Below are positions 1 to 64,000 of a DNA stretch of 64,000 nucleotides, piece by piece. The stretch lies in assembly GCA_018401875.1 (NCBI GenBank), contig JAGYJZ010000007.1:62001-126000 (forward strand), written 5' to 3'. Made by a program: the position numbers and the translations under genes. The first letter of the stretch is position 1, and each line of letters begins with the position of its first letter. The notes under the pieces are model-generated. The model saw only the letters and a list, made by a program, of their open reading frames with translations. It was not told the origin of the DNA and did no database searches. The stretch comes from Salibacteraceae bacterium (GTDB lineage: Bacteria > Bacteroidota > Bacteroidia > Flavobacteriales_G > Salibacteraceae).

Positions 1-1
1 T

Positions 2-253
2 AAAAACGCTAAAGGCGTTAAGATTTCAGCCTTACCTTTTGAAAATGAGGAGGTTTACTATTTGATTAAGATGACCAAAGCTGAAGCTCAACAAATCATC
101 GAAGAAGATGAAGACTACGATGACGATGGTAATTTGAAGGAAGGTTTTGCGGAAGAAGTAGCTGGCGCAGATGATGTTTCTAGTGACGAGGAGGAAGAAG
201 AAGATAGCTACGATACGCCTGATGATGACGCTGGCGATGATGACGATGACTAA
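2..253 (+). CDS. C-terminal fragment of a protein with a very acidic tail
   Basis: The frame is open from the left edge, so the gene starts outside the window. About 83 residues are visible. The first 35 (KNAKGVKISALPF..., then YYLIKMTKAEAQQ) look like the end of a folded domain. The last 48 are almost all Asp and Glu, finishing in a run of Asp. Acidic tails of this kind occur on several Bacteroidota nucleic-acid proteins and chaperones, but I do not recognise this domain. The stop is two bases before the next ATG, so it is probably co-transcribed with the CoA-binding protein. An internal ATG at position 71 could be mistaken for a start; the frame continues upstream without a stop. Confidence 0.6.
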   Translation, partial: KNAKGVKISALPFENEEVYYLIKMTKAEAQQIIEEDEDYDDDGNLKEGFAEEVAGADDVSSDEEEEEDSYDTPDDDAGDDDDD

Positions 254-255
254 TT

Positions 256-621
256 ATGGGCAAGAAAACAGCCATAATTGGCGCGAGTGCAAATCCCGCA
301 CGGTATAGTTTTTTAGCCACCAACATGCTGAAAGAGTACGATCATGAGGTTGTGCCTCTTGGAATCAAGGCAGGTGAGATTAGCGGTTCAACCATTATTG
401 CTGATTGGCCCGCTTCCATTCCAAACCTCAATACCGTGACGATGTATATCGGTCCAAAAAATCAACCAGAACACTACGCTTACATTCTTGCACTAAAACC
501 GAAACGAATTATATTCAATCCAGGTACTGAAAATCCTGAACTCAGCGCATTGGTCGCGATTCAAGGCATTGAAACAGTGGAGGCGTGCACCTTGGTGATG
601 CTTAGAACCGGTCAGTTCTAA
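256..621 (+). CDS. CoA-binding domain protein (YccU-like)
   Basis: A 121-residue single-domain protein with the Rossmann-like CoA_binding_2 fold. The N-terminus has a beta strand and a small-residue loop (AIIGASANPARYSF, residues 5-18), which in this family lies under the nucleotide. Late motifs NPGTENPEL and EACTLVML match the conserved end of the family, where the Cys follows the last strand. Members bind CoA or a related nucleotide; no reaction is established. Length is normal for the family. It starts two bases after the preceding stop, suggesting one transcript with the acidic-tailed protein. The next gene is about 50 bases downstream. Confidence 0.8.
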   Translation: MGKKTAIIGASANPARYSFLATNMLKEYDHEVVPLGIKAGEISGSTIIADWPASIPNLNTVTMYIGPKNQPEHYAYILALKPKRIIFNPGTENPELSALVAIQGIETVEACTLVMLRTGQF

Positions 622-671
622 AATAAATCATTCTCCTTGCATCATTTTTCAAAATCGATTGTTTGAAATTT

Positions 672-1748
672 ATGCTTCGAAATCTTATTTTTTTCTTTTT
701 CATTCTTGCGCTTGATTCTTGCGTTTCACCACCGAGCACAGAGAATGACGTGTTCTACGATCGTGCTGACATCACTCGGGATGAAGCTCCGCACGTGTCC
801 AATTCCCTAGAATGGTGGTATGCCACGGGCTGGCTCACCGATATTGAAACAGGCGATACCTTCGGAATTGAATTTGTGGTGTTTCACTTTTCCATGAATG
901 GCGAAAAGGATCGATTGCTCAGCAATGTGGCCATCACCGATGTGAAGGCGGATAGATTCTATTTTGACCACACGCTGATCTCACTCAAAGAGCAGTTGAA
1001 AGCAGAATTACCGATTAATCTAGCCACCGAAAAAGCCAAGAGCCAAGCATCCATGAACGGTCAGTTTGGGGAATACGAATTGAAGGCAAACGGCCATCAT
1101 GCGGGTGAATCGTTCAGCTATCGACTATCAACATATCCGCGTTCGCCTGCTGTGATGCACGGAAACAAAACGGGCTATGAAGACTATGGAGGATACGCGA
1201 AAGCAGGTTATTACAGTTACACTGATTTGATCGCGGAAGGAGAACTCATGGTGGGTGGAAAACTCCGAAGGGTGAAAGGTACCATTTGGTATGACCGCCA
1301 ATGGAATTGCGGTAAGGTGCTCGAAAACAGAACCACCGGTTGGGATTGGATGAGCGTGGCGCTCAACGAAACAAATGAAAAACTAATGCTTTATAGGCTT
1401 AGACTAAAAGAAGGACTCAATATTTATGGAGGTACGTTGGTGCAAGAAGATGGTGTTTATCACTCGTTGAAAAGCGAAGAAATCGTGATCGAAGATCAAG
1501 CGTATTGGAAAAGTGATAATTCTGGTGATCGCTACCCGAGCAAGCTGTCAGTGTCCATTCCAAACCATCAACTCGAATTGAGCCTTGAGATGCTCAAGGA
1601 AGAACAAGAATTGGAAATTAAAATCCTGCCATTAGTGAAATTGTACTATTGGGAAGGCATGTGCATCGTAAGCGGCACGCGAAATGGCGTGCCAATTACA
1701 GGAACTTCGTACCTCGAGATCACCAATCCTGAAAACAGAGAAAACTAA
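672..1748 (+). CDS. CrtC/AttH-like lipocalin-domain lipoprotein
   Basis: About 358 residues from the ATG at 672; a TTG three codons earlier (663) is also possible. The N-terminus is a lipoprotein signal peptide with a Phe-rich core and lipobox LDSC (Cys17). The mature protein has the two lipocalin-like domains of the CrtC/AttH superfamily: EWWYATGW near residue 47 is the family's 'EWWY.tG' signature, and GTIWYDRQW at 203-211 corresponds to the conserved 'G.aW.D.qW' strand. Family members include carotenoid 1,2-hydratases and uncharacterised exported hydrolases. No carotenoid genes lie nearby, so the substrate is unknown. It converges with the beta-helix lipoprotein, with only three bases between their ends. 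Confidence 0.75.
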   Translation: MLRNLIFFFFILALDSCVSPPSTENDVFYDRADITRDEAPHVSNSLEWWYATGWLTDIETGDTFGIEFVVFHFSMNGEKDRLLSNVAITDVKADRFYFDHTLISLKEQLKAELPINLATEKAKSQASMNGQFGEYELKANGHHAGESFSYRLSTYPRSPAVMHGNKTGYEDYGGYAKAGYYSYTDLIAEGELMVGGKLRRVKGTIWYDRQWNCGKVLENRTTGWDWMSVALNETNEKLMLYRLRLKEGLNIYGGTLVQEDGVYHSLKSEEIVIEDQAYWKSDNSGDRYPSKLSVSIPNHQLELSLEMLKEEQELEIKILPLVKLYYWEGMCIVSGTRNGVPITGTSYLEITNPENREN

Positions 1749-1751
1749 GTG

Positions 1752-3191
1752 CTAAGGGATGAATTCGTAAGCTCCAATGTCGGGATTGGCATCACGGGTG
1801 TTTCCCTCTAAGTCGGCATTTACACCTGATAGTTTCGCTTTGCTGCGTGCAGCAGAAAGCTCGTAGATTTTATAATTCACGGATATATCATCGAACACTG
1901 CATTTTTGGATACTCCATCCACAAGAACGGGCAGCGGGTTTAACACGATCGATTCATAGTGAGCAGGATCGTTCAACTCGTTGGTATCACGTTTTAAAAC
2001 ACAGTGGTCAAACATGTAGTTAAACGGCTCGCTTTCGTCACCATCAATCGCTACTTCTTCATCCAGTGCGCCAAAAATGATGGTATTATCGAATCGTGCA
2101 TTGAAATCACGCACATAGTCGATGCCATTCACTCGAAACTGATTGTTGATCAATAACGTGGCTTTGCTCCTCGGGTTTTCCGACCAATAATTGGCAAATG
2201 TGCAGTGCTCAAATAGGTAATCACCGCCATAGCGCAAGGCTACAGCGTGGTCGCCACAATTGGCGATCACGGTGTTTTTTGCTACAATCCTTGCGTCTTG
2301 ACCAAGCAATCCAAAAAAGCTCATGTTGAGTATTTGAGTGTTTTCTAGAATCAATGACGGATTGGCATTGGTGTTTGAATCGACTATAATTCCTACGGTT
2401 CCGTTCTTGATAATGGCATTTCTTACTTCGTTATCAATACTGGTTTGTGTCAAGTAAATTCCGCCAATCAGTTGCCCCCATTGCCCCGGGACATCGTCAA
2501 AAAAGCCCTCCAATCGATCGCCCTGAATTATGATCGGATCGCCCTCGCAACCCAAAATTTTGAGGCTGGCTTGATGTCCAACAATCAACCCACTGTTTGC
2601 GTGAAAATGAACCCGAGCCCCGCACGGTATGGTGAGCACAGACCCTGTGTCAACAATAGAATAACCATAAAAAACAATCGGCTTGTCGACCGGTAATACC
2701 CATTGATCGCCCATACCATTGCCATCTGCATCTCCAAAATTGATCGATGGATAAAAGTAGGCGTCTTGTCCCCAAGCCACTAAATCAACGCTTTGCGAAT
2801 TTTGCTCGGTTTGAACGATCAGTTTTTCTTCAATCACCATGGGTGTGGTGCCTCCGTTTGGATCAACCGTTACTTCAATAAAAACGAATATGCTGTCGAA
2901 TGGAGCGATGGTCACGTCATTTACTTGCTTGCCCGGTGTGCCATCAACATTCAATTTGAAGTTTGACGCACTGCCCAACTCTAAGTAAATGCTCGTTAAC
3001 TCGACCGTTTCGCTATACGGATTGAAGATCTTTATGCGTTCGGTGAGCGAGCCAACGGTGGTAAATACGGTGTCAAAAAATACAGTGTCTGTCGAAAACT
3101 CGAGTTGTGCTTTGCCTGAGAATAACTTATCCCTTCTGCAGGCAGAAAAAAGAAGTGCCACAATGCCTATGAAGACTAGAATTTTTCTCAT
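1752..3191 (-). CDS. lipoprotein with right-handed beta-helix
   Basis: A 479-residue exported protein. The signal peptide ends in lipobox FSAC (Cys18). Residues 25-140 look like an Ig-like domain (DTVFFDTVFTTVGSLTERI, then a fixed-anchor pattern with IAPFDSIFVFIEVTV), common in Bacteroidota surface proteins. Residues 180-420 have the short hydrophobic repeats and Asn-rich turns of a parallel beta-helix. The end, NPDIGAYEF, matches the C-terminus of the 'choice-of-anchor Q' type of beta-helix protein. Such folds often bind or cleave polysaccharides, but no catalytic residues can be assigned. It is transcribed alone, divergent from rpmE2. Confidence 0.65.
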   Translation of the reverse strand: MRKILVFIGIVALLFSACRRDKLFSGKAQLEFSTDTVFFDTVFTTVGSLTERIKIFNPYSETVELTSIYLELGSASNFKLNVDGTPGKQVNDVTIAPFDSIFVFIEVTVDPNGGTTPMVIEEKLIVQTEQNSQSVDLVAWGQDAYFYPSINFGDADGNGMGDQWVLPVDKPIVFYGYSIVDTGSVLTIPCGARVHFHANSGLIVGHQASLKILGCEGDPIIIQGDRLEGFFDDVPGQWGQLIGGIYLTQTSIDNEVRNAIIKNGTVGIIVDSNTNANPSLILENTQILNMSFFGLLGQDARIVAKNTVIANCGDHAVALRYGGDYLFEHCTFANYWSENPRSKATLLINNQFRVNGIDYVRDFNARFDNTIIFGALDEEVAIDGDESEPFNYMFDHCVLKRDTNELNDPAHYESIVLNPLPVLVDGVSKNAVFDDISVNYKIYELSAARSKAKLSGVNADLEGNTRDANPDIGAYEFIP

Positions 3192-3258
3192 CGCTGCAAA
3201 TTAACCTGCAATTATTTAATTTATTGCAGATTATAAGTGTTTTCTTTTAAAAGCTTTC

Positions 3259-3266
3259 TATATTTG
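3259..3266 (+). promoter_or_regulatory. -7 promoter box for rpmE2
   Basis: TATATTTG matches the Bacteroidota housekeeping box TAnnTTTG and lies 20 bases before the rpmE2 ATG. No clear -33 TTG at ideal spacing was found. Confidence 0.6.
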
Positions 3267-3286
3267 CAGCCCCAAAACAAGTAGGT

Positions 3287-3565
3287 ATGAAACAAGGAAT
3301 TCATCCAGAAGAATATAGAATGGTTGTCTTTAAAGACATGAGCAATGGTTATGCATTCATGTGTAGATCATGTGCAAACACCAAAGAAACAGTGCAGTGG
3401 GAGGATGGAAACGAGTATCCTCTTGTGAAGTTGGAGATTTCTCACATGTCGCATCCTTTCTACACAGGTAAATTACAATTGGTAGACACTGCCGGTAGAG
3501 TTGATAAGTTCAGAAACAGATATCAACGTCACATTAAGCCGACAGACGCTGCTACTGAAGAGTAA
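3287..3565 (+). CDS. rpmE2: 50S ribosomal protein L31, type B
   Basis: A 92-residue protein of the large ribosomal subunit. It opens with [17 protein letters not shown], the characteristic start of type B L31, which is longer than the zinc-binding type. One Cys pair remains (CRSC, residues 26-29); the second pair of the zinc-binding form is absent, so it is unlikely to hold zinc with four Cys. The C-terminal FRNRYQRH segment is the conserved rRNA-contacting end. The gene is monocistronic, with its own promoter box upstream and a strong intrinsic terminator about 25 bases downstream. Confidence 0.93.
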
Positions 3566-3590
3566 AAACCTCTGGAAAACAACATTGGAG

Positions 3591-3621
3591 CCCTGCTGAA
3601 TTTTTTCAGCAGGGTTTTTTT
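3591..3621 (+). terminator. intrinsic terminator after rpmE2
   Basis: A perfect 10-bp stem, CCCTGCTGAA with TTCAGCAGGG, four-base loop, then seven T. Confidence 0.9.
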
Positions 3622-3638
3622 GTGTTTATCATTGACAC

Positions 3639-3646
3639 TAACTTTG
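3639..3646 (+). promoter_or_regulatory. -7 promoter box for the GlmU-like gene
   Basis: TAACTTTG ends only four bases before the ATG at 3651. If used, the transcript would be nearly or fully leaderless. Confidence 0.5.
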
Positions 3647-3650
3647 ACTT

Positions 3651-4817
3651 ATGATTCAAAACATTATTCTCGTTGATCATACCGAACGAGACCATTTGCT
3701 TCCGCTCACCTTTACGAGGCCAGTGGCTGATATTCGAATCGGTATATTCACGTTGGCTGAGAAATGGAGCAACGTGACTGGGAAACCTATTTCTTACAAC
3801 ACCCAAGACTACCTCGCCAAAATTTTCCCAGCGCACGTAGAGAAGGCAAATACATTCATCAATGGATCGGTTCATCCCACCAGAGAATTGATTGCTGCTA
3901 TTGAATCACTAAACGAAAATCAATCACTGTTTAAGAATGATGTTTGGATCGCCACCAATGCCGCGCACGAAAAAATGATTGCACATGCTGATTCAGCAAT
4001 TCAGTTCGAAGGAGAAGTCGTTCACATCAATCGCTCTTGGAAAATTTTTCAGAACAACGCATGGGCGCTCGATGAGGATCTTGATTGGATTAAATCGCAA
4101 CGCAAAAGCCAACCCATCCCCGAAGGTGTAACCGTTATTGGAGACAACATATTTATTGAAGAAGGAGCTATAATACGCCCTTCCATCATCAATACCTTAG
4201 AAGGGCCTGTGTATGTCGGTAAACATGCAGAAATCATGGAGGGATCACTCATTAGAGGAAGTTTAGCCCTTTGCGATCACGCTCAATTGAAGATGGGTGC
4301 CAAAATTTATGGATCAACCACCGTTGGTCCGCACTCTAAGGTAGGAGGCGAAGTGAACAACTGCGTAATTTTTGGATATTCCAACAAGGGCCATGACGGT
4401 TTTATTGGTAATTCAGTGATCGGTGAGTGGTGCAACTTGGGGGCCGATACCAATACCTCCAACCTTAAAAACACCTACGCAGACGTGAAAATTCACAATT
4501 ATGCGTTGGGTCGAAGCGAAAGCACAGGCTCTCAGTTTTGCGGATTGACCATGGGCGATCATGCCAAAGCAGGAATAAATACGATGTTCAATACAGGAAC
4601 CGTTTGCGGCATATTCGCAAATGTTTTCGGAGGTGATTTTCCGCACCGCGTCATTCCTGATTTCGGTTGGGGCGGAGCAGCCGGATTTAAAAATTACAGA
4701 CTCTCCGATGCACTTCAAGTAGCACAGACAGTGATGGGACGCAGAAAGGTTGAATTGACCGATGAATTGATCGAAGTGTATACTTATTTGCATAACCACC
4801 TTTCTATTTCAAAATAG
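3651..4817 (+). CDS. GlmU-like sugar nucleotidyltransferase/acetyltransferase, Bacteroidota type
   Basis: A 388-residue protein corresponding to the Bacteroidota alternative to GlmU, thought to make UDP-GlcNAc from glucosamine 1-phosphate for cell wall and LPS. Residues 1-160 form a divergent nucleotidyltransferase region opening with LPLTFTRPVADIRIG, the family signature in place of the usual G-rich GlmU loop. Residues about 165-365 contain hexapeptide repeats of a left-handed beta-helix (VYVGKHAEI, LIRGSLALCDHAQL), the acetyltransferase half. It is shorter than E. coli GlmU (456). It stands alone between the rpmE2 terminator and lon. The assignment is by family resemblance; activity on UTP is not shown by the sequence. 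Confidence 0.75.
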   Translation: MIQNIILVDHTERDHLLPLTFTRPVADIRIGIFTLAEKWSNVTGKPISYNTQDYLAKIFPAHVEKANTFINGSVHPTRELIAAIESLNENQSLFKNDVWIATNAAHEKMIAHADSAIQFEGEVVHINRSWKIFQNNAWALDEDLDWIKSQRKSQPIPEGVTVIGDNIFIEEGAIIRPSIINTLEGPVYVGKHAEIMEGSLIRGSLALCDHAQLKMGAKIYGSTTVGPHSKVGGEVNNCVIFGYSNKGHDGFIGNSVIGEWCNLGADTNTSNLKNTYADVKIHNYALGRSESTGSQFCGLTMGDHAKAGINTMFNTGTVCGIFANVFGGDFPHRVIPDFGWGGAAGFKNYRLSDALQVAQTVMGRRKVELTDELIEVYTYLHNHLSISK

Positions 4818-4928
4818 AAATCGGACAAAAAAGCAGAGCAATCTGCATGGCACGTACATTGTCCTTAGTAACGGTATGAGGGAGAAGAATCTTTCTTTAA
4901 TTAATGATTGCGTAAAGAGCTGAATGCT

Positions 4929-7382
4929 ATGACTGACGATAGATTAAAATTTTCGCTTCTCGAATTATCTGGACTATCCGATGAAGGAACAGAGTTCATT
5001 CCACTGATGAGTAAGGAGGACGAGGAGCGAATGTATAAGGAGGATACTCCTGATGAACTGCCATTATTGCCTGTAAGAAATACTGTGCTCTTTCCGGGCG
5101 TAGTGATTCCGATTACAGTAGGCAGAGATAAATCGATTAAACTAATCAAGGATGCGTATAAAGGCGATAAGCTCATTGGTGTAATCGCACAAAAAGATCA
5201 AACGCAAGACGAACCACAACCCGAGAACTTATTCGAGGTTGGAACCATTGCCAAAATTTTGAAAATGCTGAAAATGCCCGATGGCAGTTCAACCATCATT
5301 ATTCAAGGCATGCGCAGGATCAAGATTAAAGAGATCACGCAAGAAGATCCATACTTCAAGGCAAAAGTTGAAGTATTTACCAAAGAAGAAAAAAAGCCTA
5401 CCGATCGAAAATTCACAGCATTGGTCGGTTCCATAAAAGACCTTGCGCTCCAGATCATTAACGATTCGCCTCACATTCCAACCGAAGCATCGATTGCGAT
5501 TAAAAACATCGATAGCCCCGTGTTTTTGATCAATTTTATATCTGCCAATATGCAGATTCCGGTGAAAGAAAAGCAAGCATTACTCGAAATTTCTGGCATC
5601 GTTGATCGCGCCACGGTATTGCTCACACATTTGACCAAAGAGCTTCAAATGTTGGAGATAAAGAATGACATTCAGAGTAAGGTGCGCACCGATATTGATA
5701 AGCAACAACGCGAGTATTTCTTGAGTCAACAAATGAAAACCATCCAAGAAGAATTGGGTGGGAATCCTGCTGAGCAAGAAGTGCAAGAGTTGAGGGAACG
5801 ATCGCTCAAGAAAAAGTGGAATGAACGCGTAGCCAAGACCTTCGAAAAAGAATTGAGCAAACTCGAACGAATGAATCCTGCTGGGATGGAATATTCGGTT
5901 CAGCTCAACTACCTCGATACTTATGTGGAACTTCCTTGGAACGAATACAGCAAAGACAAGTTTGACCTCAAACGCGCCCAAAGAATTTTAGACCGCGACC
6001 ATTTCGGGTTGCTGAAAATTAAAGAGCGCATTATTGAGCACTTAGCAGTTTTGAAGTTGAAGGGCGATATGAAATCACCAATCCTTTGTTTTAACGGCCC
6101 TCCCGGAGTAGGTAAAACATCGTTGGGAAAAAGCATCGCTGAAGCACTCGGTCGTGAATACATCCGAATGTCGTTGGGTGGATTGAGGGACGAAGCCGAA
6201 ATTAGAGGTCACCGAAAAACATATATTGGTGCTCTGCCTGGCAGAATAATACAGAACATTAAGAAAGCAGGTACCTCCAATCCAGTATTTATCCTCGATG
6301 AGTTAGATAAAGTAGGTAGAGATGGCCACGGTGATCCTTCTTCAGCTTTGCTCGAAGTGCTTGACCCGGAGCAAAATAGTGCCTTTTACGACAACTTTTT
6401 AGAAGAAGAATTTGACTTATCCAAGGTGATGTTTATTGCCACAACCAACAATATTGGTGCAGTTCATCCTGCACTTAGAGATCGTTTGGAGATCATCGAT
6501 CTGAGCGGATATACGGTAGAAGAAAAAACTTCGATTGCAACCAAACATTTACTGCCAAAACAGCTGAAAGAGCACGGCATGAAGAAGACAGATGTGAAGC
6601 TTTCTAAGGCAGTGATTCAACATTTGGTAGAAGGTTACACACGAGAGTCAGGCGTTCGTCAACTCGAAAAGAAGGTCGCCAGTATTGTGCGGAAGAAAGC
6701 CAAGCAAATCGCCATGGAAGAACCAGAAGCTGCAGACAGCATTGGTGTCTCCGACCTTGAAACTTTGCTTGGGATAAGCCACATGCGCGATCGCAACAAC
6801 AAACACGATGTGCCAGGAGTTGCCAACGGACTAGCATGGACCTCGGTAGGAGGTGAAGTGTTGTTTATTGAAACGAGCATTACAAAAGGAAAGGGCAAAT
6901 TGACACTTACCGGCAATTTGGGCGATGTAATGAAAGAATCAGCCGTAATTGCCCTCGAATACCTAAAAGCGCACGCTGAAATCATCGGCTTAGATCAAGA
7001 AGTGTTTAATAATTACAACGTGCATATCCATGTTCCTGAAGGCGCCACACCGAAAGATGGACCATCCGCTGGAATTACCATTTTGAGCGCGTTAGCGTCC
7101 GTGTTTACGCAGCGAAAATTCAAGGACGGATTAGCCATGACGGGCGAAATTACCCTTCGTGGTCGTGTGCTTCCTGTGGGTGGCATCAAAGAGAAGATTC
7201 TCGCAGCAAAACGTTTGGGATTGAATGAACTCGTGCTTTCTGTTCAGAATGAAAAAGATCTGAAGGAAATTGAAGACCATTACCTAAAAGGTTTGACATT
7301 TCATTTTGTCGATAGAATGATTGAAGTGCTAGACATCGCCCTCGAAGAAAAGAAAGTCAAGGGCGCTTTGCAAGTAGCATAG
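4929..7382 (+). CDS. lon: ATP-dependent Lon protease
   Basis: About 817 residues from the ATG at 4929; a TTG at 4908 would add seven. Cytosolic serine protease that degrades misfolded and regulatory proteins. The N-terminal LAN domain begins near residue 43 ([14 protein letters not shown]). The AAA+ module has Walker A GPPGVGKT at 390-397 and Walker B with sensor residues (FILDELDK). The C-terminal peptidase domain has catalytic Ser713 in PKDGPSAG and Lys756, the second Lys of GGIKEK, matching the E. coli Ser679/Lys722 spacing. Length is normal for Lon. I saw no CIRCE-type heat-shock operator and no TAnnTTTG box in the roughly 110 bases upstream. Confidence 0.97.
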
Positions 7383-7445
7383 CGGAAATGACTTTCTTAG
7401 CGGTGAAGTAATAAATATGGAGATTGAGCGTAAAGCTTAGGCAAT

Positions 7446-7453
7446 TACTTTTG
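7446..7453 (+). promoter_or_regulatory. -7 promoter box for porQ
   Basis: TACTTTTG, eight bases before the porQ ATG, gives a very short or absent leader. Confidence 0.5.
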
Positions 7454-7461
7454 ATCACTCG

Positions 7462-8508
7462 ATGAAGCACCTCTTATTGATTTTTTCATTGCTAGCTGTG
7501 CTGCATTCAGCGGCACAAAATGGCAACTCCGCGTTTGCATTTACGCAGGTGCCTATTTCAGTGGTTTCTGCCGCACTTGGTGGGTCACAGGTAGCTACGT
7601 GGCGGGGCGACATCAATCAAGTATCAGATAATCCTGCATTTATTGATAGCGCAATGCATCAGGCGGTAAGCTTGAATTACCTGAATTACTTAACTACAAT
7701 AAATCAAGCATCATTGGCATACAGCAGAATGTTTGATAGCCTCGGGTTTGGTTCTGCCTACTTGAGGTATTTTGACTACGGCACATTTCAAGAATACGAT
7801 GAGCTAGGAAATGAATTGGGAGAATTTAAAGCGGTGGACTATGAGGTTGGAATTTCTTTTGGTCGCAGATTAAACGACCACATCACCTACGGTGCTACGC
7901 TCAAGAATGTGTTTTCGAGCATGTATCAAAACTTCGCTTACGGTGCAGCAATTGACTTGGGCGCTTTTTATCAGAGTGCGGACGGTAATTTCTCAAGCGG
8001 ATTAACGATCGATAACATTGGGATGGAATTCATTGACTATACAGGACGTTCAAACGAATTTTTTCCAATCCGCGTAAATGCAGCTATTTCAAAAAAGTTT
8101 GACAAAGCACCCATCATGTTTGGGCTGCAATACAATGACCTTCAAAAATGGGATTTAGCAGGCTCTGATGGAGATGTGCTCGCGAATCCAACCATCGATC
8201 CAGTGAAAGGAGAGGCGTCACGGTCAACCCTCACACTGGATAATTTTGCCCGGCATTTAAGTGCATCCGTAGCATTGATTCCATCTGAAAATTTTAATTT
8301 GATGCTCGGCTATAATTTTAGAAGAAGGTTGGAGTTGGCTATTTCTGAACGTCCCGGACTGGTGGGTTTTTCGTTCGGTGCAAACATCAAAGTCAAGCGG
8401 TTTGGGATCCAATACGCGATTACAAATTATCACTTGAGCGGTACTTCAAATCATTTTGGAATCACTACCAACCTGAATGAATGGTATTCAAAAAAATCCT
8501 TGAATTGA
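7462..8508 (+). CDS. porQ: type IX secretion system protein PorQ
   Basis: A 348-residue outer-membrane beta-barrel protein. Signal peptide residues 1-18, cut before QNGN. The mature start (FAFTQVPISVVSAALGGSQVA) is the signature of the PorQ/PorV branch of the FadL-like superfamily, followed by many amphipathic strands ending in aromatic residues (YGTFQEY, FGRRL, YAITNYHL). PorQ works with PorU/PorV/PorZ in the attachment complex that processes T9SS cargo at the cell surface. The gene overlaps cmk by 28 bases, an arrangement I recall in Flavobacteriia, which supports PorQ over a generic FadL-like barrel. Confidence 0.8.
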   Translation: MKHLLLIFSLLAVLHSAAQNGNSAFAFTQVPISVVSAALGGSQVATWRGDINQVSDNPAFIDSAMHQAVSLNYLNYLTTINQASLAYSRMFDSLGFGSAYLRYFDYGTFQEYDELGNELGEFKAVDYEVGISFGRRLNDHITYGATLKNVFSSMYQNFAYGAAIDLGAFYQSADGNFSSGLTIDNIGMEFIDYTGRSNEFFPIRVNAAISKKFDKAPIMFGLQYNDLQKWDLAGSDGDVLANPTIDPVKGEASRSTLTLDNFARHLSASVALIPSENFNLMLGYNFRRRLELAISERPGLVGFSFGANIKVKRFGIQYAITNYHLSGTSNHFGITTNLNEWYSKKSLN

Positions 8509-9203
8509 GAAAAATAAACATTGCCATCGATGGATATTCCGGCTGCGGAAAAAGCACCCTAGCAAAAGCTCTCGCTGAAAAATTGGGCTATATCTTTATC
8601 GATTCAGGAGCTATGTTTCGCGGTATTACCCATTTCTGTCTAATCAATGGTGTGGACGTGACAGATAAGAAGGCAATTGCTGAAGTGCTTGATTCAAAAC
8701 CTGAATTAACGTTTAAGCCCGTCTCAAACCACTTGCTTCTAAATGGTCAGGATGTGGAGTCCCACATCCGCAATGATCAAAAAGTGGTTTCATCTGTGAG
8801 TTTTGTAGCGTCTATTCCAGAAGTGAGAACCTACTTAAAAGAACTCCAGCAACGTCACATTTCCGGCAAGGGCGTGGTGATGGAAGGTCGCGATATTGGA
8901 ACAGTGATTATGCCGGGTGCTGAGCTCAAAATATTCATAACTGCGACCATTGAAGAACGCATTCACAGACGGTTATCGCAACTTTCAGATCAAGGCGTCA
9001 CCATTTTGGAAGAGGAAGTGAGAAACAATTTGATCGAGCGTGATAAAGCCGATGCTGGTCGCGATGTTGCTCCGTTGCGAAAAGCCAGTGATGCCATTTG
9101 CTTTGACACGTCAAACTTTTCAAAGGAAACTCAGCTCGAAGCGATATTGGCAATTGCTCGTCCAATCATCGAGCCCGATTACTACCTTCCATTTATTCAA
9201 TAA
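8481..9203 (+). CDS. cmk: cytidylate kinase
   Basis: A 240-residue cytosolic NMP kinase that phosphorylates CMP and dCMP with ATP. P-loop GYSGCGKST at residues 18-26, followed by IDSGAMFRG, the CMP-binding motif. MEGRDIGTVI and the lid/core Arg-rich region (RRLSQL, then IERDKADAGRDVAPL) are typical. The ATG at 8481 lies inside the end of porQ; a TTG at 8502 would give a shorter N-terminus more like homologues, and both are possible. The two genes are likely translationally coupled. The 3' end overlaps the convergent ispH by 11 bases. Confidence 0.93.
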   Translation: MVFKKILELRKINIAIDGYSGCGKSTLAKALAEKLGYIFIDSGAMFRGITHFCLINGVDVTDKKAIAEVLDSKPELTFKPVSNHLLLNGQDVESHIRNDQKVVSSVSFVASIPEVRTYLKELQQRHISGKGVVMEGRDIGTVIMPGAELKIFITATIEERIHRRLSQLSDQGVTILEEEVRNNLIERDKADAGRDVAPLRKASDAICFDTSNFSKETQLEAILAIARPIIEPDYYLPFIQ

Positions 9204-10422
9204 TACCAGCATTTTTGAGTGCTGTAGGCTTGTCTGTGTCTAAGTTATAGAATGAGAGAAGTCGATCAATCACCGCTTCGATGACGCTATCAGGACATGA
9301 AGCTCCGCTGGTTACCACAACGGTTGTCTTTTCCTTTTTAGGTAAATAGTCTGCAGAAACTAGATGCGTCTTTGTGGCGTAGTCGAAGTGTCTAATTTGA
9401 TGTTCATTGATCAACTCTTGCGGCCCATTTACAAAGTAGGTGTTAAACTTCGTGGCGCATAAATCCACCAAATGACTTGTGTTTGAGCTGTTATATCCGC
9501 CCACAACGATTGCTAAGTCTGCCTCCTGATTCAACAGTTCGTAAGTTGATTGTTGATTGTCGTTGGTTGCGTAGCACAGCGTATCTCTAGTATCAGCGTA
9601 GTGTTTTTTTATTTCAGATTCACCGTACTTCTCGATCATTACAGTTTTAAAGTACTCAGCTATTTCATGAGTTTCGCTTGCAAGCATGGTGGTTTGGTTG
9701 ATTACTCCCACTTTAAGAAGGTCGATGTCAACATCAAATCCATCCGAATATCGGCCCTTAAATGTTGCGTAAAACTCTTCTTTATGGCGTTGACCTAGAA
9801 TGATCTCACCAATGATTCTTGCCTCATCAATGTCTTTGATAACGATTGATTTTGATTCCGCATTGCTGTGCGAAAAGGTCGCTTGCGTTTCTTCGTGCTT
9901 GAATTTCCCGTGAATAATTATGGAGTAATCATCCGTTCCAAGCTTACTGGCCATTTTCCAGACTTTCTCTACAAACGGACAGGTGGTATTGTATTGGTGG
10001 GTTTCAATTCCCATTGACGCCAAACGTTGCTCAATTTCGAGTGTTGTTCCAAATGCAGGAATGATAACAATGTCGTTTGAAGTAACCTCATTCCACGGGG
10101 TAAGTTGATTTCCCTCTGTATCCAATATAAACGACAACCCTCTATCTTGAAGGTCTTGGTTCACCACCGGATTGTGAATCATCTGCGAAAGCATATAGAT
10201 CTTCTTCCCTTGGTTTTCTTCGATCGCTTTGTAAGCAATTTCGATGGCATTTTCAACCCCATAACAGAAGCCAAAATGCCGAGCTAAAACGATACGAAGC
10301 GGCCCAAAATCGACAACAGTTGGAGCAAAATCACGCTTTCGAGGGTCGAGCGTCTTTCGGTAATTCTTAATTGGGGCGATAAAATCACTCTTATAAAACG
10401 AAGGGATCTCAAATTGCTTCAT
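9193..10422 (-). CDS. ispH: 4-hydroxy-3-methylbut-2-enyl diphosphate reductase
   Basis: A 409-residue [4Fe-4S] enzyme for the last step of the MEP isoprenoid pathway, giving IPP and DMAPP. The three cluster cysteines are visible: Cys53 (GFCYGV), Cys148 (TTCPFV) and Cys283 (TLCYATNDNQ). HGKFKHEETQ carries a substrate-binding His. A fourth conserved stretch, TSGASCPDSV near 371-380, closes the fold. It is about 90 residues longer than E. coli IspH, the extra length lying at the N-terminus and in the middle, as in other long-form (Bacteroidota, cyanobacterial) enzymes. It is a single gene convergent with cmk. Confidence 0.95.
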   Translation of the reverse strand: MKQFEIPSFYKSDFIAPIKNYRKTLDPRKRDFAPTVVDFGPLRIVLARHFGFCYGVENAIEIAYKAIEENQGKKIYMLSQMIHNPVVNQDLQDRGLSFILDTEGNQLTPWNEVTSNDIVIIPAFGTTLEIEQRLASMGIETHQYNTTCPFVEKVWKMASKLGTDDYSIIIHGKFKHEETQATFSHSNAESKSIVIKDIDEARIIGEIILGQRHKEEFYATFKGRYSDGFDVDIDLLKVGVINQTTMLASETHEIAEYFKTVMIEKYGESEIKKHYADTRDTLCYATNDNQQSTYELLNQEADLAIVVGGYNSSNTSHLVDLCATKFNTYFVNGPQELINEHQIRHFDYATKTHLVSADYLPKKEKTTVVVTSGASCPDSVIEAVIDRLLSFYNLDTDKPTALKNAGIIE

Positions 10423-10532
10423 GCTTCAAAGGACTGAATTAAGTCGTTATGAACAAAGATTAATGATTGAAGTTTTGAAAGTTTGATTGATTCAAAAAAA
10501 ATGATTCCTTTGATAGAACTAAAACAGTCACC

Positions 10533-10913
10533 ATGAGATACCTGCACGGAAGAACAAAAGTGAATAAGGGAGGAAAGATTACAGTGATAATCTCAAAGCC
10601 CACAAGGATTTTGATTTTAACTGAAAAAGATTTTAAAAAGTACAAAAACAACCTAACGTTTTCTTATTATGGAGGATCAAAAGACGATTCATACGAATTT
10701 GAAGTGCCAAAATCTGGCTTTTGGCATGTTGTTGTTGAAAAAGGATCATACCACAAACCTGAGAAGATCAAGGCGAGTTTTAGCGTGGTAAACGGAGTGT
10801 TAAACGCTCATAGCAATCCTAAAACATTGGCATCAACCCTCGATCAGGCAGATGAACAACTCGATCACGATGCTGATGAAAATGAAGAAGAAAATGGCAC
10901 CGAGCAAGAGTAA
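10533..10913 (+). CDS. DUF1883-family protein with acidic tail
   Basis: A 126-residue, probably cytosolic protein. Residues 1-85 match the DUF1883 pattern: an early basic strand (HGRTKVNKGGKITV), the central SYYGGS motif, and a late 'vP.sG.Whv.v' segment (VPKSGFWHVVVEKG). The family function is not established; in other bacteria DUF1883 modules occur alone or joined to signalling domains. The C-terminal 35 residues are Asp/Glu/Gln-rich and probably disordered. Monocistronic with a good intrinsic terminator 30 bases downstream. Confidence 0.7.
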   Translation: MRYLHGRTKVNKGGKITVIISKPTRILILTEKDFKKYKNNLTFSYYGGSKDDSYEFEVPKSGFWHVVVEKGSYHKPEKIKASFSVVNGVLNAHSNPKTLASTLDQADEQLDHDADENEEENGTEQE

Positions 10914-10940
10914 ATTCGTTTCTTACCATATAATATTTTA

Positions 10941-10968
10941 AAACCGGAGATTATTCTTCGGTTTTTTT
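10941..10968 (+). terminator. intrinsic terminator after the DUF1883 gene
   Basis: Stem AAACCGGAGA with TCTTCGGTTT (one G-T pair), four-base loop, seven T. Confidence 0.85.
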
Positions 10969-11084
10969 GTGCCTTTTAAACAATGCAGCTACAGTTATTA
11001 ATTTTCATTCGAACGAAGTCGCTGGTCTAAATTGGTTTTTCTAATTTTCGAAGTAGAAAGTTCTCATTGATGTTTGTTTCGTCT

Positions 11085-11277
11085 GGTAGCTTAACATGCA
11101 AGTCTCACCAGGCAGTTTTATAAGGTCGAGATCGGACCGAATCCTATATCAAGGACCCTTTTTAGGGCAACATCGGATGATCGGAATGTTATATCTGCCT
11201 TAATCCTTATCAAGAGGTATCATCAGGCTGAGCAAACAATATTGAAGCCTTGTTCATTTTTAGAACAAGGCTTTTTT
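11085..11277 (+). ncRNA. candidate structured small RNA
   Basis: The 394-base gap between the DUF1883 gene and the TRL-like gene holds no convincing ORF but ends in its own intrinsic terminator (11245-11277), with no coding sequence between the two terminators. Nested pairings can be drawn: CTGGT 11093-11097 with ACCAG 11108-11112; CCGA/TCC (11138-11145) with GGA/TCGG (11176-11185), enclosing a CCCT-tttt-AGGG hairpin at 11157-11168; and GCCT...AGGC with an inner CCT/AGG helix around 11198-11234. It does not match the conserved cores of tmRNA, RNase P RNA or SRP RNA that I know; 6S-like RNA cannot be excluded. The 5' end is uncertain and no clear promoter box was found. Confidence 0.4.
11245..11277 (+). 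terminator. intrinsic terminator of the candidate RNA
   Basis: Perfect 11-bp stem, AAGCCTTGTTC with GAACAAGGCTT, seven-base loop, six T. No coding sequence ends between this and the previous terminator. Confidence 0.9.
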
Positions 11278-11282
11278 ATGCC

Positions 11283-11302
11283 TTACATTTGACGAAATGT
11301 AA
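11283..11302 (+). promoter_or_regulatory. palindrome overlapping the -7 box of the TRL-like gene
   Basis: TTACATTT and AAATGTAA form a perfect 8-bp inverted repeat around GACG. Its left arm contains the promoter box TACATTTG (11284-11291), 16 bases before the ATG at 11308. It could be a repressor operator or a hairpin at the very start of the message. Confidence 0.5.
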
Positions 11303-11307
11303 ATACC

Positions 11308-11577
11308 ATGAATCGATTCATACTAGCACTATCTTTTGCACTCATAACAGCCTCTTGCAGCGTTACTACTCCGGTTGCTGCTACTTCAAACCCTATCGGA
11401 AGTAAGGTTGGCACATCTTCTGGAAAGTGCTATTTCAAGATTTGCCGAAATGTGGATGCATCAATCATGACAGCTGCTCAAAATGGAAATATCACCAAAG
11501 TGAGCACAGTAGACTACAAAGTGAAGAATTTCTTAGGAATAATAATTACGCATGAGTGCATCGTTAGCGGGGAGTAA
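11308..11577 (+). CDS. TRL-like family lipoprotein
   Basis: An 89-residue small exported protein. Signal peptide with lipobox TASC (Cys17). The mature part has the TRL-like pattern: 'SNPIGSKVGTSSG' near the start, a central AAQNGNITKVSTVDY, and a final 'NFLGI...' strand. TRL-like proteins are small lipoproteins of unknown function, sometimes in several copies per genome. Two extra Cys (CYFKIC) after the Gly-rich motif are notable. The gene has its own palindromic promoter region and is convergent with the minus-strand gene ending at 11585. Confidence 0.7.
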   Translation: MNRFILALSFALITASCSVTTPVAATSNPIGSKVGTSSGKCYFKICRNVDASIMTAAQNGNITKVSTVDYKVKNFLGIIITHECIVSGE

Positions 11578-11584
11578 CTGCAGC

Positions 11585-12043
11585 TTAATACTCATCGTTT
11601 ACTTCGGATAATGTGGGAAATTTTGTGGTAAAGTCTTCGGCTTTTCTTACCCATTTTAAATATTTGCCATTTCCACGACACGCATATGCATGCAGTGTAT
11701 CGCTCTTTTTCATGTCTAAACGGTAAAAGCATTGCCACCTGCCATTTTCGCGCTGAACACAAGACATCAAGTCTACAACTTCGGTGCACCTGTTAACCAG
11801 GTGAACAGTGTACTTTACCTCACTAAACCCATAGTTCAGGCATTGACCACCCCATTCGCTATCGGCTTTTTGAACGCAACTGTTCCAATCTTGTTGATCA
11901 GAAAAAACAGAAACATATTCGTCATTTACGTTCGAATATGAGGTCATAGAAGGGGCATCAGAAAATGATAAAACGACAATCGCAATAAGCGCCATTAGTA
12001 TTCCGATGATTATTTTTTGAGTCATTCGTTGAGGTCTTAGCAT
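11585..12043 (-). CDS. uncharacterised membrane-anchored protein
   Basis: A 152-residue protein I do not recognise. One hydrophobic segment at residues 10-27 acts as an uncleaved anchor or signal. The exported part has six Cys (WNSCVQ, GQCLNY, NRCTEV, SCVQ, WQCFY, YACRG), spaced so that disulphides are likely. The ATG lies inside the 3' end of the upstream TPR gene (7-base overlap), so the two are translationally coupled. No homologous family comes to mind. Confidence 0.55.
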   Translation of the reverse strand: MLRPQRMTQKIIIGILMALIAIVVLSFSDAPSMTSYSNVNDEYVSVFSDQQDWNSCVQKADSEWGGQCLNYGFSEVKYTVHLVNRCTEVVDLMSCVQRENGRWQCFYRLDMKKSDTLHAYACRGNGKYLKWVRKAEDFTTKFPTLSEVNDEY

Positions 12044-12549
12044 TGGTTGTTTTTCAGAATTATCTTGGCTTCTTTATTGCCCATTTTTTTCGATGTCTTC
12101 CAGTCTTCGCAGGCACCATCTTTATCACCAAGGCCTTTTTTCGACCAACCGCGGTTGTTGTAAGCTTCAGAATTTGTGGGCTCCATTGTAATTACTTTAT
12201 CAAAATCAGCGAGCGCTTCATTAAACCGTTCTAATTTGTTCAACGCACTCCCGCGACTAAAATATGCGACTGCAAAGTTCGGCTTTAACTCAATTAGTTT
12301 TGAATAATCGGATACGGCTTTTTCATATTCTTTTAACATAGAATATGCAAATGCACGTTTCACATAGGCGTCAAGATTATTTTCATCAATAGCTATCGCT
12401 GCGTTAAAGTTAGAAATTGCCTCTGTGTATTCTCCCTTTTGAGTGAAATGGAGACCTTTATTGATCAGTTCGACAGCATCCTGCGACTGGCTGGCAGCCG
12501 AAAAACAAATTAGAATTGCTAAGAGTATCGAATTTTGATAATTGATCAT
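12037..12549 (-). CDS. exported TPR-repeat protein
   Basis: A 170-residue protein with a signal peptide (cut after about residue 22, SQS|QD) and three to four tetratricopeptide repeats in residues 24-140, recognisable by the W/L-G-Y-A-F-P spacing (AISNFNAAIAIDENNLDAY, AVSDYSKLIELKPNFAVAY, ALADFDKVITMEPTNSEAY). The last segment, GWSKKGLGDKDGACEDWKT, is a variant repeat often seen at the end of Bacteroidota TPR proteins. Likely a protein-protein scaffold in the periplasm. Middle gene of three on the minus strand. Confidence 0.75.
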   Translation of the reverse strand: MINYQNSILLAILICFSAASQSQDAVELINKGLHFTQKGEYTEAISNFNAAIAIDENNLDAYVKRAFAYSMLKEYEKAVSDYSKLIELKPNFAVAYFSRGSALNKLERFNEALADFDKVITMEPTNSEAYNNRGWSKKGLGDKDGACEDWKTSKKMGNKEAKIILKNNQC

Positions 12550-12571
12550 GCTTCAAGGTTAGACAAATCAT

Positions 12572-13030
12572 TTATTCGAAAGGTTCAGAACGTTCGTTGT
12601 CTTCTAAAACATACAATTTCACCAAATGTTTCATTGCTTCAACCACTCCGTTGCAATCATTAGCGCATGTGGTGGTGAGGTTAGTGCGATCATAAAGTAT
12701 CTTGGAGTCGCGTTTTAAAATATCTCTTTCGATGCATTTACCTGCTTTTTCATAACAGCTCACAATCACCGCTCCCTCTGATTCAGAGAAATAAATTCCT
12801 TTTTCAAAATCAATCGATTCTGGAAACAAATAATCAATTCTAACGGGCTCTCCACCGGCATAAAACTCAACCCTAAGGTTCTTTTTCTCTGCAAATACGC
12901 GACACTTTTTCTCTAGCTTACTATTGATGTAGTCCAAGGTGTAGTTTTCATCATAGGTTTGAGCACTCACAGTGAAACTATTTGAAAAAAAAACGGAACT
13001 AATTAACAAGATGTGGAATAAATATTTCAT
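12572..13030 (-). CDS. uncharacterised secreted protein
   Basis: A 152-residue protein with a clear signal peptide (residues 1-23, cut before QTYDEN). The mature region has four to five Cys (KCRVF, SCYEK, KCIER, TCANDC) and no family I can name. It ends 22 bases upstream of the TPR gene start on the same strand, so the three minus-strand genes probably form an operon. It is divergent from the 990-residue protein, sharing a 150-base intergenic region. Confidence 0.55.
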   Translation of the reverse strand: MKYLFHILLISSVFFSNSFTVSAQTYDENYTLDYINSKLEKKCRVFAEKKNLRVEFYAGGEPVRIDYLFPESIDFEKGIYFSESEGAVIVSCYEKAGKCIERDILKRDSKILYDRTNLTTTCANDCNGVVEAMKHLVKLYVLEDNERSEPFE

Positions 13031-13080
13031 AACTATTTTACTGTACTTTTTGAAATGGGTTAATAATACGTTAGTCCTTT

Positions 13081-13088
13081 TACTTTTG
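13081..13088 (+). promoter_or_regulatory. possible -7 box for the 990-residue protein gene
   Basis: TACTTTTG lies 94 bases before the ATG at 13183. It fits TAnnTTTG but is far from the start and has no well-spaced -33 element. Confidence 0.3.
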
Positions 13089-13182
13089 CGGCAATACTGA
13101 TTTTCAATATTAAATCCAAAGTTATTATACTATTTCAAGTTCACTCAACATAGCGAAATTAATCTTCAACAATCTCATATTC

Positions 13183-16155
13183 ATGAGGCGATTGGTTCTG
13201 TTGTCGATTCTGGTTATTGCGTCATCGCATGCGTTGGCCCAAAAAAGTGAGTTGATTATATCAGGTCGTTTCAAGATTGATGGCAGTTCAATGAGTGATT
13301 CAAAAATCATTGTTGAAAAAAATGGGCGTCAAGTCAAGTCGTTAGATGGCAGCTCGAAGTTTGAAATTGCCCTAGATTTTCAGTCGATCTATGTCATTTC
13401 TTTTGTAAAAGAAGGTTTTGTAACAAAGAGACTACGGTTTGATACCAATGTTCCTGTCGACAGAATTGAATACGGATTTGAACCATTTGGCTTTTCTGTT
13501 GAATTGTTTGAACAATACGATGATGTCAATTTGGTTGTTTTCAATCAGCCAGTTGGGAAAATTTCTTACAGCGAATTGATTGACGAGTTTGATTATGATA
13601 CAGACTACACTAAGTCTATTCAAACTCAAATCGATAAAGCCATGGATGATGTGGAGGTGGCCAAAGAAAAGAAGGTAGAGACAGATGCTGCAAATTCGAA
13701 AGAGATTGCTAACCTAACTAGTTCCGCAGAAAAAAGTGCTAAATCAGGTGACTACACAGCAGCAATCACTAATCTTGAAAAAGCAGCAGCCCTCAAGAAG
13801 GATCCAGCAATAGAAAAGAGGATTCAGGATCTAAAGCAAGAAGCTGCAAAACAAGAAAAGCAGAAAGAGTTTAATGGTGTAATGACTCAAGCTGATGCTT
13901 TGATGGCCAAAGGTGATTTAGAGGGAGCGAAAAAGCTTTACGATCAGGCAAATGGTATCATGGGCGGTGACCCGAAAGTAAAAGAGCAACTCGCAAAAAT
14001 TCAGCAAGAAGAATCAAGGCAAGCTCAGGCAAATGCCGCTTTTGATCAGGCAGTGAAAGAAGCGCAAACAGCAATGGCAGCGAATAACTTTGACCTGGCA
14101 ATAGCAAAAGCTGAAGCAGCATTGGCTCTCAAAAAGAATCCTGAAGCAGAGAAAATATTGGCACAAGCCAAATCATCCAAAGATTCTGCAGATCAAAAGG
14201 CAGCTGCAGAGGCAGCAAAGTTGGCGCAAAGTCAAAAACTTATCGCTGACGGTGACAAGGCCTTTGAGAAAGGGGATTTCGATGCGGCAGAAAAGCTTTA
14301 TGCAGAGGCGAAATCAATATCACCCGAGGCAAGCATAGATGAAAAATTAAAGAAAGTAACCGCTGCAAAAGCCGAATTAGCTGAGGAACAGAAAAAACAA
14401 GAGCAATCCAAAGCTCAATTGAATGAACTTATTGGCGCAGCGCAAAAAGCACTTGCAAATGCGGATGTTGCAGGTGCCAAAGAAAAACTTGCTCAAGCTT
14501 CTGCATTGGGAAGCGATGAGCGCATAGGTCAACTGCAAAAAGAAATCGCTGCAGAGGAGGAGAAAATAGCCAAAGCCAAGGCCCAAGAGCTCGAGAATAA
14601 GGCTGCCATTGATCAATTACTCTCCTCAGCTGATAAAGCCCTTGATGCCGGTGATTTTGCTGCTGCAGAAGAATTGTTTAATCAATCCGCGTCAAAAGGA
14701 GCTGATCAAAAGCGCGTTGCTGATGGATTAGCTAAAGTGCAGGCAGGGCGTGATGCGTTGGCCAAGGCCGAAGCAGAAAAAGCAGCGCAGCGCCAAAAGG
14801 AAGAGGAAGCAGCTGCCAAGGCCGAAGCTGAGGCGAAGGCGGCAGAACTAGCTGCTAAAGAGGCGGCAGAAAAGGCAAAAGAAGATGCCAAAGCGGCTGC
14901 TGAAGCAGAAAAAATAGTAGCGGCCCAAGCCGAGAAGGAAGCAGCGGAAAAGGCCGCATTAGAAGCCGAATTGGCTGAGAAAGCATCTAAGGAAGCTGAA
15001 CAGAAGGCTAAGTTAGAAGCCGAAACAGCCGCCAAAGAAGCTGCGGAAAAGGCCCAAGCTGAGGCAGATGAAAAAAAGAAATTGGAAGAAGAAGCAGCTA
15101 ATGCAGCGGCAATGAGCGAGCAACAAAAAGAAGCTGCTGAGAAAAAAGCACAAGCAGAAAAAGAAGCGCAAGAACTAGCAGAGAAGGAAGCTGCTGAAAA
15201 GGCCAAGGCTGAAGAAGCAGAACGATTAAAACAAGAACAAGATGCCGAGAAGCTGGCTAAAGAAGAAGCTGCTCGATTGCAAGCAGAAGAAGCTGCGCGT
15301 GTAAAGGAAAATTCAAAAAACCTTGAATCAGCCGAGCAGCTCGCCCAAGCGGAGGCAGAGGCTAAAGCAAAATTGGAAGCTCAAAAATTAGAGCAAGAAG
15401 CCGAGGCAAAAGCGACATTGGAAGCAAAGCTTGCTGCAGAAAAATCAGCTGAAGAGGAAGCGCAGAAGCAAAAATTGTTGGAAGCGCAAAATTATAAATC
15501 ACAGGCGGATGATTATTTAAAAAAGAATCAACTTGATCAAGCTCTCGCCTCATACAATGAAGTGCTCAAGCTGATTCCTGATGATCAAGAGTCAACATCA
15601 AAGATTCAACAGATTACAGATCTGAAGAAGAAAATGGCCGCAGAAAAGGAAAAGGCGAAAGAAGCTGCCGTGGCCCTCACCGAGCAAGGTGGGCGAGAGT
15701 CTGAACAGTTGGCTCAAATCATCCAAGAGGAGGAACAAAAGGCCAGCACCAAAGAGATTGTAGCTCCAACCCTTGCCAAAGTGCCGAACGAACGCCCCGG
15801 AGCCCCATCTGGTCCGATCACGATCTCGGATCCAAAAGTGGGGAAGGAAGCTCTTCAAACAAAAACAGCGCAGCTAACAGAAGACCAGAAGTATGACGGT
15901 CAGCTCAAAAGAACAGAGGCGCAGCAACAAGAGTTTTATGAAGATCAAGAGCAAAAGCGATTGAAAGAAAAATATACCACCCGAAAAACAGTTGAAACTG
16001 AAAAAGCTGGGAATAGTTTAATTACGTGGATTTATATGAATACCGGCAACTTCGTCAAAACCTACAAAAAGGTCGAACACAATTGGGGTGGAGTCTACTT
16101 CTTTATCGATGGTCAAGCTACAAATCAGCGCTTTTGGGAACACGAAACGCAATAG
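13183..16155 (+). CDS. secreted giant Ala/Glu/Lys-rich repeat protein
   Basis: A 990-residue protein with signal peptide 1-19. Residues 20-140 look like a carboxypeptidase-regulatory or Ig-like beta domain. Residues 165-500 hold degenerate TPR-like units built on 'A..A...GD...A...Y..A', for example GDYTAAITNLEKAAAL and GDFDAAEKLYAEAKSI. Residues 500-780 are an uninterrupted Ala/Glu/Lys/Gln coiled coil resembling the linker of TolA. One further TPR unit follows (YLKKNQLDQALASYNEVLKL). The last 60 residues form a small globular domain rich in aromatic residues (TWIYMNTGNFVKTYKKVEHN). The layout suggests a long periplasmic or surface spacer with a terminal binding domain. Function unknown. Confidence 0.7.
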   Translation: MRRLVLLSILVIASSHALAQKSELIISGRFKIDGSSMSDSKIIVEKNGRQVKSLDGSSKFEIALDFQSIYVISFVKEGFVTKRLRFDTNVPVDRIEYGFEPFGFSVELFEQYDDVNLVVFNQPVGKISYSELIDEFDYDTDYTKSIQTQIDKAMDDVEVAKEKKVETDAANSKEIANLTSSAEKSAKSGDYTAAITNLEKAAALKKDPAIEKRIQDLKQEAAKQEKQKEFNGVMTQADALMAKGDLEGAKKLYDQANGIMGGDPKVKEQLAKIQQEESRQAQANAAFDQAVKEAQTAMAANNFDLAIAKAEAALALKKNPEAEKILAQAKSSKDSADQKAAAEAAKLAQSQKLIADGDKAFEKGDFDAAEKLYAEAKSISPEASIDEKLKKVTAAKAELAEEQKKQEQSKAQLNELIGAAQKALANADVAGAKEKLAQASALGSDERIGQLQKEIAAEEEKIAKAKAQELENKAAIDQLLSSADKALDAGDFAAAEELFNQSASKGADQKRVADGLAKVQAGRDALAKAEAEKAAQRQKEEEAAAKAEAEAKAAELAAKEAAEKAKEDAKAAAEAEKIVAAQAEKEAAEKAALEAELAEKASKEAEQKAKLEAETAAKEAAEKAQAEADEKKKLEEEAANAAAMSEQQKEAAEKKAQAEKEAQELAEKEAAEKAKAEEAERLKQEQDAEKLAKEEAARLQAEEAARVKENSKNLESAEQLAQAEAEAKAKLEAQKLEQEAEAKATLEAKLAAEKSAEEEAQKQKLLEAQNYKSQADDYLKKNQLDQALASYNEVLKLIPDDQESTSKIQQITDLKKKMAAEKEKAKEAAVALTEQGGRESEQLAQIIQEEEQKASTKEIVAPTLAKVPNERPGAPSGPITISDPKVGKEALQTKTAQLTEDQKYDGQLKRTEAQQQEFYEDQEQKRLKEKYTTRKTVETEKAGNSLITWIYMNTGNFVKTYKKVEHNWGGVYFFIDGQATNQRFWEHETQ

Positions 16156-16167
16156 AATTATTGTGGC

Positions 16168-16194
16168 AAAAAAAATACACCTTATCCGTGTATT
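16168..16194 (-). terminator. intrinsic terminator for the minus-strand genes
   Basis: On the minus strand AATACAC and GTGTATT pair around a seven-base loop, followed by eight T. It ends the transcript of the lipoprotein gene at 16221-16499. Confidence 0.7.
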
Positions 16195-16220
16195 CATGTA
16201 TCCTTGGTAGACCTTAGAAT

Positions 16221-16499
16221 TTACTCTTGAGTCTTATTTTCATCGTCATCTGACTCTTCATCTCCGTCAGAAACTTCTTTCACCACGCCCGTAACTTCGA
16301 TGCGGTCTCTTAAAATTAAACGAGGCTCCTCTGTAATAAATGATCCGTCTTGAGAAGTTGTGATTTGACTTTCATCTGCAACCCTTTGCTCTTCTATTTC
16401 AGATGAAGATTCATAAAGCTCTTGAAATTCCTTCTTTTGGCAAGAAGTTACTCCGAGCATTACTACAATTAGGGTTGATATATAAAATCTATTTTTCAT
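16221..16499 (-). CDS. small lipoprotein of unknown function
   Basis: A 92-residue protein with a lipoprotein signal (VMLGVTSC, Cys20). The mature part is hydrophilic, Glu/Asp/Ser-rich and probably disordered, with a short basic stretch (LILRDRIEVTGVV) that could be the only folded part. No family recognised. It lies 40 bases downstream of the sensor kinase gene on the same strand and could be its accessory or simply a read-through product; the intrinsic terminator follows it. Confidence 0.6.
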   Translation of the reverse strand: MKNRFYISTLIVVMLGVTSCQKKEFQELYESSSEIEEQRVADESQITTSQDGSFITEEPRLILRDRIEVTGVVKEVSDGDEESDDDENKTQE

Positions 16500-16539
16500 T
16501 GAATAGAACCAAAATTAAGAAAAAAAAATTATCCACCCT

Positions 16540-19533
16540 TTAATTAAAGTGAAATTGCTTAAATTTTTGATAATTGACAGGGAGAATAATCTCCACCCTT
16601 GTCCCCAACACTCCGCCACCACTATCTTTCAGTTCAAACGGACCAAAAACTCCAAGGCGATCGTTTTTTAAGGCGCGTGCTATGATTTCAATGCGTTGCT
16701 TGGTGATTTTCATGCCGTTGGATACGTGCTGTGAAGTTCCATTTTTGTTTTGAACGCTGGTCTCAATTCCAATTCCATTATCGTCAATTACAAACTTTAA
16801 GTCATCTTCAATGAGCGCGATTGAAATCGCGATTTTTCCAAAGTCGGCAGAAGGCAAAATACCGTGCATGATGCTGTTTTCTACAAATGGCTGTAAGATC
16901 ATAGAAGGTACTTGAATGTAATCGAGGTCAATGGTTGAATCAATGATAAAGTCGAATGAAAAGCGATCTTTAAACCGCATTTGCTCCAAGTTAATGTACA
17001 ATTCTAGACGTTCAATTTCATCCTTTAGAGATATGCACTCAACTTGCGCACTATCGAGATTTTTACGCACCAAGGAGGCAAAGTTGGTGAGGTACTGATT
17101 GGCTTGTTTCCGGTCTTGTGTGTTAATGAAGTATTGAATTGAATTTAGGGCATTGAAAATAAAATGTCGATTCATATGTGCATTCAGAGTTTGCTGTTCT
17201 AAGCCAAGCACTTTTGCCCTGTTTTTAAATTCGATCAACTGTCTTTTTCTTCGTACTTGGGTTTGATATTGACGAAGGATTTGAAAACTAAAGCCCGAAA
17301 GAATAAGTATACAGCCTAAAATAAACCACCACCTCATCCAAAATGGTGAGATGATTTCAAATTCGAAGTGAGCAGTTGCTGTTGCCCAATTTCCATTATC
17401 AATTTTAGCCCTAACCTCAAATTGATAAGTGCCTGGTGCTAAATTTGAAAAAGTGATGTAATTTTCTTTTGTTGTAGGTGACCATTCATCGTCAATTCCT
17501 ATCAAGCGATGGCTAAAAGTGATTTTGTCGGGGTTAGCGAAATGTATGGCCGAGTAGCGAAATGAGATTCTACTTTCATCGTAATTGAATTCAGCGACCT
17601 TGTCGCTCGTATACGCAGAAGATGAATCGTTATAAATTGATTCGAAATTAGCCTGCACATCGTTGATATAAATTCCAAGTACTTGATTCGAGATCATCAC
17701 GCTGTGATCGGGTTCAAACTTGATCAGTCCTCCGTTGGTTCCAAACCACACGCGTCCTTTATTGTCAGTAAACGAGGCGTTTTGATTGCACTCATTGCTA
17801 ATGATGCCATCGTGCTGGTTAAAACCACGAATGGCGATCGCAGTGTCTCGGTAAAACAGACTTTGATCGAGATGAAACAATCCGTTATCGGTTCCAATCC
17901 AAAGTCGTGAATTATTCTCGTTTTCAATGAAATTGATAATGTTGCTGCTTACCTTAGCTGAGATACGAATTACCGTTGGGGTGTTGTTTTTTGGGTTGTA
18001 ATGAATCAATCCTTCTTCAGTGCCTATCCAAAGGTCAGACTGGTTTCCTGATTTTAAACAAGTTAAATAATCTTCTGGAAAACCGTTGTTTTTTGAGAAT
18101 AATTGAGCGCTTCCATCAGACCTGTATACAGCCAGCCCTTTGTTTGAAGTAATCCAAATATCACCGTCTAGCTCTGTGATACCTTTGCAATCGTTAAGGT
18201 GTAAGTCTTGAATGGAAGGTGGTGTGAAAATACCTTCACCATCGAAAATACTCACTCCATTTCTGGTTGCAATCCAAATATTTCCATCGGAGTCTTCATA
18301 CAAGTTTGAAATTCTAGGAAAGGGAAGTTCATGGTTAAATTTAAACGCTGAAACACTCCCATTTTTGAGTATTTGAATCCCGTCTGATGTACCAAGGAAT
18401 ACTTTATCGTCCAACACCAAAAGACTCCAAATCGTAAGATTGGTCAATCCTTGGTCATATCCAATGGAATCAATGTTGTTTTGATTCAAGATCACTAATC
18501 CATATCCGTAGGTGGCTAAAAGCATATCACCATCTGCTGTTTGATCGATATCCATCACCAAGTTTGAGGTCAATCCGTCTTCCGAGTTATATATACTGAA
18601 CTGGCTTCCGGTAAATTTCAGAATACCATAGCCATCTGTACCAACCCAAATGTTTTTTTCTTGGTCAGGGTATATCACCTTCATGTTGGATGTCATAATC
18701 GGATCAAACGACTTTATGATCTCGAAACGAAGTGTTTGACTATTGATTTTTTGTATGGTATTCTTTGAAATTAGCCAAGGATTTCCGTCTTTATCGATGC
18801 AGATGTCTCTGATGTACATATTTGCAAGACCATCTTCTTTGGTTATTTGCGTTAATGCTCCATTTTTCAGCCTGAAAATCCCATCACCATTGGTAGCTAT
18901 CCACTGGTCGTTAGAGTTGCCTGCGATGCTAGTTACACTTATCGAATCATTCAAAACCCTCACGTTTTCATGCTCATCAATAGACAATAGACCTTCTTTT
19001 GTTCCTGCTATTATTCCGTTTTCACCTTTGCTTAAACAGCGAATAAAGTTTTTGTCTTTGCTTCCTAAGTCGATCTGTCGTTCGATATTTCCTTTTTTGA
19101 ACACCAGCAATCCTCTGCCGTTACTTCCTAAGATCAGATGACTGTCTAGCGTAAGAAAATCGTTGATGAGGGTGTTACTGTAGCTTCCGTCAAACTTGAA
19201 TGATTCAATGTTGCCATTACTAAACGTTACAACTCCACCCGCACACGATGCGATCATCGATCCATCATTGCCCTCGTGCAGGGCGTTTGTGAGGTTGTTT
19301 ATAAGTCCGTTTGATTTGTTGTAGGTTTTAAATGTTATTCCGTCAAACCTGCTTATCCCGCCAACAGTGGCTACCCAAATAAAACCATCTTTCGTTTGGA
19401 TGATGTCGCGCACTTGTGATTGTGCCAGCCCTTCGTTTACGCTGTATGGAACAAAGTAATGTCGCTGGCCGAAACCTTGCTTTAAAACTAGGCAGGCGGC
19501 CAGAAAGATTGTTATTTTTAAAAACCTGTGCAT
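16540..19533 (-). CDS. hybrid-type periplasmic-propeller LytS-family histidine kinase
   Basis: A 997-residue sensor. After a signal peptide (1-22), residues 25-640 hold two-component-regulator propeller repeats (DIIQTKDGFIWVATVGGISR, DSDGNIWIATRNGVSIF and many others), making two seven-bladed propellers. A Y_Y_Y Ig-like domain follows (about 650-725), then one membrane helix (about 730-752). The cytoplasmic part is the LytS-type His_kinase domain with phospho-acceptor His790 in MNRHFIFNALNSIQYF, then a HATPase domain (NSIMHGI, DNGIGI, GGGVLGT). There is no receiver or DNA-binding domain in the protein, so a separate regulator, typically of LytTR type, is needed; none is encoded nearby. The ligand is unknown. 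Confidence 0.88.
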   Translation of the reverse strand: MHRFLKITIFLAACLVLKQGFGQRHYFVPYSVNEGLAQSQVRDIIQTKDGFIWVATVGGISRFDGITFKTYNKSNGLINNLTNALHEGNDGSMIASCAGGVVTFSNGNIESFKFDGSYSNTLINDFLTLDSHLILGSNGRGLLVFKKGNIERQIDLGSKDKNFIRCLSKGENGIIAGTKEGLLSIDEHENVRVLNDSISVTSIAGNSNDQWIATNGDGIFRLKNGALTQITKEDGLANMYIRDICIDKDGNPWLISKNTIQKINSQTLRFEIIKSFDPIMTSNMKVIYPDQEKNIWVGTDGYGILKFTGSQFSIYNSEDGLTSNLVMDIDQTADGDMLLATYGYGLVILNQNNIDSIGYDQGLTNLTIWSLLVLDDKVFLGTSDGIQILKNGSVSAFKFNHELPFPRISNLYEDSDGNIWIATRNGVSIFDGEGIFTPPSIQDLHLNDCKGITELDGDIWITSNKGLAVYRSDGSAQLFSKNNGFPEDYLTCLKSGNQSDLWIGTEEGLIHYNPKNNTPTVIRISAKVSSNIINFIENENNSRLWIGTDNGLFHLDQSLFYRDTAIAIRGFNQHDGIISNECNQNASFTDNKGRVWFGTNGGLIKFEPDHSVMISNQVLGIYINDVQANFESIYNDSSSAYTSDKVAEFNYDESRISFRYSAIHFANPDKITFSHRLIGIDDEWSPTTKENYITFSNLAPGTYQFEVRAKIDNGNWATATAHFEFEIISPFWMRWWFILGCILILSGFSFQILRQYQTQVRRKRQLIEFKNRAKVLGLEQQTLNAHMNRHFIFNALNSIQYFINTQDRKQANQYLTNFASLVRKNLDSAQVECISLKDEIERLELYINLEQMRFKDRFSFDFIIDSTIDLDYIQVPSMILQPFVENSIMHGILPSADFGKIAISIALIEDDLKFVIDDNGIGIETSVQNKNGTSQHVSNGMKITKQRIEIIARALKNDRLGVFGPFELKDSGGGVLGTRVEIILPVNYQKFKQFHFN

Positions 19534-19594
19534 CGTTGAACGGGGTAAATTTAATTCAATTCAGTTGGCGTGCTATGTCCTTTGAGTAAATGGT

Positions 19595-19602
19595 TATTTT
19601 TG
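19595..19602 (+). promoter_or_regulatory. -7 promoter box that decides the downstream start
   Basis: TATTTTTG matches TAnnTTTG. It lies inside the region that would be coding if translation began at the ATG at 19590, so initiation is more likely at ATG 19611 or 19620. Confidence 0.55.
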
Positions 19603-19610
19603 CGCTTCGA

Positions 19611-20493
19611 ATGGATTCGATGATTAGCAGAAAAAATCTTACATTCTTTATTGCTTTGCTGGTGTGCGGCAGTGCTTTTGCCCAGCGCAGGGGCAATACG
19701 GCTTGGACCAAGTACCGCCATGAGGCGTCTATTGGTTACGGTGTGAATACGCTCTTTGCTACCTTAGGTGAACGTGATAATTGGGGAGTAAACTACGTTT
19801 TGCAGCGCTCAGCATTTAACGGAAGTTATCGTTTTTATGCCTTGAAGAACCTTGCGGTGAGAGGAAGCATCAGTCATGCCTACGCTCGAAAAAACGACAA
19901 AGGCTTCAATCCTGATGAAAGTCCAAATGTTCGATTGGATTACCTCTCTACCTTAACTGAATTTGCTGCTATAGCCGAGTGGCACTTCATCGATGAAACC
20001 ACAAAAGGACGTAAGTCCAAAGTTCGAAGGGCTAGAGGTGGCGTGTCGAAAGGGCTAAACGTAGGATTGAGCTTGTTTACTGGAGTTGCTGTTGGCTATA
20101 TGAGACCGATAGGTGAATATTTTGGTGAGGAAGTTGTTTTCAGACCCATAACCGATCCTTTGACAGTGCCAAATACTGAGGAATATCGCAGAACGAATAT
20201 ATTTTTCCCTGTAGGGAGGTCAAGCTCGATTGATTCTTACTGAAAATTGGCGCGTTGGATTGGAATTGGGTTACCGCATCGGAATCAATGAATACATAGA
20301 CAATGTAAGTGGCGTCTATTATAAAGATCCCACAAGACAAAACTTAGATCCTGAATTTGCCGCTGACCCTCAAATGGTTGGAACAATTACATTTTCAAAG
20401 GAAAAAGCTCCTATTGCGGAATTAGCGAGTGAGTCAGGCAAACGAAATTATTTTTTCGGCTTGATTACATTGTCCTACAGGATCAAGTCCTAA
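19611..20493 (+). pseudogene. outer-membrane beta-barrel protein with one frameshift
   Basis: The reading frame from 19611 (signal peptide ending GSAFAQ) runs as a barrel-like protein to a stop at 20243, ending abruptly after FFPVG. The other frame continues without a break as GGQARLILTENWRVGLEL, a classic barrel strand pair, then through DNVSGVYYKDP to a proper end at 20493 in YRIKS. Removing one G from the GGG at 20214-20216 restores a single ORF of about 293 residues. The family resembles the Bacteroidota 'DUF6089-like' or OmpA-type small barrels that include 'EYGYR...YLDDVS'. The break may be a real mutation, a phase-variable tract of only three G, or a sequencing error. Confidence 0.7.
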
Positions 20494-20497
20494 TATT

Positions 20498-21439
20498 CTA
20501 GAAAAGAAGGTCCAAATAAAGCTTCACGCTTTCAGTTTTCATTCCTGACAAATCGAGTTCAGTTTTTACCTCATCATAGAAGTGCCTTTTTTCTAATAGC
20601 ACCTTTTCTACATTTTGATCTCGTTCTTTGTTGTTTATTACCTCGATCGACTGGATTTCTCCGCCCCGTGCAACGCTTAATCGGCATGAGGCATCGCCCG
20701 ATTGATTTGAAAATTCATAGGGCGGACTGTAACCAAAGTTCCATTCATCTTGCCGATACTTTTCGTTTGACAGTGTTGCGATTTTATCAGAGGCAACTGG
20801 AAAGTCAGTTAGATCATTCAAACCAAGATGTTGAATTTCTTGAATCAATTTCTTTTTAAACACGATCGTTGAGCCGAGGTCTCGGAAACCTCGAAGATTG
20901 GCTATCGGACTGCGAACTGATTTCACTCCTTTATCTACCAATGTTCCACTCGTTCTTTTTATCGCCACGCGCAAGTGATCGAGGTTGGCATCGTATAAAA
21001 TGGTGCCGTGGTGTAATACTCTTCCACTTCTCAAATGTTGTGCATTTCCCGAGATTTTGTTTTCATTCAAAAACAAATCATGCCTTTCGCTCATCGAAAC
21101 CGGAAAGCCTAATTGTTGGAGTGCTTCTTGAATGAGTATCAAACTTCGGTCATAGTCGATCATTTTAATCCGATCGACAAATCGAAAAAAGCTGAAATTG
21201 ATATTTCCGTGATCGTGATACACCGTGCCGCCTCCACTAATTCTTCGCAATACAGGAATTTTCAACGTGCGGCAAGCGTGTAAGTTACATTCAGCCAATA
21301 CATTCTGATGCTTGCCAGAAATAACGGATGTTGGGCTCACCCAGATGCGGAGAGTTTCTTCTTTGAAATGCTGAAAATACCAATCTTCGAACGCGAGGTT
21401 CTCTTCGGCTGAAGGATAACTTAGGTCTAATAATCGCAT
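20498..21439 (-). CDS. lplA: lipoate-protein ligase A family protein
   Basis: A 313-residue cytosolic enzyme that activates lipoate with ATP and transfers it to E2 and GcvH domains. Residues 64-82 carry the RRISGGGTVYHDHGNINFS signature of the lipoate-binding loop. KISGNAQHL provides the conserved Lys of the active site. The C-terminal portion (QDEWNFGYSPPYEF and following) is the small accessory domain of LplA, so this is the complete bacterial form and not the short LipB/LipM type. It is separated from the frame-broken gene by only four bases, with convergent transcription. The upstream region is shared divergently with nrnA. Confidence 0.88.
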   Translation of the reverse strand: MRLLDLSYPSAEENLAFEDWYFQHFKEETLRIWVSPTSVISGKHQNVLAECNLHACRTLKIPVLRRISGGGTVYHDHGNINFSFFRFVDRIKMIDYDRSLILIQEALQQLGFPVSMSERHDLFLNENKISGNAQHLRSGRVLHHGTILYDANLDHLRVAIKRTSGTLVDKGVKSVRSPIANLRGFRDLGSTIVFKKKLIQEIQHLGLNDLTDFPVASDKIATLSNEKYRQDEWNFGYSPPYEFSNQSGDASCRLSVARGGEIQSIEVINNKERDQNVEKVLLEKRHFYDEVKTELDLSGMKTESVKLYLDLLF

Positions 21440-21507
21440 GGTGAAAATGAAAACAGCAACGAATGTGAATCTTTACAATGAAATTGCCACAAAACAATTC
21501 AAACAAA

Positions 21508-21515
21508 TAGCTTTG
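21508..21515 (+). promoter_or_regulatory. -7 promoter box for nrnA
   Basis: TAGCTTTG, 16 bases before the TTG start of nrnA. Confidence 0.5.
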
Positions 21516-21531
21516 ACACAAATTTATTGAC

Positions 21532-22527
21532 TTGGATTACGAACGATTAAAAGCCCTTTTAGACTCATCTTCGCGTGTCGTTATTACAACGCACCGATCA
21601 CCGGATGGAGATGCGATTGGCTCATCATTAGCACTTTACCATATTCTTCAGCAGAATGGCTTAAACGTAAACGTCATCATTCCCGATGCCGATCCTGAGT
21701 TTTTGCATTGGATGAAAGGCCACGATTTAATTACGGTGTTTGAAACGCAAAAAGAGTCAGCAGAGGCACTTATCGAGAAAGCAGAAGTGATTTTTTGTCT
21801 CGATTATAACCGGCTCGATCGTATTGCTGATATGGGCGCTGCAGTGGAAAAAGCTTCGGCTAAAACGGTGTTGATCGATCACCACATTGATCCTTCGCCT
21901 GATTTTGACTTTCGCCTTTCAAAAACTACGGCATCTTCTACGGCTGAGTTGATCTTTGAGTTTGTAGATGCGCTTGGATGGAAATCATTAATCAATAAAG
22001 ATGTTGCTGAATGCCTCTACACTGGAATCATGACCGATACAGGTTCGTTTAAATTTTCTTCGACCTCGGCCTATACCCATCGCATTGCTGCACACCTTAT
22101 TGAAGTTGGCTTGGTGCCTGATCAAGTGCACAATGCTATTTTTGACACGAATTCTTTCGATCGTTTAAAACTTGTTGGCTATGCCTTATCAAAGAAGTTT
22201 GAGTTCGATGCCACGCATGGAGTTAGTATAATTGGCTTGTCATTGAGTGAGAAAAATCGATTTAAATATCAGAAAGGAGATACGGAAGGTTTGGTTAATT
22301 ATGGATTGTCGGTGAAAGGTGCTCAAATGGCAGTTTTTCTGTCTGAAGAATTGCATTTCACTAAGTTTTCGTTTCGATCAAAAGGCGAAATCGATGTCAA
22401 TAAAATTGCCCGATCATTTTTTAATGGCGGTGGACATAAAAATGCTGCAGGCGGAAGGTTGGATATGTCATTACCCCAATCAATTAAGTACTTGAAGGAT
22501 GTTATTCACCACAAAATATCGCTTTAG
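21532..22527 (+). CDS. nrnA: DHH/DHHA1 phosphoesterase (NrnA-like)
   Basis: A 331-residue metal-dependent phosphoesterase. Motif I is HRSPDGDAIGSS (residues 21-32), with the two Asp that bind Mn2+. Motif III is LIDHHIDP near 115-122, the DHH signature. The C-terminal DHHA1 domain ends in the glycine-rich GGGHKNAAGG. Enzymes of this family degrade nanoRNA or cyclic dinucleotide products and dephosphorylate 3'-phosphoadenosine 5'-phosphate. The start is TTG, placed by homology and by the promoter box upstream. First gene of a likely operon with gldI and another FKBP gene. Confidence 0.88.
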   Translation: MDYERLKALLDSSSRVVITTHRSPDGDAIGSSLALYHILQQNGLNVNVIIPDADPEFLHWMKGHDLITVFETQKESAEALIEKAEVIFCLDYNRLDRIADMGAAVEKASAKTVLIDHHIDPSPDFDFRLSKTTASSTAELIFEFVDALGWKSLINKDVAECLYTGIMTDTGSFKFSSTSAYTHRIAAHLIEVGLVPDQVHNAIFDTNSFDRLKLVGYALSKKFEFDATHGVSIIGLSLSEKNRFKYQKGDTEGLVNYGLSVKGAQMAVFLSEELHFTKFSFRSKGEIDVNKIARSFFNGGGHKNAAGGRLDMSLPQSIKYLKDVIHHKISL

Positions 22528-22528
22528 A

Positions 22529-23062
22529 GTGAAATCATTTGTAATCATCATTGCCGTTTTTATGATGGCTCAATCGTGTGAAGAGCGTTCCTCATCCAAC
22601 GTGGAAGAAGATAATATGCCGACACAGCGCGATGTAAATCGCAGCATGGAAGACATCAATAGGCAAATGGCGCTGGAAGAAGATGCCGTAATTGAAGGCT
22701 TTGCCGAACGAAGAGGTTGGCAGATGATTAAGACGGGAACCGGATTGCGCTACATGATTTACGAATCAATGGGCGAAGGACAGGCGGCAAAGGATGGTCA
22801 AGTGGCAACGGTCAACTATAAAGTGAGCCTGATGGATGGCAAAGAAGTTTATTCATCAGAAAAAGATGGTCCGCGGTCGTTTAAAATTGGTCAAGACAAC
22901 GTTGAAAGCGGATTGCACGAAGCCATTACATACATGAAACTTGGCGATAAAGCGCAAGTCATATTACCGAGTCATTTGGCTCATGGACTTACGGGCGATA
23001 ATAATAAAATTCCACCGCGCTCGACCGTTATCTACGACCTTGAATTAATACGATTGCAATGA
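22529..23062 (+). CDS. gldI: gliding-motility FKBP-type lipoprotein GldI
   Basis: About 177 residues from the GTG at 22529, one base after the nrnA stop; an ATG at 22499 inside nrnA would add ten. Lipobox MAQSC. One FKBP-type peptidyl-prolyl isomerase domain fills the C-terminal 120 residues (GQVATVNYKVSLMDGKEVYS, then AITYMKLGDKAQVILPS, HGLTGDNNKIPPRSTV). In Flavobacteriia the lipoprotein GldI is needed for gliding and lies beside a DHH phosphoesterase, as here. The usual 'YG' of the FKBP active site is replaced by 'HG', so isomerase activity may be weak. Confidence 0.82.
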   Translation: MKSFVIIIAVFMMAQSCEERSSSNVEEDNMPTQRDVNRSMEDINRQMALEEDAVIEGFAERRGWQMIKTGTGLRYMIYESMGEGQAAKDGQVATVNYKVSLMDGKEVYSSEKDGPRSFKIGQDNVESGLHEAITYMKLGDKAQVILPSHLAHGLTGDNNKIPPRSTVIYDLELIRLQ

Positions 23063-23913
23063 GTCGGTTTCTTCTTTTCATTTTGGCAATCTCAGTGCTA
23101 AGTTGCGACACTACAGACCATGCTGGATATACCCGACTGCACGATTCGGTGCACTACAAACGCATCGCTTTGGGGGATGAAAAGCGCAGCATAAATGACG
23201 ATTCATTTGTTTCGATGGTTGTTCAAGTGAGTAGTTCCAATGATTCATTGATGCTCGAAAAGCGCATAAAACGCGTTCAGTTTATGCCTGCTGAGTGGCC
23301 GGCCGATATCAAGAAAATACTCGCTACAGCCTCTGAAGGGGAGCAAGTTATGGTTGTGGGAAGGATTAAAGAATTGAATGCCTCAAATTGGTTTAGTCCA
23401 GTAAAAATCGGCACTGACACTACTCTTATCAAGCTTCACTTAACTATTCAAGAAGTCTTAGAAGCAGAAGAGGTGTTGCAAATTAGAGCAGAAGAGCGTT
23501 TAATGGCAGACCACGAGATGAAAGGGCGACTTGACTTTCAGAATGCACTAGACAGCTTGGGTTTTGATGACAATGATTTTCATGAAGGCATTTATTATCG
23601 TTCGCTGAGTGAAGGCAAGGGAGCGAAGGTGAAGTCGGGTGGCACAGCTTTAATAGACTACCGTACCTACTTGACCAATGGCCGATTGATAGATGATACC
23701 TTCAAAGAAGAGCCGTTTGAATACCACGTTGGAAAGCCCGATCAAGTATTGACTGGTTTTGCACAAGCCATTTCACACATGAATGAAGGAGGCAAGGCAT
23801 TGTTTGTCCTTCCTTACCAATCTGCATATGGCGAAAAAGGTTCATCATCAGGAATTGTCCCTCCGTATGCGGCCATTATTTATGTAGCCGAGTTGAGGCA
23901 AGTTCGCAATTGA
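23059..23913 (+). CDS. FKBP-domain lipoprotein with a degenerate first domain
   Basis: A 284-residue lipoprotein (lipobox SVLSC, Cys16). Residues 30-135 resemble an FKBP fold that has lost its active-site pattern. Residues 190-282 are a recognisable FKBP domain: GGTALIDYRTYLTNGRLIDD, FAQAISHMNEGGKALFVLP, AYGEKGSSSGIVPPYAAI. The ATG overlaps the gldI stop by four bases (ATGA), so translation is coupled. Probably a periplasmic or outer-membrane folding factor. The exact client is unknown. Confidence 0.75.
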   Translation: MSRFLLFILAISVLSCDTTDHAGYTRLHDSVHYKRIALGDEKRSINDDSFVSMVVQVSSSNDSLMLEKRIKRVQFMPAEWPADIKKILATASEGEQVMVVGRIKELNASNWFSPVKIGTDTTLIKLHLTIQEVLEAEEVLQIRAEERLMADHEMKGRLDFQNALDSLGFDDNDFHEGIYYRSLSEGKGAKVKSGGTALIDYRTYLTNGRLIDDTFKEEPFEYHVGKPDQVLTGFAQAISHMNEGGKALFVLPYQSAYGEKGSSSGIVPPYAAIIYVAELRQVRN

Positions 23914-23920
23914 TTTCTGT

Positions 23921-23928
23921 TAGCTTTG
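23921..23928 (+). promoter_or_regulatory. -7 promoter box for the tandem FKBP gene
   Basis: TAGCTTTG, 17 bases before the ATG at 23946. A TTG at 23893 is a possible but distant -33 element. Confidence 0.5.
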
Positions 23929-23945
23929 CGGCCTAAATTTTTAAT

Positions 23946-24779
23946 ATGAAATTATATACATTGATTTTTGGTGCAGCAATAGCACTATCTGCTTGTTCTG
24001 GTGGAAATGGAGAAGCATCTTCTGAAATGAATGATGAGCAATCTGGAGATACAACGAGCATGATGCTTGAGTCGGGATTGCAAATTGAAGTTTATGAAGA
24101 AGGAGACGGTGTTTTGCCTCAAATGGGACAAAAAGTTACTGTTCACTACAAAGGAATGCTTGAGAACGGACAAGTGTTTGACGAAAGCTACGGCAGGGGA
24201 GAACCTATTTCGTTTCAAATTGGCATTGGACAAGTCATTCCTGGTTGGGAGCAAGGCATTGGGCAATTGTCTAAAGGATCCAAAGCAAAGCTTACCATTC
24301 CAGCAAATTTGGCTTACGGAGCACAAGAGCGACCTGGGATTCCAGCAAATAGCATATTGATTTTTGAAGTCGATGTGATCGATATTCAAGATGGCCCACA
24401 GCCAATTGCCCACGAGCCGTGGTCATCCGATGGTCTTGAATTGAATACGACTAATTCTGGCCTCGAATATTACATCATAGAAGAAGGCAATGGTCCAAAG
24501 ACAGAAGCTGGGCGAACTGTTTCTGTTCACTACCACGGAATGTTGGAAGACGGCACCAAGTTCGATTCTTCCTACGAGCGAGGCGAACCAATTGAGTTTC
24601 CACTGGGTGTTGGACAGGTAATTCCAGGTTGGGACGAAGGCATCTCTTTGTTGAATGTTGGAACGAAAGCCAAATTGATCATTCCTTCGCATTTGGCCTA
24701 TGGCGAGCGCGGTGCAGGCGGAGTGATTCCTCCAAACGCCACCTTGATCTTTGACGTTGAGGTTGTAGCCGTAAAGTAA
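23946..24779 (+). CDS. tandem-domain FKBP-type peptidyl-prolyl isomerase lipoprotein
   Basis: A 277-residue lipoprotein (lipobox LSAC, Cys17) with an acidic Ser-rich spacer and then two well-conserved FKBP domains. Domain 1 (about 46-150) has [29 protein letters not shown] and [15 protein letters not shown]. Domain 2 (about 170-277) has [29 protein letters not shown] and [17 protein letters not shown]. Both keep the aromatic and Asp residues of the isomerase pocket, unlike the two lipoproteins upstream. It has its own promoter box. With its neighbours it makes a block of three FKBP lipoproteins. Confidence 0.88.
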
Positions 24780-26123
24780 TTATTCTTGAGGTGGAAATGT
24801 GAGCGTTTTTATGGCCAGCAATCGGTCATAATCTAAGCCCAAAGGTCGGTGGTAGACGAGAATAGAGTATTCATTCTCGGTTTCGAAATGAGAGCCCTCA
24901 AAGCGACTCAGGTCGGGTTTCATTTTCCCATCTTGCACAAACGCATATAAATAGTTGAAAATACCCTGTTTGATGTACAGGGTGTTTTCATACTTCATTT
25001 CCAGTTGGTTGAACTTCATTTTTGCTTCAGGAATGATTTTCCAATCGGTGAGCGCACCGTACACATAAACATCACCATCACTCAAAGGATTTTCTTGCTT
25101 AAAGCTGAAATGTGCATGGACATAATCGGCATCCACCGAGGCGTTGTTTACTTCAGAAATTGTCGTTGAGATGTAGAACCATCCGTTGAGGTCTCTGTTT
25201 TGTAAATACGTAATACTCGCGCGGCTTTTATCCAACTCTAAATACGCGTGATTCTCTTGATTTGAGTAGGTTACACGAGCAATTCCAGCGCCATTGAAAC
25301 GTGTGTTTTTAAGGTTGAGTAAGCGGTATTCATTCAAACCTTCCATGGCATTTGGCCCATCATAGTCATAGTCCAACGTATTTTCTTTCACAAAACGCGG
25401 TTCCAGTCCTGAAAGCCTGTTTTCCCAGGTGTGATTTTGCAAGATTTCAACGTGCAAATCTGTGTACGGATTGGTGATTTGATAAGAACTTGTGCTGATC
25501 GAAAAGTCTATTTCTTGATGCGAATAGCGCTGCTTAACCAAGGTAGCTTGTTTTACTGTGGCATTCACCCCTAATATGTTTTCCGTCACACAGAATCTGC
25601 GCGTGAGTGCCAATTCTTCATTTTCTGAGTCAAAAACTTTGATTAAATAATTACCTGACTTCGTCAATTGCATATTGAAGTTTGGAATCTCCAACGAGTA
25701 ATGTATGTATTTCTGAAACGTGTTTCTTGAATAGTCGTATTCATTGAGGTAATCCTGCGGCATTCCATCGATGTATTCTTGAACATCCAACTCTGACTTC
25801 ACCCAGTTATAGTCGCAGTGAATAATTTCATACATGTAATTTCCGAGGGCTGAGTCTAACACATCAAAATGAAGTTCTAATACACTACTAGGGTCGTTTA
25901 GCGTAATAAATGGAGCAGCAATCGGCCAGTCTTTCGGATGCAGCGTCACGGTTTTTACGTTAGGCTGATAGACATGATTTTCAAATCGCAGGAAATTTTT
26001 GTTGTAATAGTTATCATCCTCCGAAGGTTCGTCAACATTAAATTGAGCGAAAACGAGGGATGGGGAAAACGCCATAAGGACTATGGCAATTTGAAAAATA
26101 AACGAAGGACTGAACACTTTCAA
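24780..26123 (-). CDS. DUF5103 (type IX secretion plug-like) protein
   Basis: A 447-residue exported protein, TTG start, signal peptide 1-26 (LVFAQ|FN). The sequence follows the DUF5103 pattern: ENHVYQPNVKTVTLHP near residue 50, YEIIHCDYNWVKSEL at about 100, then several Ig-like beta segments (VYGALTDWKIIPEAKM near 350). DUF5103 proteins are described as T9SS plug-domain or accessory proteins of the outer membrane. The gene stops one base after the tandem FKBP gene and is divergent from nqrA, a neighbourhood I have seen in other Bacteroidota. Confidence 0.75.
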   Translation of the reverse strand: MKVFSPSFIFQIAIVLMAFSPSLVFAQFNVDEPSEDDNYYNKNFLRFENHVYQPNVKTVTLHPKDWPIAAPFITLNDPSSVLELHFDVLDSALGNYMYEIIHCDYNWVKSELDVQEYIDGMPQDYLNEYDYSRNTFQKYIHYSLEIPNFNMQLTKSGNYLIKVFDSENEELALTRRFCVTENILGVNATVKQATLVKQRYSHQEIDFSISTSSYQITNPYTDLHVEILQNHTWENRLSGLEPRFVKENTLDYDYDGPNAMEGLNEYRLLNLKNTRFNGAGIARVTYSNQENHAYLELDKSRASITYLQNRDLNGWFYISTTISEVNNASVDADYVHAHFSFKQENPLSDGDVYVYGALTDWKIIPEAKMKFNQLEMKYENTLYIKQGIFNYLYAFVQDGKMKPDLSRFEGSHFETENEYSILVYHRPLGLDYDRLLAIKTLTFPPQE

Positions 26124-26299
26124 ACGAAGGATGTTTTTTGATTAATGATGATTAAAAAAGAATTCACAAGGTCGTGCATAGCACAGCAAATTGAACGATT
26201 ATTTTTGAGTTTCTTTGTTTAACATCAATTTTTGAACACTTGTTGAGAATCAAAGTCATTTTTAGTCGTGATTAAATAGTCTTTTGAATAAAAATCTCT

Positions 26300-26307
26300 T
26301 ACGTTTG
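26300..26307 (+). promoter_or_regulatory. -7 promoter box for the nqr operon
   Basis: TACGTTTG, 36 bases before the nqrA ATG. The 220-base intergenic region is AT-rich; no well-placed -33 element is obvious. Confidence 0.55.
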
Positions 26308-26343
26308 CGCCCGTTTTCAAAGCGACAATTTTAACCTAATCAA

Positions 26344-27690
26344 ATGCCTAAGAACGTTAGAATTCGTAAAGGGGCTGACATCAAATTAGTTGGTGCAGCC
26401 GAGCGAGTAAAAGGAGAAGCCCCTTTTTCATCATCGTTTGCGATAAAACCTACAGATTTTCACGGTTTAACGCCAAAATTGGTTGTGAAAGAAGGAGACG
26501 AAGTCAAAGCTGGCTCCGTACTTTTTTTTAATAAAGACAACGAACACGTTAAATTCACATCTCCCGTAAGCGGTGAAGTAGTGGAAGTTGTTCGCGGAGC
26601 CAAACGAAAAATTCTCGAAGTGAGAATCGTTCCCGATCAAGATCAAAAATTTGAGCAATTCTATGTCAGTGACCTAAGCACTGCTGAAAAAGTAAAGTCG
26701 GTTTTGATGAGCAGTGGCATGTGGGCCATGATCAGACAACGGCCTTACGATGTAATGGCAAATCCTCATCTCAAGCCAAAAGCAATCTTTATTTCAGCGT
26801 TTGACAGTGCTCCGCTCGGGCCAGACTACGATTTTATCCTCCATGGTCAGCAAGAAGCTTTTCAAAAAGGCCTGGATGCTTTGGCATTGCTAACCGATGG
26901 CAAAGTTCATTTGACTACCCGCGGAGGTTCTACTGCTGATGCTACCTTTACTCAAGCCAAAGGCGTTGAGCACAACACCATCACGGGTCCACATCCAGCA
27001 GGAAATGTAGGTATTCAAATTCATCACATCGATCCGATAAACAAAGGCGAAATCGTTTGGACCATTTCGGCTCAAAACGTGGCTTTGATGGGCCGCTTTC
27101 TGTTGACCGGTAAAGTTGACTTGAAGAAAACCATCGCTTTGGCAGGTTCGGAAATAGAGAAGCCAAGGTACTTGACCACTTGGGTGGGCGCATCGATGAA
27201 ATCCATCGTTGAAGGTCAGATGAAGGACGGAGATAACCGCATCATTTCAGGAAATGTTCTTACGGGAGATGCCTCATCACTTGATGGATATTTAGGGTTT
27301 TTCCACGATGTAGTAACAGTGATTCCAGAAGGTAATGAACCTCAATTCATGGGTTGGTTGGCTCCTAATTTCCACAAGTTTTCATTGTCAAGGTCATATT
27401 TTAGCTGGTTAAATCCTGGAAAAAAATACAAACTCAACACCAACATGAATGGGGAAGATAGAGCGTTTGTGGTGACAGGACAGTACGAAGCGGTGTTACC
27501 GATGGATATTTATCCCGTTCAACTGATCAAGTCGATCATGACCAACGATTTAGATAAGATGGAAAATTTGGGAATTTATGAAGTAATTCCTGAAGATTTT
27601 GCGTTGTGCGAGTATGCATGTACGAGTAAGACGAACGTTCAGAGCATTTTGCGCAATGGATTGGACGTGGCAATGAAAGAACTAGGTTAA
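26344..27690 (+). CDS. nqrA: Na+-translocating NADH:quinone reductase subunit A
   Basis: A 448-residue membrane-associated subunit of Na+-NQR, the sodium-pumping entry point of the respiratory chain. It has the RnfC-like barrel-sandwich region at the N-terminus (DFHGLTPKLVVKEGDEVKAG, residues 38-57) and the long NqrA body with ITGPHPAGNVGIQIHHIDP near 218. A late Cys pair, LCEYACTSK, is conserved in the family. Length matches NqrA (about 445). First gene of six in the usual order, with short gaps. Confidence 0.95.
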   Translation: MPKNVRIRKGADIKLVGAAERVKGEAPFSSSFAIKPTDFHGLTPKLVVKEGDEVKAGSVLFFNKDNEHVKFTSPVSGEVVEVVRGAKRKILEVRIVPDQDQKFEQFYVSDLSTAEKVKSVLMSSGMWAMIRQRPYDVMANPHLKPKAIFISAFDSAPLGPDYDFILHGQQEAFQKGLDALALLTDGKVHLTTRGGSTADATFTQAKGVEHNTITGPHPAGNVGIQIHHIDPINKGEIVWTISAQNVALMGRFLLTGKVDLKKTIALAGSEIEKPRYLTTWVGASMKSIVEGQMKDGDNRIISGNVLTGDASSLDGYLGFFHDVVTVIPEGNEPQFMGWLAPNFHKFSLSRSYFSWLNPGKKYKLNTNMNGEDRAFVVTGQYEAVLPMDIYPVQLIKSIMTNDLDKMENLGIYEVIPEDFALCEYACTSKTNVQSILRNGLDVAMKELG

Positions 27691-27706
27691 CAGATATAAA
27701 AGGACT

Positions 27707-28927
27707 ATGCAGTTTTTAAGAAACATATTCGACAACCTTCGCCCAAATTTTGAACAAGGCGGCAAGTTTGAAAAATACTACAAGGGTTTTGAGGCGATGG
27801 AGACATTCGCTTTCACTCCAGGACACACAGCACACAAAGGCGCGCACATCCGAGACGCCATCGATTTGAAGAGAACGATGTTTTTGGTTGTGATTGCTTT
27901 GGTTCCATCATTGTTATTTGGAATGTGGAACACCGGCCACCAATATTACCTTTCAATAGGTGAGCTGACCGGATTGGGCGAAGGCTTTTTAGACAAATTT
28001 ATTTTCGGAGCCATTCGTGTGTTGCCCATCGTGGTAGTGAGTTATGCGGTTGGTTTAGGGATCGAGTTTGCCATCGCCATTAAAAATAACCACTCTGTAA
28101 ATGAGGGCTATTTGGTTTCTGGAATGCTCATTCCGTTGGTTCTTCCCTCTGAAATACCATTGTGGATGGTAGCCGTAGCTACAGCATTTGCAGTAGTGAT
28201 TGGAAAGGAAGTTTTTGGAGGCACAGGAATGAATATTTTGAATCCCGCGCTTACAGCAAGGGCGTTTCTCTTCTTTGCTTACCCAACCAAATTGAGTGGT
28301 AACGCAGTATGGATTCCTCAAGAGTCAGGAATGGCAGGCGTAGATGGTTACACCGGTGAAACACTTCTTTCTCAAGCATACAATGCGCCAGCAGGCAGCA
28401 ACTTCGGCAGCGTAGCTTATGATGCTGCAGGACAGCAGTATGGAAGTCTTGCTGACACACTTTGGGCTTCTTTTTGGGGATGGATTCCCGGTTCAATTGG
28501 TGAAACTTCCGTATTTGCCATATTGTTGGGAGCAGCAATTTTGATCTTTACGGGCATCGGAAGCTGGAGAATCATGCTTTCATTCTTAGTTGGTGGAATA
28601 ACAATGTCGCTCATCTTCAATGCATGGGGCGCCAATGCATTCATGTCTGTTCACCCGTTGCAGCAATTGATGATGGGAAGTTTCATGTTTGGTATGGTGT
28701 TCATGGCAACTGACCCGGTGAGTGCTGCCCAAACAGTGACAGGAAAATGGATTTATGGGTTCCTCGCAGGATTTCTAGGAATCATGATCCGAGTGTTCAA
28801 CCCTGCCTATCCGGAAGGAATCATGATGGCCATTTTGTTTATGAACGTAATGGCTCCATTGATTGATCACTATGTGGTGGAAGCAAACATTAACCGAAGA
28901 TTAAAACGAGCTAAAGTAGCAGCATAA
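27707..28927 (+). CDS. nqrB: Na+-NQR subunit B
   Basis: A 406-residue integral membrane flavoprotein of the NqrB/RnfD family with about ten membrane segments. The covalent FMN site is visible: DGYTGETLL, with acceptor Thr219 at the position of the Vibrio cholerae NqrB flavinylated Thr. Riboflavin and quinone binding are also attributed to this subunit. A purine-rich AAAAGGA sits just ahead of its ATG, unusual in a window where few genes have Shine-Dalgarno-like sites. Follows nqrA by 16 bases. Confidence 0.96.
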   Translation: MQFLRNIFDNLRPNFEQGGKFEKYYKGFEAMETFAFTPGHTAHKGAHIRDAIDLKRTMFLVVIALVPSLLFGMWNTGHQYYLSIGELTGLGEGFLDKFIFGAIRVLPIVVVSYAVGLGIEFAIAIKNNHSVNEGYLVSGMLIPLVLPSEIPLWMVAVATAFAVVIGKEVFGGTGMNILNPALTARAFLFFAYPTKLSGNAVWIPQESGMAGVDGYTGETLLSQAYNAPAGSNFGSVAYDAAGQQYGSLADTLWASFWGWIPGSIGETSVFAILLGAAILIFTGIGSWRIMLSFLVGGITMSLIFNAWGANAFMSVHPLQQLMMGSFMFGMVFMATDPVSAAQTVTGKWIYGFLAGFLGIMIRVFNPAYPEGIMMAILFMNVMAPLIDHYVVEANINRRLKRAKVAA

Positions 28928-28940
28928 TACCTATTTAATC

Positions 28941-29720
28941 ATGGCATTCAATAAAGAATCACAAGGCTTTACTTTTCTTTTCGCAGTCATCATGGTAGTA
29001 GTTGTAGCTACTGTATTGGCCGTGGCAGCAATGGGACTTAAAGGTCCGCAAGACGAGAATATGAAGCAGGAGAAAATGCAAAATGTTCTCGGTTCAATTC
29101 AAGTAGAATCAACGCGCGAAGAAGCAGGAGCTAAGTTTAGCGAATACGTTAAGAAACGCATAATTCTAGACTCAAAGGGTAATGTGTTGAGCGAAATTGA
29201 AGGTTCTGTTAAAACGCTTTCTTTTGATGGCAAGGAGGCCTATGATCAAGACGCGTTTAATATCGACATCAAGAAGCAATACAGAGATAAGTCACTTTCT
29301 GACGAACAAAAGCGATTTCCGCTTTTCATTTGTGAAAAAGATGGCAATCCGTATTATGTAATTCCGTTGGTTGGAACAGGTCTTTGGGGGCCGATTTGGG
29401 GATTCATCGCTTTGGAAGGAGACATGAATACCATTTTCGGTGCAACATTCGACCACAAAACAGAAACTCCTGGTTTGGGCGCTGAAATCAATCAAGGTTG
29501 GTTTGAAGACCCTTTCATTGGCGATAAAATTTTCGATGACGCGGGTAATTTTGTTTCAGTTAAAGTGGTAAAAGGTGGCGCTGATCCTGACGATCAACAC
29601 GGTGTTGACGCCATCACCGGTGGAACAATTACGAGTAACGGAGTTACTTCCATGTTGGAGAACACATTGAAAGTGTACGTGCCTTATTTCAAAAAGAACT
29701 CTGATATCGCATCAATCTAA
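28941..29720 (+). CDS. nqrC: Na+-NQR subunit C
   Basis: A 259-residue subunit with one N-terminal membrane helix (residues 10-33) and a periplasmic FMN-binding domain. The flavinylation site is DAITGGTITSNGV, with acceptor Thr229. GTGLWGPIWGFIAL near 142-155 and HKTETPGLGAEI near 172 are the conserved FMN-domain segments shared with RnfG. Modification is expected to be made by ApbE, encoded after the operon. Confidence 0.95.
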   Translation: MAFNKESQGFTFLFAVIMVVVVATVLAVAAMGLKGPQDENMKQEKMQNVLGSIQVESTREEAGAKFSEYVKKRIILDSKGNVLSEIEGSVKTLSFDGKEAYDQDAFNIDIKKQYRDKSLSDEQKRFPLFICEKDGNPYYVIPLVGTGLWGPIWGFIALEGDMNTIFGATFDHKTETPGLGAEINQGWFEDPFIGDKIFDDAGNFVSVKVVKGGADPDDQHGVDAITGGTITSNGVTSMLENTLKVYVPYFKKNSDIASI

Positions 29721-29726
29721 TTCACT

Positions 29727-30410
29727 ATGAGTACAGAAGTAAAAGAAGCATCTGCAGCAGCAGTAAAAGAACCAAGCGAGCCACTTTTCTCGAAGAAGAA
29801 TAGGTTGCTCCTTACAGATCCTTTGAATGATTCTAACCCTATTACGGTTCAAGTACTGGGAATTTGTTCTGCTCTGGCAATTACAGTTCAAGTAAAGCAA
29901 GCGGTTGTGATGTCACTGTCGGTTTTGGCGGTAATGATTGGCGGTAACTTGATTATCTCATTGCTCAGAAATATTATTCCTAGCCGAATCCGAATCATCG
30001 TTCAATTGGTGGTAGTAGCGTCTTTGGTAATCTTGGTTGACCAAGTGCTAAAAGCGTATGTGTATGATGTAAGCAAAGCGCTGTCAGTATTCGTTGGTCT
30101 GATCATTACCAATTGTATAATCATGGGCCGTCTCGAGGCATTTGCACTGGCAAATAAGCCATGGCCATCTGTGCTCGATGCCATAGGTAACGCGGCAGGA
30201 TATGCGTGGATTTTGATCGCAGTAGCTGTTGTAAGAGAATTACTCGGGTCAGGAACATTACTCGGATTTAAATTAATTCCTGATGCTTTTTTTGAGTTTG
30301 GATACATGAATAATAATATGATGATTCTGCCTCCGATGGCATTGATTACGGTAGGAATAATCATTTGGATTCAGAGAAGTAAGAACACCGCTTTAATTGA
30401 AGAAAACTAA
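29727..30410 (+). CDS. nqrD: Na+-NQR subunit D
   Basis: A 227-residue membrane subunit of the NqrD/RnfE family with about six helices. Two Cys in matching half-channel positions (GICSALAITVQ near 49 and ITNCIIMGRLEAFA near 128) correspond to the residues that, with NqrE, hold an intramembrane iron centre in the known structures. The N-terminus is about 20 residues longer than in Vibrio and starts with a Glu/Ala-rich segment. The gap to nqrC is six bases. Confidence 0.95.
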   Translation: MSTEVKEASAAAVKEPSEPLFSKKNRLLLTDPLNDSNPITVQVLGICSALAITVQVKQAVVMSLSVLAVMIGGNLIISLLRNIIPSRIRIIVQLVVVASLVILVDQVLKAYVYDVSKALSVFVGLIITNCIIMGRLEAFALANKPWPSVLDAIGNAAGYAWILIAVAVVRELLGSGTLLGFKLIPDAFFEFGYMNNNMMILPPMALITVGIIIWIQRSKNTALIEEN

Positions 30411-30416
30411 ACCACC

Positions 30417-31034
30417 ATGTTAGAGTTAGTAAACATATTCGTAAAAGGCATCTTCATTGAAAACATGATTTTTGCCTATTTCCTTGGAATGTGCTCCTAT
30501 TTGGCCGTTTCAAAGACAGTAAAAACCGGTGTAGGTCTTGGTGCAGCTGTAATTTTTGTTTTGGGAATTACAGTGCCCGTAAATTACTTGATCGAGAACT
30601 ACGTGCTGAAAGAAGGCGCATTGTTTTGGTTAGACGATTCTTTCGCGAGCATCGATTTGAGCTTTTTGAGTTTCATTATGTTTATTGCTGTTATTGCATC
30701 GATTGTGCAATTGGTGGAAATGGCAGTTGAGAAATTCGCACCTGCTCTTTACGGAGCATTGGGTATATTCCTTCCATTGATCGCGGTGAACTGTTCGATC
30801 TTGGGCGGTGCGCTTTTCATGCAAGAGCGTCAATATTCATCGATAGCTGAAGCTACTTCATTCGGACTTGGTTCAGGTGTGGGTTGGTTTCTCGCCATCG
30901 TGGCTATTGCGGCCATCCGCGAAAAAATTAAGTATTCAAACGTACCACCAGCACTTAGAGGACTAGGAATCACTTTTATCATCACAGGCTTAATGGGCGT
31001 TGCGTTCATGGCCTTCATGGGAATTGAATTATAA
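30417..31034 (+). CDS. nqrE: Na+-NQR subunit E
   Basis: A 205-residue membrane subunit, homologous to NqrD but inverted in the membrane. It carries the partner Cys of the intramembrane iron site ([11 protein letters not shown] near residue 24 and [16 protein letters not shown] near 124). Length and helix pattern match NqrE/RnfA. It begins six bases after nqrD. Confidence 0.95.
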
Positions 31035-31043
31035 GCTAAAGAC

Positions 31044-32336
31044 ATGGGAACAACAGTCATAATCAGTATCGTAGTATTCCTTTTTTTCATCTTACTCTTG
31101 GTATCAATGATTTTGTTTGCCAAAGCAAAACTTTCGCCAAGCGGAAAGGTGAAATTGATTATCAATGGAGAGAAAACCATTGAAGTAGAAGCGGGAGGCA
31201 CCGTGCTTTCTACGTTAAGTAACAACAAAATCTTCCTTCCATCAGCATGCGGTGGTGGTGGAACTTGTATCCAATGCAAGTGTCAAGTGCACAGTGGTGG
31301 AGGTTCAATTCTTCCTACAGAAGAGCCCCATTTTTCGCGCAAAGAGATCGCTGAAGATTGGCGTTTGGGTTGTCAAGTAAAAGTGAAGGAGGACATGGAA
31401 ATCCAAATTCCTGAAGAGATTTTTGGAATCAAGAAGTGGGAGGCTACCGTGGTGAGAAACTACAACGTGGCGTCTTTCATCAAGGAATTCGTAGTGGAGA
31501 TTCCAGAAGATATGGACTACCGAGCAGGTGGTTACATCCAAATTGAGATTCCAGCGTGTGAAGTACCTTATTCTGACATAGATATTACTGCACACCCTGA
31601 TGAGCATCCTGGAGAACCTGAGAAATTCAAGAAAGAGTGGGATACGTTTAACCTTTGGCCCTTGGTGATGAAAAACACCGAGACTATTGAGCGCGCCTAC
31701 TCGATGGCCTCTTATCCTGCTGAAGGACGCGAGATCATGCTGAATGTGCGAATCGCGACTCCGCCATGGGACAGAGCAAACAACAAATGGATGGACGTAA
31801 ATCCCGGCATTGCCTCTTCGTATATTTTCGCGTGTAAGAAAGGCGATAAAGTGGTGATTTCTGGTCCTTATGGTGAGTTTTTCATCAAAGATTCAGCTTC
31901 TGAAATGTTGTATATCGGTGGTGGAGCTGGTATGGCTCCCATGCGCAGCCACTTGTATGAATTGTTTAGAACCATTAAAACCGGTCGTAAAGTATCATAT
32001 TGGTATGGCGGTCGTTCAAAGCGTGAATTATTCTACATCGATCATTTCCGTGCACTCGAAAAAGACTACCCAAACTTCAAGTTCTATTTAGTGCTTTCTG
32101 AGCCCTTGCCGGAAGATAATTGGACAGTGAAAGAAGATATGGCTTCTGAAGGTGATGGATTTGTTGGGTTTGTGCACCAAGCTGTGATTGATCAGTACCT
32201 GACCAAGCACGATGCACCCGAAGACATTGAGTTTTATTTCTGTGGTCCACCGATGATGAACCAAGCGGTTTTGAAGATGTGTGACGAATGGGGAGTGCCG
32301 CCAGAAAATGTAGCTTTTGACGATTTTGGTGGATAA
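31044..32336 (+). CDS. nqrF: Na+-NQR subunit F, NADH dehydrogenase component
   Basis: A 430-residue subunit that takes electrons from NADH. One N-terminal membrane helix (4-26), then a [2Fe-2S] ferredoxin domain with Cys69, Cys75, Cys78 and Cys110 ([11 protein letters not shown] ... GC), then FAD- and NADH-binding domains ([34 protein letters not shown]). The C-terminus ends in the conserved VAFDDFGG. Last gene of the operon, followed by an intrinsic terminator. Confidence 0.97.
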
Positions 32337-32355
32337 TCATATTAAAAGTAACTTT

Positions 32356-32388
32356 AAATCCCTCTGTGAACGCAGGGGGATTTTTGTT
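32356..32388 (+). terminator. intrinsic terminator after nqrF
   Basis: Stem AAATCCCTCTG with CAGGGGGATTT (one G-T pair), six-base loop, T-rich tail. It separates apbE from the nqr operon. Confidence 0.85.
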
Positions 32389-32426
32389 TTCACGAATAAA
32401 GATCAACACCTATTTCTTTGTATACC

Positions 32427-33530
32427 ATGAAGAGCGCGATCACATTTATTATACCTGTTATCATCACCTCAATTTTAGCCTCATGCAACGCTGAACTCGA
32501 GAAAACTACCTCTGAAGAGTTTAAGCAAACCATCACGGGTGAGGCACAGGGTACCACTTGGCGCATTGTTTACTACGACTTGCAAGAGCGAAATTTTAAG
32601 CCGCAAGTCGATAGTATTTTAAGCCGTATTGATGAATCGGTTTCCACGTATTTACCGAATTCAGTCATTGATCGATGGAATAAATCAGACAGTGGTGCCT
32701 ATATCGATCCTTTGTTTTTTGACTTACTCACACAAAGTTGGGAGGTGTATGAAGCCACCAACGGAGCCTTCGACCCAACGGTGAAGCCATTGGTGTCTTA
32801 TTGGGGTTTTGGCCCCGAGCGCTTTGAACATCCTGAATTGGCAGATCAACAAACGGTTGATAGTTTGCTTCAGTTGGTGAACTTTGACACGCTGCGGATT
32901 GTAAAGAACAAAGGCAGCTTTAGCATGAGCGAATTGGAAGGCTCAATGAAGGAAACCGATAGATTGTTTCTCACAAAACCGATGATGGGTATGCAGCTGG
33001 ATTTTAACGCTATTGGACAAGGATGGAGTGTTGACAAAGTGGTTCAATTTCTCGAATCAAAAGACCTTAAGTTGTTTTTTGTAGAGATTGGCGGAGAAAT
33101 TTCTGTTGGCTACCCCAAACCTGACGGATCGTTGTGGCGGTTTGGCATCGATAAACCAATTGATGAGAATGCTGAACGTGCTCTTCAAGCGGTGATTAAT
33201 TTAAGAAACAAAGGATTGGCTACAAGCGGAAATTACCGCAAGTTTTACGAGCGCGATGGGATACGCTATTCGCATACTATTGACCCAGCTTCGGGTTACC
33301 CGGTCCAACATAACTTGTTGAGCGCTACGGTAGTGAGCAAAAATGCTGGAGCCGCTGATGCCTACGCAACGGCTTTTATGGTCATGGGAATGGATTCAAC
33401 CATCAATTTCCTCAGTAGCAATGCCTACCTCAATAACTACGTCTATTTGATATCATCGGACGAAGAAGGGAAATACGAGACGTTTACAAGCGAGCAAATT
33501 GTACGCGCCATCGAGGTGTTGGAAGAATGA
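32427..33530 (+). CDS. apbE: FAD:protein FMN transferase (ApbE)
   Basis: About 367 residues from the ATG at 32427, a TTG nine bases earlier being the alternative. Lipoprotein signal (TSILASC, Cys20). ApbE cleaves FAD and attaches FMN to Thr, here expected to be in NqrB (Thr219) and NqrC (Thr229). The core motifs are present: EAQGTTWRI (44-52), the Ser/Tyr loop STYLPNS near 74, LDFNAIGQGWSVD near 193, and the metal/catalytic end TIDPASGYPVQHN followed by AGAADAYATAF. Placement after nqrF fits the function, though a terminator lies between. Confidence 0.93.
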   Translation: MKSAITFIIPVIITSILASCNAELEKTTSEEFKQTITGEAQGTTWRIVYYDLQERNFKPQVDSILSRIDESVSTYLPNSVIDRWNKSDSGAYIDPLFFDLLTQSWEVYEATNGAFDPTVKPLVSYWGFGPERFEHPELADQQTVDSLLQLVNFDTLRIVKNKGSFSMSELEGSMKETDRLFLTKPMMGMQLDFNAIGQGWSVDKVVQFLESKDLKLFFVEIGGEISVGYPKPDGSLWRFGIDKPIDENAERALQAVINLRNKGLATSGNYRKFYERDGIRYSHTIDPASGYPVQHNLLSATVVSKNAGAADAYATAFMVMGMDSTINFLSSNAYLNNYVYLISSDEEGKYETFTSEQIVRAIEVLEE

Positions 33531-33643
33531 TTCATGCGCTGCATCGCCTTATTTGAATCTGCAGAGCACTGCGTTGCTGGTGTAACTGCTATTCTAATGG
33601 GTTACGAGCGGTTTCCCCACGCTTTTTAACAGGTAAATATAAA

Positions 33644-33664
33644 AAGCCCCGCATTTGCGGGGCT
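33644..33664 (-). terminator. second hairpin downstream of rplS
   Basis: Stem AAGCCCCGC with GCGGGGCTT, loop of three to four bases. On the minus strand it is followed by TTTTTATATT. It could back up the rplS terminator or, lacking a T-run on the plus strand, act weakly for apbE. Confidence 0.6.
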
Positions 33665-33720
33665 TCCTAAAACCTAATAAAATGAAACTCAACTAACGCT
33701 TGCTAACCGAACAAACGCAC

Positions 33721-33749
33721 AAAAAAAAAGGTCCTTTGGTAAAGACCTT
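33721..33749 (-). terminator. intrinsic terminator after rplS
   Basis: On the minus strand AAGGTC-TTT pairs with AAA-GACCTT (one bulge), triloop, followed by nine T. It lies 25 bases past the rplS stop. Confidence 0.8.
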
Positions 33750-33774
33750 CAAATATTTTAAGATGAAAGACGGA

Positions 33775-34134
33775 TTACTTTCTGTTGTAACGCTCTTTGA
33801 TACGAGCTGCTTTACCTTTTCTATCTCTCAAGTAGAAAATACGTGATCTTCTCACTTTTCCTCGCTTGATCAATTCTACATGGTCGATGAACGGGCTGTT
33901 TGAAGGAAAAATTCTTTCCACTCCAACACCGTTTGACATTTTTCTAACTGTGAACGTTTCTGTAGAACCTTTTCCACGCTTTTGGATGACAACACCTTGA
34001 AAAACCTGGATTCTTTCTTTCGCTCCTTCTTTAATCTTATAGTGTACAGCAACGCTGTCTCCTGCATCAAACTTTGTGAGTTCGTTTTTTGGATTGACTT
34101 CGTTGATGATATCTTGCATTACTACAGTTGCCAT
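33775..34134 (-). CDS. rplS: 50S ribosomal protein L19
   Basis: A 119-residue ribosomal protein at the 30S-50S interface. Signature segments: [16 protein letters not shown] near the start, [32 protein letters not shown] and the basic C-terminus [20 protein letters not shown]. Length is typical. It follows trmD on the same strand, the standard bacterial trmD-rplS order, and has its own promoter box between the two genes. Confidence 0.97.
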
Positions 34135-34154
34135 GGCGCATAAAATTTGGGCTG

Positions 34155-34162
34155 CAAAGATA
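34155..34162 (-). promoter_or_regulatory. -7 promoter box for rplS
   Basis: CAAAGATA on the plus strand is TATCTTTG on the minus strand, 20 bases before the rplS ATG in the short trmD-rplS gap, so rplS can be made without trmD. Confidence 0.55.
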
Positions 34163-34176
34163 GAATTTACTTTAAG

Positions 34177-34872
34177 TTAATCTTCTGTTTTATGTTTTTT
34201 ATTCCAAATATCTGGCCTCCGTTCTGAAGTGCGCTTTTCTGCTTGCTCGTGACGCCATTTATCAATGGCTCCAAAATTTCCGCCAAGCAGTATTTCGGGT
34301 ACTTTCAGTCCTTTGTATTCGGCCGGGCGTGTGTAAACTGGAGGTGCTAAAAGATCGTCTTGAAATGAGTCAGACAGGGCAGAGGTTTCATTGTTGAGCA
34401 CACCGGGTATCAATCGAATAATGGCATCTGTGACAACAGCAGCCGCGAGTTCGCCTCCTGACAACACGTAGTCACCAATCGAAATTTCTTTCGTGATTAA
34501 TAATTCACGCACGCGCTCGTCAATGCCCTTGTAGTGTCCGCATAAAATGATGAGGTTTCCCTTTAGCGAAAGACCATTTGCCATCGACTGATTAAACACT
34601 TCGCCATCGGGTGTCATGTAAATTATTTCGTCATACGTTCGTTGTGACTTTAGCTCGTTAATGGCCGCTTCGATCGGTTCAATCATCATTACCATGCCTG
34701 CGCCACCACCAAATTGATAATCGTCAATTTGTCGGTGTTTGCCTTGTCCATATTTCCTGAGGTCGTGAAGGTGAACTTCGGCCAAACCATTGTCTATTGC
34801 TCGTTTCAGTATCGAGTCAGAAAATGGTCCCTGCAATAAACTGGGAAGAGCGGTGATGATGTCGATGCGCAT
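34177..34872 (-). CDS. trmD: tRNA (guanine37-N1)-methyltransferase
   Basis: A 231-residue knotted (SPOUT) methyltransferase that modifies G37 next to the anticodon using S-adenosylmethionine. Conserved segments: [20 protein letters not shown] at the start, [31 protein letters not shown], and the trefoil-knot region [14 protein letters not shown]. The C-terminal [11 protein letters not shown] and [13 protein letters not shown] segments contain tRNA-binding residues. Downstream of an uncharacterised TPR gene, upstream of rplS. Confidence 0.97.
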
Positions 34873-34880
34873 GTGGGGTG

Positions 34881-35651
34881 CTATTCTTCTTCTTCTTCTT
34901 CAGGCGCAGCAGCATAGAGTTTTTTGTACTGCGCTTTTAGGGCTGTGTTATCAGGCACGAGTTGTCTGCCTAATGTAATTACTTCGAGTGCTTTGCTTTG
35001 CTGTTCGTTGCCAGCCAAGTAGTTGGTGTAGCTGATAAACGATTTGATCAACACTTCATGTGTTACGTCATCTTTTTCGAATGTTCCTTCTTGCTCTTGC
35101 ACCTTCAAACTGTCTAAAGCTTGTGAGATATTTCGTTCGCCTTCGGTAACATTTCGCGCATTGATCATGGCCACTCCGGTAATAAAAGCCACATTAAAAT
35201 CACCAGGCATAACTTTTAGAATGCGGTTGAACTCTGATGAAGCCTTAAAGTAATCTTCATCGTTGAAGTAAAACAGTGCACGGTCTAGGGCTTCTTCTCG
35301 AATCTGATCGATTTGGCGCTTGTTGAGCTTATAGAGCTCGCCATCTTTGTCTTTCTTGCGAAATTTATAGGCGTATTTAAGCGCGTCTTTGATCGGGTCT
35401 TTGAATTCATCGTTAAATGCATCGGGATTCAGGTGTGCTTGATACATGCACAAGGCCATGTACATATATGGTTCAGGTGCGCGTCTGTATTTCTTTTTTC
35501 GTGTGTATGATTCAGCTTTAAACGCGCATTTATCGTAATCTTCCATGGCATAAAGGTCAAATAGCTTTTGGAAGTCGCCACCGGCCACTTGAGCCTCGGT
35601 GGGAAGTGTAAAAAACATGATCATAAGAGTGACCACTATTTTGCTTATCAT
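34881..35651 (-). CDS. exported TPR-like protein, unknown function
   Basis: About 256 residues from the ATG at 35651, chosen because it places the signal peptide ([21 protein letters not shown]) at the N-terminus; a codon nine residues earlier is also in frame. The mature protein is helical with TPR-like units, two of them clear: [21 protein letters not shown] and [20 protein letters not shown] Lys/Arg-rich helix ([15 protein letters not shown]) and a run of Glu at the C-terminus are notable. It lies nine bases before trmD on the same strand, likely co-transcribed. Confidence 0.65.
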
Positions 35652-35708
35652 AAAACGATGTTTATCAATTAGAATCATTGAACGAAATATTGCCCGAGAT
35701 TTAGACCT

Positions 35709-36281
35709 TTGAGCGTTAAAAAAGTTGAACGTATGATTAATTCGGGTGCCAAAGTTACACTAGAAGAAACAGAAGAAGGAACGCTGATTTCTATTTTACC
35801 TGAAACTAAACCTTGGCAGACGCTTATACTGGGCGGATGGATGGTGGTTTGGTTGTTTTGTGGTGCGTTTGTGATGCTGGGTGGCTACAAAGAGCTGCAG
35901 GGTGATGGTCGCATATTTCTACTCGTGTTTCTAGCATTTTGGGCCTATTTTCTCTTTTACGCAGGCCGTTCATTGATTTGGAATAAGGCCGGAGCAGAGT
36001 TTATACGGATTACCGCATCAACCCTCGATTACAAAAGAAGTTGGAGCGATTACGGAAGTGTAAAATCGTTTGATTTAGAAACGATCAAAAACTTAGGCGT
36101 TGTGAATTATGACGACAAGGCATTTGCTAAATCATACAACGAAGCCTTCTGGACGATGGGTGGTGAGATGATTGGCTTCGAATACATCGGACGAAAAATA
36201 GCCTTCGGTTTCAAACTCAGTGATAAAGATGCCAAAGCCATTGTCAAGCGAATCGACAAGCCAATGCGAGGGGTGAAATGA
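35709..36281 (+). CDS. uncharacterised membrane protein bordering the repeat island
   Basis: About 190 residues from a TTG at 35709, or 182 from ATG 35733. After a soluble start (KVTLEETEEGTLISILPETKP), two membrane helices follow (about 38-60 and 68-86), then a basic PH-like C-terminal half. This 'TK.W..' plus helical hairpin plus beta domain layout is common in unnamed bacterial PH-like membrane proteins. Its last 52 bases (36231-36282) are duplicated with three mismatches at 39776-39827, on the far side of the lipoprotein island. Confidence 0.6.
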   Translation: MSVKKVERMINSGAKVTLEETEEGTLISILPETKPWQTLILGGWMVVWLFCGAFVMLGGYKELQGDGRIFLLVFLAFWAYFLFYAGRSLIWNKAGAEFIRITASTLDYKRSWSDYGSVKSFDLETIKNLGVVNYDDKAFAKSYNEAFWTMGGEMIGFEYIGRKIAFGFKLSDKDAKAIVKRIDKPMRGVK

Positions 36282-36287
36282 GAGGCT

Positions 36288-36310
36288 TCGTGGTTCGTGG
36301 TTCGTGGTTC
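36288..36310 (+). repeat. 7-bp tandem repeat TCGTGGT
   Basis: Three uninterrupted copies of TCGTGGT just after the stop of the membrane protein, running into the first copy of repeat family C. A degenerate version (GTTCGGGGTTCGTAGTTC) precedes the third family-C copy near 39830. Confidence 0.7.
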
Positions 36311-36346
36311 TTTCGTTCACCTGAGGGTGTCCTCAGTTCATGGTTT
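36306..36346. repeat. repeat family C, copy 1
   Basis: GGTTCTTTCG, then a small hairpin CACC-tgag-GGTG, then a TCAGTTCATGGTTT-like end. The outer parts match copies at 36725 and 39845; the hairpin stem differs. Confidence 0.65.
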
Positions 36347-36454
36347 GCGCGCTGCACGATTTATAATTTGTGATTTAAAATTTATATTTCGTGATTGATC
36401 AATGATAATAGGAGAACAATCCAACCTTGAACTATGAACCTCGATCTTTCGAGT

Positions 36455-36476
36455 CGCTATTGCTGTGAAGTCTTCA
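36455..36476. repeat. repeat family B, copy 1 (short)
   Basis: CGCTATTGCTGTGAAGTCTTCA, the 22-bp core also found at 36879 and 37463. It includes an inverted repeat, TGAA-gtc-TTCA. Confidence 0.7.
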
Positions 36477-36520
36477 ACCGCTTCATAGCAGACCGAAATG
36501 GTTGGCTAGCTGTGTTGAGA

Positions 36521-36701
36521 TGCCTTGATTTCGAGAGGTTTAGTGCTCTTTTTCAGAAAGGTCATACTGAGGGCGACCGCAGGGAGCGTCTCGAAGTGGA
36601 CCTTGCTGAAAAAAGTAGTATCGATACGGTTTAACTGTAAAAGATCAAATAAAAAGGACATTATCCTTCATTTCTTTTGTGCCCAAAAGAAAGAAGCAAA
36701 G
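36521..36701. repeat. repeat family A, copy 1
   Basis: 181 bp matching 37101-37280 at a constant offset of 580. The middle 80 bp (36541-36620) has only three differences. It ends with hairpin TTTCTTTTG-tgcc-CAAAAGAAA. Apparent ORFs through it are repeat-derived. Confidence 0.85.
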
Positions 36702-36724
36702 ACTTACGAGGTTTTGAGGTTAAT

Positions 36725-36767
36725 GGTTCTTTCGTCCGCCTGCTGGCGGACTCAGTGCGTGGTTGAG
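36725..36767. repeat. repeat family C, copy 2
   Basis: GGTTCTTTCG, hairpin GTCCGCC-tgct-GGCGGAC, then TCAGTGCGTGGTTGAG. Confidence 0.7.
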
Positions 36768-36872
36768 TGCTGAAGGAGATTCATAATGGATAATTCATTA
36801 TTTATAATTGAAATACGATAAGCTTTCAGATATCAGCCAACCATAAACCTCTTAACCATTAACGCTGAACTT

Positions 36873-36921
36873 CCTCACCGCTATTGCTGTGAAGTCTTCA
36901 CCCAAGATTCAGCATTGCGGT
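36873..36921. repeat. repeat family B, copy 2
   Basis: 49 bp starting CCTCACCGCTATTGC. It differs from copy 3 at three positions near the right end and carries GTGAA-gtc-TTCAC. Confidence 0.8.
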
Positions 36922-37100
36922 TTACTCCAAGTGATAGACTATGAGCATCTCACACACTGGTTACGAAGAAGGAAAGGCCTTGAATTCAAAAAGCGTTCTG
37001 ATCGAATTGTGGCCTTAGTGAGAACGGGAAGCTCCGCTGGAAGCGGAGATCACCCGACCGAACTTAGGCTGCAAGAAGAGCAGGCTTTTTTTGAATTCAA

Positions 37101-37280
37101 TACCTTGAGCTCGAGAGGTTTAGTGCTCTTTTTCAGAAAGGTCATACTGAGGGCGACAGCAGGGAGTGTCTCGAAGTGGACCTTGCTGAAAATAGTAGTA
37201 TGGATATGTTGTAAATGTAAAAGACAAATAGAAAGAACATTTCCCTTCATTTCTTTTGTGCCCAAAAGAAAGAAGCAAAG
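37101..37280. repeat. repeat family A, copy 2
   Basis: 180 bp, second copy of the family A unit, followed by AAAAGGC and unrelated sequence. The start (ACCTTGAGCTCGAGAGG) matches copy 1 with small changes. Confidence 0.85.
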
Positions 37281-37456
37281 AAAAGGCTTGAAGACTTCAA
37301 GGCAATTGTGGTCAAGAAGGATTGAGTAAACGATGAACTTCATGTTATGACCACACCGCGGATGAGGCTTTTAGGTGCCATTAAGCCCCGGCCTGTGAAG
37401 GTGAGCTAATGCTGTAGCTCCTTGTAGGCTGCTTGCCAATTTCTCTTGCCCCAAAG

Positions 37457-37505
37457 CCTCACCGCTATTGCTGTGAAGTCTTCACCCAAGATTTAACATT
37501 GCAGT
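37457..37505. repeat. repeat family B, copy 3
   Basis: 49 bp, nearly identical to copy 2; last element of the repeat cluster before the lipoprotein trio. Confidence 0.8.
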
Positions 37506-37662
37506 ATGCTCGCGCGGGGGTTCAATGAAGCCCCCTCTGATTCTTGAGCGGTCGAATCATCGGGAGCGTATACCAAATAATAAATTATTCATTATTTATT
37601 AACGTTTAATTAATATTTATCCGAGATGAGGGGTATTATTGATTAAATTTAAACATCAAATC

Positions 37663-38142
37663 ATGAAAAAAGTACTATTTATGGGCTTCATTGCCCTTGC
37701 TGTAGTTGCTTGTTCAAAGGAGCAAGAACAAGAACTAACCACTGAAATCAAAACCAGTGCACCTGTTGAACAATATGCCATAGCTCCGAATATGGAAGCT
37801 AATATGAGTGCAGGTGACGATGACGATCTCTGCCAATCAGGATCGGCAAACTGCACTGGCATAACAATCGTAGGCGGCATACCCCAACTTCATCTGGATT
37901 TAATGGTTGAGATCGACAATGGCACAGAGTCTGATTTTTTAAATGATGCCAGCACTGCGGACTTAGCTGTGTTGGATCAAGGCGATGCTGATGTCGGCAA
38001 CTACTATAGTGATGTAGCCAATGGTAGAAGAACAATGTCTTATACAAGGTTAAACGGTACCAATGCAGTTGCCTTTCATTTTGCAGCCTGTTCATCATGC
38101 GCCTCCCAAAGCGCCCTAGACCAAGTTATTAGATCAAACTAA
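37663..38142 (+). CDS. unknown Cys-containing lipoprotein, first of a coupled trio
   Basis: About 159 residues from the ATG at 37663 (an upstream in-frame codon at 37639 is less likely). Lipobox AVVAC (Cys17). The mature chain is Asp/Ala/Ser-rich: a DDDDLCQSGSANC segment near 53-66, a middle hydrophobic patch (TGITIVGGIPQLHLDLMVEI), and a C-terminus with FAACSSCASQSALDQ. The CxxC and the earlier Cys pair suggest disulphides or metal binding. No family recognised. The stop overlaps the next ATG (TAATG), so translation is coupled. A copy of this junction appears at 39729-39784. Confidence 0.65.
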   Translation: MKKVLFMGFIALAVVACSKEQEQELTTEIKTSAPVEQYAIAPNMEANMSAGDDDDLCQSGSANCTGITIVGGIPQLHLDLMVEIDNGTESDFLNDASTADLAVLDQGDADVGNYYSDVANGRRTMSYTRLNGTNAVAFHFAACSSCASQSALDQVIRSN

Positions 38143-39251
38143 TGAACTATATCATATCTTTTCGCAAAGCCAAAGTCCTTATGCTCATAGGGTCTTTGGC
38201 TTTTGTTTTGGCTTGCACAGAAAAAGCTAATGATATAACTTCAAAGTTCGAGCCTGTTCTGACTGTTAGCCTCAAAGAAAACCCTACCTTGAATTCCATT
38301 GCAAACCTTTCGCTGATCGGAACCTTTCAAAGCAATGACACTAATTACTTCGCCCTCTATGACCGTGTTATTGGAACAATTCATTATTTCGATCAAGCAA
38401 CAGGAAAAGTGGTGGAATCATTCATCGTTCCAATTAACGATTCAATCAACTTCTTTCCTGCAATGATCAGTGTTTACGGCTGTGATAACATCCTGTATTT
38501 CAATACCGAAAACCAAACCCTTGTTAAAGCCAATAGAAAACAAATCAAAACTGAAAAGCACATCAAAGTTCATACTGGCGAAGTAACATGGCGCGTTGAG
38601 AATAGCTACACTAATTTAAAGTTTGATACGGCAGGCACAAAAATCATTTTCACTAATTGGGCAAGGTATGCTGATGGTGAAAATGGTGACAGCCTTATGG
38701 ATGAACGTTTCTTATATGTGCTGCTAGATACGAGTACTTTCCAATATGAATTCATTCCGATTAAACCAAAATACAAGCGTTTTACCGGTGAGAAGGAGAG
38801 GATTTATGATATAATGCCCTATGCCATTCACGATAAAAGTGGGAGGTATATTGGCTTTAACTCCTTTCTAAATGAAATCATGATATTTAAGGAGGGATCT
38901 TTTTCAGAATCAAGTGTAACTGGCACGGTGCATCCTATTGAGCAGGTTTATATTTTAAGGGGAGAATCAACCGAAAATTTTCTAGATCATTTCATTGGAA
39001 AACGCGCCCACAGATTATTGTATTCTTCGAAGCATGATTCATTCATAAGACGAATTAAAAAATGGGAAAAGAATGGAACCAGAGATGTCAACACCTACAC
39101 CGTTGAAGTTTTAAATAGTCAATTCGAGGTAAAAAATACTTTTGAACAAGGAAATGTAACACCCGTATTTTACCAATACGGAGACAATATTTACCTTAAA
39201 ATTATGAATCGTGATACACAAATTTTAACGTATTATGTGTTTACGAATTAG
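38142..39251 (+). CDS. DUF4221-like beta-propeller lipoprotein
   Basis: A 369-residue lipoprotein (lipobox FVLAC, Cys25). The mature part consists of repeated four-strand units with a WD/Kelch-like rhythm (IGTIHYFDQATGKVVES, NILYFNTENQTLVKANR, RFLYVLLDTSTFQYEF, RYIGFNSFLNEIMIF), as in the six-bladed propeller proteins of Bacteroidota. Overall layout resembles DUF4221 proteins, which I cannot confirm by search. Function is unknown in that family. It overlaps its neighbours by one base upstream and 17 bases downstream, so the three genes are translated together. Confidence 0.6.
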   Translation: MNYIISFRKAKVLMLIGSLAFVLACTEKANDITSKFEPVLTVSLKENPTLNSIANLSLIGTFQSNDTNYFALYDRVIGTIHYFDQATGKVVESFIVPINDSINFFPAMISVYGCDNILYFNTENQTLVKANRKQIKTEKHIKVHTGEVTWRVENSYTNLKFDTAGTKIIFTNWARYADGENGDSLMDERFLYVLLDTSTFQYEFIPIKPKYKRFTGEKERIYDIMPYAIHDKSGRYIGFNSFLNEIMIFKEGSFSESSVTGTVHPIEQVYILRGESTENFLDHFIGKRAHRLLYSSKHDSFIRRIKKWEKNGTRDVNTYTVEVLNSQFEVKNTFEQGNVTPVFYQYGDNIYLKIMNRDTQILTYYVFTN

Positions 39252-39657
39252 AATTTTGGTGTTAATTATCGTTTTGATGGTGGGCTGTGCAGGCGAAGTA
39301 TCCCCTGAACAAGAAGTTTATGAATACATCACAGGGAACCTTTCTTTAAGCGAAAAACAACATGATGTATTTATCCTTCAAAATCCAAAAACTGTTTGCG
39401 GTGGTTGCATAAACACAGGCAACACTATCTCCCAAAAGCACACCTCAATACCAACCATCACCACCCTTGAACGAAAAAGATTAGTGCGCTCAGAAAACTG
39501 CATTATTGATACAACTGGCAGATTATTTGACCTCTTACCGTCTACTCTTTTGTCTTACGTCCTCTTTAAAGATGATGAGAACCTTAGCTTCATTCTACTC
39601 GAACAAAAAAACTATGCATTGATTGAAAGCAAGATTGTTGAACTTGGTTTGGACTAA
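39235..39657 (+). CDS. small lipoprotein with a CGGC motif, third of the trio
   Basis: A 140-residue protein with lipobox LMVGC (Cys18). A thioredoxin-like CxxC, VCGGCINTGN, is at about residue 58 after a short strand (HDVFILQNP); the region after it (TIERKRLVRSE, DTTGRLFDLLP) could complete a small alpha/beta fold. The redox role is only a possibility; no active-site proline or full thioredoxin pattern can be seen. The ATG lies inside the propeller gene (17-base overlap). Confidence 0.6.
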   Translation: MCLRIRILVLIIVLMVGCAGEVSPEQEVYEYITGNLSLSEKQHDVFILQNPKTVCGGCINTGNTISQKHTSIPTITTLERKRLVRSENCIIDTTGRLFDLLPSTLLSYVLFKDDENLSFILLEQKNYALIESKIVELGLD

Positions 39658-39728
39658 GATTAACTCATAAGTTGCTTAGAATTAACCTATCGGGTTTAAG
39701 TAGTATCTAGCATGTAATGCGTCTACAT

Positions 39729-39784
39729 CAAGTTATTAGATCAAACTAATGAACTATATCATATCTTTTCGCAAAGCCAAAGTC
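39729..39784. repeat. exact 56-bp copy of the trio gene 1/gene 2 junction
   Basis: Identical to 38122-38177, which covers the last codons of the first trio gene, the TAATG overlap and the start of the second. Here it has no ORF context and runs straight into the membrane-protein copy. Confidence 0.95.
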
Positions 39785-39827
39785 ATTGTCAAGCGAATCG
39801 ACAAGGCAATGCGAGGGGTGAGATGAG
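39776..39827. repeat. 52-bp copy of the membrane protein 3' end
   Basis: Matches 36231-36282 with three differences. The two copied pieces share GCCAAAG at the joint (39776-39782), a seven-base microhomology, so this is a recombination scar. Confidence 0.92.
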
Positions 39828-39844
39828 GTTGGTTCGGGGTTCGT

Positions 39845-39886
39845 AGTTCTTTCGGCTGCTTTCGGCAGCCTTAGTTCGTGGTTGAG
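39845..39886. repeat. repeat family C, copy 3
   Basis: AGTTCTTTCG, hairpin GGCTGC-tttcg-GCAGCC, then TTAGTTCGTGGTTGAG. The remaining sequence to 40192 is AT-rich then palindrome-rich (TTGCGA...TCGCAA near 39947-39966) and shows no gene. Confidence 0.7.
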
Positions 39887-40192
39887 CCCGCAGGCGATTG
39901 ATGTTTTATAATTCATAACTATTCCCACCACGAAGCACTTCCTTATAGTTGCGAGGAGTTAGTCGCAAGGAGCGAGTTACGAGTGACACAAGCAACCATC
40001 ACCTCGTTCCTTATTGTCGCGTGGAACTGGGCGCGAGGGACAAGGTTCGGGCGCTGGAATTTACCGTAAACTGCGAACATCGAATCAAAAATCATCAGTC
40101 AACCTCGCGCACCACTCCTTTCGTGTCGAGCCGCTAATTATCAACCATGAATTATCCGTCATCAATCCTCTCTCTCGAAACCATCACACGAT

Positions 40193-40200
40193 TACCTTTG
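40193..40200 (+). promoter_or_regulatory. -7 promoter box that decides the tgt start
   Basis: TACCTTTG, five bases before TTG 40206. The frame is open to 40014, but that upstream part is repeat-derived; starting at 40206 gives MKFELQHTD, the expected N-terminus. Confidence 0.6.
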
Positions 40201-40205
40201 CCCGC

Positions 40206-41336
40206 TTGAAATTTGAACTTCAACATACTGACAAAGCTTCCTCTGCGCGAGCAGGCAAGCTTACTACCGATCACGGTGAAATATTGACGCCTATTTTTAT
40301 GCCGGTGGGCACTGTGGCTTCTGTGAAAACGGTGCATCAACACGAACTGGACGAAGACATCAAAGCGCAGATCATTTTGGGAAATACCTATCACCTGTTT
40401 TTGCGGCCCGGCATGGATGTGATGCAAAAGGCCGGTGGGCTTCACCAATTCATGAATTGGAATAAACCCCTCTTGACCGACAGTGGTGGATACCAAGTGT
40501 ATAGCTTGGCGAAAAGCAGAAAGATTACGGAAGAAGGCGTAACGTTTCAATCGCATATTGACGGTTCGCGGCATTTCTTTACGCCCGAAAGTGCCATGGA
40601 TGTGCAGCGTCAAATCGGTGCAGACATTATTATGGCGTTTGACGAGTGTCCACCATATCCGTGTGATGAACGATACGCAGAGAATTCTATGCACTTAACC
40701 CACCGCTGGTTGAAGCGCTGCTGCGATCATTTTGATCAAACGGAAGGATTATACGGCTATTCGCAAACGCTTTTTCCGATTGTGCAGGGTAGCACATACC
40801 CCCATTTGAGAAAGCAATCGGCTGAGTTTATCGCATCAATGGAGCGCGAAGGCAATGCCATTGGCGGCTTGTCGGTTGGCGAGCCGCATGAAAAAATGTA
40901 CGAATCTACCGAGTTGGTATGTGGAATTTTGCCAAGCGATAAACCCCGCTATTTGATGGGAGTAGGAACTCCTGAGAATATTTTGGAATGCATTGCCCTC
41001 GGAGTAGATATGTTTGACTGCGTAATGCCCACACGCAATGCGCGACACGGTATGCTCTACACATGGAATGGAATCGTGAACATCAAGAATAAAAAATGGC
41101 ACAGCGACTTTTCTCCGCTCGATGAAAGCGGCACGAGCTATGTCGATTTCACTTATTCGAAAGCGTATGTGCGCCATTTGTTTTCGAGCGGTGAAATGCT
41201 CGGAATGCAGATCGCAAGCATCCATAATTTGGCATTCTACCTCGATTTGGTGACGCAGGCACGGCAACATATTTTGGCGGGTGATTTTTACGAATGGAAG
41301 TCGAAAGTCGTTCCTGTCATCAAACAGCGCTTATAG
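40206..41336 (+). CDS. tgt: tRNA-guanine transglycosylase
   Basis: A 376-residue enzyme from the TTG at 40206 that exchanges guanine 34 for the queuosine precursor preQ1 in tRNAs with GUN anticodons. Substrate loop: LLTDSGGYQVYSLAK near 89. GGLSVGEPHEKMYE and the nucleophile motif GVDMFDCVMPTRNARHG follow. The usual zinc site CxCxxC is replaced: the matching stretch is DESGTSYVDFTYSKAYVRH, with no Cys, though the His of ASIHNLAFYL remains. I recall the same loss in other Bacteroidota Tgt. No queuosine-pathway genes are adjacent. The permease gene follows immediately. Confidence 0.93.
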   Translation: MKFELQHTDKASSARAGKLTTDHGEILTPIFMPVGTVASVKTVHQHELDEDIKAQIILGNTYHLFLRPGMDVMQKAGGLHQFMNWNKPLLTDSGGYQVYSLAKSRKITEEGVTFQSHIDGSRHFFTPESAMDVQRQIGADIIMAFDECPPYPCDERYAENSMHLTHRWLKRCCDHFDQTEGLYGYSQTLFPIVQGSTYPHLRKQSAEFIASMEREGNAIGGLSVGEPHEKMYESTELVCGILPSDKPRYLMGVGTPENILECIALGVDMFDCVMPTRNARHGMLYTWNGIVNIKNKKWHSDFSPLDESGTSYVDFTYSKAYVRHLFSSGEMLGMQIASIHNLAFYLDLVTQARQHILAGDFYEWKSKVVPVIKQRL

Positions 41337-41337
41337 A

Positions 41338-42414
41338 TTGAAAATCATCGACCTCTATATCATCAAACGTTTTTTACTGACGTTTTTTTTCATCCTTGGC
41401 ATCATCATGTCCATTGCCATCATTTTTGACCTGAGCGAACAAATCGATGATTTGGTTGAAAACAAAGCTCCGTTTTTCGATGTGCTATGGTTATACTATA
41501 AAAACTTTGTGCTGTTTTACGGCAATCTATTCAGTCCGCTCTTAACATTTTTAGCCGTTATTTTCTTCACCTCACAGTTGGCAAGCAGAACAGAAATTGT
41601 CGCAATACTGAGCGGTGGCATAAGTTTTAATCGCCTGATGTGGCCTTATTTTATCTCCGCTACACTGCTCGCTGCGGGGTCGTTTTACCTCAATAATTAT
41701 TTGGTGCCTAAGGCCAACCGCGAGCGCATCGAGTTTGAGATGCAATACATTCATACCTACAGGCGCACACTCAACCAAGGCGTGCACAAACAGATTGCTC
41801 CCGGACAGATGATTTATTTCGACAAGTTCAACTCAAAGAGCAATATTGGTTATGAATTTACGATCGAAGAGTGGGACGGCATAACACTGAAATCAAAGCT
41901 GTTTGCCAACTATGTGAAGTGGGATACAAACACCCGCGTTTGGACACTCGAAAACTATTATTTACGCACCTTTCAAAATGGGGAAGAGCGCGTGACTGAA
42001 GGTGAAAAACGCGACACTACATTTTCGTTTACGCCCGATGAATTTGCATTGCGTATTGATGATATCCAAAGGATGGATGTGAATGAATTGGATGATTTTA
42101 TCGCAGAACAGCGGCTAAAAGGTTCGCCCAACATTGCGTATTACTTAATCGAAAAGCACACGCGGAACGCATTGCCATTTTCAACGTATATTTTGACGAT
42201 TATCGGTGTAGCCATGAGCAGCCGAAAAGTGCGTGGTGGCATCGGGGCGCACATTGCGGCAGGTTTAGCATTGGCGGTGACCTATATTTTGGCGATGAAG
42301 GTGAGCACGGTGTATGCCACCAATGCGGGACTAGACCCGTTGTATGCAGCGTGGATTCCGAATTTGCTCTACGGTGTGCTGGCCATTTACTTGTATTCAC
42401 GCGCACCGAAATAG
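41338..42414 (+). CDS. LptF/LptG-family LPS export permease
   Basis: About 358 residues from the TTG at 41338, one base after the tgt stop; the longer frame back to 41281 overlaps tgt and adds nothing conserved. Helices 1-3 occur in the first 110 residues (IIDLYIIKRFLLTFFFILGI, LLTFLAVIFFTSQLA), then the periplasmic jellyroll (QIAPGQMIYFDKFN, YYLRTFQNGEERVTEG) and helices 4-6 (STYILTIIGVAMSSRKVRGG). LptF/G work with LptB to extract LPS for transport. In Bacteroidota one such permease often follows tgt. Confidence 0.85.
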   Translation: MKIIDLYIIKRFLLTFFFILGIIMSIAIIFDLSEQIDDLVENKAPFFDVLWLYYKNFVLFYGNLFSPLLTFLAVIFFTSQLASRTEIVAILSGGISFNRLMWPYFISATLLAAGSFYLNNYLVPKANRERIEFEMQYIHTYRRTLNQGVHKQIAPGQMIYFDKFNSKSNIGYEFTIEEWDGITLKSKLFANYVKWDTNTRVWTLENYYLRTFQNGEERVTEGEKRDTTFSFTPDEFALRIDDIQRMDVNELDDFIAEQRLKGSPNIAYYLIEKHTRNALPFSTYILTIIGVAMSSRKVRGGIGAHIAAGLALAVTYILAMKVSTVYATNAGLDPLYAAWIPNLLYGVLAIYLYSRAPK

Positions 42415-42418
42415 AAAC

Positions 42419-42631
42419 CTAAATTCCACATTCGCCATTTTCATAGTCGTCAATTCCCGCACATTCGGCATGGCAACTGTTGCTGTAGGTTTTGTTATCG
42501 CAGCCGCAAACAGGCGCGTAAATTTCGATGCATACGCAGGCCTCATCCACAGGTTTTGATTTGCATTTGTCGCAACTAAGCACAATGGATCCAATTCCAG
42601 CGAGAAGAATAAAGGACAAGATTCTGAGCAT
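42419..42631 (-). CDS. small Kazal-type serine protease inhibitor lipoprotein
   Basis: A 70-residue lipoprotein (lipobox IVLSC, Cys20) whose mature part is a single Kazal domain: CVCIEIYAPVCGCDNKTYSN, with the CxCx...YxPVCGxDxxTYxNxCxA pattern and the following CHAECAGIDDYENGEC. Six domain Cys can form the three standard disulphides, plus one extra CxxC-like pair (CDKCK). Such small inhibitors protect the cell surface from secreted proteases. Convergent with the permease gene, which ends four bases away. Confidence 0.85.
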   Translation of the reverse strand: MLRILSFILLAGIGSIVLSCDKCKSKPVDEACVCIEIYAPVCGCDNKTYSNSCHAECAGIDDYENGECGI

Positions 42632-42678
42632 GTGTAGTGGGTTTTATGGTGATTTAAACGTAATTCGCACTATTAACG

Positions 42679-44124
42679 ATGGGAGTCAACAGAAATTTTT
42701 CGATCAACCTTATTTTTTTACTCGGACTTAACTTATTGGTCAAGCCGTTCTACCTTTTTGGAGTAGAAGTAGGAGTGCAGAATGCGGTTGGGGCAGAAGA
42801 CTATGGCTTGTACTATGCCATGTTTAATTTTACGTTTTTGTTCAATGTGCTGCTCGACTTGGGAATCAACAATTTTCAAAAAATAAAGGTCGCACAAGAT
42901 GCCGATTTGGGCATGCAGAACATGGCTACACTGCTGCCCATGAAGCTTTTGCTGAGTGGGTTGTATGTGGTGGTCACGGTGCTTACAGCAGTGGCCATCG
43001 GCTTTGAAGCAGAGTATTGGTTCTTTATCGGATGGCTGATGCTCAACCACATCCTTTCGGTGTTTCTGTTGATGCTGCGGGCAAACCTTTCTGGCCTGCA
43101 CCTCTTTTTGCGCGACAGTGTGCTGAGCGTGGTTGATCGTTTGCTGATGATCATCGGAGTGGGGTATTTACTGTGGTTTGGAAAGGAGAAATTTGAGATA
43201 GAAACGTTTGTGCTTTTTCAAACAGGGGCGTACGCTTCGGCCATTGTGTTAGCACTTTTGCTCACTCCGGCTGGCAAGCGATTAATTATTCCAAATGTCA
43301 GTATTGTGGCCATGTGGTCGATGGCGAAAAAAACATGGCCCTTTGCGCTGCTTATTTTATTGATGACAGCTTACAACAAACTAGACGGAATCATGCTCGA
43401 ACGCTTGGCAAATGAAGGAACATTAGAAGCTGGAATTTATGCTCAAGCATTCCGCATATTGGATGCAGGAAACAGTTTTGCATTCTTGTATGCAGGGTTG
43501 TTGTTGCCCATGTTTGCCCGCATTTTGCATCAGAATAACGGCTTGAACGAACTGCATGCCTTGGTCGATCAAGCGTGCCGTTTGCTGATTGCGCCTGCAG
43601 GAGTAGTGTGTGTGATTTCGTTGTTTTATAGCGACTGGCTGATGCACTTGCTTTATGATGAATACGCTGAACGCAGCGCACTGAGCTTAGTTTGGCTGAT
43701 GGGTTCCTTCGTGTTTTTAGCTGTGGGATATGTTTTTGGAACCCTGATTACGGCATCTTCTGAAATGAAAGCACTCAATTGGATTGCCTTTGCAACCGTC
43801 TTGCTCAATGTGGTGTTAAACATTTGGTTGATTCCCGACTACGGCTCTGAAGGTGCTGCATTTACAAGTTTCGTCAGTCTCGGATTTATGGCTATTTCTC
43901 AGATCATTTTCTCGTACCGAAAATTTAGAGTCGCCATTTTTCCTTGGTTGTGGCGCGCAGCGATGCTTTGGACGATCACCGTAGCGGCCGTATTTACAGC
44001 ATCATTCTTGAATTTCGACATCCCTTCTTCCATCATTTTTGTGCTCGTTGTATCGCTTGTCGCCTTTTTTGCGTTTGTGGTAGATCGTTCAATGATGTTG
44101 GAGGTCTTTAAAAGAAGCGTATAG
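42679..44124 (+). CDS. polysaccharide flippase-like membrane protein (Wzx/MOP family)
   Basis: A 481-residue protein with twelve to fourteen membrane helices. The N-terminus (NAVGAEDYGLYYAMFNFTFL) is the PF01943-type start in which the GxxxYG loop follows helix 1. Further pattern: WPFALLILLMTAYNKLDGIML, a central amphipathic stretch. No substrate can be inferred. It heads a run of three envelope genes: flippase, Wzz-like regulator and O-antigen ligase-like protein, with no glycosyltransferase genes in this window. Confidence 0.82.
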   Translation: MGVNRNFSINLIFLLGLNLLVKPFYLFGVEVGVQNAVGAEDYGLYYAMFNFTFLFNVLLDLGINNFQKIKVAQDADLGMQNMATLLPMKLLLSGLYVVVTVLTAVAIGFEAEYWFFIGWLMLNHILSVFLLMLRANLSGLHLFLRDSVLSVVDRLLMIIGVGYLLWFGKEKFEIETFVLFQTGAYASAIVLALLLTPAGKRLIIPNVSIVAMWSMAKKTWPFALLILLMTAYNKLDGIMLERLANEGTLEAGIYAQAFRILDAGNSFAFLYAGLLLPMFARILHQNNGLNELHALVDQACRLLIAPAGVVCVISLFYSDWLMHLLYDEYAERSALSLVWLMGSFVFLAVGYVFGTLITASSEMKALNWIAFATVLLNVVLNIWLIPDYGSEGAAFTSFVSLGFMAISQIIFSYRKFRVAIFPWLWRAAMLWTITVAAVFTASFLNFDIPSSIIFVLVVSLVAFFAFVVDRSMMLEVFKRSV

Positions 44125-44138
44125 ATGCGCTCAATGCC

Positions 44139-44146
44139 TACATTTG
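44139..44146 (+). promoter_or_regulatory. -7 promoter box for the Wzz-like gene
   Basis: TACATTTG, 27 bases before ATG 44174. Confidence 0.5.
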
Positions 44147-44173
44147 CCATCCTTAAAAAGCCTATAAAAACCT

Positions 44174-45190
44174 ATGCAAGACAAGGAATACAAGAAGAAT
44201 TTTGATTCAACCAATCTGATTTTCTTCCTATTACGTTACCGTAAGCCGCTGATAATCATTTCTCTGATCGCTGCACTTGTGTCTTCAGCAGTGTCGTTCA
44301 TGATTCAAGAGAAGTTTCTGTCCACCGTCATCTTGTTTCCAGCGGCCACCAACTCCATTTCAAAATCGTTGATGGCCCAAGACATGAGTGGTAAGCAAGA
44401 TATAAATGCCTTCGGTGAGGAAGAAGAAGCCGAACAGATGCTTCAGATTTTGAATTCAGACGACATCAGTGGTCGCATTCGCACCAAGTATAATTTGATG
44501 AAGCATTATGGCTTTGACTCAGGTGAGCAATTTGCGTTGACCAATACGGTGAAAGAGTATCAAGACAACGTCACATTCAAACGAACCGAATTTAACTCGG
44601 TGCGCATTGACGTGCTCGACCACAGTAAAGACACCGCGGCTTTAATCGCCAACGATGTGGCGGCATTGCTCGACAGTGTGCGCACGCGTATGCAACACGA
44701 CCGTGCTAAGCAAGGTTTGAAGATCATAGAGAATGAGTATTTCAAAATGCAGACCTACATGAAGGGAATGGAAGATTCATTGACGGCCATTAGAAAACGC
44801 GGCTTAACAGATTTTGAAGTAGAGGTGGAGCAGTTGACTAAAGCCTACTACGATGCTATTGCCAAAGGAAACACGAAGCTCGTTAACGACTTGCAGAAGA
44901 AGTTAGACATCTTTGCTGAATACGGTTCAGCCTACCTTTCGCTCACTGAAAACCTCGAATTTGAGCGCGAGCAACTCGCATTATTGCGCGCTAAATATGA
45001 AGAAACACGTGCTGATGCCAATGAAACATTAACAACGAAATTTATCGTTAACAGTGCATGGCCTGCAGAGAAAAAGGCCTATCCCATTCGTTGGTTGATC
45101 GTGGTGGTATCAACGTTATCTACCTTTTTATTGACGGTGTTGGGCATCATCGCAATTGAAAATTTCAAGAAGTTTAAGACGGAAGAATAG
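44174..45190 (+). CDS. Wzz-type polysaccharide chain-length protein
   Basis: A 338-residue protein of the polysaccharide co-polymerase family. Helix 1 at residues 26-48 (PLIIISLIAALVSSAVSFMI), a long periplasmic domain with coiled-coil helices (YFKMQTYMKGMEDSLTAIRK, AYLSLTENLEFEREQLALLRAK), and helix 2 near 300-322 preceded by the Pro-containing AWPAEKKAYPIRW. No cytoplasmic tyrosine kinase domain follows, as in the Wzz rather than Wzc form. Likely to control chain length together with the next gene. Confidence 0.83.
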   Translation: MQDKEYKKNFDSTNLIFFLLRYRKPLIIISLIAALVSSAVSFMIQEKFLSTVILFPAATNSISKSLMAQDMSGKQDINAFGEEEEAEQMLQILNSDDISGRIRTKYNLMKHYGFDSGEQFALTNTVKEYQDNVTFKRTEFNSVRIDVLDHSKDTAALIANDVAALLDSVRTRMQHDRAKQGLKIIENEYFKMQTYMKGMEDSLTAIRKRGLTDFEVEVEQLTKAYYDAIAKGNTKLVNDLQKKLDIFAEYGSAYLSLTENLEFEREQLALLRAKYEETRADANETLTTKFIVNSAWPAEKKAYPIRWLIVVVSTLSTFLLTVLGIIAIENFKKFKTEE

Positions 45191-45199
45191 CCTTGCACT

Positions 45200-46636
45200 T
45201 TGACTGAAATCCAAAAGATTAGGACACTCTACTTGATTGGTGGAAGCTTTATTTTGCTTTCATCGGTTTTCTTGTATTTCGAGCAGTTTTGGATTTTGCT
45301 GCTCCCGATTGTATTGGCCGTTGTTGGTGTTGCTCTTTTCAGGCTCGATTGGCTTTTTCTGATCATCACGATGTTGACTCCATTGTCTGTAAACATCGAA
45401 GACATCGGAGGCGGATTTGGGCTTCATTTGCCTACTGAACCGCTGATTTTCGGATTGATGTTGGTGTTTTTGATCCGCGTTTTTTACGATAATTACTTCG
45501 ATTCGAAAGTGCTCAGGCACCCATTGACATTGATGATTGGCATTAATTTAGGATGGATTCTCATCACCACATTTACCAGTGAAGATCCGATGGTGTCCGT
45601 CAAATTTTTCCTATCGCGACTGTGGTTCGTTGTTGGATTCTTTTTCGTGGCAACCCAAGTTTTTCGCAACGATCGCAATATCCACCGCTTTATCTGGTTG
45701 TTTACCATTCCGCTGATGGTTGTGGCCATCTACACTATAGTCATGCATTCTACCCATGGTTTTGATCAGAAGTCGGCTCATTGGGTGATGCAACCATTTT
45801 TTAAAGACCACACCAGTTATGGCGCCATCTTGGCCATGTTTTACCCCATCGTGTGGGCGTATTTGTGGAGTAAAAACTTGACGCTGAATTCTAAAATTGT
45901 TATTTCAGTAGTTATGGCGATTCTTACCCTCGCCATCATTTTGTCATATACGCGTGCGGCTTGGGTGAGTCTTGTGGGTGTGTTGGTGCTGTTTATTCTG
46001 GTACAGATTCGCATACGTTGGTGGGTGGTGGCCATGATTGCAGTAATGGCTGTAGGTGCATTTTTCACTTTTCAAGAGCAGGTCTTAATGAAACTCGAGC
46101 AGAACCGTCAAGATTCTTCTGACGACTTGGCCGAGCACGTCAATTCCATTTCAAATGTCGCCACAGACGCGAGCAACTTAGAGCGTATCAACCGTTGGAG
46201 TGCCGCCTTGCGCATGTTTGAAGAACGGCCTGTGTTTGGCTACGGTCCGGGAACATACAAGTTTCACTACGCACCATTTCAGCATTCATCTCAGCTCACG
46301 ATCATCAGCACCAATTTTGGTGACCTCGGCAATGCGCACAGCGAATACTTCGGTCCGTTGGCCGAAATGGGCGTGTTAGGCATGCTCACTTTTTTGATGA
46401 TCATCGCAATGGCCTTGTATAAGTTTATTACGGTTTATTATTCAACCAAGTCGTTGGAGATGAGAATTGTAGTTATGGGCACATTTTTAGGGTTTGTGAC
46501 CTACATCGTGCATGGAGTGCTCAATAATTACTTGGATTTAGATAAGGCAAACGTTCCATTCTGGGGTTTTCTGGCCATTTTAGTTGCCATCGAGCTCTAC
46601 CACAAAGAAAAATCAGAGGAAGCGACAGCTTACTAG
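45200..46636 (+). CDS. O-antigen ligase/polymerase-like membrane protein
   Basis: A 478-residue protein with about twelve membrane helices, TTG start. The large periplasmic loop near residues 290-380 has the O-antigen ligase motif 'R...W..AL..FEERP..GYGPG' (WSAALRMFEERPVFGYGPGT) and a downstream AHSEYFGPLAEMGVLG, the residues implicated in transfer of polysaccharide to its acceptor. It follows the Wzz-like gene by nine bases. Its end overlaps the convergent SpoIIE-type phosphatase by 24 bases. Confidence 0.82.
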   Translation: MTEIQKIRTLYLIGGSFILLSSVFLYFEQFWILLLPIVLAVVGVALFRLDWLFLIITMLTPLSVNIEDIGGGFGLHLPTEPLIFGLMLVFLIRVFYDNYFDSKVLRHPLTLMIGINLGWILITTFTSEDPMVSVKFFLSRLWFVVGFFFVATQVFRNDRNIHRFIWLFTIPLMVVAIYTIVMHSTHGFDQKSAHWVMQPFFKDHTSYGAILAMFYPIVWAYLWSKNLTLNSKIVISVVMAILTLAIILSYTRAAWVSLVGVLVLFILVQIRIRWWVVAMIAVMAVGAFFTFQEQVLMKLEQNRQDSSDDLAEHVNSISNVATDASNLERINRWSAALRMFEERPVFGYGPGTYKFHYAPFQHSSQLTIISTNFGDLGNAHSEYFGPLAEMGVLGMLTFLMIIAMALYKFITVYYSTKSLEMRIVVMGTFLGFVTYIVHGVLNNYLDLDKANVPFWGFLAILVAIELYHKEKSEEATAY

Positions 46637-47839
46637 AGCAACATCATCTGCATAGGGATTTTTTCCTCTGAATTCGTCCAATGCTTCAATCAGTTGCTCA
46701 TTCATTTTTTTCGTTTCATCCATGGTAATCTTCTTAAAAATTTCTTGCATCTTCCCGTCTTGAAATTGTTCCTCGCGGTGGTTGGAAGTTTCGGTAATGC
46801 CATCGGTGTACAGTAGCATCGATGAGTTTTTTGCAATTACCACACTCGTTTTGTTGATGGTCGGAATGGTTTCAAACATTCCCAATCCAACGCAGCCTTG
46901 GCCGAGTTCGGTGATGCGCTTATTTTGGATAAGTTGGGCAGCAGGGTGTGCGGCATTTATGTATTCGAGTACCCGTGTGCGCGAGTTGTATTTCGCGATA
47001 AAGCACGTGATGTAACGATCACCGAAAGCATTGCTCCAAACCACTTCGTTTAAATTGTTCATTACGATTTCGAGGTCGCTTTCCACTTTCAAGTTTGCAC
47101 GCAGATGGGCTTGAAAGTTTGCCATCATCAGGGCCGCTGAGATTCCTTTTCCCGATACGTCAGCCATGCAAATCACTGTTTCCTGATTCGACAACTCAAT
47201 GACGTCATAAAAGTCGCCACCTACTTCAAGGTGTGGTTTATAGAAGGCAGAAATCTGGAGTTTTTTATTATCGGGGAGTTGCTTTGGCAGGAGCATTTCT
47301 TGCATTTGATTGGCCATTCGAAGCTCTTGCATCAACATTTCCTGCTCGAGGTGTTCGCGCTCGAGGCGTTTATTTTCAACAGCAACGGCAGTAATATTTG
47401 CCAGGGTTTGAATAAAACCCAAATGCTTGATGATCGGGCTGGGTGTGCGTGCTTGTTCGTCTAAATCGCCCAAAAGCAAATAAGCCAGTGTTTTTGATTG
47501 GTGATGAATCGGGATTACCACGTCAAAACTGCTACTGGTTCCGTTACGTGCCGTGTTGAGAACAGTAATGTCAGTCACTTTTTTGAGTTCGTGCTCGATG
47601 TTGATCATCAAATCTTCCTTCTTCACATTGTATTGAAGCACCACTTGCCATACATTGTCTTGATTGATGAAAATCACAGCTTTGCCAATGTTTAGCTGGT
47701 TTTTCAGGATGTATTCGAAGAGGATAAAGAGCTGCTCTTCAGGCAGGTTATTATTGATCGCGTTGGTGATTTCTAACAACGTGTTCAGTTTAAAATCTTT
47801 GACAGATCTGCGATTCTCTTTTCCTTGTATTTCTGGCAT
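46613..47839 (-). CDS. SpoIIE/PP2C-type phosphatase with GAF-like sensor region
   Basis: A 408-residue, probably cytosolic serine phosphatase. Residues 15-160 resemble a GAF domain (LLEITNAINNNLPEEQLF, then FVVIPIHHQSKTLAYLLLG). A coiled-coil helix near 162-188 (RLEREHLEQEMLMQELRMAN) leads to the PP2C-SpoIIE domain, with metal-binding motifs VGGDFYDVI, ADVSGKGISAALMM and YTDGITETSNHREEQF. In other bacteria such phosphatases act on anti-sigma-factor antagonists in partner switching. No STAS or anti-sigma kinase gene is adjacent. Single gene. Confidence 0.88.
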   Translation of the reverse strand: MPEIQGKENRRSVKDFKLNTLLEITNAINNNLPEEQLFILFEYILKNQLNIGKAVIFINQDNVWQVVLQYNVKKEDLMINIEHELKKVTDITVLNTARNGTSSSFDVVIPIHHQSKTLAYLLLGDLDEQARTPSPIIKHLGFIQTLANITAVAVENKRLEREHLEQEMLMQELRMANQMQEMLLPKQLPDNKKLQISAFYKPHLEVGGDFYDVIELSNQETVICMADVSGKGISAALMMANFQAHLRANLKVESDLEIVMNNLNEVVWSNAFGDRYITCFIAKYNSRTRVLEYINAAHPAAQLIQNKRITELGQGCVGLGMFETIPTINKTSVVIAKNSSMLLYTDGITETSNHREEQFQDGKMQEIFKKITMDETKKMNEQLIEALDEFRGKNPYADDVALVSCRFL

Positions 47840-47879
47840 GGGTGACGATTACTCGGCTCGACTAAATATAGGAATTAAA

Positions 47880-48791
47880 CTACTGCCTACGCGACAGATT
47901 TGAAATCGTTGCAATTTCCCGCATTTTCATTCTCGCGTCAATGGCAGGACTTCCAAAATAAGTTTGACCGCCAGCCAATGATTTGGCGATGCCAGATTGC
48001 GCATAGATCACCGCGCCTTCGCCAATTTCAAGGTTCGCTGCGCAGCCCACTTGACCCCACATCACCACTTTGTCTTTGATGGTCACGCATCCTGCAATGC
48101 CCACTTGAGCGGCAAGTAAGCATCGCTTGCCGATTACGGTATCGTGCCCGATATGCACTTGATTGTCGAGTTTGCTGCCTTCGCCAATCACGGTGTTTCC
48201 AGTAGAGCCGCGGTCGATGGTGCATCCCGAGCCGATTTCTACCCCGTTTTCGATGATCACTTTACCCACTGAGATGAGTTTGTCGTGCATGTTTTCGCGC
48301 CTTTTAAAGTAGAAGGCATCACTGCCGATCACTGAATTGGCGTGGATAATTACATCGTTTCCAATTTCGCAATGGTCGTAAATCACCACTCCAGGATGAA
48401 CCACACTTCGTGCGCCAATGCTCACGTAATTGCCGATGTGTGCCCCGGGCATCACCCTTGCTGTGCTGTCAATTTGAGCTTGCTCGGGTAACGCAGATGA
48501 AATTTTTTCAAGAAAATACTGCGTCAAAAAATTAAACGCGCGAAAGGGGTCAGGGTGAACGATCAGTGCTTTGCCTGTCGGACACTCCGTTTTTTGATCG
48601 ATGATCACCACAGAAGCGGCCGATGAAAGAGTGGGTTTGTAGTATTTGTGAAAATCCACGAATACAATGTCACCGGCTTCAACCATGTGTATTTCGTTGA
48701 TGCCCGAAGCAGAAATAGAGGCGTCTCCAAGCGCCTCGCCCGAAATCAGTCGCGCAATTTCATCGAGGGAATAAGCCCTGTCTAGTTTCAT
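47880..48791 (-). CDS. LpxD-like acyltransferase (UDP-sugar N-acyltransferase family)
   Basis: A 303-residue protein. The N-terminal 100 residues match the LpxD substrate-binding region (LDEIARLISGEALGD, INEIHMVEAGDIVFVDFHKYY). Then a left-handed beta-helix of hexapeptide repeats (ARVMPGAHIGNYVSIGARS through VTIKDKVVMWGQVG). A conserved His for catalysis is in KLDNQVHIGHDT. This may be LpxD itself or a second copy; the LPS genes lpxA and lpxC-fabZ are 15 kb away near the right edge. The C-terminus lacks the extra helix typical of E. coli LpxD. It follows efp by three bases on the same strand. Confidence 0.82.
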   Translation of the reverse strand: MKLDRAYSLDEIARLISGEALGDASISASGINEIHMVEAGDIVFVDFHKYYKPTLSSAASVVIIDQKTECPTGKALIVHPDPFRAFNFLTQYFLEKISSALPEQAQIDSTARVMPGAHIGNYVSIGARSVVHPGVVIYDHCEIGNDVIIHANSVIGSDAFYFKRRENMHDKLISVGKVIIENGVEIGSGCTIDRGSTGNTVIGEGSKLDNQVHIGHDTVIGKRCLLAAQVGIAGCVTIKDKVVMWGQVGCAANLEIGEGAVIYAQSGIAKSLAGGQTYFGSPAIDARMKMREIATISNLSRRQ

Positions 48792-48793
48792 GT

Positions 48794-49357
48794 TTACTTT
48801 ACGCGTTCAGAGTACGAACCATCGCGGGTATCTACACGAATCATTTCGCCTTCGTTGATGAAAAGAGGTACGCGAATTTCAGCGCCCGTTTCCAATTTAG
48901 CAGGCTTCATGGTGTTGGTGGCGGTATCGCCTTTAATTCCGGGTTCGGTGTAGGTTATTTGGAGGTCAACACGCGCAGGAAGGTCGCAGAATAGAGGTCG
49001 TTCTTCTTCAGCGTGAAATACGATTTCACAATTTTGACCGTCCTTTAAAAATTGATAACCATTGATAAGCTTTTCTTGCAAGAAAATTTGCTCATAGGTT
49101 TCATTGTGCATGAAGTGATAACCTTGATCATCCTTGTACAAAAATTGGTAAGGCCTCCGTTCGATGCGCACCTCTTCAATCTTAGCTCCTGAAGGGAATG
49201 TATGGTCGAGCACCTTGCCTGTGTTAACGCTTTTAATCTTGGTTCTCACAAATGCTGATCCCTTACCCGGTTTAACATGAAGAAATTCGATGATCGTGAA
49301 AAGGTCATGGTTAAACGCGATGGTCATTCCATTTTTAAAGTCTGAAGTTGAAGCCAT
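48794..49357 (-). CDS. efp: translation elongation factor P
   Basis: A 187-residue protein that rescues ribosomes stalled on polyproline. Three beta domains, with the tip loop [12 protein letters not shown] and Lys32 as the residue equivalent to the modified Lys of E. coli. The C-terminal OB domain includes the signature [20 protein letters not shown]. Length is standard. No EpmA or EpmB gene is adjacent, so the modification, if any, is unknown. First gene of a likely operon with the LpxD-like gene. Confidence 0.96.
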
Positions 49358-49379
49358 ATTTTCTTGTGTAAATTCTGGG

Positions 49380-49387
49380 CAAATGTA
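49380..49387 (-). promoter_or_regulatory. -7 promoter box for efp
   Basis: CAAATGTA on the plus strand is TACATTTG on the minus strand, 22 bases before the efp ATG. Confidence 0.5.
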
Positions 49388-49487
49388 GTGCGCTGAGCCA
49401 TTTATCCACCTCCGATTCCATCATTTCATATCGATTTGATAAGATTAATATAGAGCTAGATTCGACTAAGTAGTTTTTATTTGTGTT

Positions 49488-50330
49488 ATGAATACGTTGA
49501 CGGTCAATGGTTGGGTGGTCGCAGTCATGATATTGACAAGTGCGTTTTCAACCATGGCTGGCGGTAACAACGAAACAGTCGGTGCTCGCGCTTCATCTCT
49601 CGGTGGCGCTTCGGTAATGTTTGCCGATCAATGGAGCACGAGCAACAACCCCGGTGCACTCGGATTGATCAACCACAATTATGTGGGTGTGGCCTATGAA
49701 AGTCGCTATTTTTTGCCCGAAGCTTCGTTGAAGGCGCTGACGTTTGCCGCCCCGCTTGGTGGTGGTTCGATAGGCATCATCGGGCATTCGTTTGGCTACG
49801 CTTCTTACAACGACAATCGCTTTGGTGTTTCGTATGCACGAAAGCTCAGTGATGTCATCAGCTTGGGTGTACAGTTGAATTATGTGCAGATCAATATTGG
49901 CGATGTGTATGGCAGTCAATCAACCGTAACGGGCGAAATTGGGGTGTTGGTGACTCCCAACGAAAAGGTGGCCATTGGGGTTCATCTCGTCAATCCAACC
50001 CGCGCAAAATTGGCTGATTTCGACAACGAACGCACGCCAACAGTGCTCAAAATCGGGGCACGCTATGCGTTTTCAGATAAGGTGAGCATGGTGGGTCAAG
50101 TGGATAAAGACTTGGATTTGCCGATCAATGGACGCATGGGCGTGGAATACGAACCGGCTGAGCACTTCTGCATGCGCACAGGATTTTCAACGTTGAATAA
50201 TTCATACGCCTTCGGCATTGGATACACATGGCGGGGCATTGTCTTGGATGTGAGCAACCAATGGAGCCAACAATTAGGGTTTGGCGCAACGGCATCCCTC
50301 GCTTATACGTTCGGAAATCGTAAAAAATGA
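49488..50330 (+). CDS. PorV/FadL-like outer-membrane protein
   Basis: A 280-residue protein with signal peptide 1-24. The mature start (GARASSLGGASVMFADQWSTSNNPGAL) is the 'GaR..gmgGa.va..dd....NPA' signature of the PorV/FadL-like superfamily, followed by about twelve strands ending in aromatic residues. Several unrelated T9SS and transport proteins share this fold, so PorV itself is not claimed; the protein is shorter than PorV (about 390). It overlaps the next gene by four bases (ATGA), so the two are translationally coupled. Confidence 0.68.
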   Translation: MNTLTVNGWVVAVMILTSAFSTMAGGNNETVGARASSLGGASVMFADQWSTSNNPGALGLINHNYVGVAYESRYFLPEASLKALTFAAPLGGGSIGIIGHSFGYASYNDNRFGVSYARKLSDVISLGVQLNYVQINIGDVYGSQSTVTGEIGVLVTPNEKVAIGVHLVNPTRAKLADFDNERTPTVLKIGARYAFSDKVSMVGQVDKDLDLPINGRMGVEYEPAEHFCMRTGFSTLNNSYAFGIGYTWRGIVLDVSNQWSQQLGFGATASLAYTFGNRKK

Positions 50331-52423
50331 AACGGCTGATTTGTCTCATGTTGCTGGTTTTGTTGCACGATGTGCTGTTAGCGCAGCGCATCGATGAGGA
50401 TAAGCAAGCGGCCTTGGACCAGATGGTAGAGCTGATTTCTGAAAATTTGGAAGTGGAAAACCTTGATTTCACCACACTGCTCGAAGATCTAAACTATTAC
50501 TACGACCATCCTCTGAACATCAATCGCGCGGAGCGCGATGATTTTCGCAGGTTAATCATTTTGAGTGAGTTTCAAATTGAAGCCATCATTCGTCACCGAG
50601 AATTTACTGGTCGATTTATTTCTAGCTACGAGCTGCAGGGCGTTGAAGGCCTTGATTTGTATGCCATTCAAGCCATTTTACCGTTCATAAAAATTGGCGG
50701 ATTGGGGGATGATCGCACCTTTAGTTGGGAAGCCATCAAGAAGGAGGGAAGCAGCGAAGCTTTTATTCGATATCAGCGCGTGGTGGAACAGATGGAAGGT
50801 TTCAAACCCATCGAAGATTCTGTGTTGGCCGAACGTCCAAATAGTCGTTATCTCGGCACGCCTGAGCGGGTACTGGCGCGATACCGATTTCGATACCTCA
50901 ACAATTTGAGCGTTGGGGTAACCATGGAAAAAGATGCCGGTGAGCAGTTTTTTGGCGCTTCGCAACCCAATGGATTTGACTTTTATTCGGGTCACATTTA
51001 CATCGGAAATCGGGGAATCATCAAGCAAGCCATTGTAGGTGACTACCAAGCTCAATTCGGACAAGGACTCACGTTTTGGTCAGGGTTGGCTTTTGGGAAA
51101 TCAGCTGACGTGGCCAGTGTAAAGCGCAATGCCAGAGAAATTACGCCTTACACCTCAGCCGATGAAAACAATTTTATGCGCGGGGCGGCTACTACTCTCG
51201 AACTGGGCCAAGTGGATGTTACTACATTTTTTAGCTATAAAAATGTGGATGCCAACCTCAGTTCTGGCGACAGCCTCAACGATCAAAGTCAACTCGTGTC
51301 AGAATTTTCATCGTTTCAATTGAGCGGAATACACGGCACCCCCGATCAATTAGACGATAAAGACGCGATTTCTGAAATGAATACTGGCGGTCATGTGCGT
51401 TATAATACCGATGCCTTTCAAATCGGAATAACAGGTGTCTATACCAAGTATGGAGGAAATTTTGCTCCCAATACACAGCTTTACCGCAGCTTTGAACCCG
51501 TTGCCAATGACTTTTTTGTGGCTGGGTTTGATTACCAATTTATTTACCGCAACATCATGGCTTACGGTGAAAATTCGTTGCGTCTTGATGGCGGCACAGC
51601 GAGCCTCAACGGAGCCATTATCAGCCTTGACCAAGGTTTCGATATTTCCATTCTGCATAGAAATTTTAGCGAATCATACAATTCACCGCGCAGCAATGCC
51701 GTAAGCGAGAGCAGCAGAAACACGAATGAAAATGGTTTGTACATGGGATTCGCAGCCAAGTTGGGAAAAGACTGGAAATTTACAGGATATTACGATTTGT
51801 TTACCTTCCCTTGGTTGCGATTTGGTGTGGATGCACCATCATCGGGCGCAGAGTTATTGACGCAACTTGAGTATCGACCGTCAAAACGATTCAAAGCCTA
51901 TGCGCGCTATCGTTTCGAAAATAAACAAGACAATTTTACAATGGAAGAATCGGCTACTTCGGCCATTGGAATGCTCTCTCGACAGTGGTATCGAATCAAT
52001 TGGCAGCTCGAGGTGAGTAAAACGCTGTCGTTGCGCAGCCGTGTTGAATTGGTCTCCGTAGATGAAGCTGATGGAAAGAATGAAAACGGGTGGCTTCTTT
52101 ACCAAGATGTTGTTTGGAAACCATCGTGGCCTGCGCGGTATGAGTTAAAGTTGCGCTACGCGATGTTTGACACCGAAAGCTATACAAGCAGAATTTACGC
52201 CTATGAAAACGATGTATTGTATTCGTTTTCAGTACCGGCATATTACAACCGAGGAAGCAGAGCATACTTGATTTTCAAGTATGACCTCACGCGATGGAGT
52301 AATATCACGGTGCGTTTGGCGCAAACTTATTTTGCCAACCGCGATCAGAACGGCAGTGGGTTGAACGAAATCGATGGTCCTTCGCGCACAGAAGTGAAGG
52401 TTCAGCTATACATGAAGTTTTGA
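50327..52423 (+). CDS. outer-membrane protein with N-terminal helix-hairpin-helix
   Basis: A 698-residue protein with signal peptide 1-19 (LLAQ|RI). Residues 25-120 form a ComEA-like tandem HhH region: HPLNINRAERDDFRRLIIL with a following turn, and RFISSYELQGVEGLDLYAI. In other settings such modules bind double-stranded DNA, but in Bacteroidota this N-terminus is found on a large beta-barrel; the remaining 570 residues look like sixteen or more strands (FQLSGIHG, KFTGYYDLFTFPWLRF, RAYLIFKYDL, TEVKVQLYMKF). It begins inside the end of the PorV/FadL-like gene. Role unproven. Confidence 0.72.
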   Translation: MKRLICLMLLVLLHDVLLAQRIDEDKQAALDQMVELISENLEVENLDFTTLLEDLNYYYDHPLNINRAERDDFRRLIILSEFQIEAIIRHREFTGRFISSYELQGVEGLDLYAIQAILPFIKIGGLGDDRTFSWEAIKKEGSSEAFIRYQRVVEQMEGFKPIEDSVLAERPNSRYLGTPERVLARYRFRYLNNLSVGVTMEKDAGEQFFGASQPNGFDFYSGHIYIGNRGIIKQAIVGDYQAQFGQGLTFWSGLAFGKSADVASVKRNAREITPYTSADENNFMRGAATTLELGQVDVTTFFSYKNVDANLSSGDSLNDQSQLVSEFSSFQLSGIHGTPDQLDDKDAISEMNTGGHVRYNTDAFQIGITGVYTKYGGNFAPNTQLYRSFEPVANDFFVAGFDYQFIYRNIMAYGENSLRLDGGTASLNGAIISLDQGFDISILHRNFSESYNSPRSNAVSESSRNTNENGLYMGFAAKLGKDWKFTGYYDLFTFPWLRFGVDAPSSGAELLTQLEYRPSKRFKAYARYRFENKQDNFTMEESATSAIGMLSRQWYRINWQLEVSKTLSLRSRVELVSVDEADGKNENGWLLYQDVVWKPSWPARYELKLRYAMFDTESYTSRIYAYENDVLYSFSVPAYYNRGSRAYLIFKYDLTRWSNITVRLAQTYFANRDQNGSGLNEIDGPSRTEVKVQLYMKF

Positions 52424-52480
52424 TGTGAATAAGATAAATACTGTAACTGAGAAAAACATTTTTTTGTAAGTATATTGTAT

Positions 52481-52488
52481 TAAATTTG
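52481..52488 (+). promoter_or_regulatory. -7 promoter box upstream of the 71-residue protein
   Basis: TAAATTTG, 70 bases before ATG 52559. Confidence 0.4.
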
Positions 52489-52558
52489 AGCGCTTTAAGA
52501 AAATGGTGTTACCGATTACACGTTCGCTACAGTTGAGTTTTACCCAGAGAAAGAGTAA

Positions 52559-52774
52559 ATGGAAAATATAAATAGTCAAATCATCAAGCGCATTGTTCTT
52601 GTGTATGCTTTACTGGCCACGGTGCTGGTAGGTGAGTTCTGGGTAGAAAATCAAGACGCTACTCCCATTGAATCGAAATTTATATTAGAAAATAAATTAG
52701 CGCCCACCTTTGGGTTGTTTGTTCGAGATTACAACCTCTGGAAGTTTTCTAATGTGAAACTAACGCACCACTAA
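52559..52774 (+). CDS. small single-helix membrane protein
   Basis: A 71-residue protein with one hydrophobic helix (KRIVLVYALLATVLVGEFWV, residues 10-29), followed by a hydrophilic tail with no known motif. It has a possible promoter box upstream and stops 15 bases before the convergent aroA. It may be a true small gene or a chance ORF; the membrane helix and the box tilt me to the first. Confidence 0.4.
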   Translation: MENINSQIIKRIVLVYALLATVLVGEFWVENQDATPIESKFILENKLAPTFGLFVRDYNLWKFSNVKLTHH

Positions 52775-52789
52775 AGGTTTATTTGACGC

Positions 52790-54010
52790 TTAGCGAATTG
52801 GTCGCACATCCACAAATTTCTCCACTTGTTTCCAGAAACCGGGGTAAGACTTGGTGACCACCATCGGATTTTCGATGCGTATTTCACTGAACAATAAGCT
52901 CAACGGAGCTACCGACATTACCATACGATGGTCGTCATACGATTCGAAATAATCGTTGGGTTGAGCTGGAGTAGAGGCGTTTAAGTGCATCGAAAAGCCT
53001 TCAGTTCTCGCATCCACTCCCATTTTAGACAGCTCTTTTTCGATGGCTGCAATCCGGTCAGTTTCTTTCAGTCGCAAGTTGTCGAGACCATGCAGTGTGA
53101 ACGTTTTTTGAAGTCCTGCGGCTGCAAATATGGCCGGTTGAACCAAGTCAGGGTGATTCCTGAAATTCCACTCGTGGTCGGCTTTATCCAACTTTTGTTT
53201 CGTCAGCCTTAATCCGCCTTCTTCAAATGTTGACTTTATTCCGAGTTTTGAAAAGAGTTCTATGGCTGCAATGTCACCTTGGATAGATTCTGGCTGCAGT
53301 TGGTTGAGCAATAAATTGGTGCGGTTGGCCAACGCCCCAAAACTCATCCAAAATGCTGCGGCTGACCAATCGCGTTCGATCACAAAATTGCTCGAACGAT
53401 AGCGACCTGGCTTAACGATAATCTTGTTTTGATCAAACTCAACCTGCGCACCGCATCGCTGCATCAATGTTTGAGTCATGATGATATAGGGACGAGATAA
53501 CGGATCGCCTTCAATGTTGATGACCAATGGTTGGGGCAATGTTGGACCAATCAGCATGAGCGCAGTGATGAATTGACTGCTCACATTGCCGTTCATTTTT
53601 ACTTCACCGCCTGTCAGTCTCCGCCCTTGAATGTGTAACGGTGGAAATCCCTCTTTTTCCAAATAAGTAATGCTCGCTCCGAGTGATCTCAATGCATTGA
53701 CCAAAATATGGATCGGACGTTTTTTCATCCTGTCTGACCCTGTCAGTACTTTTTCACCCGGTTGTGAAGCATAAAGTGCGGTTAAAAATCGCATTGCTGT
53801 TCCTGCTGGACCTACGTCTGTTATAATGTCGTTGTGTTCGAGCGCCTTTTGAAGAACGCGCGTGTCGTCTGCATTGCTGATGTCTTTGATCTCAAAAGAT
53901 TGTTTCGCCAAGGCTTGAATAATCAGCACCCGGTTGCTAATGCTCTTCGACCCCGGAAGGTCAATCGAGTTTTTAAGCGAATGTGTTTTAGCCTTGAGAA
54001 TGTATTTCAT
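52790..54010 (-). CDS. aroA: 3-phosphoshikimate 1-carboxyvinyltransferase
   Basis: A 406-residue shikimate-pathway enzyme that joins shikimate 3-phosphate and PEP. PEP-site motif: DLPGSKSISNRVL (residues 18-30), with Lys22. GPAGTAMRFLTAL near 85-98 is the second PEP/glyphosate loop. DNLRLKETDRIAA near 311-323 and the C-terminal ESYDDHRMVMSVAPL are conserved. Length is normal, a little short of E. coli (427). It overlaps aroB by four bases. Confidence 0.95.
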   Translation of the reverse strand: MKYILKAKTHSLKNSIDLPGSKSISNRVLIIQALAKQSFEIKDISNADDTRVLQKALEHNDIITDVGPAGTAMRFLTALYASQPGEKVLTGSDRMKKRPIHILVNALRSLGASITYLEKEGFPPLHIQGRRLTGGEVKMNGNVSSQFITALMLIGPTLPQPLVINIEGDPLSRPYIIMTQTLMQRCGAQVEFDQNKIIVKPGRYRSSNFVIERDWSAAAFWMSFGALANRTNLLLNQLQPESIQGDIAAIELFSKLGIKSTFEEGGLRLTKQKLDKADHEWNFRNHPDLVQPAIFAAAGLQKTFTLHGLDNLRLKETDRIAAIEKELSKMGVDARTEGFSMHLNASTPAQPNDYFESYDDHRMVMSVAPLSLLFSEIRIENPMVVTKSYPGFWKQVEKFVDVRPIR

Positions 54011-55101
54011 CGCTTCATCTTTGACAGTGCAAATGCAATGGATTGCGCTACAACCTCTATCGGCACAGTTTCACCGATATTGGATTTCCCAATGTTAGAA
54101 ATTAGGCTAAAGCGAACTTCACCGTACTCGTTTTTTTTATCACTCTTCATGAGTTGAATAAGTGCTTCTGTATCGAGATCGGCAGAAAGCGATGGCGTTA
54201 AGCATCCAAACACCACTTGGCAAATATCATCTAGCTCATCGTCAGACAGGCCGCATTGCCGATTTGAAATAAAGGATTCCGCCACGATTCCGAAAGCCAC
54301 GGCTTCACCGTGAGAGATTCCAGTTAGCGCTTCCACAGAATGACCAACGGTATGCCCAAAGTTTAAGGATTGTCGGATGCCGAAGTCGTCTTGGTCTTGT
54401 GCGATGATGCGCTGCTTTATCGATGCGCTATGGTGAATGATTTCATTGGAAACGGCACGGGTTGAATCATCACGGTTCTTCAGGTTTTTCCAAAATGCTG
54501 CGTCAGCGATGAGCGCGTGCTTCAATGTTTCCATGAATCCTGCCCTGCGCTCAAGTTCAGGTAAGGTGTCTAAAAATTTAGCATCGATTAAAATGGCTTT
54601 TGGTTGACGAATTGTGCCCAATTGATTTTTGAGTCCTTGAAAATTCACGCCATTCTTACCACCAATCGCGGCATCGGTCATGCCGAGGTGCGTGGTTGGC
54701 ACGTGAATAAATGGCATTCCTCGCTTAAAAGTAGAAGCTACAAAGCCACCTAAATCAGTAATCACTCCTCCGCCCAATGAGATGAATAGTGCTTTGCGGT
54801 CAACCTCTTCTTCCAATAAAACGCTCCAAAGTTCTTCGGCACACGCTGTGGATTTGGACTCTTCGCCTGGCAATACGCTCAGGTGAATGAATTCTTCACC
54901 TTCGAGGTAGGTCGATAAAAAATAGGGCAGGCAGTGGTTTTCAGTGTTGTGGTCGGTGAGTACAATAATTGACGAAGGAGCCAGCTCATCGAGCAGTGTA
55001 TTCCATTCACCGCTATTGTGCAACAGCGGACTAGTCACAATTGCAGTTGGTTGTATGCAGTTTGTCTTCAATGGAAAGCAAGCGTTGCTCTTCTTTTTCA
55101 T
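54007..55101 (-). CDS. aroB: 3-dehydroquinate synthase
   Basis: A 364-residue NAD+-dependent enzyme that closes the first carbocycle of the shikimate pathway. NAD loop GGGVITDLGGFVASTF (residues 109-124), ligand residues MTDAAIGGKNGVNF, metal ligands in GHTVGHSVEAL and GEAVAFGI. The ATG at 55101 lies inside the upstream 131-residue gene, giving a 71-base overlap, unusual for this window; a GTG at 55038 would give only an eight-base overlap but trims about 21 residues. The start is thus uncertain. Confidence 0.92.
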   Translation of the reverse strand: MKKKSNACFPLKTNCIQPTAIVTSPLLHNSGEWNTLLDELAPSSIIVLTDHNTENHCLPYFLSTYLEGEEFIHLSVLPGEESKSTACAEELWSVLLEEEVDRKALFISLGGGVITDLGGFVASTFKRGMPFIHVPTTHLGMTDAAIGGKNGVNFQGLKNQLGTIRQPKAILIDAKFLDTLPELERRAGFMETLKHALIADAAFWKNLKNRDDSTRAVSNEIIHHSASIKQRIIAQDQDDFGIRQSLNFGHTVGHSVEALTGISHGEAVAFGIVAESFISNRQCGLSDDELDDICQVVFGCLTPSLSADLDTEALIQLMKSDKKNEYGEVRFSLISNIGKSNIGETVPIEVVAQSIAFALSKMKR

Positions 55102-55426
55102 TGCGCTCTACCAGTGCTTCAAACTGTTGATCGTCCGTTTCCAGGGTAATGGAATAGCGGTATGGTTTTCCACCCGGATTGAGGCTTTTTACTTCTGAAT
55201 CCGTCCAAATACTGAGCAAGAGCGAATCCGATAATCCGAGGCATTGCTGGTAGCAAGCCATCGTTTCACTCGCGTTGAGCAACGAGTCATTTCTTATCTC
55301 TTCTAAGATGCGTTGAGAGGGCGTCCAAATGTCTAAATCACGAGAATCGTCATTGCCAAACATGATGTAAACCATGATCAATCCGATGGCAAAACCCGTA
55401 AAATAGATGCGCAGCCGTCTAAGCAT
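55031..55426 (-). CDS. uncharacterised single-pass membrane protein beside obg
   Basis: A 131-residue protein with one membrane helix at residues 7-24 ([18 protein letters not shown]) and a helical tail with acidic and basic segments. I believe a protein with this N-terminal FGxxxG helix is often found next to obg in Flavobacteriia, but I cannot name its family with confidence. It overlaps obg by eight bases and aroB by up to 71. Confidence 0.5.
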
Positions 55427-56450
55427 TTTCTTCTGATTGATTGGTTTGTAAGCTCTTCCAAATCAGATCTTTCAACTTCGGTAAATTTGATTGGCTCACC
55501 GAAGAAAAGAAAATATGGGGCAAGTTTTTTGGGAAAGTCTTCGCGATTTCATCCATTAATTCTTGGTCGAGCATATCTGATTTTGAGATGGCTACAATGC
55601 GCTCTTTGTGCGATAATTCTTCACTGTATTGCTGGAGTTCGTTTTCAAGAATCTGAAATTCTTTGAAATGGTCGGCACTGTCGGCAGGGATGAGAAAAAG
55701 CAGCACCGAGTTCCGCTCGATGTGTTTCAGAAACTGGTATCCGAGGCCTTTTCCTTCGCTGGCACCTTCAATGATTCCAGGAATATCAGCCATCACAAAT
55801 GAGCGTTCATCGTAATAGGGAACGATGCCCAAATTTGGCGTGAGTGTAGTAAACGCGTAGTCTGCAATTTCAGGTTTAGCAGCTGAAACAGCACTCAGTA
55901 AGGTTGATTTTCCTGCATTGGGAAAACCGACCAATCCCACATCAGCCAATATTTTTAATTCAAGAATAAACCATGCTTCGATGCCTGAAGTACCTGGTTG
56001 TGCAAAGCGCGGTGTTTGAAGAGTAGCATTTTTAAAGTGCCAATTTCCAAGTCCACCTTGACCTCCTTCGGCTAGAATAGTGCGTTGGCCGGGTTCTGTA
56101 ATTTCACATACAAACTCACCGGTATCGGCATTTTTGACCACAGTGCCCAAAGGCACTTTCACCACAACATCTTTTCCGCTTGCTCCAGTAGAGCATTGTT
56201 TTCCGCCCGGTTTTCCGTGCGTAGCCCGCACGTGCTTTTTGTATTTTAAGTGAAGCAAGGTCCACAATTGCGAATCGGCCTCCAGAATGATGTGTCCGCC
56301 ACGGCCGCCATCACCGCCATCAGGACCGCCTTTGGCAACGAATTTCTCTCTTCGAAAATGCGAAGCCCCAGCGCCTCCATCACCGCTGGTGCAATTTATT
56401 CTTACGTAATCTACAAAGTTGCTCGAGTGTATTTTTCGGTTTTTGGCCAT
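55419..56450 (-). CDS. obgE: GTPase Obg/CgtA
   Basis: A 343-residue ribosome-associated GTPase for 50S maturation. The glycine-rich Obg fold fills residues 8-165 ([33 protein letters not shown]). G1 motif [12 protein letters not shown]2/switch with TTLTPNLG, G3 [17 protein letters not shown]4 is AISKSDML in place of the usual NKxD, with Ser-Lys-Ser-Asp, and G5 SSVSQ. The Asn to Ser change in G4 is worth noting. The short C-terminus without the OCT domain is typical for Bacteroidota. Confidence 0.95.
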
Positions 56451-56513
56451 GGTTGTTTCCGTCAGCAGACGGATGTATTGATTGCTGCAATGGAAATATT
56501 CCGATGCAAGTGC

Positions 56514-57089
56514 TTACGCATGCTTGTCGATGGCCGTGCACAAGCGCCCGAATATTTCATCGATCGTGCCTACGCCATGAATTTCTTCGAGTTTGTTTTG
56601 TTGCTTGTAAAAGTCTTTGAGCGGTGCAGTTTCTCTCATGTAAACGGCCAATCGGTTTCTAATCACTCCTTCGTCAGCGTCATCTGCTCGGCCACTGGTT
56701 TTACCTCGGTTGATTAAACGTACCACCAATTCTTCATCGGGTACTTGCAATGAAAGGCAGACCGAAATAGAGGTGTTGAGTGAATCTAGCAAAGCATCCA
56801 ATGCCTGTGCCTGAGGTGTTGTTCTCGGAAAACCGTCAAAAATGAAACCATTGGCGTGTGGGTTTTCGTTCACTTTTGCACGCAGCATATCGATGGTTAC
56901 TGAGTCGGGCACCAGTTCGCCCTTGTCCATAAAGGATTTTGCTTTCAGTCCGAGTTCTGTTTCTCCTTTGATGTTGGCTCTAAACAAATCGCCTGTCGAG
57001 ATATGAACCAGGCTGTATTTTTCGAGTATTTTTTCGCTTTGTGTTCCCTTTCCTGCTCCAGGAGGGCCAAATATTACGATGTTGATCAT
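56514..57089 (-). CDS. adk: adenylate kinase
   Basis: A 191-residue cytosolic kinase that interconverts AMP, ADP and ATP. P-loop GPPGAGKGTQ at residues 8-17, AMP-binding STGDLFRANI at 31-40, GFPRTTPQAQALD near 85-97. The lid is the short, non-zinc form (RLINRGKTSGRADDADE), as in E. coli-length variants without the Cys4 zinc finger. It lies one base after hpt on the same strand. Confidence 0.97.
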   Translation of the reverse strand: MINIVIFGPPGAGKGTQSEKILEKYSLVHISTGDLFRANIKGETELGLKAKSFMDKGELVPDSVTIDMLRAKVNENPHANGFIFDGFPRTTPQAQALDALLDSLNTSISVCLSLQVPDEELVVRLINRGKTSGRADDADEGVIRNRLAVYMRETAPLKDFYKQQNKLEEIHGVGTIDEIFGRLCTAIDKHA

Positions 57090-57090
57090 A

Positions 57091-57666
57091 TCAATCGTTT
57101 AAAATATAAACCTCAGGAAGATTACGACCATAACCATCATAGTCAAGGCCATACCCGAGTAAGAATTTATTTTCAGTCTCAAAACAAACATAATCAATAG
57201 GTAGAGACTGTTGGTATGCTTCTTTTTTGAATAGTAGTGTGCACACTTTTATTGACTGAGGCTTTAACTGCATGAGGTGTTCGCGCAAGGCCAACAAGGT
57301 ATTTCCCGTGTCCACAATGTCTTCTACGATGATTACATCACGGCCGCTAACATTCAGTGTGCCAGCTTCTTGAAAAGCTACTTTGCCGGTAGTTGCCATT
57401 CCCACATACGATGAAGCCTTGATGAAACCGATCTCTGCAGGACCACTAAACTGCTTCATAAGGTCGCTGCAAAACATAAACGCACCGTTCAAAACGCACA
57501 AAAACAGTGGATCTTTACCCTTGTATTCCTGCATCAATTCAGCAGAGATTCGCTTGATAGCAGCAGATATTTCATCTTGTGGAATGTATACACGAAACGA
57601 CTTGTCTTTTACTTGAATCACCGATTGCTGTTTTTGGGGCTGCAAATGTAAGGCTTGAAAATCCAC
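57091..57666 (-). CDS. hpt: hypoxanthine phosphoribosyltransferase
   Basis: A 191-residue purine-salvage enzyme that makes IMP or GMP from the base and PRPP. The PRPP-binding motif VIIVEDIVDTGNTLLAL sits at about residues 100-116; the early LNGAFMFCSDLM segment (near 59) is the PPi loop; late LGYGLDYDGYGRNLPEVY holds the conserved 'GfGlDy.......P' end with its base-contacting residues. Length is typical. Head of the minus-strand run hpt-adk-obg. Confidence 0.93.
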   Translation of the reverse strand: MDFQALHLQPQKQQSVIQVKDKSFRVYIPQDEISAAIKRISAELMQEYKGKDPLFLCVLNGAFMFCSDLMKQFSGPAEIGFIKASSYVGMATTGKVAFQEAGTLNVSGRDVIIVEDIVDTGNTLLALREHLMQLKPQSIKVCTLLFKKEAYQQSLPIDYVCFETENKFLLGYGLDYDGYGRNLPEVYILND

Positions 57667-57716
57667 GAATTATAGCGAATAGTCTAATATCTTTCTTGAA
57701 TCCTGATTTGTGCTTC

Positions 57717-57724
57717 TAACTTTG
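57717..57724 (+). promoter_or_regulatory. -7 promoter box for purK
   Basis: TAACTTTG, 20 bases before the purK ATG. Confidence 0.55.
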
Positions 57725-57744
57725 CCGACTAATTTCAAGATAGA

Positions 57745-58863
57745 ATGAAAATAGGAATCGTTGGTGGTGGGCAGCTCGGTCGCATGTTTATTCAGAATGC
57801 ACTGAATTACGGGCACGAAATTTATACGTTAGATCCTGATGCCGAGGCGCCATGCAGCGAAATTTCGCATGAATTTGTGTGCGCTGATCGGAATAATGCT
57901 GAGGCTGTTTACGCGATGGGCAGAAAGTGCGATGTAGTGACCATCGAAATTGAAAATGTGTCGATTGAAGCCCTCAAGAAATTGGAAAGCGAAGGCGTGA
58001 AGGTTTTTCCACAACCTCGAATACTAGAAATGGTCAAGGACAAAGGCGCCCAAAAAATGTTTTATCAGAATCACGGTTTCCCAACACCCCCATTCGCCTT
58101 GGTAGAGAAGCGCGAAGAAATTTATCAGCATAAAAGTCTATTGCCGGTTATGCAAAAAATGCGCGTGGGTGGATACGATGGCAAAGGCGTTACTCCTATT
58201 AAATCAGAAGAGGATATTCCAAGCGGATTCGATGCTCCATCGGTGCTTGAGCAGTGGGTTGACTATGAAATGGAATTGGCAGTATTGGTTGCGCGCAATG
58301 AAAAGGGCGAAGTGAAATCTTTTCCAGTGGTAGAGCAAGTGTTTGATCCTGAAGCCAATTTGGTCGACTATTTGGTGAGTCCAGCCCGCATAAAACCAGA
58401 AGTGGAATCAGAAGCACGCGCGCTGGCTGAGCGACTGATCGAAACGCTTGATATGGTCGGTCTGTTGGCGGTTGAATTGTTCCTAACGAAAGACGGTCAA
58501 GTACTGATCAATGAAATTGCCCCTCGTCCTCACAACAGCGGACACCACACCATTGAAGCGTGCTTTACTTCCCAATACGACATTCATTTGAGGTCGATTC
58601 TCAACTGGCCTTTGGGCGATACTTCCCTTCGATCTCCAGCCGCAATGATTAATTTATTGGGTGAAAAAGGATTTTCAGGACCCGTTGTATACGAAGGCAT
58701 GGATGCAGCCATTGCTGAACGTGGCGTGTATCCGCATGTGTATGGAAAAGCACTGACCAAACCATTTCGAAAAATGGGCCACGTGACGATTTTGGGAAGT
58801 TCTTCAGACCAAGCCTTGGAAAAAGCGAAGGAGATCAAAGCAATGATTCGTGTAATCGCGTAA
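57745..58863 (+). CDS. purK: 5-(carboxyamino)imidazole ribonucleotide synthase
   Basis: A 372-residue ATP-grasp enzyme that carboxylates AIR to N5-CAIR using ATP and bicarbonate in de novo purine synthesis. N-terminal Rossmann loop GIVGGGQLGRMFIQ. ATP-grasp motifs: KMRVGGYDGKGV near 134-145, EQWVDYEMELAVLVARN near 170, and the metal site EIAPRPHNSGHHTIEA near 257-272. The C-terminal domain is present. It precedes purE, whose product uses the N5-CAIR; the gap is nine bases. Confidence 0.96.
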   Translation: MKIGIVGGGQLGRMFIQNALNYGHEIYTLDPDAEAPCSEISHEFVCADRNNAEAVYAMGRKCDVVTIEIENVSIEALKKLESEGVKVFPQPRILEMVKDKGAQKMFYQNHGFPTPPFALVEKREEIYQHKSLLPVMQKMRVGGYDGKGVTPIKSEEDIPSGFDAPSVLEQWVDYEMELAVLVARNEKGEVKSFPVVEQVFDPEANLVDYLVSPARIKPEVESEARALAERLIETLDMVGLLAVELFLTKDGQVLINEIAPRPHNSGHHTIEACFTSQYDIHLRSILNWPLGDTSLRSPAAMINLLGEKGFSGPVVYEGMDAAIAERGVYPHVYGKALTKPFRKMGHVTILGSSSDQALEKAKEIKAMIRVIA

Positions 58864-58872
58864 ATTAGCCGC

Positions 58873-59367
58873 ATGGTAAATACACCCCTCGTTGGAATTA
58901 TTATGGGAAGTAAAAGCGACTTCCCCGTGATGAAAGATGCGGTTGACATCTTAAAAGATTTTGGAATTGAAGTAGAAGTGGACATTGTTTCTGCGCACCG
59001 AACTCCCGAAAAAATGATGAATTACGGACGTGAAGCGCACAAGCGCGGACTAAAAGTAATCATAGCAGGAGCGGGTGGGGCAGCGCATTTGCCCGGAATG
59101 ATAGCTTCCATAACGCCACTTCCAGTGATCGGAGTTCCTGTAAAATCTTCCAATTCGATCGATGGCTGGGATTCTATCCTTTCCATTTTACAAATGCCAA
59201 ACGGAGTACCTGTTGCCACGGTAGCGCTCAATGCTGCTAAGAATGCCGGAATTTTGGCTGCTCAAATCATCGCTTCATCCGATCAAGCCTTGCAACAGAA
59301 AATGATTGATTACAAAGAGTCGCTCAAAGAAAAAGTGGCTGAAATGTCGCGATCAATTCGAGGGTGA
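58873..59367 (+). CDS. purE: N5-carboxyaminoimidazole ribonucleotide mutase
   Basis: A 164-residue enzyme that shifts the carboxylate of N5-CAIR to CAIR. Signature [20 protein letters not shown] at residues 8-27, active-site [13 protein letters not shown] near 40-52 with the catalytic His, then [15 protein letters not shown] and [10 protein letters not shown]. The combination of purK and purE shows the bacterial (class I) route. Length is standard. Confidence 0.97.
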
Positions 59368-59405
59368 GCGAGCAACTGAAAACATAAAGAACACGTCTAT
59401 ACCGT

Positions 59406-62081
59406 ATGTCGCATAAACACTTTTCAACAGTTTTATTATTGCTCTTTTCTGCCCTAAGTGGCTTTTCTCAGCTGAATATTACGAGCGCCAAACAAAGCGG
59501 CAATTGGGCTGATTACTATGTTCAAAACGTTTTATTAGGGACTGGAGTTACCGCTTTCAATGCCACGTTTACTGGATGTGATACCACTGCTTTTGGCAAC
59601 CAAGTGGGCTATGATTCAACGCAGATCGCTGAATTCACGTCAACAAATACAGCCGTTGCAATTCCTTATGGCGTTATGCTTTGCTCGGGAAGCACGGAGG
59701 ATAAAAGTGGCTCTGCGGTGAATCCCAATCCCGGGCCAACGGCTTCTGATGGTGTAGGTGATCCAGATTTAGCGCAATTGGTTCCTGGTCTGCACAATGC
59801 AGCTGTGTTAGAATTTGATTTCGTACCCCAAGGAGATACCATACGGTTTAATTACACCTTCGCCAGTGTGGAGTATCCTGGTTTTATTTGCTCTGCCTTT
59901 AATGATGTGTTTGGATTCTTTTTGAGTGGCCCAGGTATTGCCGGTCCTTTTACAAATGGTGCGGTGAACTTGGCTGTACTTCCCGGAACGAATATTCCAG
60001 TCACCATCAACTCCATCAATGATGCGCCAGGCCAAGGGCAGTGCAATCCTGGCTGTCCGTGCAATGCTCAATACTTCGTCAATAATTATACAGCACCGGT
60101 AGATACCAACGTATTGTTTGGCGGACTTACAGTTTCTATGCAGGCTGTTGCGCAAGTAATCTGTGGCGATACCTACCACATTAAAATGGCTATTGCCGAT
60201 GTGGCTGATGGAGCACTTGATTCTGGTGTTTTCCTTGAAGGGGGTAGTTTTACCTCCAATCTGATTGAAGTGAGTATCGCAACGGTAAACGGTGATAGCA
60301 CCATCAACGAAGGCTGCGGCTCGGCCGACATTCTTTTTACGCGCGGTGATACTACAGACACTTCAGTAACGTTCCTTTTCTTTTCTGGTACTGCTACGAA
60401 TGGAGTTGATTTTGCCTTGATCCCAGATACCATTATTTTATTACCTGGAGTTTTTGATACCACCATCACCATCGCTCCTTTTTTTGACGGCATTGCTGAA
60501 GGCATCGAAACATTTACCATTTCTGCCGTTAGTGTTACGCTTTGTGGCGACACTTTTGTAAGTTCGGGAACGCTTTACATCTATGATTTAGCCGATATTG
60601 CTGTAGATAAAACATTGGATACAACACTTACTTGTCCGCCAGACTCATTGATTCTGTATGCGCACGCGCTAAGTGGTGGCCCACCGCCTTTTTCGTATAC
60701 ATGGAATAATGGAATGACGGGCGATACGATTGTAGTGCAACTGAGTCCGAATGGTGGCTTAGACACTTTTGCGGTGCAAGTGCAGGACAGCTGTGCACTA
60801 ACCACTTATTTTGATACCATCATTGTTACAAAAGATTATGCGGATGACCCCGTTTTATCCATTTTAAACGACTCATTAGTGAACTGCGCAGGCGAAAGTA
60901 TTAACCTCGAAAGCCTAATTGATTTTGGAACTGCACCCTTCAGTTACTTATGGTCAAATGGAGATACTACGAGCACTTCGCTGGTCACAGTGAATGGAAC
61001 CATGCAGGTATTACTTTCTGTAACCGATGACTGTGGGAGAACGGTTATAGATACAGCAGAATTGGGTGTAAAGGTGCCTGATGTATTAACAGTGGAATTT
61101 CCCGACTCAACCATCTACTGCATTGGTTCAGAATTATTTGTGAATCCACAATTTTCTGGCGGTATTCGACCATTCAATTACTCGTGGGACCAAATCAACC
61201 CAACGTTTGATGACGACTCAACCATTACTGTTACCATAAATCAGGATACCACGCTCTTTTTCTGGACAGAAGATGCCTGCGGAAGACAGTTCAATACCAC
61301 GTTTTTTATAAACGCTATTCAGGTTGATTCGCTCACAGCTAGTCTTCCTTCCTTTGATGGCCGTTGCGGTGGCGAATCCTATTTCTTGGATCCAGAAGTG
61401 AGCGGAGGACTTGCTCCGTTGACGTATTTATGGTCGAGCAATGATTCTGATACAGCCATCACCTTTGTTTCATCCGTTTCCCAAATCGTTTCACTTACAG
61501 TAACTGATTTTTGTATGAATGAAGCAGTGGCTTCATCATCGATTTTTGTTCCAGAATACGCTGAAATGGACTTGACGCTTTCTGGAGACGCCAATCTTTG
61601 CTATGGCGAAGAATACATCATTCGAGCCCTTGCGCAAGGTGGGGCAGGCGGTTATACCTTTGAGTGGATTCCCGCAGAAAGTCCAATACTTGGCGAAGTG
61701 TATGAAAACATTGATTCGAGCTCATTCAGGGTAGTTTCACGGCAAAACAACATCCACTTTGTTCGGGTAACAGATTTTTGTGGCAATGCTCTGCAAGATA
61801 CGCTCAGTATTGAGGTTGATCCTTGTTTGAGTATTCCCAATGTGCTTACACCCAATGGAGATGGCCTCAACGATGCCTTCTACATTTCAAACATTGAAAG
61901 TTTTGCAGATGCTCATTTGTTTATCTATAACCGCTGGGGGCAAAAGGTATTTGAGGCGAAGCCTTATCGAAACGAGTGGGTTCCTGTCGATCAGGTTTCG
62001 GGAACGTACTACTACATCTTGCGATCAGAAAACTTTAATGAATTGCGCGGTGACCTTACCATCATCAATGATGAAAAGTAA
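59406..62081 (+). CDS. choice-of-anchor L domain protein with T9SS type B sorting domain
   Basis: An 891-residue secreted protein. Signal peptide 1-21 (SGFSQ|LN). Residues 22-280 are a choice-of-anchor L domain: VQNVLLGTGVTAFNATFTG, VAIPYGVMLCSG, FASVEYPGFICSAFNDVFG, with a conserved internal Cys-rich loop (QCNPGCPCNAQYF). A Calx-beta-like segment follows (about 295-390), then four PKD/SprB-like repeats with an 'F.Y.W.nG.t' rhythm. The last 80 residues are the gliding-type CTD: SIPNVLTPNGDGLNDAFYI, LFIYNRWGQKVFEAKPY, VSGTYYYILR. The CTD targets the protein through T9SS. Likely an adhesin or surface scaffold. Confidence 0.88.
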   Translation: MSHKHFSTVLLLLFSALSGFSQLNITSAKQSGNWADYYVQNVLLGTGVTAFNATFTGCDTTAFGNQVGYDSTQIAEFTSTNTAVAIPYGVMLCSGSTEDKSGSAVNPNPGPTASDGVGDPDLAQLVPGLHNAAVLEFDFVPQGDTIRFNYTFASVEYPGFICSAFNDVFGFFLSGPGIAGPFTNGAVNLAVLPGTNIPVTINSINDAPGQGQCNPGCPCNAQYFVNNYTAPVDTNVLFGGLTVSMQAVAQVICGDTYHIKMAIADVADGALDSGVFLEGGSFTSNLIEVSIATVNGDSTINEGCGSADILFTRGDTTDTSVTFLFFSGTATNGVDFALIPDTIILLPGVFDTTITIAPFFDGIAEGIETFTISAVSVTLCGDTFVSSGTLYIYDLADIAVDKTLDTTLTCPPDSLILYAHALSGGPPPFSYTWNNGMTGDTIVVQLSPNGGLDTFAVQVQDSCALTTYFDTIIVTKDYADDPVLSILNDSLVNCAGESINLESLIDFGTAPFSYLWSNGDTTSTSLVTVNGTMQVLLSVTDDCGRTVIDTAELGVKVPDVLTVEFPDSTIYCIGSELFVNPQFSGGIRPFNYSWDQINPTFDDDSTITVTINQDTTLFFWTEDACGRQFNTTFFINAIQVDSLTASLPSFDGRCGGESYFLDPEVSGGLAPLTYLWSSNDSDTAITFVSSVSQIVSLTVTDFCMNEAVASSSIFVPEYAEMDLTLSGDANLCYGEEYIIRALAQGGAGGYTFEWIPAESPILGEVYENIDSSSFRVVSRQNNIHFVRVTDFCGNALQDTLSIEVDPCLSIPNVLTPNGDGLNDAFYISNIESFADAHLFIYNRWGQKVFEAKPYRNEWVPVDQVSGTYYYILRSENFNELRGDLTIINDEK

Positions 62082-62082
62082 G

Positions 62083-62688
62083 TTAAGCAAGGTTCAACGC
62101 TTCTTTATTGGCTAGCCTTAATTCTTCCGTCTGACTGTTTGAGCAGATAATCACGATTCGGTTTTCGCGCGATGCAATGAGCGCTTCATTGTACCAATTG
62201 GTCCATTTTACATCGAGGTTTGAGCACGGCTCATCGAGCAGTAGAACAGGGGTTTCGCTGTAGATGCTTAATGCAAGTTTCACGCGTTGGCGCATTCCAG
62301 AGCTCAATTGCTTCAAGGTTTTATGCCGATGGTTGCTCAATTCAATCTCATCAAGAATGTGCTGTTTTTTATGCTTCAACGGCTTTAAGCTCGCATGCAG
62401 GTCGATGGACTCTTCGATGGTAAACTCCTCAAAAAGATCGAGGTAGGGCGCGGCAATAGAAATTTGGTTATACCATTGATCAATGGGGATTATTTCGCCT
62501 TGATCATAGGTTATGGTTCCTTCACTCGGGCTTACATAACCTGATATGATTTGCAGCAGTGTAGATTTTCCACTGCCATTATTGCCTATAATCGGATAAA
62601 CATTACCAGACTCAAACTGAGCGTTTACACCTTCAAAAATCCAGTTTTCGTTGTATTTCTTTCCGATGTTTTTGAGCTCAATGACCAT
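62083..62688 (-). CDS. ABC transporter ATP-binding protein
   Basis: A 201-residue ATPase. Walker A GNNGSGKST at residues 36-44, Q-loop region with YLDLFEEFT, signature LSSGMRQRVKLAL near 128-140, Walker B VLLLDEPCSNLD near 147-158, and the switch His replaced: the position after IVIICSN is SQTEEL. It is shorter than most importers' ATPases and has no companion permease in the window, so the partner is unknown. Small Bacteroidota ABC ATPases of this kind are often heme-export CcmA-like; that is a guess. Confidence 0.85.
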   Translation of the reverse strand: MVIELKNIGKKYNENWIFEGVNAQFESGNVYPIIGNNGSGKSTLLQIISGYVSPSEGTITYDQGEIIPIDQWYNQISIAAPYLDLFEEFTIEESIDLHASLKPLKHKKQHILDEIELSNHRHKTLKQLSSGMRQRVKLALSIYSETPVLLLDEPCSNLDVKWTNWYNEALIASRENRIVIICSNSQTEELRLANKEALNLA

Positions 62689-62690
62689 CG

Positions 62691-63467
62691 TTAAGCGAGT
62701 CCGCGCATTACACCATTCTCTGACGATTCAAAAAACGAAACGATTTCTTCCTTAAAAGGCGAATCTTCGATGCTTGTTTTTACCGCTTCTATTCCTTTTG
62801 AAGTCACTTTGTTCAACACATAAATGCTGCGATAAATGTCTTCGATGCGTTTTACATCGGCTTCACTAAACCCTCTGCGCTTCAGCCCGATGGCGTTGAT
62901 GCCTACATAACTTAGCGGCTCACGTGCTGCGCGCACATACGGAGGAACGTTTTTTCGAACCAATGAGCCACCGGCAATAAACGAGTGCTTTCCAATTCGT
63001 AAGAATTGCTGCACGGCCACCATTCCTTCTAAAATGGAATGATCTTCAATGCGGATGTGTCCGGCTAAATTCACACAATTGGCGAGAATTACGTGGTTTC
63101 CAATACTACAGTCATGCGCCACATGCACATAGGCCATCAGCAAGCAATTTGACCCGACCTCAGTTTTCCAAGCATCGGTAGTGCCTTTATTGATGGTCAC
63201 GCATTCTCTGATGGTGGTGTTGTCGCCAATAATGGCGTGGGTGTCTTCTCCAGCGTATTTCAAATCTTGAGGTACAGCAGAAATCACTGCGCCTGGGAAA
63301 ATTTTACAGTTTTTTCCAATCCTAGCGCCATCCATAATTGTTACGTTAGGGCCAATCCACGTTCCATCGCCAATCTCAACATTTCCATAAACGGTAGAAA
63401 ACGGCTCGATGGTAACATTCGCGCCAATTTTTGCGTCAGGATGAATGTTCGCTCTTAACTCGCTCAT
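62691..63467 (-). CDS. lpxA: UDP-N-acetylglucosamine acyltransferase
   Basis: A 258-residue enzyme for the first step of lipid A synthesis: transfer of a 3-hydroxyacyl chain from ACP to UDP-GlcNAc. The left-handed beta-helix (residues 5-185) includes [20 protein letters not shown] and the catalytic stretch [19 protein letters not shown] with the conserved His. The C-terminal helical part starts near [18 protein letters not shown]. The ATG overlaps the end of lpxC-fabZ by 32 bases, so translation is coupled. Confidence 0.95.
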
Positions 63468-63999
63468 CGTTCCTCACTTTAATAATTTGTGCCATTAATT
63501 CTCCTTCTGCTACCGCTTGATTACGAACATAGGCTGATGCTTTCATCGCGACCATTCCGCGCCTAACCGGTGCAATAAGGTCGAGTTTAAATACGAGCGT
63601 ATCACCGGGAACAACTTTCCTCTTAAATTTAACCTTGTCGATTTTTACAAACAGGGTTTCATAGTTCCACGGGTCTTCGATTTGACTCATCACTAAAATA
63701 CCACCACATTGTGCCATTGCTTCTACTTGAAGCACTCCTGGCATAACGGGATTTCCTGGAAAATGACCTTGAAAGAATTCTTCATTCATGGTCACATTTT
63801 TAATTCCAACAATGTGGTTTTCTCCCATTTCGATGATCTTATCGATCAATAAAAAGGGATAGCGGTGCGGAAGCATGTCGCTGATTTCAGTAATTCCATA
63901 CACCGGATCAGCGTTGATATCAAACGTAGGGCCCGATTTCTGCTCTTTCTTGATTAAATCTTTCAGCATTTTTCCAAACGCAACGTTTGTAGTGTGACC
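63436..63999 (-). CDS. lpxC-fabZ: 3' part of fused LpxC-FabZ
   Basis: The frame is open from the right edge. The first visible residues, [10 protein letters not shown], match the end of LpxC, with the catalytic His in GHT. A linker follows and then a complete FabZ domain: [15 protein letters not shown] with the hot-dog His, and [22 protein letters not shown]. In Bacteroidota the deacetylase LpxC and the dehydratase FabZ are one bifunctional protein of about 465 residues; the missing 275 or so lie outside the window. The internal ATG at 63969 is not the real start. Upstream lpxD would be expected beyond the edge. Confidence 0.9.
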
Positions 64000-64000
64000 T

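Follow-up and report, generated by a model that had tools for sequence, protein, structure and literature searches.

The DUF1883–TRL gap and its predicted transcription signals

The window, that is, the whole 64,000-nt stretch of a Salibacteraceae contig analysed here, carries on its + strand a gene for a DUF1883 protein (PF08980, 10533..10913), followed at about 10943-10969 by the terminator of that gene. On the far side of the gap lies a TRL gene (PF13146); LytB (ispH) is a further neighbour. These Pfam assignments were made for the proteins of the window only; the neighbours at other loci are referred to as "like" proteins. A second intrinsic terminator is located in the gap at 11245..11277 of the + strand, with a stem formed by 11245-11255 and 11263-11273, a loop of 7 nt and six T residues at 11272-11277. 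Fold prediction renders it as a 12-pair hairpin, and a pattern scan gave its inverted repeat on the - strand only. Further along the window, at 13183-16155, is a 990-aa ORF that is very rich in Ala, Glu and Lys repeats.

The initial annotation had pointed to this second strong terminator as one with no ORF in front of it, preceded by bases able to form stems, and had read the arrangement as that of a small RNA gene. The first two points hold. From the DUF1883 stop (10913) to the second terminator the + strand has no ORF of at least 40 aa; a 51-aa TTG-started ORF on the same strand begins only within the terminator. The 303 nt from 10975 to 11277 have a predicted folding energy of -80.3 kcal/mol, lower than that of all 100 of 100 dinucleotide shuffles (z -3.58). 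A protein-coding gene was rejected, since there is no such ORF and the conserved core described below varies in length from 165 to 171 nt with indels that are not in threes. An Rfam scan of the window gave nothing above the gathering thresholds, and ARAGORN found neither a tRNA nor a tmRNA in it.

The feature flagged by the annotation, 10969-11277, proves to be real and narrower than proposed. Comparison of 12 homologues delimits a structured core of 167 nt at 11072..11238 of the + strand, supported by covariation, and the transcript of the RNA gene probably extends from about 11054, an inferred start, to 11277, some 220 nt. A candidate -7 box, TAATTTTC, is located at 11042..11049 of the + strand, to be compared with the Bacteroidota consensus TAnnTTTG (PMC7366714). 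A TAnnTT begins 26-30 nt 5′ of the core in 10 of the 12 loci, against a random background of 3.0% for five such offsets. No clear -33 box could be defined upstream of the core. The promoter scan looks for sigma-70-type sites and is uninformative for this Bacteroidota locus. At the other end, a terminator follows the core, by eye, in all 12 loci. Gap conservation, covariation, the -7-box-like TAnnTT and the constant terminator together support the small-RNA reading of the layout.

Distribution, fold and covariation

When 60 relatives were searched at the DNA level, the block turned up in the genome of the window and in six other genomes of the genus, with the match in G001 reduced to 26 bases. 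An eighth match, at L008, hit a terminator and was left out of the count. Among 42 genomes of the order, the covariance model R1, built from these seven close relatives, finds the RNA in 12, with one copy in each: 11 of the 13 genus genomes, the window's included, and G015, which belongs to another genus. A second model, R2, built from all 12 copies and run on 40 genomes, scores these 12 at 102.8-163.9 bits and nothing else above 20 bits; the low-scoring matches within the order were treated as chance. As for the two RNA-negative genomes of the genus, the contig of G012 stops inside the DUF1883 match, and no match to DUF1883 was obtained in G008, which is 82% complete. Further afield, R2 with default filters reported from 198 genomes of the phylum its own match and six others, which did not exceed 24 bits and did not fall where the Rfam 6S-Flavo model matches in these genomes; no 6S-Flavo gene was found in this way. 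A pattern search of 395 genomes gave a single match, the window's own genome, and the DUF1883 loci of four other genera (g9, g14, g7 and g16; six genomes in all) have no such RNA nearby. Members of the family were detected in genus g1 and G015 alone, and nothing outside these two genera was convincing.

The surroundings of the RNA are largely constant. Over the 12 loci, a DUF1883-like gene adjoins the RNA in 12, an ispH-like gene is a neighbour in 11 and a TRL-like gene in nine. L009, L012 and L013 have the RNA intact and no TRL-like gene next to it, and therefore the RNA and TRL are not a fixed unit. At L019, an ORF that by eye resembles an IS1595-type transposase (L019:1-806) takes the place that ispH has at the other 11 loci. 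Alignment of the gap in relatives, which the annotation had proposed as a check, shows that the gap is conserved where the neighbours are kept and that it covaries strongly; the unconserved gap that would have spoken against an RNA gene is not what relatives show.

In the consensus fold, a closing stem of 15 pairs leads to a 5′ bulge of some 25 nt, which faces a hairpin of 5 pairs, and to an apical arm made up of four helices. In the window, all on the + strand, the 5′ strand of the closing stem (GUUUGUUU.GUCUGGU) lies at 11072..11087 and its 3′ strand (AUCAGGC.GAGCAAAC) at 11222..11237, with 97.7% of the cells of this stem paired across the alignment. Between the 5′ strand and the arm is the large bulge, 11088..11109, with the sequence CUUAACA. 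The apical arm, interrupted by internal loops, spans 11110..11200, and 19 of the 23 pairs of its helices 2-5 are changed on both sides. The small hairpin opposite the bulge (helix 6, CCUU/GAGG) occupies 11205..11217 and has 90% of its cells paired.

The alignment from which these values derive, A5, comprises the 12 sequences and was fitted to R1, and so it leans towards the structure of R1. In A5, 92.8% of cells can pair, against 79.6% in shuffled alignments and 32-43.5% when the structure is slid by one to three columns. Both sides are changed in 24 of the 43 pairs versus 13.8 in the shuffles, and 68 cells carry such changes versus 22.3. None of 500 shuffles reached either the paired-cell share or the count of pairs changed on both sides. 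An alignment of seven sequences not fitted to the model, folded by RNAalifold, has 13 of 43 pairs changed on both sides, and RNAalifold applied to A5 predicts 36 pairs, 19 of them with changes on both sides.

Not all of the fold is free to vary. Five inner pairs of the closing stem are invariant in the 12 sequences. The CUUAAC of the bulge is found in 10 of 12 copies, AUCAGGC in the 3′ strand in 11, and UUCGUCUG, where the conserved stretch continues into a paired stem, in all 12. At the inner closing stem and the bulge, the sequence matters beyond pairing.

Likeness to 6S RNAs and the zapA-rny gap

The annotation had named the 6S model of Bacteroidota as a search to be made. In canonical 6S RNA, an outer stem closes the molecule, the 5′ side opens into a large central bulge with a hairpin opposite it, and the apical stem is interrupted by internal loops (PMC8414754). 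The consensus fold described above has this layout of the RF00013 type: a rod with a closing stem, a 5′ bulge, a looped apical arm and an opposite hairpin. The Rfam models themselves did not recognise the RNA. Neither RF00013 nor RF01685 (6S-Flavo) matched any of the 12 copies at E<=10. On whole genomes, RF00013 matched 0 of 60 relatives at E<=1 (5 of 14 controls were matched), and RF01685, run at E<=0.001, matched none of the 13 genomes of the genus; the same model matches 21 of 198 genomes of the phylum.

To compare the folds, we scanned 12 loci with a 6S-Flavo gene, taken from the 198-genome phylum search and belonging to family f25, which we take to be Flavobacteriaceae, with the filters off. 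The best match of R2 is the 6S gene, on the correct strand, in 12 of 12 loci, at 11.5-26.9 bits, the best other place scoring 11.4. For R1 the six top matches are at 6S genes; it has a match in place at 10 of the 12 loci, and in eight this is the best of the locus. R2 matched three of five further 6S-Flavo stretches of about 500 nt each, did not report two from family f24, reached at most 8.1 bits on 16S regions and did not report E. coli ssrS. In the reciprocal direction, the 6S-Flavo model R3 finds the core at a single locus of the 12 (L016, 11.1 bits), and its other matches near the core are terminators. Sequence-only profiles (profile HMMs) gave no link between the RNA and either 6S group in either direction. 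Hence, of the 6S suggestion, the part that stands is the 6S-like layout and the choice of 6S-Flavo genes by R2 with filters off; the Rfam 6S and 6S-Flavo models have no match, and the canonical 6S lies elsewhere, as follows.

In the three loci of the 12 for which the genes were read, 6S-Flavo lies between zapA and rny, and E. coli ssrS is likewise 3′ of zapA. Because both adjoin zapA, we examined the zapA-rny gap in the candidate's own group. The rny gene was found in 11 of 12 genomes searched; the window's own genome, which is incomplete, is the one without it. R3 detects a 6S-Flavo-type RNA in the gap at all 11 loci (L097-L107, e.g., L102:1219-1456), at 21-57.6 bits and E values from 7e-11 to 0.01. 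By DNA similarity, this canonical 6S has a single copy in every one of the other 12 genomes of the genus, in G001 and G005 by short matches only, and was not found in the incomplete genome of the window. Both Rfam models miss it (RF01685, 0/13 of the genus; RF00013, 0/60 relatives), and a new seed alignment would catch it. It follows that, in the relatives, the DUF1883-side RNA is a second RNA, and the idea that it is the sole 6S RNA of the genus was dropped.

The candidate resembles these two 6S groups in different ways. With 6S-Flavo it shares the closing stem, the open 5′ bulge and the irregular apical arm, and comparison shows that the folds are alike. The small 3′-side hairpin can be seen by eye in some 6S-Flavo sequences, e.g., as CUUG/CAAG in L028, but it is lacking in their RNAalifold consensus. 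The locus is different as well, the candidate adjoining DUF1883 and not sharing the zapA-rny synteny. In addition, the candidate is followed by a local terminator of its own; the outer stem of 6S-Flavo, by contrast, continues with its 3′ strand into the U-tract. The canonical 6S of the genus has a similar bulge junction (GUAACCUGAACA in the one, GUAGCUUAACA in the other) and a boxA-like leader; it differs in being longer, and R2 does not match it even with filters off.

Two short motifs recur in all three groups. A CUNAAC, expected by chance in about 1% of cases per 15 nt, is found close to the junction of stem and bulge: it reads CUUAAC in 10 of 12 candidate copies and CUCAAC in 12 of 12 6S-Flavo RNAs, and it is present in nine of 11 zapA-rny RNAs, the remaining two of which read AUCAAC. 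The CUC of CUCAAC is paired in 6S-Flavo, whereas the corresponding bases are unpaired in the candidate RNA. The second motif is in the leader. The strict form, G[TC]TC[TA]TT, is found upstream of six of the 12 candidate copies (background, 1.6% of 40-nt stretches); the window has a degenerate version, GTTCTCA, at 11060..11066 of the + strand, that fails it. The same pattern is upstream at 12 of 12 6S-Flavo loci (background 5%) and close to the model match at nine of 11 zapA-rny loci (background 2.8%), the other two having it further upstream. It is present in only two of the five further 6S-Flavo stretches, being absent from L068-L070. GTTCTTT also stands 85-91 nt before 16S in the four rRNA leaders of the genus that were read; two 16S leaders of 6S-Flavo-bearing genomes lack the exact GTTCTTT. 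The sequences are related, and the counts on them are not independent trials. We call the motif boxA-like after the boxA of rRNA antitermination, and any such role here is putative. The occurrence of a boxA-like GTTC[TA]TT before many canonical 6S genes (L021-L032 and L097-L107) suggests antitermination-type control of 6S.

Proposed role and alternative readings

The comparisons establish a conserved gene with a conserved fold, conserved synteny, and promoter-like and terminator signals. That this is a real, new and narrowly distributed structured RNA gene is, judged from the sequences, near certain. As to what it does, we favour, with reasonable but far from full confidence, the proposal that the DUF1883-side RNA is a second 6S-type, promoter-mimicking RNA. 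In this proposal, a stand-alone gene with a primary-sigma promoter and its own terminator would yield a non-coding, structured transcript of about 220 nt. The closing stem, the open 5′ bulge with its opposite hairpin and the looped apical arm would imitate an open promoter, and the mimic would occupy the RNA polymerase holoenzyme. Release would follow once the polymerase has used the conserved bulge and inner stem as the template of a short pRNA, predicted to start 5′-GUUAAGCUACC. Open-promoter mimicry and release through pRNA synthesis are described for 6S RNA (PMC8876501).

We propose the 5′ bulge, 11088..11109, as the pRNA template, with the start opposite C11095. By our own readings, the pRNAs would begin with GUUAAGCUACC for the candidate, GUUGAGUUU for 6S-Flavo and GUUCAGGUU for the genus 6S. 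A GG at pRNA positions 4/5 or 5/6 is noted for lactic acid bacteria and some others (PMC8414754); it is absent from the predicted GUUAAGCUACC and likewise from GUUGAGUUU of 6S-Flavo.

There are partial parallels elsewhere. Bacillus subtilis has two 6S-type RNAs in one genome, 6S-1 and 6S-2 (PMC11077062), and its 6S-1 likewise has a hairpin opposite the 5′ bulge (PMC8876501). For the Bacillus RNAs the binding of sigma-A polymerase is demonstrated, whereas for the candidate it is a prediction, and the likeness is drawn from their description. Within Bacteroidota, 6S and pRNAs have been detected in Bacteroides thetaiotaomicron (PMC7366714) and 6S in Flavobacterium psychrophilum (PMC9723704). The titles and abstract openings of the literature matches listed hold no report of a second 6S, or of a boxA before 6S, in Bacteroidota.

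Other readings have to be weighed against the 6S-type proposal. The RNA could be a lineage-specific, trans-acting sRNA that pairs with mRNAs through the unpaired CUUAACA, its 6S likeness being a coincidence. We hold this to be unlikely, yet the most probable of the alternatives: the unpaired stretch is highly conserved, the family was detected in genus g1 and G015 alone, and sequence homology to 6S is lacking. A simple seed, however, would not be expected to continue into a paired stem as the conserved stretch does (UUCGUCUG in all 12 copies); a covarying fold of six helices is more than a pairing sRNA needs; and R2 selects 6S genes in every one of the 12 test loci. An RNA like Ms1 of Actinobacteria, which binds core polymerase without sigma and would yield no pRNA, would account for a 6S-like layout without sequence similarity and for conserved synteny; Ms1 itself has a 6S-like shape and was found through synteny where sequence search fails (PMC9130861). 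The comparison with Ms1 is again by description, and the core-polymerase binding of Ms1 sets it apart from the RNA as we propose it. No 6S was found in the species in which Ms1 was studied (PMC11077062), whereas the relatives studied here have a canonical one, and we regard an Ms1-like RNA as improbable.

The remaining two readings carry little weight. The RNA is directly upstream of the TRL-like gene at nine of the 12 loci, which is the position of a cis-acting leader or riboswitch, but at the other three the RNA is intact with no TRL beside it, a terminator ends every copy and the consensus fold offers no alternative antiterminator pairing; a TRL leader is very improbable, and we reject it on the three loci. 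Least probable of all, to the point of being hardly credible, is a non-functional chance fold ahead of a stray terminator. The covariation far exceeds that of the shuffled and slid controls and the RNA is conserved across two genera, which, barring an alignment artefact, refutes chance folding.

A bolder reading, which we rate somewhat below an even chance, is that of a Bacteroidota lineage with two promoter-mimic RNAs: the canonical zapA-rny 6S and the DUF1883-side RNA, unrelated to it in sequence, that has its own pRNA and perhaps serves another sigma factor or growth phase. Any division of labour between the two is a tentative idea. The second RNA may be of independent origin, or it may have diverged beyond sequence recognition.

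Were the RNA to bind polymerase, a Bacteroidota genome would have a second 6S-type RNA, one in which the fold has been kept without recognisable sequence, and this would test what a promoter mimic really needs. If the 6S reading fails, the RNA is a structured sRNA that is new and restricted to its lineage, still a new family with strong covariation. In either case, Rfam misses the canonical 6S of this genus, and a boxA-like motif stands ahead of many Bacteroidota 6S genes.

Follow-up and report, generated by a model that had tools for sequence, protein, structure and literature searches.

A putative template-switch scar at a repeat-rich breakpoint between a membrane protein gene and tgt in a Bacteroidota genome

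The window, i.e., the whole stretch of 64,000 nucleotides that was analysed, comes from contig C34, which belongs to a Bacteroidota genome bin (G000; 2.62 Mb, 36 contigs, 82% complete). A small membrane protein gene, gene M, was located on the forward strand at 35709-36281. Gene M showed 83-51% identity to relatives in tblastn, and no confident match was found in Pfam or NCBIfam. Downstream of it lie, in this order, noncoding repeats (1.4 kb), an operon of three lipoprotein genes, i.e., the trio operon (37666-39657), a stretch X (39658-39728), and two short copied sequences joined to each other. The right flank is tgt (40212-41336, forward strand).

The trmD-tpr-M neighbourhood is kept across the genus. 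In relatives with an identifiable neighbour, gene M faces tolC or RND efflux genes, and tolC lies directly after gene M in four genomes (G004, G006, G007, and G011). The tgt gene faces mutL, which adjoins it divergently in most relatives, i.e., 8 of 13 within the stretch read, and there tgt lies away from gene M. Gene M was next to tgt in no relative searched. Because the two genes occupy different places in relatives, their adjacency is a rearrangement breakpoint specific to the present genome or its lineage. Here mutL was found on contig C7 beside another gene, and no tolC orthologue was found in the incomplete bin. A sequence of about 100 bp on the tgt side, sequence E (39905-40006), has just one further substantial copy, located next to mutL (C7:1351-1443) with 75% identity. 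Since sequence E stands beside both genes, which are neighbours in relatives and apart here, the tgt/mutL breakpoint also left a repeat. The arrangement before the event was preserved in no genome searched.

The trio genes lie on the forward strand and gave no convincing family match. Gene 1 (37666-38142) encodes a lipoprotein of about 158 aa, whose structure model was poor. Gene 2 (38142-39251) encodes a lipoprotein predicted by AlphaFold2 (pLDDT 74.8) to form a beta-propeller, and gene 3 (39235-39657) a small lipoprotein with a CxxC motif that is invariant in four copies. The best PDB match of the gene 2 model was 3s9j (E 1.1e-12, TM 0.56), a DUF4221 beta-propeller lipoprotein. The predicted fold resembles DUF4221, whereas gene 2 has no DUF4221 match in Pfam, has only 14% identity, and shares its operon with two unnamed lipoproteins.

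A second trio copy is present in the same genome at C36:20492-22480 (locus L052, 6493-8481), between sufS and a parE-like gene, with 45-53% identity (45% for gene 1). Genes 1 and 2 were absent from 59 relatives, and distant copies of all three genes were found in two genomes, G044 and G388 (loci L061 and L063). A scan of 84,980 species genomes gave no relative of the gene 2 of the window or of its paralogue, and for the gene 2 of L063 gave only its own record. No match to gene 2 was found in plasmid or phage records. The trio is a sporadically distributed accessory operon of no named family; this genome has two copies, and two distant Bacteroidota also carry it. Near the operon, both distant genomes encode a predicted helix-turn-helix regulator (L061 3307-3666; L063 197-556).

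Each of the four operons found has a 12-18 bp hairpin whose start lies some 15-25 nt past the stop codon of gene 1, i.e., at 38166-38203 in the window and at about 7946-7973 in L052, 2545-2575 in L061, and 1294-1325 in L063. The stems of the distant operons have no sequence relationship to that of the window, the fold z-scores range from -3.1 to -4.7, and a T-rich stretch follows each hairpin. This pattern suggests partial termination, by which gene 1 would be more abundant than genes 2 and 3. A simple scan called no intrinsic terminator at 38166-38203, so the terminator role stays a suggestion.

The noncoding region after gene M (36283-37660) consists of dispersed intergenic repeats arranged as a mosaic, and it has 47 matches in its own genome, itself included, several of which fall at contig ends. 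Within the mosaic, a 183-bp dispersed-repeat unit occurs twice (36520-36702 and 37100-37281) with 91% identity. A REP-like hairpin repeat lies directly after gene M (36290-36370, forward strand) and is 89% like a copy on contig C7. Another lies on the tgt side (39828-39915, forward strand). In the stem of the REP-like repeat, three of five pairs are changed on both sides in a compensatory manner, a count reached by 10 of 500 shuffles. Three occurrences of the hairpin motif were found in contigs C34 and C36 (298 kb), over which the self-comparison was made, and all three are at the present locus.

The first-pass annotation noted that gene M and its copied end are each followed by a degenerate TTCGTGG run and a member of one repeat family. 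Both runs and both repeats are present; the two repeats are not one simple copy, since they are only 64% alike, and each resembles some copies elsewhere more closely (up to 75% for the tgt-side repeat). They look like separate family members. As in REP/REPIN systems with RAYT (PMC3116915), the repeats are dispersed and intergenic, the short hairpin covaries, and one RAYT-type gene is present in the genome, on contig C12 and over the RAYT cut-off; the genome also has three IS200-type transposase genes. Unlike REP/REPIN, the mosaic is longer, has few copies, and is without a demonstrated inverted doublet. No copy of the REP-like motif was found beside the RAYT-type or IS200-type genes; for the RAYT-type gene, a flank within a 3.2-kb locus on C12 was searched and it was not linked to a repeat copy. 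Known RNA families gave only weak microRNA matches far below cut-offs.

The copied sequences follow stretch X, an orphan with no match elsewhere in contigs C34 and C36. The first patch, J' (39729-39784), is identical over 56 bp to its donor J (38122-38177), which spans the end of gene 1 and the start of gene 2, and the two are unlike on both sides. The second patch, A' (39776-39827), copies its donor A (36231-36282), the last 52 bp of gene M with the stop codon, at 49 of 52 positions, and is alignable on to about 39854. Donors and patches are all on the forward strand. When the whole assembly was searched with 39700-39900, only the stretch itself and the two sources were matched (E = 2.6e-23 and 3.6e-21). 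The exact copy, the near copy and the shared GCCAAAG at which they meet had been described correctly from the letters alone; the 7-bp overlap stands at 38169-38175, 36231-36237, and 39776-39782. The frequency of a shared run of at least 7 bp at a random pair of points, computed for the region, is about 0.0008. At the junction of stretch X and J', weak similarity was seen (CTAGACCAAG vs CTACATCAAG). A 25-codon open frame, MNYIISFRKAKVIVKRIDKAMRGVR, runs across the joint (39749-39826) and is probably meaningless. The joint was absent from the viral contigs searched.

The three differences between A and A' are at 36238, 36261, and 36277. At the first, gene M has C, and the copy (39783) has T. Because the base of the copy agrees with donor J and not with A, this difference is a trace of the switch point rather than a mutation. 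The switch thus lies just past the microhomology, and only two of the three changes counted earlier remain in A'. At 36261, gene M has CCA (Pro) and A' has GCA (Ala), and alanine was found at this position in G001, G006, G008, and G011, i.e., in all four relatives whose gene end could be read. A' thus retains the older state, and it is gene M that has changed. Over the roughly 99 bp of both patches there are two differences, one of which probably arose in gene M after copying. The exact 56-bp identity is therefore a weak ground for the view, put forward earlier, that the event is recent.

The hairpin at the gene 1/gene 2 junction (38166-38203; 18-bp arms, DNA fold z -3.6) is one of only three of such strength in the 164.5 kb scanned, a strong hairpin being defined by arms of at least 16, at most 2 mismatches, and a loop of 2-6. 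The end of J' falls 12 nt into its 18-nt left arm. The left end of J' is at the foot of a weaker stem-loop (z -2.6). The close alignment of A and A' extends as far as 36315 and breaks off at the REP-like hairpin. Read from left to right, both patches end at hairpins, since J' ends in the arm and the A/A' match stops at the REP-like hairpin. The coincidence of a hairpin with a patch end was noticed post hoc.

It is reasonable to consider the joint at 39729-39827 as a replication template-switch scar of the MMBIR type at a repeat-rich, lineage-specific breakpoint, and we hold this reading to be fairly probable. Two copies, a microhomology, a hairpin at the switch point, repeats, and a breakpoint are all present. 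The reading is supported by two short patches with nearby donors, the same orientation, and the 7-bp microhomology at J'/A'. The new strand, which would have moved from left to right, would have left stretch X and then taken 56 nt across the gene 1/gene 2 junction as its template. It would have stalled 12 nt into the arm of the strong hairpin, and fork stalling would be the cause of the switch. The strand end would then have re-annealed via GCCAAAG at a point 1.9 kb upstream. From there, synthesis would have run through the end of gene M into the first part of the next repeat, and within this REP-like repeat the strand would have crossed over to the tgt side. The gene-end repeats are too divergent to place this last switch or to read microhomology at the joint of A' and the repeat. 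One single event may have made the whole scar; the sequence fits one complex event as well as several simple ones.

Such joints are known from starving E. coli: the junctions contain inserts from neighbouring DNA and 3-30 bp of microhomology, 22 of the 90 fall in REPs, and there is a preference for stems (PMC3161906). The MMBIR model accounts for them by serial template switches (PMC2621351). The present joint is like these long-distance template-switch junctions in its nearby short inserts, the microhomology at J'/A', and the REPs and stems at its breakpoints. Unlike them, it is a fixed and partly diverged scar in a natural Bacteroidota bin and is known only as an end product.

A stepwise history is possible, if rather unlikely. 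Tandem duplication at the GCCAAAG direct repeats (38169 and 36231) would have been followed by deletions and REP-mediated unequal exchange, after which the 56-bp and 52-bp remnants alone would be left past gene 3. In bacteria, short direct repeats mediate duplications and deletions (PMC3411829), the region holds an internal duplication, and the polarity from J to A is that of a duplication joint. This polarity is the part of the first-pass proposal, a tandem duplication with later deletion or a circle-like joint, that fits. A joint of 36231-38177, however, would sit upstream of the intact gene 2 and not after gene 3. Because the joint lies downstream of gene 3, a single duplication or circle joint does not explain the order unless further events are added, and the stepwise history takes two illegitimate junctions or more, together with an exchange. 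Stretch X, moreover, lacks the similarity to gene 1 that is expected from a degraded second operon. Such an operon was for this reason rejected as the source of J'.

It is improbable that the trio operon as such is a fragile site, in which the gene 1/gene 2 hairpin would regulate expression, stall replication, and aid the movement of the operon among repeat-rich breakpoints.

The segment was also likened to an integrated element between direct repeats. Such an element, integrated site-specifically at the gene M 3' end, would have used A and A' as attachment sites and lost its integrase, and it would account for the 50-bp direct repeat at a gene end and for a sporadic cargo operon with 38.5% G+C against a mean of 43.1%. 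However, the segment has neither an integrase nor a transposase gene, as had been noticed, i.e., no recombinase. The inner side of the right repeat copies internal cargo sequence, and the operon copy on C36 has no match to A or A' sequence at its locus. An empty site in related genomes had been named as the check, and none is there to compare, with gene M and tgt apart across the genus. A tRNA attachment site was rejected as well, no tRNA being found in the window. An integrated element is highly improbable.

A simple assembly or amplification chimera is very unlikely, because A' differs from A in keeping the alanine of relatives where gene M changed, and 7-bp overlaps are not known to join de Bruijn contigs, although the bin is fragmented and incomplete and several dispersed repeats lie at contig ends.

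The scar is most likely a known kind of copying accident seen in unusual detail, i.e., slippage at DNA hairpins, and not a mobile element. If the template-switch reading is right, the locus offers a natural scar of this kind that can still be read, from bacteria that have been little studied, and its switch point falls within a strong hairpin arm. It would also mean that an accessory operon flanked by direct repeats can look like an integrated element without being one. The kept hairpin of the operon is a separate lead and may bear on unequal production of three uncharacterised lipoproteins.
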